From a virus, in the IMG/VR virus record IMGVR_UViG_3300027899_000067, positions 1-25,022 of that record: a stretch of 25,022 nucleotides of DNA; one strand, 5' to 3'. The position numbers and the translations under genes are program-made. Positions 1 to 25,022 of this stretch are shown piece by piece. The notes under the pieces were generated by a model. The model saw nothing but the letters and a program-made list of their open reading frames with translations. It was not told the origin of the DNA and made no database searches. Within the stretch, counting starts at the first letter, position 1. Each line of letters begins with the position of its first letter.

Positions 1-903
1 GCTTCTAATGATTTAGCATCATCAGTTCATGGTGAACGAGATGCAGAGCAAGATGATGAACATGACGCACAAGAATATCATGCTAAACGTGCAGAAAAAC
101 GTATGAGTGGCTTAGAGCGTGCTGGTAATAAACTAGCTAAAGAAGAAGTTGAAGAGTTAGATGAGTTATCAAAAACTACTTTAGGGTCATATCTTCATAA
201 AGCAGTTTCTTCTGCTTACCATCACGCGCAAAAGGTAAACGTTCCTGTTACTCGTAGCGAACGTGAACGAGGAGTAACAGATAATCACAATAAAGCTTAT
301 ACTAAAAGAATGAAAGGCATTGATGCTGCCGGCGAAAAAGTAAAAGATAAAAATATCATTAAATCTGCAATAAAAGGTACTGAACATGCAGCAAAAGCAC
401 AAGAACGGTGGAATTGGGGCCATATAGGTACAGCTAATAGACATGGAAAGGCGGCAGAAATATCAAAACAAAAAACTCATGACACTATTGAGAAAAAAAC
501 TGGTGTAAAACACACAAATGAAGAATTATATCTTGAAGATTACACATTAGAAGAGATTCAAGACTTTATGGTGTCAGAAGACTTTGAACAATTAGATGAG
601 TTATCAAAAACTACTTTAGGTTCTTATGTTAAGAAAGCTGGCCAGCAACGAGTTAACATGGCTAATAAAGAAAAAGAATTAGATGATACAGTAAATGGAC
701 TACAAAGAGCAAAACACAATGTGGATGATGATAGTTATTCTGCATTATCTGCTGCACAAGATAGAGTGAGCAAACAACGTAATGCGGTTACAGATAAAAG
801 TTTATCACGTGCTCAAGGTATCCATACTGCAATCAAAAAACTAACTAAAGAACAAGTTGAAGAGATCGAAGCTCTTGCTGCTAAGCACGGTCTAGGAGAA
901 TAA
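1..903 (+). CDS. Virion-associated hypothetical protein with DELSK repeats (5' partial)
   Basis: The reading frame is open from the first base. The first ATG (103) has no ribosome-binding site, so the gene most likely starts upstream and the visible 300 codons are its C-terminal part. The protein is highly charged, rich in Lys, Glu, Ala and Gln, and probably helical. A module reading ELDELSKTTLGSY then a Lys-rich stretch occurs twice (codons starting near 154 and 589), with 29 identical bases in the two copies. It ends in an acidic helix (EQVEEIEALAAKHGLGE). Placement directly before the prohead protease and scaffold genes suggests a head or core protein. The repeated L-D-E tripeptides fit the L/I-x-E type of site cut by T4-type gp21, so it may be processed during maturation. 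That role is inference; I do not recognise a named family. Confidence 0.75.
   Translation, partial: ASNDLASSVHGERDAEQDDEHDAQEYHAKRAEKRMSGLERAGNKLAKEEVEELDELSKTTLGSYLHKAVSSAYHHAQKVNVPVTRSERERGVTDNHNKAYTKRMKGIDAAGEKVKDKNIIKSAIKGTEHAAKAQERWNWGHIGTANRHGKAAEISKQKTHDTIEKKTGVKHTNEELYLEDYTLEEIQDFMVSEDFEQLDELSKTTLGSYVKKAGQQRVNMANKEKELDDTVNGLQRAKHNVDDDSYSALSAAQDRVSKQRNAVTDKSLSRAQGIHTAIKKLTKEQVEEIEALAAKHGLGE
157..185 (+). repeat. Direct repeat copy 1 (29 bp)
   Basis: These 29 bases are identical to 592-620 and encode the first LDELSKTTLG module of the protein. The flanking codons differ, so the protein motif is longer than the perfect DNA match. Confidence 0.9.
592..620 (+). repeat. Direct repeat copy 2 (29 bp)
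   Basis: Second copy of the 29-bp sequence at 157-185, in the same reading frame and 435 bp downstream. It encodes the second LDELSKTTLG module. Base-level identity points to a fairly recent internal duplication or ongoing conversion. Confidence 0.9.
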
Positions 904-904
904 T

Positions 905-1357
905 ATGGCAACAACAAAAGTAATTCTTAAGAAAACTCATCAAGAAGCAATCGTTAAGGTTGCTGGTACGGCTGCAACAGAAACAATTAGTTTAACTGCT
1001 GATATATTACCAGCAACTCAAGTGTTAGGCGCAACTGGTAGTCAAGCAGTAAATATTGTTGGGGTTACTTGGACTGGTGCTAATAATGGTATTGTTACTA
1101 TTAGTAGAGGTGGTGTTGGTGCTTCTGGTGCAACGGGTGTTGTTATGACACTACAAGCTAATGCATGTGGTCAATTAGATTTTGGCGGTCAACAAATGAT
1201 TCCAGATTCAATCGGCAATACATCTAATATTGAGGTTGCCATTTCAGGTGCACAAGCAGAATGCTGGTTAAAATTACGTAAAGTTGCTGGTTATACAACT
1301 ACAGTTGAGCCAGAACAATTCGGTTCACACGACGATCCTACAGTAGCAGGAAGCTAA
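905..1357 (+). CDS. Hypothetical protein, probable virion component
   Basis: This is a 150-aa protein rich in Gly, Thr, Val and Ala, with a predicted mostly beta character and no membrane segment or signal peptide. It starts one base after the upstream stop, with an AGGAG site at 894-898, and ends one base before the protease gene, so the three genes are translationally linked. Basic N-terminus (TKVILKKTHQEAIVKV), a Gly-rich middle (residues about 55-75) and an acidic tail are visible. Position between a probable core protein and gp21 suggests a structural or head-decoration role, which is inference from context. I recognise the general look of small virion proteins of marine T4-like phages, but no function can be assigned. 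Confidence 0.75.
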   Translation: MATTKVILKKTHQEAIVKVAGTAATETISLTADILPATQVLGATGSQAVNIVGVTWTGANNGIVTISRGGVGASGATGVVMTLQANACGQLDFGGQQMIPDSIGNTSNIEVAISGAQAECWLKLRKVAGYTTTVEPEQFGSHDDPTVAGS

Positions 1358-1358
1358 G

Positions 1359-2009
1359 ATGAAACTAATTAAAGAACACACAGAAGAGGTCAAGCTAATT
1401 GTAGAAGAGAAGCTTGGTAAACCCAAAGAATATTTCATTGAGGGTATATTCCTTCAATCTAATTTAAAAAACCGTAATGGTCGTATGTATTCTAAAGACA
1501 TTATGGATAAAGAAGTCAATAGATATACTGAAGAGTATGTTAACAAGAATCGTGCTTTTGGTGAATTAGGACATCCAGATACCCCATCTATTAATTTAGA
1601 TCGCGTATGTATGATGATTAAGTCACTTAAAGAAGATGGCGATAATTATGTTGGTCGTGCCAAGATTATGGATACTCCATACGGCAAGATCGTTAAGTCT
1701 CTAATTGATGAGGGTGCTCAACTAGGTGTTTCATCTAGAGGTATGGGTTCTCTTATTAGTAAAAATGGAGTGCAAATGGTACAAGATGATTTTACTCTTG
1801 CTACCGCAGCAGATGTAGTTGCAGATCCTTCTGCTCCTGGTGCTTTTGTTCAGGGGATTATGGAGGGTCGTGAATGGATGTTGGTCGATGGAAAATTTGT
1901 GGAGAAAGATTTGAGTGAAGCTCGTGGTATTATCCGTGCAACACCGTCTAGTCGCTTGGAAGAGCAAAAACTTAAGTTATTTATGAATTTTCTACAGAAA
2001 ATTAAGTAA
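1359..2009 (+). CDS. 21: Prohead core protease (gp21-like, peptidase S77)
   Basis: This 216-aa serine protease is the T4 gp21 type, which sits in the prohead core and cuts scaffold, capsid and internal proteins after L/I-x-E sites before DNA packaging. The N-terminal YFIEGIFLQSNLKNRNGRMY block, the GELGHP motif with His72 (candidate catalytic His) and the LGVSSRGMG motif with Ser125/Ser126 (candidate nucleophile) are typical of the family. A conserved DVVADPSAPGAFV block follows at about 152-164. The length matches T4 gp21 closely. The start has an AGG-type site at 1348-1352 and overlaps nothing. Scaffold and capsid genes follow directly, which is the usual gp21-22-23 order. The C-terminus (LEEQKLKLFMNFLQKIK) may be trimmed by self-cleavage, which is inference. 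Confidence 0.92.
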   Translation: MKLIKEHTEEVKLIVEEKLGKPKEYFIEGIFLQSNLKNRNGRMYSKDIMDKEVNRYTEEYVNKNRAFGELGHPDTPSINLDRVCMMIKSLKEDGDNYVGRAKIMDTPYGKIVKSLIDEGAQLGVSSRGMGSLISKNGVQMVQDDFTLATAADVVADPSAPGAFVQGIMEGREWMLVDGKFVEKDLSEARGIIRATPSSRLEEQKLKLFMNFLQKIK

Positions 2010-2010
2010 A

Positions 2011-2018
2011 TATAAATA
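2011..2018 (+). promoter_or_regulatory. T4-type late promoter for gene 22/23
   Basis: An exact TATAAATA box lies just after the gene 21 stop, 38 bp before the gene 22 start. This is the consensus -10 element recognised by gp55-containing RNA polymerase in T4. No TGTACA box is found 17 bp upstream of a TATAAT here, which fits a purely late gene block. Confidence 0.75.
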
Positions 2019-2055
2019 ATAATATAAATTATCTAATTAGATATAGGAGATAAGA

Positions 2056-3075
2056 ATGTCTATCGAACAAAAAATTGCTGAAATGTTAGCCGAATCACGT
2101 GGCAAAACAGCATCAGAAGATTTAAATGAAGAGTATGAAGAGTTAGATGAAGCAGGTAATGGTACTCCAGCACAAGTTGGTGGCCAAGAAGCTTCACATC
2201 TACCGACTGCTACTAAAGAAATGAATCCTGATTCAGATCGTAATAACGTTGATAACGAAGATGAAGTTGCTAAGGGTACTACAAAGAAACCTAATGTAGT
2301 TACTGCTAAAGCTCAAGCTGGTGATCAATCTGTTATTCGTATCGGTGATACAGTTAAAGAAGACGTTGATGCACTAGTTAATGGTGAAGATTTGTCTGAA
2401 GAGTTTAAAGCAAAAGCTGCTACAATTTTTGAAGCTGCTATTGTTGCTAGAGTTAAGCAAGAAGTTGCTAATCTAGAAGAAGAATTCGAAGCTAAGCTTG
2501 AAGAAGCTGCTGCTCAGAATCAAGAGGGTCTTGTTGAAAAAGTTGATGGATATCTCAATTATGTTGTTGAGACGTGGATAGCACAAAATGAAATTGCCCT
2601 TGAACGTGGTATGAAGTCTGAAATCCTTGAGAATTTCGTTTCAGGTCTTAAAGGTGTATTCGAAGAAAATTATATCGATATCCCTGAAGAGAAGTATGAT
2701 GTAGTAGCTGAAATGGAAGAAACAATTGATGAACTTCAAGCTAAATTAAATGAACAATTAGAAGCTAACGTTGAAATGAATAAAATCATTGCAGAACAAG
2801 CTAGAATTGATATCGTTAAAGAAGCATGTAACGGTTTAACCGATACTGAAGTAGAGAAGTTCACTGGTCTTGCAGAAGAATTAGTATTTGAAGATGCTGA
2901 TACCTTTGCTACTAAAGTTCAGACAATTCGTGAAAATTATTTCACAAACAAGGTAGCAAGCAAAATTATCGCTGAGTCTGTTGTTACAGATACTCCAGTA
3001 GAAGTTTTAGCTGAAGAAGTAGTGGTTGCTCCACAAATGAAGCGTTATATGAACGCTCTAAATAACTTAAAATAA
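2056..3075 (+). CDS. 22: Prohead scaffolding core protein (gp22-like)
   Basis: This 339-aa protein is very acidic and rich in Glu, Ala, Val and Lys, with long predicted coiled-coil helices (about residues 105-165 and 210-300), as expected for the T4 gp22 scaffold that fills the prohead and is destroyed by gp21. It is longer than T4 gp22 (about 270 aa) because of a low-complexity acidic N-terminal half. Many L/I-x-E tripeptides provide possible cleavage sites. The C-terminus (APQMKRYMNALNNLK) resembles the end of gp22 proteins that contacts the capsid shell. An AGGAGA site precedes the start, and a TATAAATA late promoter lies upstream. The N-terminus carries EEYEELDEAG, an echo of the ELDEL motif of the first gene in the window. 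The capsid gene follows after 15 bp, so the two are probably co-transcribed. Confidence 0.9.
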   Translation: MSIEQKIAEMLAESRGKTASEDLNEEYEELDEAGNGTPAQVGGQEASHLPTATKEMNPDSDRNNVDNEDEVAKGTTKKPNVVTAKAQAGDQSVIRIGDTVKEDVDALVNGEDLSEEFKAKAATIFEAAIVARVKQEVANLEEEFEAKLEEAAAQNQEGLVEKVDGYLNYVVETWIAQNEIALERGMKSEILENFVSGLKGVFEENYIDIPEEKYDVVAEMEETIDELQAKLNEQLEANVEMNKIIAEQARIDIVKEACNGLTDTEVEKFTGLAEELVFEDADTFATKVQTIRENYFTNKVASKIIAESVVTDTPVEVLAEEVVVAPQMKRYMNALNNLK

Positions 3076-3090
3076 GAAAAAGGAATTACA

Positions 3091-4401
3091 ATGTCAACTC
3101 GTCAAGATTTAGTAAAAAAATGGGCACCGATCCTAGAACATAGTTCTTTGCCTAGCATTAAAGATAACTACCGTAAAGAAGTTACGGCTGTTCTTTTAGA
3201 AAACCAAGAACGCGAAATGGCTAAACAACAAGAAGCTTTGTTCGAAACAGCCCCAACCAACTCAGGCGGTGCAGGTCTTGCTTTAGGTGGTGCTGGTGCT
3301 ATGACTGGCTCTGTAGCTGGTTTCGATCCAGTTCTTATCAGTTTAGTACGTCGTGCTATGCCACAAATGATCGCTTATGACATTTGCGGTGTACAACCAA
3401 TGACACAACCTACTGGTTTGATCTTTGCAATGAAATCAAAATATACTTCACAAGACAGCGCTTCAGAAGCATTGTTCAATGAAGCAGATTCAGATTTCTC
3501 TGGTACAGGTACTCATGAAGGTTCTAACCCAGCATCTGGTACATACACAACTGGTACTGGTTTGACTACTGCTAATGCAGAACGTTTAGGTCAAGGTGGT
3601 TCTGGTGATGGCGAATTCGGTCAAATGGCATTCTCTATCGAGCGTAAATCTGTAACTGCTCAAACTCGTGCTCTTAAAGCTGAATACTCAGTTGAATTAG
3701 CTCAAGACTTGAAAGCAGTTCATGGTCTAGATGCTGAAACAGAATTAAGCAACATCCTTTCAACAGAAATTCTTGCTGAAATCAACCGTGAAGTTATCCG
3801 TACTGTTTATAAAACAGCTAAAGTTGGTGCTCAAGTTGGTACAACAACTGCTGGTACTTTCGACTTAGATGTTGATTCAAATGGTCGTTGGTCTGTTGAA
3901 AAATTCAAAGGTCTATTGTTCCAAATCGAACGTGAAGCCAATGCGATTGCTCAACAAACACGTCGTGGTCGTGGTAACTTCATCCTTTGCTCTTCAGATG
4001 TTGCATCTGCATTAGCAATGGCTGGTGTATTAGATTACGCTCCTGCTTTAAGTACTGGTTTGAATGTTGACGAAGCTTCAACAACATTTGCTGGTGTATT
4101 GAATGGTAAATATAAAGTTTATGTTGATCCATATTCATCTAACCAACAAGCTACTCAGTTCTTCACTGTAGGTTACAAAGGTACTTCAGCATTTGATGCT
4201 GGTTTGTTCTACTGCCCATACGTTCCATTGCAAATGGTTCGTGCTATCGATCCTAACAGTTTCCAACCAAAAATTGGTTTCAAAACTCGTTACGGTATGG
4301 TTGCTAACCCATTCGTTTCATTGGATGGTTCAACTGATGATTTATCAGTAGCAAACAAAAACTACTACTACAGAAAAGTTGCAGTAACGAACTTAATGTA
4401 A
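3091..4401 (+). CDS. 23: Major capsid protein (gp23-like)
   Basis: This 436-aa protein is the T4 gp23 homologue with the HK97 fold, forming the hexamers of the head. The N-terminal part (about residues 1-52) is the probable propeptide; LFE at residues 50-52, followed by TAPTN, is a good gp21 cleavage site. Family blocks visible are FDPVLISLVRRAMPQMIAYD (about 79-98), the ERKSVTAQTRALKAEYSVEL block (about 184-203), RGRGNFILCSSDVASAL (about 293-309) and a GFKTRYGMVANPF C-terminal block. It is shorter than T4 gp23 (521 aa), as is usual in marine T4-like phages, which lack much of the insertion domain. It lies after gene 22 with an AAGGA site and is followed by a strong terminator. Codon choice here is richer in C-ending codons than in neighbouring small genes, consistent with high expression. 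Confidence 0.96.
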   Translation: MSTRQDLVKKWAPILEHSSLPSIKDNYRKEVTAVLLENQEREMAKQQEALFETAPTNSGGAGLALGGAGAMTGSVAGFDPVLISLVRRAMPQMIAYDICGVQPMTQPTGLIFAMKSKYTSQDSASEALFNEADSDFSGTGTHEGSNPASGTYTTGTGLTTANAERLGQGGSGDGEFGQMAFSIERKSVTAQTRALKAEYSVELAQDLKAVHGLDAETELSNILSTEILAEINREVIRTVYKTAKVGAQVGTTTAGTFDLDVDSNGRWSVEKFKGLLFQIEREANAIAQQTRRGRGNFILCSSDVASALAMAGVLDYAPALSTGLNVDEASTTFAGVLNGKYKVYVDPYSSNQQATQFFTVGYKGTSAFDAGLFYCPYVPLQMVRAIDPNSFQPKIGFKTRYGMVANPFVSLDGSTDDLSVANKNYYYRKVAVTNLM

Positions 4402-4431
4402 TATTAGAAGCCTACGTAAGATAGGTACTTT

Positions 4432-4457
4432 AAGGGGATCTTCGGATCCCCTTTTTT
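4432..4457 (+). terminator. Rho-independent terminator after gene 23
   Basis: A 9-bp perfect stem (AAGGGGATC with GATCCCCTT) closes a TTCG tetraloop and is followed by a run of T residues ending at 4457. It separates the capsid gene from the tail tube gene. A near-identical copy occurs at 15236-15260. Confidence 0.95.
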
Positions 4458-4459
4458 AT

Positions 4460-4488
4460 TGTACAAAATACTATAAATATGATATAAT
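4460..4488 (+). promoter_or_regulatory. TGTACA/TATAAT promoter with nested late box (tail tube gene)
   Basis: TGTACA (4460-4465) and TATAAT (4483-4488) are exactly 17 bp apart, as in ten other copies in this window. Uniquely, the spacer also holds a perfect TATAAATA late box at 4472-4479. The tail tube gene 28 bp downstream may therefore be served by two promoter types. Confidence 0.75.
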
Positions 4489-4516
4489 AAATAGTAAAAC
4501 ATTTTTAGGAAATCTT

Positions 4517-5056
4517 ATGGCCACATTAACATGTCCAATGCCGGAAAACATTAATCCATTATCTGCCAATGGGTTTATGTTTAATATTTCGAAACTACCT
4601 GAAGTTAGTTTCTTTTGTCAACAAGTAAACTTACCAAATATTACTTTAGGTGTAGCTGATCAAGCAACACCATTTTCTATGATACCTATTCCTGGTGAGA
4701 TGTTGACTTATGGTACTTTAGATTTGCAATTCTTAATTGATGAAAATATGAATAATTTTAAATCAGTTTATAATTGGATGACTGGTTTAGGTTTCCCAGT
4801 AAATAATAAACAATATAGTGATCTTGTTTCAAGTAGTAATATAAATCAAAGAAATGAATTAATGTCGAATTACTCAGATGCCGTATTACAGATCCTTAAT
4901 AGTAATAATAATTCATCTGAAACTAAAACTATTCAATTTAGAGATATTTTTCCTGTGTCATTAGAAAGTTTAACAATGATGTCAACTAGTACAGACGTAC
5001 AATACTTAGTAGGAAGTGTATCATTTAGGATCAGTTATTACGAATTTATGGCTTAA
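4517..5056 (+). CDS. Tail tube protein-like (gp19 family)
   Basis: This 179-aa protein resembles the tail tube proteins of marine T4-like phages. Visible blocks are a FMFNISKLPEVSFFCQQVNLP stretch (about residues 21-41), a GEMLTYGTLDLQFLIDENM block (about 60-78), NWMTGLGFP (about 86-94), IFPVSLESL (about 144-152) and the final beta strands with VSFRISYYEF. This beta-strand pattern is that of the tube fold shared by T4 gp19 and its relatives. T4 gp19 is 163 aa, so the length fits. It follows a terminator and has its own promoters, with AGGAA at 4507-4511 before the start. It could instead be a tube-initiator type paralogue (gp48/gp54 class), so I leave the symbol empty. The role as a structural tail component is well supported; the exact gene number is less so. 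Confidence 0.7.
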   Translation: MATLTCPMPENINPLSANGFMFNISKLPEVSFFCQQVNLPNITLGVADQATPFSMIPIPGEMLTYGTLDLQFLIDENMNNFKSVYNWMTGLGFPVNNKQYSDLVSSSNINQRNELMSNYSDAVLQILNSNNNSSETKTIQFRDIFPVSLESLTMMSTSTDVQYLVGSVSFRISYYEFMA

Positions 5057-5084
5057 TAAATAGATTATACATTATGGAGTTGTT

Positions 5085-5522
5085 ATGAAAATAGATGAAA
5101 TTCAAGATATGTGGGAGTCAGACTGTGGGATAGATGATAACTATCTCGGTGAGGCTGCCACATTAACACCTAAGTTACATTCAAAATATATCAAGTTACT
5201 TATTGAAGCTAAGTTAAAGCATTCTAAGTATACCTCTGACTATAACCAATTAAGAAAAACTAAATTCAAATACTATCGTGGAGAGATGTCACGTGAGGAA
5301 TTAGCAGATCTACAATGGGATCAATACCAAGGAGTTAAGCCACTCAAGAATGAGATGGATGAAATTCTTACTGGTGATACGGATCTAAATAACATTAATA
5401 CTAGAATCGAATACCTAACTGCAATGATATATCTATTAGAGTCTATCCTTGGTCAGATACGTTCTAGAGACTTTCAAATTAAAAATGGAATCGCTTGGAA
5501 GCAGTTCCTAGCAGGGATGTAA
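5085..5522 (+). CDS. uvsY: UvsY-like recombination mediator
   Basis: At 145 aa this matches T4 UvsY (137 aa) in length, charge and ending: the C-terminal SRDFQIKNGIAWKQFLAGM block aligns well with T4 UvsY's C-terminus. UvsY loads the UvsX recombinase onto gp32-coated single-stranded DNA during recombination-dependent replication. The protein is mostly helical with a basic centre (about residues 42-66, including KYTSDYNQLRKTKFKYYRG). A GGAG site lies 5' of the start. The UvsW gene begins one base into its stop codon (TAATG), the same uvsY-uvsW neighbourhood as in T4. Together, sequence and context make the call solid. Confidence 0.85.
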   Translation: MKIDEIQDMWESDCGIDDNYLGEAATLTPKLHSKYIKLLIEAKLKHSKYTSDYNQLRKTKFKYYRGEMSREELADLQWDQYQGVKPLKNEMDEILTGDTDLNNINTRIEYLTAMIYLLESILGQIRSRDFQIKNGIAWKQFLAGM

Positions 5523-7003
5523 TGAAGATAGTAATAGAAAAACAAGATGAAGTAAATCTAAGAGTGATGGCTGATGACGGCATCGAATACGATCTGTCTC
5601 AGTTCTTTACATTTGAAGTACCAGGTGCTAGATTTACACCTGCTTTCCGTGCCCGCTTGTGGGATGGAAAGATTCGTATGTACGATCTACTTAGAAAAAC
5701 TTTATATGTTGGTCTATTAGATTATCTTATTAAGTTTGCTGAAAGAAATGATCTTGAAATTGAATACAAGAATGAAGTTGTATCAAAGACTCCTGTTACC
5801 TATGAAGAAATAGAAGCATTCACAAAGGGTTTAAATCTCTACGGTAGAGGTAATCCTATTGAGATTCGTGATTATCAGATAGACGCTATCACTCATGGCA
5901 TTTATAACAATCGATCAATATTACTATCTCCTACTGGTTCAGGTAAGTCGTTAATCATCTATTCATTGGTTAGATGGCACCTAGAGAATGGTCGTAAATG
6001 TTTGGTTGTAGTTCCTACTACTTCTCTAGTGGAACAAATGTACTCAGACTTTGAGGATTATTCCTCAGCAAATGGTTGGACTACATCAGAATATTGTCAG
6101 AAACTTTACTCAGGATTTCCTAGAGAAGTTACCAAGGATGTAATGTTTAGTACATGGCAATCTATCTACACTCAACCTAAATCCTGGTTCGATCAGTTTC
6201 AGGTGTTATTTGGTGATGAAGCGCATCAGTTTAAGGCAAAATCATTGACCACAATTATGGATAAAATGAGTGAAACCGGCTTCAGAATCGGCACAACCGG
6301 CTCATTAGATGATAGTAAAATCAATAAATTAGTGCTGGAGGGAGTGTTTGGCCCCACCTATAAGGTTACATCAACCCGCGCACTAATGGATGATAATAAG
6401 CTCGCAGAACTAAAGATTAATGCAATCATCTTAAAATACGATGAATCAACCCGTAAAGAGTTTAATAAATCTACATACCAACAAGAGATGAATTATCTTG
6501 TTACTAATGAGAAGCGCAATAAGTTTATTAGGAATGTTGCTTTAGGATGTGAAGGTAATACGTTATTGTTATTTCAATATGTAGATAAGCATGGTAAGAT
6601 TTTGGATGAAATGATTAGAGCAAAAGTTGCAGAAGGACGTAAGGTCTTCTTTATCCATGGGGGTACAGAAGTTGCAGACCGTGAAGGTATTCGTAAAATC
6701 GTGGAGAAAGAAAATAATGCGATCATCATTGCTAGTTTTGGTGTGTATAGTACTGGTATTAATATACCTTCAATTGAAAACGTTATCTTCGCTTCACCAA
6801 GCAAATCAAAGATTAGAAATCTGCAGTCCATTGGTCGTGGATTACGTTTAAACTCTGGTAAAAAGTATTGCACATTATATGATATAGCTGATGACTTATC
6901 GTATAAATCGTGGAAAAACCACACTTTAAAACATGCTGCTGAACGCTATAAATTATATAGCGAGGAAGAGTTTTCCATTAAATTAGTTGAGGTATCGATG
7001 TGA
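5522..7003 (+). CDS. uvsW: UvsW-like superfamily 2 DNA helicase
   Basis: This 493-aa helicase is the T4 UvsW homologue (503 aa), which unwinds branched DNA and R-loops and helps switch from origin- to recombination-driven replication. An N-terminal UvsW-type domain (about residues 1-100) comes before the RecA-like lobes. Motif I is SPTGSGKS (136-143), motif II is DEAH (232-235), the motif III region is TTGSLDD (about 258-264) and motif VI is QSIGRGLR (435-442). I chose the ATG at 5522 because it overlaps the uvsY stop as TAATG and has an AGG-type site upstream. A longer reading from 5495 would run well inside uvsY and has no better site. The next gene starts at GTG 7000, overlapping the stop. 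Confidence 0.95.
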   Translation: MKIVIEKQDEVNLRVMADDGIEYDLSQFFTFEVPGARFTPAFRARLWDGKIRMYDLLRKTLYVGLLDYLIKFAERNDLEIEYKNEVVSKTPVTYEEIEAFTKGLNLYGRGNPIEIRDYQIDAITHGIYNNRSILLSPTGSGKSLIIYSLVRWHLENGRKCLVVVPTTSLVEQMYSDFEDYSSANGWTTSEYCQKLYSGFPREVTKDVMFSTWQSIYTQPKSWFDQFQVLFGDEAHQFKAKSLTTIMDKMSETGFRIGTTGSLDDSKINKLVLEGVFGPTYKVTSTRALMDDNKLAELKINAIILKYDESTRKEFNKSTYQQEMNYLVTNEKRNKFIRNVALGCEGNTLLLFQYVDKHGKILDEMIRAKVAEGRKVFFIHGGTEVADREGIRKIVEKENNAIIIASFGVYSTGINIPSIENVIFASPSKSKIRNLQSIGRGLRLNSGKKYCTLYDIADDLSYKSWKNHTLKHAAERYKLYSEEEFSIKLVEVSM

Positions 7004-7410
7004 GTGAAGTAGAATACGGTCCTGAGGACTACGTAGTAGTAATAAAACTATCTAATGGTGAAGAAATTGTAGGATTAATGGTAGATGATAATGGTGAATA
7101 TGTTAAGATAGAACATCCATATACTCTACGATATGATCCTATAAAAGGTGGAGTAGGATTACTGCCATGGTGTTTATGGTCAGAGGATCAACTGTTTCAT
7201 GTTTACCATGATAAGATTATTTTTGTTGTAACATGTAATAGAAAGATTGCTACTCGTTATCTAGACGTAATAGATACGATAGTAAATCCAATGGCAGATG
7301 ATCTTGATGAGTTTAGATCAGTATTAGATGAATTAGATAAGGCAACAGGTAATGATAATATCTATGATGAACCATCTATAATAGTAGAAGGTAATGATAC
7401 TAAGCATTAA
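7000..7410 (+). CDS. Sm-like (LSm-fold) phage protein
   Basis: The 136-aa protein begins VVVIKLSNGEEIVGLMVDDNGEYVKIEHP, the strand pattern and GEEIxG signature of the Sm-like proteins known from marine phages. The middle block (GLLPWCLW, about residues 51-58) matches the G-hydrophobic-PW motif that also appears as GFAPFMP in the related gene at 17305. The C-terminal quarter is acidic and probably flexible. Sm-like proteins form rings and often bind RNA; what these phage versions bind is not known to me. The start is GTG overlapping the uvsW stop (GTGA), preceded by GAGG at 6989-6992, so it is probably translationally coupled to uvsW. Family call moderate; biochemical role unknown. Confidence 0.6.
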   Translation: MSEVEYGPEDYVVVIKLSNGEEIVGLMVDDNGEYVKIEHPYTLRYDPIKGGVGLLPWCLWSEDQLFHVYHDKIIFVVTCNRKIATRYLDVIDTIVNPMADDLDEFRSVLDELDKATGNDNIYDEPSIIVEGNDTKH

Positions 7411-7499
7411 TAACTTATTTATTACTTGACCGCCTCTGTATAGATATAATAACACTAAAAAGAATTTATGTACAATTTAGTTTATGATACCAAATATAG

Positions 7500-7528
7500 T
7501 GTACAAAAAACATATTACAGTATATAAT
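7500..7528 (+). promoter_or_regulatory. TGTACA-17-TATAAT promoter for gene 55
   Basis: TGTACA at 7500-7505 and TATAAT at 7523-7528 with a 17-bp spacer, 27 bp before the gene 55 start. The sequence after TGTACA is A-rich, not the longer TTAATT version. The 145-bp gap between 7410 and 7556 also holds a second possible -10 (TATAAT, 7445-7450) without a well-spaced upstream box. Confidence 0.8.
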
Positions 7529-7555
7529 TGTTTTATATTATGAAAAGGGTAACAA

Positions 7556-8101
7556 ATGGCATCTTCACATTACGTTAACAATCCAGACTTCTTAGAAGCT
7601 TTAAAGAAACATAGAATTGCAGTAGCCGATGCATTAGAATCAGGGGATGAGAAACCTCAGGTCTCTAATTATATTGGTGAATGTATTCTTAAGATTGCTA
7701 ACCATCTATCTTATAAATCAAACTTTATTAATTATTCATACCGTGATGAAATGATCGCGGATGGTATAGAGAATTGTCTACGATATGTAAACAACTTTGA
7801 TCCTGCAAAATCTTCTAATCCATTTGCTTATTTTACTCAGGTAATCTATTTTGCTTTCCTACGTCGTATTGCTAGAGAAAAGAAACAATCAGTAATTAAA
7901 GGTAAGATGATCCGTGACATGTCGTTTGAGTCTTTTGAATTACAAGATCAAGATGAAGATGGCCACTTCACCAATTCTTATATTGACTTTATGCAATCTA
8001 ATGGATCATTTGACGACTTCATTGAACGCAAGAAAGAAAAGAAAAAGAAACCTAAAACTTCAATAGAAGAACTATTAGAATCAGACGAACTATCCGAATA
8101 A
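7556..8101 (+). CDS. 55: Late-transcription sigma factor (gp55-like)
   Basis: This 181-aa protein corresponds to T4 gp55 (185 aa), the small sigma factor that lets host RNA polymerase recognise TATAAATA late promoters. The diagnostic block is NPFAYFTQVIYFAFLRRIAREKKQ (about residues 88-111), the region 2-like core- and -10-binding segment. The N-terminal helix region (LKIANHLSYKSNFINYSYRDEM) is also family-typical. A Lys-rich linker (KKEKKKKPK, about 159-167) leads to an acidic C-terminal tail (SIEELLESDELSE), the place where T4 gp55 carries its sliding-clamp contact. Several TATAAATA boxes in this window (2011, 4472, 12729, 15274, 16396) would be its targets. An AAAAGGG site precedes the ATG. 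It has its own TGTACA-type promoter. Confidence 0.95.
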   Translation: MASSHYVNNPDFLEALKKHRIAVADALESGDEKPQVSNYIGECILKIANHLSYKSNFINYSYRDEMIADGIENCLRYVNNFDPAKSSNPFAYFTQVIYFAFLRRIAREKKQSVIKGKMIRDMSFESFELQDQDEDGHFTNSYIDFMQSNGSFDDFIERKKEKKKKPKTSIEELLESDELSE

Positions 8102-8105
8102 AGAT

Positions 8106-8134
8106 TGTACATATAATAAACAATATGTTATAAT
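8106..8134 (+). promoter_or_regulatory. TGTACA-17-TATAAT promoter for 47/46
   Basis: TGTACA (8106-8111) and TATAAT (8129-8134), spacer 17 bp, 24 bp before the gene 47 start. It follows the gene 55 stop closely and should drive 47, the microprotein and 46 as one unit. Confidence 0.8.
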
Positions 8135-8157
8135 TATGAATTAAGTGAGGAGTTTAA

Positions 8158-9204
8158 ATGAAAATAGCAATTCTAGGAGATACCCATTTTGGTTGCCGAA
8201 ATGATTTACGTATATTCCATGACTACTTCAGAAAGTTCTATAGTACTTACTTCTTCCCCATGCTTAAAGAGCAGGGAATTACTGAAGTGTATCAGCTCGG
8301 TGACTTATTCGATCGACGCAAGTACATCAATTTCTACTCTCTCGATGAGTGCAAACGATATTTCTTCGATGAGTTAGATGCTAATGGCATTAAGTTACAT
8401 ACTCTTGTAGGTAACCATGATATCTATTGGCGTGAATCGTTATCAGTTAACACACAATCCTTGGTGCTTGGTGAATACTCCAATGTGGCAATTCATGCAT
8501 CCCCTTCTACTGTTCATATAGATAATACATCAATAGATATTATCCCATGGATCTGTCCTGAGAATGAGAAGGATGTTGTAGAGTTTATCAATGCTTCTAA
8601 ATCAGATATCTGTATGGGCCATTTTGAGATTGCTGGTTTCTCCATGTATCGTGGTATGGAATGCCATGATGGACTAAACAAAGATATGTTTAATAAGTAT
8701 GAGCAAGTTTGGTCTGGCCATTATCATACACGCTCTAAACAAGAAAACATTACCTATGTGGGTACACCATACGAGATGACATGGCAGGATTATGCAGATC
8801 CTAAAGGCTTCCATATATTCGATACTGAATCCCGTGAGTTAACATTCCATGAAAGTCCATTCAATATATTCTATCGAATTGAATACGATGACACTAAAGA
8901 GTTACCTAGTTTAGATATAGATTTAAAGGATGCATTTGTTAAATTGATTGTGGTCAATAAAACAGACTTCTATAAGTTTGATATGTTTCTAAACAAGTTA
9001 TATTCTAAAGGATGTTACGAGATTAAGATCATTGAGGACATGGCAGAATTCAGGGATGGTACTGTAGATGAAGAAATCAATCTTGAGGATACTGTATCAG
9101 TTCTATCAAATTATGTAGATTCAATTGAAACTGATCTTGATAAAGAAAAGATTAAAACATATTTAAGAACACTTTACACTGAAGCCGTTAACCAGGAGGT
9201 ATGA
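8158..9204 (+). CDS. 47: Recombination nuclease subunit gp47 (Mre11/SbcD-like)
   Basis: At 348 aa it matches T4 gp47 (about 339 aa), the calcineurin-fold nuclease that works with gp46 to resect DNA ends for recombination and host DNA breakdown. Phosphoesterase motifs are all present: GDTH (7-10; Asp8, His10), GDLFDRR (48-54; Asp49), GNHD (85-88; Asn86, His87), GHFE (His155) and SGHYHTR (His188, His190). These bind the two Mn ions. A GTGAGGAG site lies before the ATG. The stop overlaps the next start (ATGA). Gene 46 follows after one tiny reading frame, the order seen in T4-like phages. Confidence 0.96.
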   Translation: MKIAILGDTHFGCRNDLRIFHDYFRKFYSTYFFPMLKEQGITEVYQLGDLFDRRKYINFYSLDECKRYFFDELDANGIKLHTLVGNHDIYWRESLSVNTQSLVLGEYSNVAIHASPSTVHIDNTSIDIIPWICPENEKDVVEFINASKSDICMGHFEIAGFSMYRGMECHDGLNKDMFNKYEQVWSGHYHTRSKQENITYVGTPYEMTWQDYADPKGFHIFDTESRELTFHESPFNIFYRIEYDDTKELPSLDIDLKDAFVKLIVVNKTDFYKFDMFLNKLYSKGCYEIKIIEDMAEFRDGTVDEEINLEDTVSVLSNYVDSIETDLDKEKIKTYLRTLYTEAVNQEV

Positions 9205-9257
9205 TGCAACTTGAATTAGATTTTGGTCAACCAATACAAATGGAGTTATTTTGTTAA
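9204..9257 (+). CDS. 17-aa microprotein with clamp-binding-like motifs
   Basis: This short frame sits between genes 47 and 46 and has one of the strongest ribosome-binding sites in the window (AGGAGG, 9194-9199). ATG codons at 9201 and 9204 are both possible; 9204 has the better spacing. The peptide contains QLELDFG and QMELF, both resembling the Q-L-x-L-F type motif by which proteins dock on bacterial and phage sliding clamps. The polymerase in this window ends LEDFFG, a related motif. It may be a real microprotein, or it may only serve to couple translation of 47 to the TTG start of gene 46 inside its end. No homologue is claimed. Confidence 0.5.
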   Translation: MQLELDFGQPIQMELFC

Positions 9258-10963
9258 TTTTTAGAACGGTAACATGGCGTAATTTCTTATCAACTGGTAA
9301 TGCCACCACCACATTAAACCTTGATTCCAATGATTCTACTCTTATCGTGGGTAAGAATGGTGAAGGCAAGTCCACTATGTTGGATGCATTAACGTTTGCT
9401 TTGTTTGGCAAACCATTTCGTGATGTCAATAAGAATCAACTAATCAATTCTATCAATAAAAAGAATTGTGAAGTCACTGTTGAGTTTGAGTTGAATGCTA
9501 GATCCTATAAGATTATCCGAGGCATCAAACCAAACATCTTTGAGATCTATTGTGATGGCCAACTAATCAACCAAGATGCTGCTCTTAAAGACTATCAAAA
9601 GGTTCTTGAGCAACAGATCCTACGGTTAAACTATAAAACATTCACTCAAGTTATTATCTTGGGTTCGTCCTCGTTTGTTCCATTCATGCAACTTCCTCAA
9701 GGTCAACGTAGAGAAGTTATTGAGGACATTCTTGACATCCGTATTTTCTCGGTAATGAATCAACTTCTTAAAGAGAAAATGGCTAAAACAAAGGAGAGTA
9801 TTAGTGCTATTGAAACTGAGATTCGTATCATCGCTGAACAAGCGAAAAGTCAACAAAGAATCCTTGAAACTATGCAAGGGGCTAAAGACAAAAGCGTTAA
9901 AGCCATTCAAGATAAGATACAAGCAAATAAAACCGAGATACAAAACCGTGTTGCACTTTTGGAAACACTCCATGCTAAGCACAAAAAACTCGCTGCCCAA
10001 TTACCTGATTCAAATAAGCTTAAGAAGGATCATGAGCTTATCCAAAAGAATTGGTCAAAATACGAAGCTTTAACTGATCAATTAGATGATCAAATGGCTT
10101 TCTTTGATGCTGATACGTGTCCTGCATGTCAACAGAATATTGAACATACGCATAAAGATACCATTCTTACTGATATGCTAACCAAAAAAGAAGAGTATTT
10201 GGCTTCTATGGCTACTATTAAAGCAGCTCAAGAGAAGTTAACTAAAACCATGACTGACACTAATGAGTTAGCCCGACAAATTACTGACCTAAGTATTGAA
10301 ACTTCTACAGAAACCAATGCTATCTATATGCTGAATACTACTAATACTGAACTCGAAAAGGAGTTAGCACAAGAGAATGAGTCAGGTGATATTGTAGGCG
10401 AGAAAGAAAAGTTAAAACAGATTGCTTCTAATGCTCTTAATAAGAACCTTAATAAGATTGATCTGGCTAGAAACCAAAAGATAGAGGAAGCATCATCAGC
10501 TTTACTTAAGGATACTGGTATCAAAACCGCTATTATCCGTGAGTACCTTCCTATTATGAATAAGTTGATTAATAAGTACCTAACAGCAATGGACTTCTTT
10601 GTTCACTTTGAATTGGATGAGGGGTTTAATGAGGTAATCAAGTCTCGCCATCGCGATGAATTTACTTATGCATCATTCTCTGAGGGTGAAAAACAAAAGA
10701 TTGATTTAGCTTTGTTGTTTGCATGGCGTCAGATTGCTAAGATGAAAAACTCTGTCAACACTAATCTATTAATCATGGATGAGATCTTTGATTCTAGTTT
10801 GGATACAGCCGGTACTGAGATGCTAATGAATCTATTGTATGAATTGCCACAGGGACATAATGTGTTTGTTATATCCCATAAGGGAGATGTATTGGTAGAT
10901 AAGTTTGAGAATGTAGTTAAATTTGAAAAGAAAAATGAATTCTCAGTAATCACTAAGAACTAG
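9251..10963 (+). CDS. 46: Recombination nuclease subunit gp46 (Rad50/SbcC-like ATPase)
   Basis: This 570-aa SMC-type ATPase is the T4 gp46 homologue (560 aa) and the partner of gp47. Walker A is GKNGEGKST (34-42), the ABC signature is FSEGEKQKIDLALLF (476-490) and Walker B is LLIMDEIFDSS (506-516). Between them are two coiled-coil arms joined by a zinc hook, CPAC (290-293), which links two gp46 molecules. The KPFRDVNKNQLINS block is typical of gp46. No ATG is available near the conserved N-terminus (IFRTVTWRNFLSTG), so the start is probably TTG at 9251, with GGAG at 9242-9245 inside the preceding microprotein frame. This arrangement implies coupled translation. The gene ends directly at a TGTACA promoter. 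Confidence 0.95.
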   Translation: MLIFRTVTWRNFLSTGNATTTLNLDSNDSTLIVGKNGEGKSTMLDALTFALFGKPFRDVNKNQLINSINKKNCEVTVEFELNARSYKIIRGIKPNIFEIYCDGQLINQDAALKDYQKVLEQQILRLNYKTFTQVIILGSSSFVPFMQLPQGQRREVIEDILDIRIFSVMNQLLKEKMAKTKESISAIETEIRIIAEQAKSQQRILETMQGAKDKSVKAIQDKIQANKTEIQNRVALLETLHAKHKKLAAQLPDSNKLKKDHELIQKNWSKYEALTDQLDDQMAFFDADTCPACQQNIEHTHKDTILTDMLTKKEEYLASMATIKAAQEKLTKTMTDTNELARQITDLSIETSTETNAIYMLNTTNTELEKELAQENESGDIVGEKEKLKQIASNALNKNLNKIDLARNQKIEEASSALLKDTGIKTAIIREYLPIMNKLINKYLTAMDFFVHFELDEGFNEVIKSRHRDEFTYASFSEGEKQKIDLALLFAWRQIAKMKNSVNTNLLIMDEIFDSSLDTAGTEMLMNLLYELPQGHNVFVISHKGDVLVDKFENVVKFEKKNEFSVITKN

Positions 10964-10992
10964 TGTACATTAATTACAAATGGGTATATAAT
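10964..10992 (+). promoter_or_regulatory. TGTACA-17-TATAAT promoter (long TTAATT form)
   Basis: TGTACATTAATT starts on the base after the gene 46 stop, and TATAAT lies at 10987-10992 with a 17-bp spacer. It serves the small gene at 11020. Confidence 0.82.
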
Positions 10993-11019
10993 GTTTATTC
11001 TTTAGTGAAAAGGATTTAT

Positions 11020-11193
11020 ATGACTATATACTATTTACAACAATCTAAAAACAAAACACGTTATATGATTGACACTAAAATCCATACTGATTTTGAACTA
11101 ATTCAACAAACTGAAGCCAAAAACTGGATACAAGCTAAACTCAACTTTGGTTATCCTTTAACATCAGAACAAGAATATTTACTAGAAAACTAA
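11020..11193 (+). CDS. Small hypothetical protein (57 aa)
   Basis: A 57-aa protein with no recognised domain, signal or membrane segment. It starts IYYLQQSKNKTRYMID and looks like one compact alpha/beta unit: a short strand pair then a helix around TEAKNWIQAKLNFG. I chose the ATG at 11020 because AAAAGGA stands just before it; a GTG reading from 10963 would run through the promoter and is unlikely. It is a single-gene unit between two TGTACA promoters. Early phage genes of this size often modify host functions, but nothing here shows that directly. Confidence 0.7.
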   Translation: MTIYYLQQSKNKTRYMIDTKIHTDFELIQQTEAKNWIQAKLNFGYPLTSEQEYLLEN

Positions 11194-11202
11194 AAATAAC
11201 AG

Positions 11203-11231
11203 TGTACATTAATTCATAATTAGTGTATAAT
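11203..11231 (+). promoter_or_regulatory. TGTACA-17-TATAAT promoter (long TTAATT form)
   Basis: TGTACATTAATTC at 11203 and TATAAT at 11226-11231, spacer 17 bp. It lies upstream of a GC-rich leader and the helix-turn-helix gene at 11303. Confidence 0.82.
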
Positions 11232-11240
11232 AGTATTTCA

Positions 11241-11306
11241 ATGATTGGTAAAGCCGCCGCACTTTATCTTTCAATCAATCGCGGCATATTATGGAGATGT
11301 ATATGA
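11241..11306 (+). CDS. Possible 21-aa leader peptide
   Basis: A short frame starts 10 bp after the -10 box and ends TGA overlapping the next ATG (ATGA, 11303-11306). It reads through a GC-rich segment (GCCGCCGC at 11253-11260 and GCGGC at 11281-11285) that stands out in this AT-rich genome. No clear ribosome-binding site precedes it, and on leaderless timing the ATG is close to the probable transcription start. It may be a leader peptide, or the segment may act only as structured RNA. Low confidence. Confidence 0.25.
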   Translation: MIGKAAALYLSINRGILWRCI

Positions 11307-11554
11307 GCAAAACAGCAAAATTAGCAGCACACTTAGAAAAAGGTAATTCAGTAACAGCCAAGGAAATCCGTGGTAAATTCGGTTTGGCTAATCCACATGA
11401 AGCAGTACGTCAACTGCGCATGCAAGGTTTCTGTGTATATGCAAACGCAGTAAAATTGCATGACGGTACTCCTTCTACTAAATACCGTATTGGTAAACCA
11501 TCTAAAGCTATGGTAGCAGCAGCTTACGGCCTAACAGGCGGCGATTTGTTCTAA
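11303..11554 (+). CDS. Small helix-turn-helix (winged-helix-like) protein
   Basis: An 83-aa basic protein. Residues about 4-45 (KLAAHLEKGNSVTAKEIRGKFG then NPHEAVRQLRMQG) read as a helix, turn, recognition helix and wing, similar to small homeodomain/winged-helix proteins of marine T4-like phages. It ends with a Gly-rich tail (YGLTGGDLF). I chose ATG 11303, with GGAG at 11294-11297, rather than ATG 11291 or 11297. Its codons are more GC-rich and 'optimal' than those of neighbouring small genes, suggesting high expression. It is followed by a terminator, so it forms a single-gene unit under a TGTACA promoter. A DNA-binding regulator is the natural guess; its target is unknown. Confidence 0.65.
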   Translation: MSKTAKLAAHLEKGNSVTAKEIRGKFGLANPHEAVRQLRMQGFCVYANAVKLHDGTPSTKYRIGKPSKAMVAAAYGLTGGDLF

Positions 11555-11560
11555 TCAAAT

Positions 11561-11583
11561 GGGGGTGCAATGCCCCCGCTTTT
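11561..11583 (+). terminator. Probable Rho-independent terminator
   Basis: GGGGG (11561-11565) pairs with CCCCC (11573-11577) around a TGCAATG loop and is followed by GCTTTT. It comes 7 bp after the helix-turn-helix gene and just before the next gene's ribosome-binding site, so some read-through is likely needed for the downstream gene. Confidence 0.7.
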
Positions 11584-11593
11584 GAGGTATATT

Positions 11594-11974
11594 ATGGTAA
11601 GACTATCAAAACAAGAATTACAAGATTCCCAAGACCCAAATGCTACAGGTGGGCGAAAATTTGATGGTAATAAGTTACAATATGGCTTAGTACCTCCATT
11701 AGCTTTACGTGAGACAGTAAAAGTACTTACGTTTGGTGCAGAAAAATATGAACCAGATAATTGGCGTAGAGTTCCAGATGGCCATCGTCGTTATTTTGAT
11801 GCTGCTCAACGACATATTTGGGCATATAAAGAAGGCGAAATAATTGATCCTGAAAGCGGGGTAAACCATATGGCACATGCTATATGTTGTTTAATGTTTA
11901 TGTTAGACCTTGATGAACAAAAAACAAAAGATCAAGAAATAACTCATGAATTAAAGAAAATATTTGAGAAATAA
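11594..11974 (+). CDS. dATP/dGTP diphosphohydrolase-like protein (DUF5664)
   Basis: This 126-aa protein carries the GGRKFDGNKLQYGLVPPLAL block, the VKVLTFGAEKYEPDNWRRV block and a helix with RYFDAAQRHIWAYKEGE, then NHMAHAICCLMFML. These are hallmarks of the DUF5664 family, a MazG-like all-alpha fold annotated as dATP/dGTP diphosphohydrolase. Such enzymes cleave dNTPs to dNMP and pyrophosphate and could shape the nucleotide pool during infection. Acidic residues suited to metal binding lie around the EKYE and DPESGVNH segments. I chose ATG 11594 (GAGG at 11584-11587); the frame could open at 11570, but that lies inside the terminator. Substrate preference cannot be read from sequence, and no purine-Z genes are seen in this window. 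Confidence 0.75.
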   Translation: MVRLSKQELQDSQDPNATGGRKFDGNKLQYGLVPPLALRETVKVLTFGAEKYEPDNWRRVPDGHRRYFDAAQRHIWAYKEGEIIDPESGVNHMAHAICCLMFMLDLDEQKTKDQEITHELKKIFEK

Positions 11975-11976
11975 AT

Positions 11977-12005
11977 TGTACAAAAATCCAGAAGTAGTAT
12001 ATAAT
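11977..12005 (+). promoter_or_regulatory. TGTACA-17-TATAAT promoter for gene 45
   Basis: TGTACA (11977-11982) and TATAAT (12000-12005), spacer 17 bp, 24 bp before the clamp gene. This copy has the A-rich rather than the TTAATT continuation. Confidence 0.8.
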
Positions 12006-12028
12006 AGAATTTTAAGTGAGGAGTAACT

Positions 12029-12694
12029 ATGCAATTATCTAAAGACACTCTCAATAAGTTGAAAAACTTTGCTGAGATCAATTCAAACCTTCTAATCAAA
12101 CCGGGTAATTCAATTACCACTTTATCTGCTGGTAAAAATGTAATGGCTATTGCTAGTATACCAGAAGATTTCGGTGTGGTAGACTCTGGCTTTGGTATCT
12201 ATGACCTAAATGAATTCCTTGGTATCGTGTCTTTATTTGAGAACCCAGATCTAAGTTTCTCTCAAAAGTATGTAACTATCTCTGAAGGTAAGTCAGCAAT
12301 TAAATACTTTGCGGCGGATCAATCAGTTCTTACAGTACCAACCAAAACTCTTGAAATGCCACCAGCAGATATCGAGTTCAATATGACATCAGCAGTACTA
12401 CAATCTATTCGTAAGGTAGCAGCAGTTCTTAGGACTACAGACGTATCAATCGTTGGTGATGGTACTGAAATTAAGTTCCAAGCTGGTGATAAAAAGAATG
12501 CAACAGCAAATGCTTATAGTTCTGTTATTGGTGAAACTGATAAAGAGTTCTCTGTAAATCTTAAAGTTGATAATCTTAAATTATTACCGGGTGATTATAA
12601 TGTCAAGGTCTCTTCTAAAAAGATCTGTAAGTTTAGTAATGAAAGCTTGACTTATTATGTAGCAGCAGAATCTGACTCTACATTCCCAGTTTAG
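12029..12694 (+). CDS. 45: Sliding clamp (gp45-like)
   Basis: This 221-aa protein matches T4 gp45 (228 aa), the trimeric ring that tethers the polymerase and also activates late transcription. The N-terminal MQLSKDTLNKLKNFAEINSN segment, the early GKNVMAIASIPEDF block and the YDLNEFLGIVSLFE block (about residues 63-76) are typical of the family, as is the C-terminal FSNESLTYYVAAESDS strand pair. A GTGAGGAG site precedes the ATG. The clamp loader gene 44 follows, as in T4. The gap 12695-12758 holds a TATAAATA late box, so genes downstream may be boosted late. Confidence 0.92.
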   Translation: MQLSKDTLNKLKNFAEINSNLLIKPGNSITTLSAGKNVMAIASIPEDFGVVDSGFGIYDLNEFLGIVSLFENPDLSFSQKYVTISEGKSAIKYFAADQSVLTVPTKTLEMPPADIEFNMTSAVLQSIRKVAAVLRTTDVSIVGDGTEIKFQAGDKKNATANAYSSVIGETDKEFSVNLKVDNLKLLPGDYNVKVSSKKICKFSNESLTYYVAAESDSTFPV

Positions 12695-12728
12695 TTTTAT
12701 GCTCCAATGTAAACTAAGAGTTTATATG

Positions 12729-12736
12729 TATAAATA
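12729..12736 (+). promoter_or_regulatory. Candidate late promoter before gene 44
   Basis: Perfect TATAAATA box in the 64-bp gap between genes 45 and 44, 22 bp before the gene 44 start. It fits a gp55-dependent late promoter, but in such AT-rich DNA a chance match is possible. Confidence 0.5.
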
Positions 12737-12758
12737 AATTTAAACTAGGAGTTATATT

Positions 12759-13712
12759 ATGGTAACAAGTGATCCAAAACAATTCTTGTGGGTAGAAAAG
12801 TATCGCCCACAAACTATCGATGAATGTATTCTTCCTGAGTCAATAAAGAAAACCTTTAAGGACTATATTGCTCAGGGAGAACTTCCTACATTCCTTCTAA
12901 CCGGTACCGCTGGTGTAGGTAAAACTACAGTTGCAAAAGCACTATGTAACGAAATCGGTGCTGAATATCTATTCATAAACGGCTCAGATGAGGGTCGTTC
13001 TATCGACATCCTTCGAACTCATATTCGTGGGTTTGCTTCAACTGTGTCTCTTACTGAGTCTAAAAAGATAGTAATCATCGATGAAGCAGATTATATGAAT
13101 GCTCAAACCATTCAACCTGCTTTACGGTCATTCATTGAGGAGTTCTCTTCTAACTGTCGTTTCATCTTTACATGTAACTTCAAGAACCGTATCATCGAAC
13201 CATTACAATCTCGTTGTGCTGTAGTAGACTTTAAGATTGATAGCGCAGAAAAGCAACAGATGGCTGGTCAATTCTTTAAACGTATTACTACCATTCTTAA
13301 AGAAGAACAAGTAACCTTTGATCCTAAGGTAGTCGCCGAGTTAGTAACAAAACATTTCCCAGACTTCCGTAGAGTATTAAATGAGTTACAACGTTACTCA
13401 GTATCTGGTAATATCGATTCAGGTATCCTAGTCAATGTTTCAAAAGAATCATTTAAAGACTTGATTAAGAACCTAAAAGATAAGAACTTTACTGAGGTTC
13501 GTAAATGGGTTGGTAAGAACTCTGATGGTGAACCTTCATTCATATTCCGAGAGTTATATGATACTGCATCTGAGAACCTAGACAAATCCAGTATCCCACC
13601 TCTAGTTCTTATTCTTGCAGACTATCAATACCGTACTGCGTTTGTAATTGATCATGAAATTAATCTTATGGCAGCATTGACTGAGATTATGAAAGAATGT
13701 AAATTCCTATGA
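12759..13712 (+). CDS. 44: Clamp loader large subunit (gp44-like AAA+ ATPase)
   Basis: This 317-aa AAA+ ATPase matches T4 gp44 (319 aa), four copies of which combine with one gp62 to open and load the clamp. Motifs are the WVEKYRPQTIDECI N-terminus (11-24), Walker A GTAGVGKTT (49-57), Walker B VIIDEAD (105-111), sensor 1 FTCN (137-140) and the arginine finger SRC (151-153). Domain III follows with the usual helical pattern. An AGGAG site precedes the start. Its stop overlaps the ATG of the membrane protein gene (ATGA), so the 44-membrane protein-62-regA genes form one coupled operon. Confidence 0.96.
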   Translation: MVTSDPKQFLWVEKYRPQTIDECILPESIKKTFKDYIAQGELPTFLLTGTAGVGKTTVAKALCNEIGAEYLFINGSDEGRSIDILRTHIRGFASTVSLTESKKIVIIDEADYMNAQTIQPALRSFIEEFSSNCRFIFTCNFKNRIIEPLQSRCAVVDFKIDSAEKQQMAGQFFKRITTILKEEQVTFDPKVVAELVTKHFPDFRRVLNELQRYSVSGNIDSGILVNVSKESFKDLIKNLKDKNFTEVRKWVGKNSDGEPSFIFRELYDTASENLDKSSIPPLVLILADYQYRTAFVIDHEINLMAALTEIMKECKFL

Positions 13713-14008
13713 TATGGTACATACTTACATTCGTTGCTGGCTGGTATGTTCGTGAAGCTTTTGCCATGCATAAGATCAGGGTTATCGTTAAGACAATGAA
13801 AGAGTTAGAAGATACTCCCGATATAGATGAACTAAAGGTCAATATTGAAAAGCATAATGACCAATTTTATCTATACAGAGATAGTGATAACCAATTTATT
13901 GCCCAAGGTGCTACAAAGGCAGATGTTATTGCGGTTCTTAAGAAGAGATATCCTGCTCAAACGGTTGTAGTAGATCCCGATAATGTTAAAGAGGTAGATT
14001 TCAAATGA
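13709..14008 (+). CDS. Small membrane-anchored protein between clamp loader genes
   Basis: This 99-aa protein opens with a hydrophobic segment (IWYILTFVAGWYV, residues 2-14) that could be a single membrane anchor, then a basic stretch (HKIRVIVKTMKEL). The soluble part ends in an alpha/beta unit (QFYLYRDSDNQFIAQGATKADVIAVLKKRYP) that looks like a small sensor or binding fold. It overlaps gene 44 upstream (ATGA) and gene 62 downstream (ATGA), so it is tightly coupled to the clamp loader. In T4, genes 44 and 62 are adjacent, so this is an inserted gene. I do not recognise the family. It might anchor replication complexes to the membrane, which is inference from context. Confidence 0.75.
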   Translation: MIWYILTFVAGWYVREAFAMHKIRVIVKTMKELEDTPDIDELKVNIEKHNDQFYLYRDSDNQFIAQGATKADVIAVLKKRYPAQTVVVDPDNVKEVDFK

Positions 14009-14391
14009 GCCCCTTTGATTTTTTAAATGCTATTAATGATACCAAACAGAATATGTTTGATGATCCTCAGGCTGAGAAGGACTATAATGCTTTCTTAATT
14101 AATCGTGGTCTATCTTATTTCCCTGATACGATTATGTATGCAAATGAAATGAATAAGAACAATATGATTGCTAAGAAGATGCAGTTTGATTTTCTTATGA
14201 ATAGTATACCAAAACGTAAGAGATTTAGTAAATGGCACAAGAAAGATGTGTCCACCGATAAGTTATTGCTAATTCAAAACTATTATAAATATAATGAAGC
14301 GAGAGCTCTGGAAATAATGGATCTTTTGACTGATGAAAAAATAATAATAATTGAGAATAAAATGAATAAAGGTGGAAGAAATGACCATTGA
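14005..14391 (+). CDS. 62: Clamp loader small subunit (gp62-like)
   Basis: A 128-aa protein resembling the short gp62 of marine T4-like phages, the single small subunit of the gp44/62 clamp loader. The diagnostic N-terminal block is FDFLNAINDTKQNMFDD, followed by YNAFLINRGLSYFPDTIMYANEMN and the SIPKRKRFSKWHKK block (about residues 67-80). T4 gp62 is longer (187 aa); the short form is normal outside the coliphage group. It has no ATPase motif, as expected. Its start overlaps the membrane protein gene (ATGA) and its end overlaps the RegA gene by 11 bases. Context (44, 62, RegA) confirms the call. Confidence 0.9.
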   Translation: MSPFDFLNAINDTKQNMFDDPQAEKDYNAFLINRGLSYFPDTIMYANEMNKNNMIAKKMQFDFLMNSIPKRKRFSKWHKKDVSTDKLLLIQNYYKYNEARALEIMDLLTDEKIIIIENKMNKGGRNDH

Positions 14392-14806
14392 ACAAATTTA
14401 CTACGACTGGAAGCCAGAGTCCATGTTGGAGATTATACTGCCTGAGCCCGATAACTTTCTAAAAGTTAGGGAGACTTTGACACGTATTGGTATCGCGTCG
14501 CGTAAAGACAATAAACTATATCAGTCTTGCCATATATTACATAAGCAAGGTAGATATTTTATAGTACATTTCAAAGAACTCTTTGCTCTTGATGGTAAAG
14601 AAAGCAACATTACTGCATCAGATATTGAACGTAGAAATGCTATTGCTTTATTACTTCAGGACTGGGATCTATTGAAATTGGTGAACAAGTTAAGTACTGA
14701 TACTGCTTCAATCTTGTCACAAATAAAAGTTGTTTCTTATAAAGAGAAACACGAATGGGAATTAGTACCGAAATATAACATCGGTCAAAAACGTAAGCCG
14801 CAATAA
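14381..14806 (+). CDS. regA: RegA-like translational repressor
   Basis: This 141-aa protein is the RegA homologue (T4 RegA is 122 aa), an RNA-binding protein that blocks translation starts of many early mRNAs, including clamp loader and clamp genes. The family core is visible: LPEPDNFLKVRETLTRIGIASRKD, then LYQSCHILHKQGRYFIVHFKELF, then RRNAIALLLQDWDLL, and a C-terminal HEWELVPKYNIGQ. An N-terminal extension of about 15 residues is present relative to T4. I chose ATG 14381 because AAAGGTGG (14368-14375) stands at good spacing; a GTG at 14372 would add three residues. Genes 45, 44 and 62 just upstream are classic RegA targets. Confidence 0.92.
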   Translation: MTIEQIYYDWKPESMLEIILPEPDNFLKVRETLTRIGIASRKDNKLYQSCHILHKQGRYFIVHFKELFALDGKESNITASDIERRNAIALLLQDWDLLKLVNKLSTDTASILSQIKVVSYKEKHEWELVPKYNIGQKRKPQ

Positions 14807-14831
14807 TTATATAATTTTATAGGAGAGTAAG

Positions 14832-15011
14832 ATGGATATTAATTTAACACTGAAAGTGGAAGAAGTAAACGTAATTTTAGCATCATTAGGTAAACATCCT
14901 TTTGACCAAATCGCAAACTTAGTGCAAAAAATCAAAGCACAAGGTGAACCACAGGTAATTGCACAAACACCAACTGAAGAAGGTACAGCAGATTCAATTG
15001 CCGTTGAATAA
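14832..15011 (+). CDS. Small hypothetical protein (59 aa)
   Basis: A 59-aa protein preceded by a clear AGGAGAG site (14821-14827). It begins with a strand-helix unit (INLTLKVEEVNVILASLGKHPFDQIANLVQKIKAQ) and ends in an acidic, probably unstructured tail. Short proteins of this layout, with EEVNxIL and a KIxxQ helix, occur often in T4-like phages, but I know of no assigned function. It follows regA after 25 bp and may be co-transcribed with it. A TATAAT at 14810-14815 could be a -10 element, but no TGTACA box is spaced correctly. The gap after it (15012-15121) holds no gene I can support. Confidence 0.75.
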   Translation: MDINLTLKVEEVNVILASLGKHPFDQIANLVQKIKAQGEPQVIAQTPTEEGTADSIAVE

Positions 15012-15121
15012 TCCCTGGATTACTACTTTTTAATACTTTTAACTATATGAAAATATAGGCATCTTGTATAAGTAGTTATGTAAGACAAAATTATTAATGT
15101 AATTAACCTAGGAGATTTACC

Positions 15122-15193
15122 ATGTGGACAACACCAGCAGCTACAGAAATGCGTTTTGGCTTTGAAGTTACAATGTACGTAATGAACAAGTAA
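15122..15193 (+). CDS. pqqA: PqqA-like PQQ precursor peptide
   Basis: This 23-residue peptide has the length and pattern of bacterial PqqA, the ribosomal precursor of pyrroloquinoline quinone (PQQ). It begins MWTTPAATEMRFG, and the core FEVTMY (14-19) holds Glu15 and Tyr19, the two residues that the radical-SAM enzyme PqqE crosslinks (with PqqD as chaperone) to build PQQ. The Trp2, Pro5, Arg11 and Gly13 positions are also family-like, and it ends NK where many bacterial versions end NR or similar. A strong AGGAGA site (15110-15115) sits 7 bases before the ATG, and a terminator follows 42 bp after the stop. No pqqBCDE genes are visible, so the host would have to supply the maturation enzymes. 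PQQ serves methanol and other dehydrogenases. Use by the phage to raise host PQQ supply is inference. Confidence 0.9.
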   Translation: MWTTPAATEMRFGFEVTMYVMNK

Positions 15194-15235
15194 TTCTAAA
15201 AAATTACATCCCTAGCGGTTTCGACTTCTAGGCGC

Positions 15236-15260
15236 AAAGGGGATCTTCGGGTCCCCTTTT
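15236..15260 (+). terminator. Rho-independent terminator after pqqA
   Basis: AAAGGGGATC and GGTCCCCTTTT form a 10-bp stem (one G-T pair) around a TTCG loop, ending in TTTT. It differs at one base of 24 from the terminator at 4432-4457. A shorter hairpin, CCTAG/CTAGG (15211-15232), stands between pqqA and this terminator. Confidence 0.92.
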
Positions 15261-15273
15261 GCTTGCCCGCTTG

Positions 15274-15281
15274 TATAAATA
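15274..15281 (+). promoter_or_regulatory. T4-type late promoter
   Basis: Exact TATAAATA box 14 bp after the terminator and about 113 bp before the secreted-protein gene. Transcripts from here would carry the structured leader at 15294-15382. Confidence 0.65.
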
Positions 15282-15293
15282 GATTTAATACGC

Positions 15294-15382
15294 ACTGTAC
15301 AGTAAGTACAGTCTATCGATCATGACCTGGACCGTTATGAACTGGGCGGGGTAACCAGTATAAAACCCCATAACTCATTCAT
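15294..15382 (+). promoter_or_regulatory. Structured 5' leader of the secreted-protein gene
   Basis: ACTGTAC (15294-15300) and GTACAGT (15306-15312) form a 7-bp hairpin. After it, CATGA (15321-15325) can pair with TCATG (15378-15382), GTTATG (15334-15339) with CATAAC (15369-15374), and GGGGT (15348-15352) with ACCCC (15365-15369), giving a nested stem; ACTGG (15341-15345) with CCAGT (15355-15359) is an alternative. The segment is richer in GC than its surroundings. I do not recognise a known riboswitch. Confidence 0.5.
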
Positions 15383-15393
15383 GGGAGATATAC

Positions 15394-15813
15394 ATGAAAA
15401 TTGCAGTATTAGCATTATTAGTGTCACTGTCGGCCCACGCTGAACCACCAAAAGAAATGTATATGGCAAATGACGCCGGTGGGTTTGTTGTATTAACGAT
15501 TGAACTATGTACACATAAAAATGTGGCTAAAGAATATCCATATAGAGCTTATGCAACAGAAGGTTCTGATGTTGTTATGCATGAGGGATGTTGGAGTACT
15601 CCAGATACTTCTGCAGTGCCAACTGAATTAATGGTAAAAGAAGAAGGGGCTGGACCTGCTCCTACTTTACGAGTTATCAAAATGGTAAATACTTGGTGGG
15701 TAGAAGGTGGTAAGGCTACATTCTTTCAATCTGCATTTTTACCACAAAAGAAAAGATACCTTAGTAATGGTACAATTGACACCACGTTAAAACCGATTAT
15801 AGTTAAACCATAA
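15394..15813 (+). CDS. Secreted/periplasmic hypothetical protein
   Basis: A 139-aa protein with a clear Sec-type signal peptide: MKIAVLALLVSLSAHA, with likely cleavage after the Ala at residue 16 (A-H-A then EPP). The mature part has two cysteines (Cys39 and Cys66) that could form one disulfide, in the contexts IELCTHKN and HEGCWSTP, and a WWVEGG motif near residues 96-101. It is predicted to be mostly beta. Export to the periplasm is well supported; function is unknown. A GGGAG site precedes the ATG. It sits behind a late promoter and a structured leader, so late expression is likely; roles in superinfection exclusion, lysis or envelope change are possible but only guesses. Its stop abuts the tmRNA promoter. 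Confidence 0.75.
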   Translation: MKIAVLALLVSLSAHAEPPKEMYMANDAGGFVVLTIELCTHKNVAKEYPYRAYATEGSDVVMHEGCWSTPDTSAVPTELMVKEEGAGPAPTLRVIKMVNTWWVEGGKATFFQSAFLPQKKRYLSNGTIDTTLKPIIVKP

Positions 15814-15842
15814 TGTACATTAATTCTTTATTGGTGTATAAT
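15814..15842 (+). promoter_or_regulatory. TGTACA-17-TATAAT promoter for the tmRNA
   Basis: TGTACATTAATTC at 15814 and TATAAT at 15837-15842, spacer 17 bp. The expected start near 15849 lies about 30 bases before the first tmRNA helix strand, fitting the 5' end of the acceptor piece. Confidence 0.85.
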
Positions 15843-15848
15843 AGTATT

Positions 15849-16250
15849 TAGATTGTTGTAGAAGCTCTAAAGTAATACATGTTGGACGGCGGTTCGATTC
15901 CGCCCATCTCCACCAAAAGCATATTGTCACTAAGGTCCCGTAAGGATTATGTCTTTAGCGCGATAGTATGCTTTTGATGGAGATGACAAGGTTCTGACAT
16001 CTCATCAGAAGTACTCCGGTCGGTGTGGGAGGGACACACAGATGGACAACACTAGGACACCGTTCGAATCGGAACTAGAGTACTTCTAATGGGGATGACC
16101 AGGTTTCGACAGCGTGGGATAGGATAAGAGTCAACACGTGGGATCACGTTAAATACAAAAAGATATAACTGCAAACGATGAGTTATTCGCATTAGCTGCT
16201 TAATGTAGCTTAGGGTTCGGTAGGTTCCTCGTAACAGAATACCTACCACT
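15849..16250 (+). ncRNA. ssrA: Circularly permuted two-piece tmRNA
   Basis: The acceptor piece comes first: T-arm stem GGCGG/CCGCC (15888-15904) with loop TTCGATT, then CATCTCC (15905-15911) and ACCA. The coding piece comes second: GGGGATG (16091-16097) pairs with CATCTCC to form the acceptor stem (one G-U), and CAGCGTG (16110-16116) pairs with CATGTTG (15878-15884) to form helix P2 (two G-U). A hairpin ACGTG/CACGT (16136-16149) lies where PK1 is expected. The tag frame is GCA at 16171 to TAA at 16203, encoding ANDELFALAA, close to known tmRNA tags. The piece ends in a GGTAGGT/ACCTACC hairpin (16219-16247). The order acceptor-spacer-coding is that of the permuted tmRNAs known from alphaproteobacteria, some cyanobacteria and some betaproteobacteria. 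tmRNA rescues stalled ribosomes with SmpB. End positions are approximate. Confidence 0.93.
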
Positions 16251-16269
16251 TTCTATAAAGGAGTAACAT

Positions 16270-16389
16270 ATGTTAGGAACTTTATTTTGGGTATTAGTTG
16301 GTGCATTTATTGGTTGGCATGTTGAGCAACCTGCATGGGCAAAAACATTGAAGCAAAAAGTTTTAGGACTTTTTCATAAAATTTGGTAA
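16270..16389 (+). CDS. 39-aa single-pass membrane protein
   Basis: This 39-residue protein has a strong AAAGGAG site (16257-16263) and begins with a hydrophobic helix (LGTLFWVLVGAFIGW, residues 2-16), followed by a basic amphipathic helix (WAKTLKQKVLGLFHKIW). This layout, with a G-W at the membrane edge and a QPAWA turn, is typical of small phage membrane proteins of unknown role. It directly follows the tmRNA coding piece with no terminator between them, so it could be carried on the tmRNA precursor transcript. Possible roles include a holin-like or membrane-associated accessory peptide; none can be proven from sequence. Confidence 0.72.
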   Translation: MLGTLFWVLVGAFIGWHVEQPAWAKTLKQKVLGLFHKIW

Positions 16390-16395
16390 TAGTGA

Positions 16396-16403
16396 TATAA
16401 ATA
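16396..16403 (+). promoter_or_regulatory. T4-type late promoter upstream of the heat-shock gene
   Basis: Exact TATAAATA box 6 bp after the 39-aa gene. Any transcript from it would include the two hairpins at 16427-16495 before reaching the Hsp20 gene at 16522. Confidence 0.65.
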
Positions 16404-16426
16404 TTAGTGCAATACAGGAAAGCACA

Positions 16427-16495
16427 TGGAACTGAGAGCCTGTATCTCGTTGAAGTTCCAGCTTTAAATCTATGCCTTCGGGGTAGATCTTTTTT
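16427..16495 (+). terminator. Two hairpins: leader, attenuator or small RNA end
   Basis: TGGAACT (16427-16433) pairs with AGTTCCA (16454-16460), with an inner GAGA/TCTC pairing. A second hairpin ATCTA/TAGAT (16468-16488) with TTCG loop is followed by six T residues (16490-16495), like a Rho-independent terminator. It lies after, not before, the late box at 16396. So it could be an attenuator in the Hsp20 leader, or the end of a small RNA of about 85 nt. Confidence 0.6.
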
Positions 16496-16521
16496 AAAAA
16501 CTCGCTTAATAGGAGAATAGT

Positions 16522-17061
16522 ATGAAAAATATAGCAACAGGTCGCGTGTCTTTTGGACCAATCCACCACAGTATCTTAGGTACATCATTAGGATACGATT
16601 CAATGTTCGATGAATTAGATCGAATTCTACAAGCTGCTGGTGCGTCTGGTAGTCAATCTGCAGAAAAATATCCACCCCACAATATCATCAAACTAGATGA
16701 ATATAATTATGTAGTAGAATTGGCAGTGGCTGGATTTTCTAAATCAGAAATTGATATCACTGTAGCAGATGGTCTCTTAACCATAAAAGGTGAAAAGAAA
16801 CCAACTGATGAAGAACTAACCTTCATGTCAAATGTAGATTATCTTCATAGAGGTATTTCTGCAAGAGCCTTTACCAAAACTATTCGCATTGTGGATACAG
16901 TTGAGGTATTGGGTGCAGAGTATGTTGATGGAATTTTGCGGGTTAAATTAGAGAATGTAATTCCTGAATCTAAGAAACCACGTAAAATTGATATTGTTGA
17001 CGGTAATTTACCATTAGTAGAACCGGTAAAAACTGAAAAGCAATTATTAGTCGAAGACTAA
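16522..17061 (+). CDS. Small heat-shock protein (Hsp20/IbpA-like)
   Basis: A 179-aa member of the alpha-crystallin family, holdases that keep unfolded proteins soluble. The N-terminal arm carries a FDELDRIL motif (about residues 34-41). The alpha-crystallin domain runs from about 50 to 155 with YPPHNIIKLDEYNYVVELAVAGF, then LLTIKGEKK, then YLHRGISARAFTKTI, then AEYVDGILRVKLENVIPE. The C-terminal tail has a KPRKIDIV segment where IxI-type contacts usually occur, and is longer than in E. coli IbpA. Hsp20 genes are a common cargo of marine T4-like phages and may help head assembly or host stress tolerance. An AGGAG site precedes the ATG. A structured leader and terminator-like hairpin lie upstream. 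Confidence 0.93.
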   Translation: MKNIATGRVSFGPIHHSILGTSLGYDSMFDELDRILQAAGASGSQSAEKYPPHNIIKLDEYNYVVELAVAGFSKSEIDITVADGLLTIKGEKKPTDEELTFMSNVDYLHRGISARAFTKTIRIVDTVEVLGAEYVDGILRVKLENVIPESKKPRKIDIVDGNLPLVEPVKTEKQLLVED

Positions 17062-17065
17062 CATT

Positions 17066-17083
17066 AGGGGGCTTCGGCCCCTT
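17066..17083 (+). terminator. Probable terminator after hsp20
   Basis: A GC-rich stem with a TTCG loop (AGGGGGC then GCCCCTT) begins 5 bp after the Hsp20 stop. The T-tract is weak (TTATATATA), so termination may be partial. Confidence 0.75.
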
Positions 17084-17098
17084 ATATATAATTATATT

Positions 17099-17308
17099 AT
17101 GAAAACTCGTATTAGCAAGAATTTAGTGTCATTTCCGATGGTTCGTCGGGGAGATTGGCATGTACAAGTTTCAATATATAAAGATGAGCAGTTAATGGTA
17201 GTAGCAAGTCATATATTTACTGAGCAATGTGTCATCAAAACGTTTGATAATAATGGTGAAGCAATAGCATTTATAAATTTTTTAGTTGAAAAAGGAAGTA
17301 ATTTATGA
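17099..17308 (+). CDS. Small hypothetical protein (69 aa)
   Basis: A 69-aa basic protein with a probable beta-hairpin (WHVQVSIYKDEQLMVVASHIF, about residues 18-38) and a C-terminal helix (NNGEAIAFINFLVEKG). It resembles small strand-strand-helix phage proteins of unknown role. It has no good ribosome-binding site: the bases before ATG 17099 are all A and T, so it may be read from a near-leaderless transcript started by the TATAAT at 17087-17092, or from a later start. It overlaps the next gene by four bases (ATGA), which supports the reading frame. Confidence 0.6.
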   Translation: MKTRISKNLVSFPMVRRGDWHVQVSIYKDEQLMVVASHIFTEQCVIKTFDNNGEAIAFINFLVEKGSNL

Positions 17309-17604
17309 GTAACATAGTATTATATCGTTTAAGTAGTGGTGATGAAGTAATTGCAGATGAGGTATCAGTAACTGCAGTGCAAAATGCAACAGTTATTGCA
17401 GATGCAATAGCTCTAGTATATCATCAAACAGAAAAAGGTGTATCAGTAGGATTTGCACCATTCATGCCACAATCAGATGGCAAAATTACACTGTTAAACC
17501 ATGACATTAGTGCAACATCTAGACCTAATGAACAAGTATTAAAAGAATACAATCGTATCTTTTCAAAGATTGAAATCGTTCCCGCCGGCGCAATTATTAC
17601 ATAA
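17305..17604 (+). CDS. Sm-like (LSm-fold) phage protein
   Basis: A 99-aa protein of the Sm-like family described from marine phages. It opens IVLYRLSSGDEVIADEV (Sm1-like strands), continues with GVSVGFAPFMPQSD and ends with a PNEQVLKEYNRIFSKIEIVP helix and strand, a pattern shared by those proteins. It is a distant paralogue of the gene at 7000. Sm-like rings typically bind RNA; the natural ligand of the phage proteins is unknown to me. The start overlaps the upstream stop (ATGA) with GGAAG before it, indicating coupling. A TGTACA promoter follows it. Confidence 0.7.
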   Translation: MSNIVLYRLSSGDEVIADEVSVTAVQNATVIADAIALVYHQTEKGVSVGFAPFMPQSDGKITLLNHDISATSRPNEQVLKEYNRIFSKIEIVPAGAIIT

Positions 17605-17620
17605 AAAGTGTAAATAAGTG

Positions 17621-17649
17621 TGTACATTAATTAGTTTATTTGATATAAT
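17621..17649 (+). promoter_or_regulatory. TGTACA-17-TATAAT promoter (long TTAATT form)
   Basis: TGTACATTAATTAG at 17621 and TATAAT at 17644-17649, spacer 17 bp. It drives the 106-aa gene and the DNA ligase. Confidence 0.84.
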
Positions 17650-17686
17650 AGTATCATAAATTAATTAAATGAGAAGGAAATAAATT

Positions 17687-18007
17687 ATGTCAACATTTCA
17701 TCAATCAGGTTTTAACTTCGACGGTATGTATCTTTCATACACTACAGTAGAAGGTCAAAGAAAGTTTGTAGCACGATTCAAAACAGGTGGTATGGCTTCA
17801 TTCCGTAACTTCTTGATCAAGAATTTCTCTATTGAGGAATACTTTGCTAAAGCTGAAGCAAATATGTCTCCACTTGAAATCCTTGCTGCAAAAGGTTATG
17901 TAACTCCAAGGACTGCTAAGCTTCTTAAAAGTCTTGGTTACCAACCAACTGTTGAAGGCCAAAAAGCTTATATTCAATCTCAAATCAATAAAATAAGATC
18001 TTTATGA
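17687..18007 (+). CDS. Hypothetical protein upstream of DNA ligase
   Basis: A 106-aa protein with an N-terminal beta section (FDGMYLSYTTVEGQRKFVARFKTG, about residues 12-35) and a helical C-terminal half (MSPLEILAAKGYVTPRTAKLLKSLGY, about 60-85), which may be a small helix-turn-helix-like or SAP-like unit. I do not recognise the family. An AAGGAA site precedes the ATG, and its stop overlaps the ligase start (ATGA, 18004-18007), so the two are translationally coupled. That coupling suggests a role near DNA joining or repair, which is inference. Confidence 0.72.
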   Translation: MSTFHQSGFNFDGMYLSYTTVEGQRKFVARFKTGGMASFRNFLIKNFSIEEYFAKAEANMSPLEILAAKGYVTPRTAKLLKSLGYQPTVEGQKAYIQSQINKIRSL

Positions 18008-19299
18008 ATTTAAATTCTTTCTTTAACGAACTAGCCGGGAACCCATCTCGGCTATTTAAAACCGCTAAATTACAAGAGAACGAGGGCAATGAGTTACTTC
18101 GAGAAGTAATTCGTTTGGCTTTAGATCCATTCACCCAGTTCTATCAACGTAAGATCCCAGAATATACACCAAACACTGGCAACACGGCGTCTCTTGGTGC
18201 TGTTCTTCCGGGATTGTTTGACCTTTCCCATAGACTGGTAACCGGTCATGCTGCAATCCATCATCTACAAATGATGTTAGAAGCAGTATCAGAAGATGAT
18301 GCAAAGGTTATTGAACGGATCATTAAGAAAGATTTGAAATGTGGTGTATCTGTTGCTACTGCAAATGATGTATGGATGGGTCTAATTAGAGAGTATCCAG
18401 TTATGCTCTGCTCAGCCTTTGATCAAAAGTTAGTTGATAAAATAGAATTCCCTGCTTATGTTCAGTTAAAAGAAGATGGGATGAGATTCAATGCTATTGT
18501 AAGAGATGGCAAATGTGAATTCAAATCTCGTAATGGTAAGACTCTAGATCTACTTGGTAACCTTGAAGATGAATTTGTTGCCATGGCAGATTTTGGTGAT
18601 TATGTATTTGATGGCGAACTATTAGTTAAGACGGACGGTAAAGTTGCTGATCGCCAAACTGGTAATGGGATACTATCAAAAGCAGGCAAAGGAACCATAT
18701 CCGAAGAAGAAGCCAAGTTAGTTACTGCTACCGTTTGGGATGTAATTCCTTATGCATTCTTCACCGATGGCCATTGCCCAGTTTTATATTCTACTAGATT
18801 TGATAGACTAAAACAGTGTATTGAAAATGCTAAACCAAAACGTGTTGAAGCAGTTCCTTCTCTTATGGTAGATTCGTTAGATGAAGCCAAAGCAATATTT
18901 GAACAGTACCTAATTGATGGCAAAGAAGGTATTATTCTTAAGACTCTAAACGGTGAATGGGAAGACAAACGTTCTAAAAATCAGATTAAATTTAAAGGTG
19001 AACTTGAATGCGACTTAAAAATAGTCGGTCTAGAGGAAGGATCTGGAAAGTACCAAGGGAAACTTGGATCTCTCGTTTGCGAAAGCTTAGACGGATTAAT
19101 CAAGGTGAACGTGGGAAGTGGCTTAACGGACGAGCTTCGTTCAAGTTTAAACTCCGAGGATTATATTGGTCGCGTCTGTTCGATTAAGTACAATGCACGG
19201 ATTAAAAATAAAGACGGAGGTGAGTCTCTATTCCTACCAATCTTTGTTGAAATACGGGATGACAAGACTGAAGCAGACAGTTCAACTGGTATAAAATAA
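18004..19299 (+). CDS. 30: ATP-dependent DNA ligase (gp30-like)
   Basis: At 431 aa it is a slightly short version of T4 gp30 (487 aa), the ligase that seals Okazaki fragments and repair nicks. The nucleotidyl-transfer motif I is KEDGMR, with the AMP-accepting Lys156, close to Lys159 of T4. Motif III is in VFDGELLV (about residues 202-209), motif IV in KEGIILK (about 309-315), and motif V in QIKFKGELECDLKI (about 327-340). A C-terminal OB-fold (GSGLTDELRSSL and IKYNARI blocks) completes the enzyme. The N-terminal region (residues 1-140) is the helical DNA-binding part seen in the T4 group. Start overlaps the upstream gene. Confidence 0.95.
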   Translation: MNLNSFFNELAGNPSRLFKTAKLQENEGNELLREVIRLALDPFTQFYQRKIPEYTPNTGNTASLGAVLPGLFDLSHRLVTGHAAIHHLQMMLEAVSEDDAKVIERIIKKDLKCGVSVATANDVWMGLIREYPVMLCSAFDQKLVDKIEFPAYVQLKEDGMRFNAIVRDGKCEFKSRNGKTLDLLGNLEDEFVAMADFGDYVFDGELLVKTDGKVADRQTGNGILSKAGKGTISEEEAKLVTATVWDVIPYAFFTDGHCPVLYSTRFDRLKQCIENAKPKRVEAVPSLMVDSLDEAKAIFEQYLIDGKEGIILKTLNGEWEDKRSKNQIKFKGELECDLKIVGLEEGSGKYQGKLGSLVCESLDGLIKVNVGSGLTDELRSSLNSEDYIGRVCSIKYNARIKNKDGGESLFLPIFVEIRDDKTEADSSTGIK

Positions 19300-19302
19300 T
19301 TG

Positions 19303-19331
19303 TGTACATTAATTCTTTTATTTGATATAAT
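19303..19331 (+). promoter_or_regulatory. TGTACA-17-TATAAT promoter (long TTAATT form)
   Basis: TGTACATTAATTC at 19303 and TATAAT at 19326-19331, spacer 17 bp, just after the ligase stop. It serves a run of four small genes and the exonuclease. Confidence 0.84.
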
Positions 19332-19364
19332 ACTATATACGAATCGAAAAAAGGTGAGAATATT

Positions 19365-19565
19365 ATGGTAACTCTTGAAGCATTTAAGAAACAAAAGCGA
19401 TATTTTGATTTAGATAGTAAAATAGATATAGAACTTTATCGCCAATTCCTAATGAATGGTAATAAATGGGGATCAAGCACATGCCCATTTATCCTTGAAT
19501 TCCCATACCTAACAACACCTGATATGATTAAAGACAAATTAGTCAGAAAGTTCCTTAAGGTATAA
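19365..19565 (+). CDS. Small hypothetical protein (66 aa)
   Basis: A 66-aa protein with the pattern FKKQKRYFDLDSKIDIELYRQFL, then WGSSTCPFILEFPYLTTPDMIKDKL. Proteins with this FKKxKxYFD opening and CPFxLExPYL centre recur in T4-like phages as conserved proteins without assigned function. No membrane segment or signal is seen. An AAAGGTGAG site precedes the ATG. It is the first gene after a TGTACA promoter and is followed by the next gene after one base, so it is probably expressed early in a small operon. Confidence 0.72.
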   Translation: MVTLEAFKKQKRYFDLDSKIDIELYRQFLMNGNKWGSSTCPFILEFPYLTTPDMIKDKLVRKFLKV

Positions 19566-19566
19566 T

Positions 19567-19773
19567 ATGGATACAGTTGACTTAGTTAAAAAAATTCGTG
19601 CTCGTTCTGCTCAACGCCGAGATATTATGTGCGAGTATGGCGATCAAGATGATATATGTGACTTATTAGATGCTGCAGCAGATCAATTAGAAGCATTAGA
19701 TATGAAAGTGTATATATCAAAAGCACAAAATGGATTATATCGGGAGGCACTATATGATGACTGCAGAGGTTAA
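19567..19773 (+). CDS. Small hypothetical protein (68 aa)
   Basis: A 68-aa acidic, mainly helical protein. The middle (DICDLLDAAADQLEALDMKVYI, about residues 29-50) resembles the DLLxxAADxIExL helices found in many small phage proteins of unknown role. An AAGG site precedes the ATG. Its last 20 bases overlap the start of the next gene, whose ribosome-binding site (GGGAGG) lies inside this gene, so the two are coupled. No function can be assigned. Confidence 0.65.
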   Translation: MDTVDLVKKIRARSAQRRDIMCEYGDQDDICDLLDAAADQLEALDMKVYISKAQNGLYREALYDDCRG

Positions 19774-20173
19774 TGAAGATGGTTATCTAATATTTCCAGA
19801 AGGACTAATTGAAGGTCTTGGTTGGAAAGTAGGAGATAATATTAATTGGACTGATAACGGTGATGGGAGTTGGACTATGTCAAAGCAAGAAACAGAATTT
19901 GTACTAGTAGAAGCAATAGGGCAATTTCGTATGCGTTATGTAGTAGAAGTACCAGTTGGCAAAAAGGAATGGGCTGAGGATGTAGTAACCATGAACCAAG
20001 CAAAAGAGTTTTCTCAACAGAGTCTTGGTGAAATGATTATTAGTTCACGCGTTATTCCTAACGAAGAGATTATCCCGTTATGTGATGAGGATAATGATTA
20101 TATTAAAACCTGGGCGGATGATCAGAAATTAAATGCATTTGTTACCAATATTAAAGACTATGAAAATGTTTAA
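19754..20173 (+). CDS. AbrB/SpoVT-like domain fused to a phage domain of unknown function
   Basis: A 139-aa protein in two parts. Residues about 2-45 (EVNEDGYLIFPEGLIEGLGWKVGD then NGDGSWTM) match the swapped-hairpin AbrB/MazE/SpoVT pattern, usually a DNA-binding or dimer module. The rest (FVLVEAIGQFRMRYVVEVPVG, KEFSQQSLGEMIISSRVI and PLCDEDNDY blocks) is a phage-conserved domain I cannot name. I chose ATG 19754 (19757 is equally possible) because GGGAGG at 19742-19747 is well spaced; the frame opens further upstream at 19730 without a site. A regulator is plausible but not shown. The next gene starts inside its last codons. Confidence 0.65.
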   Translation: MMTAEVNEDGYLIFPEGLIEGLGWKVGDNINWTDNGDGSWTMSKQETEFVLVEAIGQFRMRYVVEVPVGKKEWAEDVVTMNQAKEFSQQSLGEMIISSRVIPNEEIIPLCDEDNDYIKTWADDQKLNAFVTNIKDYENV

Positions 20174-20354
20174 ATACTTTACAACACAAGACAATAAATC
20201 AGTGGCGGTTAATCCGTTGCATGTTATGTCTATTACTGAATACCAAATGGGTAAACAATACCCTAAATCTGTTATCTTAAGCCTAACTAATGGCGATAAG
20301 ATTACAATTACGGATAATTACCTTGAAGTAGTAGCATCACTCTCTTTAACTTAG
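20160..20354 (+). CDS. Small hypothetical protein (64 aa)
   Basis: A 64-aa beta-rich protein: FKYFTTQDNKSVAVNPLHVMSITEY, then SVILSLTNGDKITITDNYLEVVASL. This strand-turn-strand layout, with an NGDKxxI turn, resembles small FlbD-like or PH-like folds common in phages; no function is known to me. ATG codons at 20160 and 20166 are both possible and overlap the end of the preceding gene. The ribosome-binding site is weak, so coupling to the upstream gene is likely. Confidence 0.6.
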   Translation: MKMFKYFTTQDNKSVAVNPLHVMSITEYQMGKQYPKSVILSLTNGDKITITDNYLEVVASLSLT

Positions 20355-20363
20355 GAATATATT

Positions 20364-20930
20364 ATGTTTATGTACGACGTTGAGACTCTAGGTATTGAGT
20401 CTAATTCTGTTATTCTTTCGATGGCTTGTATCTACTTCAACCCAGAAGATAAACCAACCTTTAAACAATTGGTTGAGAATGCATTCTTTGTTAAGTTAAA
20501 TTCTAAATATCAAACTGAACATTTAGGTCGTACTGTTACTAAGTCTACATTAGAATGGTGGGCAAAACAACCTGAGATGCTTAAGAAACAATCTCTAATT
20601 CCATCAGCAAATGATGTAATGCCAGATGAAGCTATCCGTTTAATGACTGGTTGGTCAAAGCAATTTCCTAATGATGAAAAGTGCGTAGTTTGGGCACGCG
20701 GCAATTTAGACCAAATGTGTTTAGGTTCTATGGAAGATAAGTTAGGTAGAGAAGCTTTATTCCACTTTGGCCGTTGGAGAGATGTTCGTACTGCAGTTGA
20801 TGTACTAACGGGATCTACAAATGGTTACTGTAATGTAGACCATCCTGAGTTTAATCGCGATGACGTTATCAAACATAACCCAATCCACGACTGTGCCTAT
20901 GACGCAATGATGTTAATGTATGGAAAATAA
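20364..20930 (+). CDS. dexA: DnaQ-like 3'-5' exonuclease (DexA-like)
   Basis: A 188-aa DEDD-type exonuclease, similar to the T4 DexA/Rv2179c-like group, which removes nucleotides from 3' ends of single-stranded DNA or RNA. Exo I is YDVETLG (Asp5, Glu7), the Exo II region is WARGNLDQMCL (about residues 111-121, with Asp117) and Exo III is NPIHDCAYDAMM (about 172-183, His175/Asp176 and Asp180). The length is somewhat shorter than T4 DexA (227 aa). An AGGA site precedes ATG 20364; ATG 20370 is an alternative. It sits just before the DNA polymerase gene, but on a separate promoter. Family assignment is strong; whether it prefers DNA or RNA cannot be told. Confidence 0.82.
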   Translation: MFMYDVETLGIESNSVILSMACIYFNPEDKPTFKQLVENAFFVKLNSKYQTEHLGRTVTKSTLEWWAKQPEMLKKQSLIPSANDVMPDEAIRLMTGWSKQFPNDEKCVVWARGNLDQMCLGSMEDKLGREALFHFGRWRDVRTAVDVLTGSTNGYCNVDHPEFNRDDVIKHNPIHDCAYDAMMLMYGK

Positions 20931-20933
20931 CGT

Positions 20934-20962
20934 TGTACATTAATTCACTTGTATGTTATAAT
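20934..20962 (+). promoter_or_regulatory. TGTACA-17-TATAAT promoter for gene 43
   Basis: TGTACATTAATTC at 20934 and TATAAT at 20957-20962, spacer 17 bp, 27 bp before the polymerase start. Confidence 0.85.
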
Positions 20963-20988
20963 GTTACATAATATGAAAAAGGTGATCG

Positions 20989-23466
20989 ATGTATACTTCA
21001 GTTTTCCAGTACGGCAATAGGATTCTAGTTCGTGGCTACGACCACAACGGTAAACCCTACAAACAAAAGGTTGAGTTCGAACCTACTCTATTCGTAGACT
21101 CTAAAAAGACGGATCAAACCTCTGAGTGGAAAACACTTGAAGGTAAGACCGTCTACCCCATCAAACCCGGCTCCATCAAGGAATGTAAAGAATTCGTTGA
21201 ACGTTACAAAGATGTTTCTGGGTTTGGTATCTATGGTCTAAATCAATATGACTATCAATACATCGCTGATCGATATCCAGGCGAGATCAGCGCTGATACA
21301 TCTCTAATCAAGATCTGTACGGTTGACATCGAGACTAAGACTGAGTTTGGCTTTCCTATCGTACAGGAAGCCAATGAGGAGATCCTTCTAATCTCTTTGA
21401 TGGATAACCATACTAAACAGATCCGTACCTATGGTTGCACAGACTTCACCAACACAAATGACAATGTAACTTATGTCAAATGTGCATCTGAAAAGCAAAT
21501 GCTTGAGATGTTTCTACAGTACTGGATGCTGAATACTCCTGATGTTATCACGGGTTGGAATGTACTTAAGTTCGATATGACTTACATCATCAATCGTATC
21601 CGTCGTCTTGGTCTAGAAGCTGAGAAGTTATCTCCATGGGGTATGATTCGTGATCAGAAAGATCGTGAGACTGGTGATATCCATTACAGCATCCCAGGTA
21701 TCGCCATCCTAGATTACATGGAACTCTATAAGAAGTTTACATTTACCGCTCGTGAATCATATCGTCTTGACTTCATTGCTGAGGTAGAACTCGGTGAGAA
21801 TAAACTAGAAAACAAGTTTGATACGTTCAAAGAATTCTATACAAACGATTGGGATAACTTTGTTAAGTACAACATCCACGATGTATACTTGGTCGACAAA
21901 CTAGAAGATCGTCTGAAGCTAATCATATTGGCTACCATCCTTGCATACAAAGCAAAAGTTAACTTCGAGGATGTCTATTCACCAGTACGTACTTGGGATA
22001 TCTTAATCTATAACTATTTAGGTGACAAGAATATTGCGGTACCTATGAAGTCTGCATCTCGTGCAGTACCATTCGTAGGTGGCTTTGTTAAGGATCCTAT
22101 TGCTGGATTGCACAACTGGGTATGCTCATTCGATTTGACTTCTCTATATCCTCATATCATTATGGGTTATAACATGAGCCCTGAAACTATTTCAGATCTA
22201 ACTGTACCGGTATCTGTTGATGATCTTGTATCTAAGTCAATCAACCTAGACGTACTCAAGGATCAGGATGTGGCAATGGCAGCTAATGGTTCTACTTATC
22301 GTAGAGATGTTCGTGGCTTCCTACCTGATCTTATGCAAAGTTTGTATAATGAACGTAAGACGTCTAAGAACCAGATGTTGAAGCTTCAAAAAGAATACGA
22401 GAAGACAAAGGATCCTGCAACTGATAAAGAGATTGCACGACTATCCACTCTCGAGCAAGTGATTAAGGTTACACTAAACTCCGGTTACGGTGCAGTAACT
22501 AATGCTTATTTCAGATACTTCGATATCCGTATTGGTGAAGGTATCACTAAGACCGGTCAATTGGCATCTCAATGGGTATCTCGTAAGCTTAATGAGTTTA
22601 TGAACAAAGCGATTAAGACTGAAGGTGTGGATTATGTTATCTATTCTGATACCGATTCATGTTACCTCAGTCTTGATAAAGTAGTTCAAGCTCATGCCGC
22701 AGATAAAGATACTGCGGGTAAGATCCAGTTCATGACCGATTTTGCAATCAAGGTACTTCAACCATATATAGATAAGTCGTATCAAGAGATGGCTGACTAC
22801 ACCAATGCATACGAGCAGATGATGAAGATGAAGCTCGAGGTTATCGCGGATGTAGGTATCTTCTACAAGAAAAAGAAATACTTGCTTAACGTACATAGTT
22901 CCGAAGGTGTAGTCTACTCTGAACCTAAACTAAAAGTTAAAGGTTTGAGTATGATCCAATCATCTACTCCTGAGATCTGTCGTAACAGTCTTCGTGAATC
23001 GATTAAGGTTGCATTGAGTGGGTCTGAAAAAGAAATACGCGAGTTCAATAAAAACTTCCGAGTTCAATTCGATAAGCATACCGCGGAAGAGATCTCTTTC
23101 CCACGATCTGTTAATGGTATAGACACTTATGGTTCTGCTAATGGTATCTATTCTAAAGGTACTCCGATAGCTGTACGTGGTGCGTTACTATATAATCATC
23201 ACCTCAAGCGTTTAAAATTGGATAAGAAGTATACCACAGTTAAGAACGGAGATAAGGTTAAGTTTGTAATGCTTAAGATGCCTAATCCATTCCACGAGAA
23301 TGTCATTGCATTCCCTACCGAGCTCCCTAAGGAATTCGGTTTGCACGACTATATAGATTATGATACACAATATGAGAAGGCTTTCAAAGACAGTCTTGGG
23401 GATCTAGTAGAACCTATGGGATGGGTACTAGACGATGTTGCTAACTTAGAGGATTTTTTCGGATGA
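20989..23466 (+). CDS. 43: DNA polymerase, family B (gp43-like)
   Basis: This 825-aa replicative polymerase is somewhat shorter than T4 gp43 (898 aa). The 3'-5' exonuclease motifs are VDIET (Asp113, Glu115), GWNVLKFDM (Asp196) and YNIHDVY (Asp298). Polymerase motif A is DLTSLYP (382-388), motif B is KVTLNSGYG (493-501) and motif C is YSDTDS (552-557, Asp554 and Asp556). A KKKKY block near 639-643 follows. The C-terminus ends NLEDFFG, a hydrophobic tail of the type that docks on the sliding clamp. An AAAAAGGTGA site precedes the ATG. Codon use is richer in C and G than in the small flanking genes. Both proofreading and synthesis residues appear intact. Confidence 0.98.
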   Translation: MYTSVFQYGNRILVRGYDHNGKPYKQKVEFEPTLFVDSKKTDQTSEWKTLEGKTVYPIKPGSIKECKEFVERYKDVSGFGIYGLNQYDYQYIADRYPGEISADTSLIKICTVDIETKTEFGFPIVQEANEEILLISLMDNHTKQIRTYGCTDFTNTNDNVTYVKCASEKQMLEMFLQYWMLNTPDVITGWNVLKFDMTYIINRIRRLGLEAEKLSPWGMIRDQKDRETGDIHYSIPGIAILDYMELYKKFTFTARESYRLDFIAEVELGENKLENKFDTFKEFYTNDWDNFVKYNIHDVYLVDKLEDRLKLIILATILAYKAKVNFEDVYSPVRTWDILIYNYLGDKNIAVPMKSASRAVPFVGGFVKDPIAGLHNWVCSFDLTSLYPHIIMGYNMSPETISDLTVPVSVDDLVSKSINLDVLKDQDVAMAANGSTYRRDVRGFLPDLMQSLYNERKTSKNQMLKLQKEYEKTKDPATDKEIARLSTLEQVIKVTLNSGYGAVTNAYFRYFDIRIGEGITKTGQLASQWVSRKLNEFMNKAIKTEGVDYVIYSDTDSCYLSLDKVVQAHAADKDTAGKIQFMTDFAIKVLQPYIDKSYQEMADYTNAYEQMMKMKLEVIADVGIFYKKKKYLLNVHSSEGVVYSEPKLKVKGLSMIQSSTPEICRNSLRESIKVALSGSEKEIREFNKNFRVQFDKHTAEEISFPRSVNGIDTYGSANGIYSKGTPIAVRGALLYNHHLKRLKLDKKYTTVKNGDKVKFVMLKMPNPFHENVIAFPTELPKEFGLHDYIDYDTQYEKAFKDSLGDLVEPMGWVLDDVANLEDFFG

Positions 23467-23972
23467 AATGCACAATTTGTAATAAAGAATACCACGTGGA
23501 TTGCCAATGGAGTCCATGCCACTTAAACCACAGGAGAAATAAAATGGATGAAAAGAATGAAAATGCAACACTAGCAGTTGATTGGGTAAAAGATATTGCA
23601 AACATGCATACAAAGTATGGGGTCAATCCTAAGGTACGTGAGTTTGATAAAGAGAAACTACAAAAGTTTCTTGAGTTCCGTATCTCATTCCTACAAGAAG
23701 AATTAGATGAACTAAAATCTGCAACTAATGGTGATGATGTAGTAGATGCTCTAATCGATTTATGTGTTGTAGCTATTGGTACTTTGGATGCCTTTGATGT
23801 GAATACCTATGCAGCATGGTCACGAGTACACGCTGCAAATATGGCAAAGGAAGTAGGTATTAAAGCTTCACGTCCTAACCCACTTGGTCTACCAGATCTA
23901 ATCAAACCAGAAGGTTGGACTGCTCCTACTCATGCTGACAACGTTGGTTTATTGGGAAAACTATATGACTAA
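23463..23972 (+). CDS. Zinc-motif/MazG-like nucleotide pyrophosphohydrolase fusion
   Basis: The 169-aa frame has two parts. Residues 1-27 hold Cys3, Cys6, Cys14 and Cys19 plus His residues (CTIC and DCQWSPCHLNH), like the tiny zinc-binding proteins found alone in many phages. From residue 28, the FLQEELDELKSATNGDD, VVDALIDLCVVAIGTLDAF and WSRVHAANMAKEVG blocks match the MazG/PRA-PH-like all-alpha pyrophosphohydrolases, with EExxE and D residues for metal binding. ATG 23544 (Met28) has a perfect AGGAGAA site, so the enzyme part may also be made alone. The first start overlaps the gene 43 stop (ATGA). A role in dNTP clean-up is likely; the exact substrate is unknown. Confidence 0.75.
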   Translation: MKCTICNKEYHVDCQWSPCHLNHRRNKMDEKNENATLAVDWVKDIANMHTKYGVNPKVREFDKEKLQKFLEFRISFLQEELDELKSATNGDDVVDALIDLCVVAIGTLDAFDVNTYAAWSRVHAANMAKEVGIKASRPNPLGLPDLIKPEGWTAPTHADNVGLLGKLYD

Positions 23973-24468
23973 TCTATTGCAGTATCTAAAAGAATGTCAA
24001 GATCGTATTGGTGAAATTATTATTGATCAAGGTTTTATTGACTTTAGAAACGAGCATAAAGAAAAATTTAGGGCAGGTGGACGAGATGATCGTCAACGTC
24101 TAATGGATGCTGATTGTTTAATTACAGAATATATGTTACTTAAGAATGGGTTTGTAAAGCAACCTGAAAATAAAAAACACGACTTTATTAAGGATGATGA
24201 TAAAGTAGATACTAAGATTATTTCTTCACTTTATTTTAATGTTCCAGAGGATAAAGTAACGTGGTATATGAATAATATTCGGTCTGGTAATCTAACTCAC
24301 TTTGCATTCTATAAGTTTATGGTGAGGCCTGGAGCACCTTTAAAAGTTGGTGATAAGGTATTAATCCGCTTAGATGAAGTAAGGGATGCAGAGTATGTTA
24401 TGAATAAATTAAGACCATCTAAGGGCGATGGATATTATTATATTGTACAAAGTAATGTTGTACATTAA
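23965..24468 (+). CDS. Hypothetical protein
   Basis: A 167-aa protein. The N-terminal half is helical (LLQYLKECQDRIGEIIID and RQRLMDADCLITEYMLL), and the second half has a KVDTKIISSLYFNVP segment followed by THFAFYKFM and a beta-rich end (LKVGDKVLIRLDEV, then GDGYYYIVQ). The D-x-K pairing and the following strands faintly recall PD-(D/E)xK nucleases or EndoVII-unrelated phage nuclease-like proteins, but key residues cannot be confirmed by eye. I chose ATG 23965, which overlaps the upstream stop by eight bases and has GGGA before it. A promoter lies within its last codons. Confidence 0.7.
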   Translation: MTNLLQYLKECQDRIGEIIIDQGFIDFRNEHKEKFRAGGRDDRQRLMDADCLITEYMLLKNGFVKQPENKKHDFIKDDDKVDTKIISSLYFNVPEDKVTWYMNNIRSGNLTHFAFYKFMVRPGAPLKVGDKVLIRLDEVRDAEYVMNKLRPSKGDGYYYIVQSNVVH

Positions 24469-24487
24469 TTCGAATTTGTTATATAAT
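24459..24487 (+). promoter_or_regulatory. TGTACA-17-TATAAT promoter (long TTAATT form)
   Basis: TGTACATTAATTC at 24459, inside the last codons of the upstream gene, and TATAAT at 24482-24487, spacer 17 bp. It drives the Nmad1-like gene and gene 42. Confidence 0.85.
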
Positions 24488-24509
24488 ATTATTTTTAGTG
24501 AGGTAAAAC

Positions 24510-24875
24510 ATGGCATATACACGAGCATCAGCAAATATTCTATTAGAAGCAGCAGAAATCCAAGAAAAGAAAGGTCAAGATTATAATAACGCAGTGAGTC
24601 GTGTTACTCAAGCTGATTATTATCCTAATGGTGTCTATTCAATTCTAGATATCTGTCAAGCTAAAGTCCTTCGCATGTATTCTGTATTGGATACTATGCA
24701 AGCAGGTGGTAATCCTAACTTCGAATCTATCGAAGACTCAGCAATCGATCTAATCAACTATGCATCCTTTGTAGCTGCATATATTCGCGGTCAAGTACCC
24801 GGTCAAAAAGCTGATCGTGATATCTTTAACAAACCTTTACCAAAGGAGATTAATAATGATTTACGGAGTAAGTAA
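24510..24875 (+). CDS. Nucleotide-modification-associated protein (DUF1599/Nmad1-like)
   Basis: This 121-aa helical protein has the KKGQDYNNAVSR block (about residues 19-30), then ILDICQAKVLRMYSVLDT, then ESIEDSAIDLINYASFVAAYI. This D-Y-N... K-x-x-R... E-S-x-x-D-x-x-x-D-x-x-x-Y layout is that of the DUF1599/Nmad1-type and MazG-like families, which occur beside genes for modified nucleotides in phages. It directly precedes gene 42 and overlaps it by 20 bases, with the gene 42 ribosome-binding site (AAAGGAG, 24842-24848) inside its end. A GTGAGG site precedes the ATG. A role in making or guarding modified dNTPs is inferred from the context. Confidence 0.65.
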   Translation: MAYTRASANILLEAAEIQEKKGQDYNNAVSRVTQADYYPNGVYSILDICQAKVLRMYSVLDTMQAGGNPNFESIEDSAIDLINYASFVAAYIRGQVPGQKADRDIFNKPLPKEINNDLRSK

Positions 24876-25022
24876 TATTCGTAGGATCCTTGCCGAGAAT
24901 CTCAAGAACGAGGTTTTTGTTACTGATAAAACAGGTGTAAAAACTGTTGAGATCCTTAATGCATCCTTTATTGCTAATGAACCAGCAATATTCGGTACAG
25001 TTAATGAGGAGTACGTGGCACG
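24856..25022 (+). CDS. 42: dCMP hydroxymethylase/thymidylate synthase-like (gp42), 3' partial
   Basis: Only the first 55 codons are in the window. The visible block TDKTGVKTVEILNASF then ANEPAIFGTVNEEYVAR aligns closely with the N-terminus of T4 gp42 (DKTGVKTIEIIGASF then ADEPFIFGALNDEYIQR). T4 gp42 turns dCMP into 5-hydroxymethyl-dCMP, the precursor of modified cytosine in T4 DNA. Thymidylate synthase is a relative, so the specificity must be judged from the missing part. The start is ATG 24856 with an AAAGGAG site seven bases upstream. Confidence 0.8.
   Translation, partial: MIYGVSNIRRILAENLKNEVFVTDKTGVKTVEILNASFIANEPAIFGTVNEEYVA

Follow-up and report, generated by a model that had tools for sequence, protein, structure and literature searches.

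A short pqqA gene in a T4-like phage and its occurrence among phages of methylotrophic bacteria

PqqA precursors are very short, approximately 22–29 residues. As a substrate, PqqA is stoichiometric: each PQQ made uses up one peptide, while PqqB–E are catalysts. In lakes and coastal seas, the Methylophilales play an important part in the consumption of methanol. In cyanophages, psbA is a host-derived metabolic gene whose product, a protein subunit, is supplied during infection. PqqA was described together with methanol dehydrogenase and peptide deformylase in the T4-like Lake Baikal virus VP_266, for which a Methylophilaceae host was predicted and the function considered here was proposed (Coutinho et al., 2020; PMC7678222). 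Moreover, pqqA, pqqD and pqqE were listed among viral genes in 2026 (PMC13188868). Phage PqqA is already known from VP_266, and hence the gene described here is not the first but adds another case. It was located in the window, i.e., the whole analysed stretch of 25,022 nucleotides from the IMG/VR record IMGVR_UViG_3300027899_000067. The pqqA gene and its surroundings were as follows.

14372..14806, plus strand: RegA translation repressor (phrog_242, E 1.5e-59), which marks the pqqA slot in the window phage and several relatives
14832..15011, plus strand: 59-residue open reading frame between regA and pqqA, no family match
15067..15074, plus strand: possible T4-type late promoter TATAAGTA, also found upstream of pqqA in the relative L085
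15110..15114, plus strand: ribosome-binding site AGGAG, 7 nt before the ATG of pqqA
15122..15193, plus strand: pqqA, 23 residues, MWTTPAATEMRFGFEVTMYVMNK, with Glu15 and Tyr19, passing both PqqA models
15211..15262, plus strand: two hairpins 3' of the pqqA stop, the second (15234–15262) terminator-like, with a cUUCGg loop and a short U tract

The 72-base frame was translated into 23 residues and a stop, which fits the size range of PqqA. The peptide scored 40.3 bits with the Pfam model PF08042 (cutoff 21.1; E 3e-10) and 38.8 bits with the NCBIfam equivalog TIGR02107 (cutoff 20; E 5.6e-10), approximately twice the curated cutoff in each case. Glu15 and Tyr19 form the E-x-x-x-Y crosslink motif, which we take to be the pair joined by PqqE. 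A six-frame search of the entire 25 kb record gave this single PqqA match, and the same search gave zero matches in 14 control genomes. Judged by these scores, the frame is a genuine pqqA, far beyond chance. The sequence-only reading had described a 23-residue PqqA frame with Glu15, Tyr19 and a strong ribosome-binding site, and the translation, the AGGAG motif and the two curated profiles bore this out. The UUCG hairpin that it had placed downstream was present, though with a short U run. The 72 nt 3' of the stop (15194–15265) folded at −25.7 kcal/mol (z −3.9), and none of 200 shuffles was as stable. Terminator-like hairpins followed 47 of 117 phage pqqA copies, compared with 5 of 360 random places. 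The TATAAGTA-type late-promoter sites had no enrichment over shuffled sequence, and the motif is a candidate late promoter and a weak lead only.

The window record is a T4-like phage. The PHROGs matches included the major head protein, sliding clamp, both clamp-loader subunits, RegA, DNA polymerase, an SbcC-like nuclease subunit and Hsp20, and the T4-like set among them (head protein, DNA polymerase, sliding clamp, clamp loader and RegA) was matched by phrog_138, 262, 223, 168, 225 and 242. On the side away from RegA and the 59-residue frame, pqqA was flanked by an open reading frame at 15394, the start of which resembled a signal peptide. The phage context claimed from the letters alone thus agreed with these matches. 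pqqA is a host-type metabolic gene embedded among T4-like phage genes and identical in DNA to the host gene, and is in this sense a candidate auxiliary metabolic gene. A permuted (two-piece) tmRNA gene of the betaproteobacterial type with the tag ANDELFALAA was located just upstream of hsp20 (15823–16294, plus strand). It was conserved in the T4-like relatives L085, L558–L560 and L562–L566, and in several relatives a second partial copy scored nearby. Two further features were observed: in a phage relative, a match to the ROSE_3 heat-shock RNA thermometer above the gathering score (L074:4506–4572, plus strand), and, in a relative of the window phage, many densely packed tRNA genes close to hsp20 and pqqA (L567:227–4625, plus strand).

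The host was explored by scanning the genomes of 84,980 species with a DNA pattern based on the signature EMRFGFEVTMY. At least 120 loci were matched; among the titles listed, most were Methylophilales, and the remainder were unclassified betaproteobacterial or uncultured bins. Among the matches listed, 56 of 131 host copies encoded exactly the window peptide, the most frequent PqqA of the Methylophilales. The DNA from Trp2 to Lys23 was identical to pqqA in the Methylotenera loci L151, L206 and L138, and near-identity (97.7%) to Methylotenera pqqA loci was confined to the block 15110–15195. In L151 and L206, the identical pqqA lay directly upstream of frames that read as pqqB and then pqqC. 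From the identity of peptide and DNA to Methylotenera pqqA, with which the betaproteobacterial tmRNA agrees, we infer that the host is a Methylophilales bacterium, probably a Methylotenera-like one. A methylotrophic host had been anticipated, and the comparison with Methylophilales PqqA supports it. The 21 Methylophilales genomes tested (G045–G065) held 2–12 scattered pqqA copies each: 12 in Methylotenera mobilis 13, up to 12 in LSUCC0135 and 3 in streamlined OM43 strains. This multiplicity suggests that precursor dosage matters. A methanol-grown PQQ producer is reported to have five pqqA copies with differing expression (PMC9851590).

Within the clade of the window phage, pqqA is variable and not fixed. 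The gene was near regA in 14 of the best 80 RegA relatives, always a few hundred bases 3' of regA, and many of the relatives without a nearby pqqA may infect other hosts. L566 carried pqqA in the same slot as the window, and L567 and L568 carried it elsewhere; L558, the Hsp20 of which was 90% identical to that of the window, had no pqqA in its 36.5 kb record. The similarity between the window and its nearest relative, L085, stopped within the final codons of pqqA, suggesting that the gene itself has been a site of exchange.

Cultured phages were searched by tblastn with the window PqqA against 50,697 phage records. The search gave 12 matches, and a second, different PqqA query gave the same 12. 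Nine were records of cultured methylophages (P19250A, Venkman, MEP301, MEP401, MEP402 and four Melnitz), and all nine of the cultured methylophage records found carried one pqqA; this count leaves out MEP431–434, Venkman EXVC038S, HIM624-A, phiMB624-A, MG-MtP1 and RSA-MfP1. The PqqA peptide of P19250A was identical to that of the window. An uncultured podovirus from Manatee Spring was the only true phage match beyond the methylophages among the 50,697 records. The other two matches belonged to Acinetobacter phage MD-2021a, the longer record of which (CAKLQF020000010.1, L128) was rejected as phage and assigned to a host chromosome because bacterial ppk and pqqBCDE adjoined pqqA. pqqA was unannotated in every phage record examined, as expected for a frame said to escape gene finders, and in Melnitz and the Manatee Spring podovirus a different frame was annotated on the opposite strand at this place. 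No mention of pqqA was made in the open-access publications describing Melnitz, MEP401/402 and Venkman.

Virus contigs in IMG/VR were scanned with degenerate DNA patterns. The first pattern (W-P-G-EVT-Y) gave at least 120 loci, with a short PqqA frame in 120 of the 120 listed and a ribosome-binding site in all 119 copies that had enough upstream sequence. Two narrower patterns gave 191 further loci, all of them ATG-started frames of the right length, and the three scans together gave at least 311 loci, all with short ATG-started PqqA frames. One narrower scan was complete at 84 matches, and its codon combination accounted for 5 of 120 loci in the first sample. The number of IMG/VR contigs with pqqA was estimated from these two values at approximately 2,000, with a wide range of roughly 900 to 6,000 because the count of five is small, on the assumption that the first 120 loci listed are representative. 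When 127 phage loci were grouped by shared genes, one large group formed around P19250A, Venkman and MEP301; the others were a group of 17, the T4-like group of the window with 15, four small groups and 22 singletons, including Melnitz and MEP402. Elsewhere, the neighbours of phage pqqA were terminases, head proteins, tail tube, baseplate hub, helicase and DNA polymerase. For this breadth (all cultured methylophage records checked, several unrelated lineages and about 2,000 contigs), no earlier report was found in the open-access literature, and one elsewhere is possible. Separately, L229 (CAIYXB010000030.1), binned as a bacterial genome, had up to 11 genes in common with P19250A-like phage loci and probably belongs to a phage. 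A different type of phage PqqA was observed in L004, L014, L019, L025, L026, L029, L080, L084 and L117, which suggests phages of other PQQ makers.

The genes that travel with pqqA were explored in 50 longer phage records. Exactly one pqqA was present in 46 and none in 4, and PqqE over the cutoff was found in 0 of the 50. As a rule, the phage carries only the precursor gene and leaves the enzymes to its host. Methanol dehydrogenase was rejected as a regular partner, as it occurred in 1 of the 50 records. A 72 kb record of the gene-sharing group of the window (IMGVR_UViG_3300025120_009955; G013, with loci L046, L329, L342 and L343) carried pqqA, a PQQ methanol dehydrogenase (624 residues) and, directly after it, a formate dehydrogenase alpha subunit (946 residues), and would thus hold most of the energy route from methanol to CO2. 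It also carried DnaK, GroEL, DNA ligase and a CHASE2/adenylate-cyclase-like frame.

The conservation of the crosslink pair was evaluated with a pattern that leaves both residues free, as the first pattern fixes Glu15 and Tyr19 and its matches are no test of either. Glu and Tyr were kept in 255 of 255 distinct phage copies matching the free pattern, many from loci first fetched by the fixed pattern and 21 from the free pattern only; the pair on which the sequence-only reading had relied is conserved in related phages. The pN/pS ratio was 0.27 (bootstrap 5–95%, 0.15–0.39) in the columns outside those fixed by the first pattern. The values within phage groups were 0.27 (copies located in the regA slot) and 0.21 (P19250A-like copies). 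The coding sequence of phage pqqA is under purifying selection, part of which may date from time in hosts, because phage and host copies intermix. As 66-nt genes are too weak for a tree, a nearest-neighbour test was used instead, with L229 excluded from the host set. A host copy was the nearest neighbour of a phage copy at a fraction of 0.17, compared with 0.34 under shuffled labels; phage copies were nearer each other.

The best explanation, which we hold with good confidence, is that a host-derived pqqA cassette lets the T4-like methylophage supply PQQ precursor to the PqqB–E of the host and thereby sustains methanol dehydrogenase. The phage would have acquired the gene from a Methylophilales host, and ribosome-binding site, gene and hairpin would together form a small self-contained cassette. 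Extra copies of pqqA, or copies still expressed after host gene shutoff, would feed precursor; PqqE and PqqD of the host would join Glu15 to Tyr19, and PqqB and PqqC would complete PQQ. The PQQ-dependent methanol dehydrogenase, and hence the supply of energy and C1 units, would be kept running during infection. We infer that phage pqqA is transcribed, translated and processed, with an effect on PQQ and methanol oxidation. A supply of precursor to host PqqB–E had been proposed in the sequence-only reading and would agree with all the results above. A precursor alone makes sense because of the stoichiometry given above, one peptide per PQQ with catalytic enzymes. The precursor is not always the bottleneck, because in Acetobacter the overexpression of pqqAB raised PQQ by only 29%, whereas that of pqqABCDE raised it eightfold (PMC7936290).

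A variant of this explanation is a real possibility, at somewhat below an even chance: phage pqqA would replace rather than boost, offsetting the precursor lost to the shutoff of host transcription, so that PQQ would stay at or below the level of the uninfected cell, in a manner that may be likened to that of photosynthesis genes in cyanophages. The DNA identity of the window copy to host copies is consistent with such a role, and the presence of one pqqA per phage record, compared with 2–12 in hosts, points to a stand-in more than to amplification. However, as is generally known, phage genomes attain a high copy number in the infected cell, and a single gene can therefore still mean more peptide.

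It is quite unlikely that the peptide acts as a decoy, which would occupy PqqE and PqqD or be processed without yielding PQQ and would damp the methanol oxidation of the host or serve, e.g., as a modified signalling peptide. Phage pqqA does come without PqqB–E, and the fate of the peptide is wholly dependent on the enzymes of the host, but its sequence equals that of working host PqqA, with the crosslink pair kept and no drift at the sites that a decoy could lose. A functionless host fragment that recombines in and out would fit the variable presence in the clade and the end of similarity to L085 inside the gene; this is highly improbable in view of the purifying selection within phage groups, the ribosome-binding site before all those copies of the first scan that could be tested, the occurrence in all cultured methylophage records found and several unrelated lineages, and the closeness of phage copies to each other (0.17 compared with 0.34). 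A misassigned bacterial contig or a chance frame is practically out of the question: one database match was of this kind, the Acinetobacter 'phage' record with ppk and pqqBCDE beside pqqA, but for the window it is refuted by the T4-like genes on both sides, and cultured phage genomes carry pqqA, the neighbours elsewhere are terminases and head and tail proteins, and the profile match has an E-value of 3e-10.

Returning to the supply of precursor by the phage, it appears rather likely that pqqA is a near-constant gene of Methylophilales phages, present as one copy in each of several unrelated lineages and overlooked at 72 bp, and that these phages control a redox cofactor through its consumed peptide alone, relying on the host for the enzymes. 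If Methylophilales phages routinely supply PQQ precursor, infection would have a direct link to methanol oxidation. As gene finders easily drop a gene of 72 bp, pqqA would for the most part escape surveys of viral metabolic genes. The whole metabolic contribution would be a 23-residue peptide, which could be measured or swapped in existing phage–host pairs (Venkman or Melnitz with OM43 strain H5P1, and P19250A with its LD28 host). Moreover, the presence of pqqA is a simple marker by which phages can be assigned to methylotrophic hosts.

The window pqqA was finally compared with the known systems. Compared by description, VP_266 is alike in having PqqA in a T4-like virus, a predicted Methylophilaceae host, AT-rich DNA (35% GC compared with 36% in the window) and the same proposed role; it differs in also carrying methanol dehydrogenase and peptide deformylase, neither of which was present in the 25 kb window. 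The bacterial PqqA of Methylophilales (PF08042, TIGR02107) shares the identical peptide and, in L151, L206 and L138, the identical DNA from Trp2 to Lys23, whereas the window gene lies in a phage and without pqqBCDE. The cultured methylophages P19250A, Venkman, MEP301, MEP401/402 and Melnitz have the same short frame with a ribosome-binding site, but they belong to other lineages, with other neighbour genes and pqqA unannotated. Cyanophage psbA and similar host-derived metabolic genes resemble pqqA in that a host component is topped up during infection by a gene that is near-identical to that of the host and exchanged with hosts. The difference is that psbA encodes a protein subunit, whereas pqqA encodes a 23-residue peptide substrate, which is consumed.

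Follow-up and report, generated by a model that had tools for sequence, protein, structure and literature searches.

Results

A permuted tmRNA gene on a T4-like phage fragment

The window, by which we mean the whole stretch of 25,022 nt analysed here (positions 1 to 25,022 of IMG/VR record IMGVR_UViG_3300027899_000067), is on its gene content that of a T4-like phage, with a Gp23 capsid protein, gp44-type and gp62-type clamp-loader proteins, a RegA-type repressor and family B polymerase relatives. Its sole RNA gene, as called by ARAGORN, is a permuted tmRNA (15823-16294, plus strand) with the tag ANDELFALAA*. Two Rfam models recognize the same gene: RF01850 (beta_tmRNA) at 15806-16266, with 137.3 bits against a gathering threshold of 84 (E 3e-42), and RF04321 (tmRNA_permuted) at 15854-16203, with 124.2 bits against 47 (E 3e-24). 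The best of these is RF01850, the betaproteobacterial permuted family, and we regard the assignment as a permuted tmRNA as practically certain. This T4-like aquatic phage carries a complete two-piece tmRNA gene of the permuted beta type, a kind of phage gene that is already known. The parts of the gene are the following.

15854-15915, plus strand: 5'-encoded piece, the 3' half of the tRNA-like domain (RF04321 and RF01850 alignments, sequence)
15888-15904, plus strand: T-arm (sequence)
15905-15911, plus strand: acceptor 3' strand "a1", CATCTCC, followed by A (15912) and CCA (15913-15915)
16091-16170, plus strand: start of the second piece, with "b2", D-loop region and P2 strand (Rfam alignment, sequence)
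16091-16097, plus strand: "b2", GGGGATG, the true acceptor 5' strand with G3.U70, pairing with a1 CATCTCC
16171-16203, plus strand: tag frame GCA AAC GAT GAG TTA TTC GCA TTA GCT GCT TAA, ANDELFALAA and stop (ARAGORN, sequence)
16212-16250, plus strand: 3' stem-loop/pseudoknot region of the second piece (RF01850 alignment, fold)

The order is permuted, the acceptor 3' strand and CCA being encoded 5' of the acceptor 5' strand, and the tag reading frame has both its resume codon and its stop. An earlier note on this DNA had read a permuted two-piece tmRNA in a phage with tag ANDELFALAA, and had named a permuted-tmRNA covariance model as the check. ARAGORN, RF01850 and RF04321 all bear this out, both Rfam models scoring far above their cut-offs; ARAGORN and the sequence yield the same tag; and the positions given for the T-arm, CATCTCC-ACCA, GGGGATG, the P2 strands and the tag frame are correct on the sequence. 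What the note overlooked is a 175-nt intervening segment with a structure of its own.

An Hsp20 gene lies 3' of the tmRNA. Upstream of the tmRNA, at 15394-15813, is a 139-aa reading frame whose start resembles a signal peptide and for which PHROG and Pfam gave no match. Around the tmRNA gene, neither promoters nor late promoters gave matches above chance. No SmpB gene was found in the 25-kb fragment, so that host SmpB would be needed unless the phage encodes SmpB elsewhere.

Tag type and relatives of the gene

In its interpretation the earlier note fared less evenly: the permuted gene, the tag and the phage stand, and the proposal that tag type and permuted architecture have different origins falls. 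That such a chimeric gene was envisaged is understandable from the tag, which is not alphaproteobacterial in style. Betaproteobacterial permuted tmRNAs nevertheless have this very tag type: the RF01850 consensus tag decodes to ANDEHFAMAA, and four permuted genes from Gallionellaceae/Nitrosomonadales MAGs, which share the T-arm and acceptor strand of the window and have an intervening hairpin of ~30 nt, encode ANDENFAMAA. On the strength of these tags we reject a chimeric origin of tag and gene as very improbable.

Permuted tmRNAs borne by aquatic phages have been published (PMC9004378); according to the available text of that paper, 53 of 133 unique phage tmRNAs are of the two-piece form, and 50 of the 53 come from aquatic phages. 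Our pattern scan of viral contigs for permuted tmRNAs gave at least 120 stretches, and ARAGORN called 103 permuted tmRNA genes, nearly all of them from these viral stretches as listed. Compared with named phages by BLAST, the tmRNA of the window gave short T-arm matches only. Among the relatives of the window phage, acceptor stems and tags switch, with G3.U70 kept in the pairs read: L123 and L171 have CAGGTCC/GGGCCTG in place of the CATCTCC/GGGGATG of the window, and L122 and L123, with gp44 88% and 82% identical, exemplify such switching of acceptor and tag.

A tandem insertion with a duplicated acceptor strand

The usual intervening segment in relatives is a single hairpin lengthening the acceptor helix, CCACCA-AAAGC...GCTTTTGAT-GGGG. 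The segment in the window (15916-16090) resembles two of these in tandem and, at 175 nt, is the longest among the matches listed (the 103 ARAGORN-called permuted tmRNAs, nearly all viral, a comparison in which it counts as 176 nt). The fold of 15910-16095 has a z score of -3.6, and none of 200 shuffles was as stable. The segment is made up as follows.

15916-15978, plus strand: module A, AAAAGCATATTGTC...GCGATAGTATGCTTTTGAT, a long hairpin continuing the acceptor helix (fold; L123 counterpart)
15979-15997, plus strand: "b1", decayed duplicate of the acceptor 5' strand, GGAGATGACAAGGTTCTGA (repeat identity, L123 alignment)
15998-16007, plus strand: "a2", apparent decayed duplicate of the acceptor 3' strand and CCA, CATCTCATCA (sequence; 9/13 match to a1)
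16007-16087, plus strand: tRNA-like element (TLE), inserted module (covariance model R1, family covariation)

The second, near-duplicate acceptor strand, GGAGATGACAAGGTTCTGACA, lies at 15979-15999. Compared with 16091-16112 it is identical at 17 of 22 positions, a value for which 5000 mononucleotide shuffles reach at most 16. Its first bases (GGAGATG, from 15979) are complementary to a1 CATCTCC at all 7 positions, and the alanine identity pair G3.U70, present in GGGGATG/CATCTCC, is absent with this duplicate. That an assembler copied an identical sequence is unlikely, since the two acceptor copies differ. The adjoining CATCTCATCA looks like a decayed acceptor 3' strand.

Alignment with L123 indicates how the segment arose. 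L123 matches the window at 90% over 15837-15999 and at 88% over 16076-16179, and a single stretch of it, 11218-11253, aligns to both window copies at an offset of 112 nt; being used twice, it implies that the window has a 112-nt insertion bounded by the repeat. The hairpin of module A is also present in L123, where it runs directly into the acceptor 5' strand. Judged by these alignments, the intervening segment grew by tandem insertion, giving the order a1 - hairpin A - b1 - a2 - TLE - b2, in which, as read from the paired strands, a chargeable acceptor stem with G3.U70 is given by a1-b2 only. A search elsewhere for tandem intervening segments, as an acceptor 5' strand closely followed by a 3' strand, returned 37 matches, none of which proved on reading to be a tandem tmRNA; the pattern of the window's own junction matched one unrelated coding sequence and nothing else.

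Predicted energies of the precursor are -128.9 kcal/mol with a1-b1 paired, -128.0 with a2-b2 and -122.7 with a1-b2, and these values point to competing folds. The duplicate strand b1 could thus hinder maturation, a1-b1 being predicted to be stabler than a1-b2. Taken further, the tandem duplication might trap a1 with b1, so that little or no mature tmRNA is made and the gene is in decay. The predicted advantage of a1-b1, about 6 kcal/mol, would accord with this, as would the degenerate state of b1 and a2 and a tandem arrangement known from the window contig alone. We nonetheless consider a decaying gene improbable: the tag frame, T-arm, CCA, G3.U70 and P2 are intact in a gene that scores so far above the Rfam cut-off; G3.U70 has been lost from b1 and not from b2, which argues that the functional strand was kept by selection; and b1 is able to pair with a2, as it does when the intervening segment is folded alone, which would free a1.

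A family of tRNA-like elements

The TLE of the window resembles the entire intervening segment of four other permuted tmRNAs (L016, L021, L087, L099). A pattern derived from it matched in 95 viral contigs, and looser patterns added divergent members, for a total of 135 viral loci in 70 sequence clusters. The covariance model R1 finds the element of the window at 16000-16090 with 79.1 bits (E 8e-19), a match that is not independent, the window being one of the 45 training rows.

Searches for the element beyond these contigs were largely negative. Rfam 15, at E values up to 10, gave no match to the TLE of the window or of L222, RF00005 included, and a gathering-threshold Rfam search of 17 TLE loci listed the surrounding tmRNA and tRNA genes only. 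An exact scan of 84,980 cellular genomes with the pattern that had matched the 95 viral contigs gave 0 matches. BLAST against 50,697 named phage records, which would miss distant variants, gave no close match; one search of the named phage records returned partial matches covering about the T-arm end. No obvious description was found in the open-access literature as far as it was available. The family is apparently confined to viruses in the sets searched, and TLE appears to be an RNA family not described before, within the limits of Rfam 15 and the accessible part of the open-access literature. Two further loci, L293 1080-1170 and L294 3940-4030, share CAGATCGACAAGACTAGA with TLE and differ in the other arms; they are doubtful, either a distant variant or chance.

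The element is a cloverleaf with an acceptor-like P1, a D-arm-like P2, a mini anticodon arm with a pentaloop, and a T-arm; it has no anticodon loop. In the window its arms are these.

16007-16020/16074-16087, plus strand: P1, with one C.A mismatch
16023-16027/16035-16039, plus strand: P2, D-arm-like
16040-16044/16050-16053, plus strand: P3, loop GACAA
16060-16062/16070-16072, plus strand: P4, T-loop TTCGAAT

Covariation supports this structure. Across 45 distinct members, 92.4% of the cells in P1-P4 are paired, against 71.8% when shuffled, and the covariation score is 0.592, against 0.178 +- 0.013 for shuffled alignments (0/500 reaching it) and at most 0.132 for slid versions. Two-sided changes occur in 9 of the 9 P1 pairs, and the closing pair of P3 changes on both sides (C-G 17, A-U 14, G-C 13). 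Covariation is found in P1 and P2, in the pair that closes P3 and in one pair of P4, within a four-arm cloverleaf with a T-loop; since most of P1 and P2 falls outside the search patterns, the covariation of these two arms is not a product of how members were found. Thirty further distinct rows from later, looser scans, mostly divergent and outside the model, gave 94.8% paired and a covariation of 0.597, values that lean towards the structure in that the alignment was model-fitted and a few true tRNA rows are included. That TLE is a real structured RNA family we hold to be nearly certain.

Where a tRNA has a 7-nt anticodon loop, TLE has a 4-bp mini-hairpin as its anticodon arm, with a pentaloop that is GACAA in 59 of 69 distinct members; the others have GTCAA, GATAT, GATAA, GAGAA or GTAAA. 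The P22 boxB hairpin is likewise capped by GACAA, which there folds like a GNRA tetraloop. About 25 positions of the core are invariant. P1, on the other hand, differs in length and sequence between sites, and CCA is missing from most members, so that no fixed cleavage site is evident. As a substitute for the T-arm, RNAalifold offered a GRAC/GUUC hairpin that 65 of 69 distinct members could form and that is broken in 4; we favour the T-arm, which has a covarying pair and, in some members, a full T-stem.

The kinship in shape with tRNA is also seen in searches. The TLE covariance model picks up genuine tRNAs as weak matches, aligned arm for arm; one member, L344, just reaches the RF00005 cut-off (29.2 bits), and the member in L330 is called a tRNA by ARAGORN. 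The most tRNA-like members (L335 3263-3370, L349 8696-8800 and L325 1528-1625) have a 5-bp T-stem; those of L335 and L349 end in G-CCA followed by a G+C-rich hairpin, and that of L325 in a U-run.

Placement beside tRNA and tmRNA genes

TLE is closely associated with genes for stable RNAs. Eleven of the 70 clusters lie inside permuted tmRNAs and 9 just upstream of one; 17 directly follow a tRNA, of which at least nine kinds are represented, and 8 directly precede one; in a single cluster the tRNA call within 150 nt overlaps the element itself. An additional 11 clusters have a tRNA or tmRNA within 3 kb, and for the remaining 13 no RNA gene was detected within that distance, two of these (L290, L326) being cut-off tmRNA contexts by eye. 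Neighbouring RNA genes within 150 nt number 185 on the same strand as the element and 0 on the opposite strand. Counted by loci and not by independent clusters, 92 of 135 have an RNA gene within 150 nt, against 45.8 expected for random placement in the same few kb.

Some settings are of other kinds. In L330 (253-383) the element stands directly before an abiF RNA (RF03085), and in L346 (2891-3880) it is near a GOLLD RNA (RF02032). In eight loci (L208, L265, L272, L273, L311, L316, L320, L321) it follows a conserved stretch ending in AGATAAACCAGAAAAA, with no adjoining tRNA gene; some of this group have a tmRNA within 3 kb.

Cargo and rearrangement in other viral permuted tmRNAs

Intervening segments of other viral permuted tmRNAs carry different passengers. 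Twelve contain a small reading frame with a ribosome-binding-like site immediately following CCA (L035, L019, L119, L003, L076, L112, L114, L010, L023, L034, L106, L088). Substitutions in it are mainly synonymous (dN 0.11 with dS saturated for L119/L003; 0.14 versus 0.34 for L035/L019). In several of these frames the stop codon lies beyond the GGGG cleavage site, and cutting would therefore yield a non-stop message, for which arfA, on the available text of PMC10107115, is a parallel. The tmRNA of L123 contains, beyond its resume region, a reverse-strand reading frame (11318-12100) that matches GIY-YIG weakly (Pfam E 0.001, below cut-off). In the upstream part both the tag, ANDSNYNYALAA, and the 3' end are replacements, and the orphaned end of the old tag persists 740 nt downstream.

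Discussion

Taken together, the locus is perhaps best explained as a working beta-type tmRNA that has undergone a tandem insertion and in which TLE serves as an aid to processing. We give this overall explanation a rough probability of 0.55, a figure that mixes the tmRNA assignment, the reality of the TLE family and the processing role. The last of these, that TLE is a tRNA mimic aiding the processing of stable-RNA precursors, is tentative and somewhat short of an even chance. Folded like the elbow of a tRNA set on a long helix, the element would recruit tRNA-processing enzymes, RNase P first and then those that trim ends, with RNase III possibly acting on the long helix; precursors, whether tRNA arrays or the two pieces of a tmRNA, would be cut beside it, and the intervening segment would be removed. 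Matured tmRNA, acting with host SmpB, would then tag stalled phage or host proteins. The analysis establishes the anatomy of the tmRNA, the insertion, and the structure, placement and strand bias of TLE; transcription, processing, charging and rescue, and any role of TLE, are what we infer. A processing role fits the placement of TLE, its strand bias, the conserved parts of the elbow and the unconserved, long P1.

Much of the same evidence might be accommodated by an inert or selfish module, in which case the tmRNA would be an ordinary working one and TLE would survive in the hairpin loops of stable-RNA precursors without aiding their processing. A P1 that differs by site under a conserved core is what would be expected of a module capping various local hairpins, and such a module could equally follow at least nine tRNA species and sit in unrelated tmRNAs, much as other cargo, for example the small reading frames, sits in intervening segments. 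The invariant positions of the core, and the strong compensatory change seen between divergent phages, argue instead for a selected function, as does the strict same-strand placement beside tRNA and tmRNA genes. We judge an inert module rather unlikely, at perhaps one chance in four.

Alternatively, the element might work as a decoy or regulatory RNA, mimicking a tRNA without its anticodon and titrating host factors that recognize the elbow of tRNA, for example defence or toxin proteins that cut tRNA, or modification enzymes. The conserved T-loop and D-arm-like arm without an anticodon loop are compatible with this, as are the virus-only distribution in the sets searched and the members adjoining an abiF-type RNA or near a GOLLD RNA. 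Embedding in the discarded intervening segment of a tmRNA, by contrast, suits processing better than it suits a free decoy, and we place this alternative well below the inert module, on a par with gene decay. Stated more generally, there are about even odds that aquatic T4-like phages carry a new class of anticodon-less tRNA mimics, a portable processing (or decoy) module lying inside, before or after tRNA and tmRNA genes, which in the window was inserted in the intervening segment together with a duplicated acceptor strand, giving rise to competing precursor folds.

The features of the locus may be set beside known systems. The permuted tmRNAs of RF01850 and RF04321 agree with the window in gene order, T-arm, acceptor with G3.U70 and CCA, P2 and an ANDE..FALAA-type tag; they differ in that the intervening segment of the window has 175 nt and comprises two modules together with an acceptor strand in duplicate, as against ~30 nt in the Gallionellaceae genes. 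Methylophage Melnitz and its relatives (PMC9004378), on the text available, likewise have a two-piece tmRNA in a T4-like aquatic phage, but the Melnitz ssrA is reported there as alphaproteobacterial-like with a glutamine riboswitch, and the available text mentions no tRNA-like element in the intervening segment. A tRNA-shaped RNA in the intervening sequence of a permuted tmRNA does have a precedent in a tRNA-Ala (PMC11915505). That case is an intact, true, high-scoring tRNA in one archaeal-labelled genome, whereas TLE has no anticodon loop, goes mostly undetected as a tRNA and recurs in many phages.

With tRNA itself (RF00005) TLE shares the cloverleaf order of arms, the 2-nt link between P1 and P2, a short variable region, a TTCRANY T-loop and a T-arm whose 3' strand runs into the acceptor-like stem; a few members also have the 5-bp T-stem, and one type has CCA. 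It departs from tRNA in its mini anticodon arm with a conserved pentaloop, its T-stem of usually 2-3 bp, its usual lack of CCA and the variable length of P1. The t-elements of plant mitochondria are tRNA-like processing signals, tRNA-shaped marks of cut sites for tRNA enzymes that are not themselves tRNAs. Their likeness to TLE is a functional analogy only, and the two are not homologous as far as is known.

The tmRNA of the window is one more phage example of its kind; TLE is probably phage-specific RNA biology that annotation has missed. Should it direct RNase P or other tRNA enzymes, it would be the counterpart, in viruses of prokaryotes, of tRNA-like processing signals, and a processing role would reveal how long tRNA arrays and two-piece tmRNAs come to maturity in phages. 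If TLE is instead a decoy, it would bear on tRNA-targeting defence.
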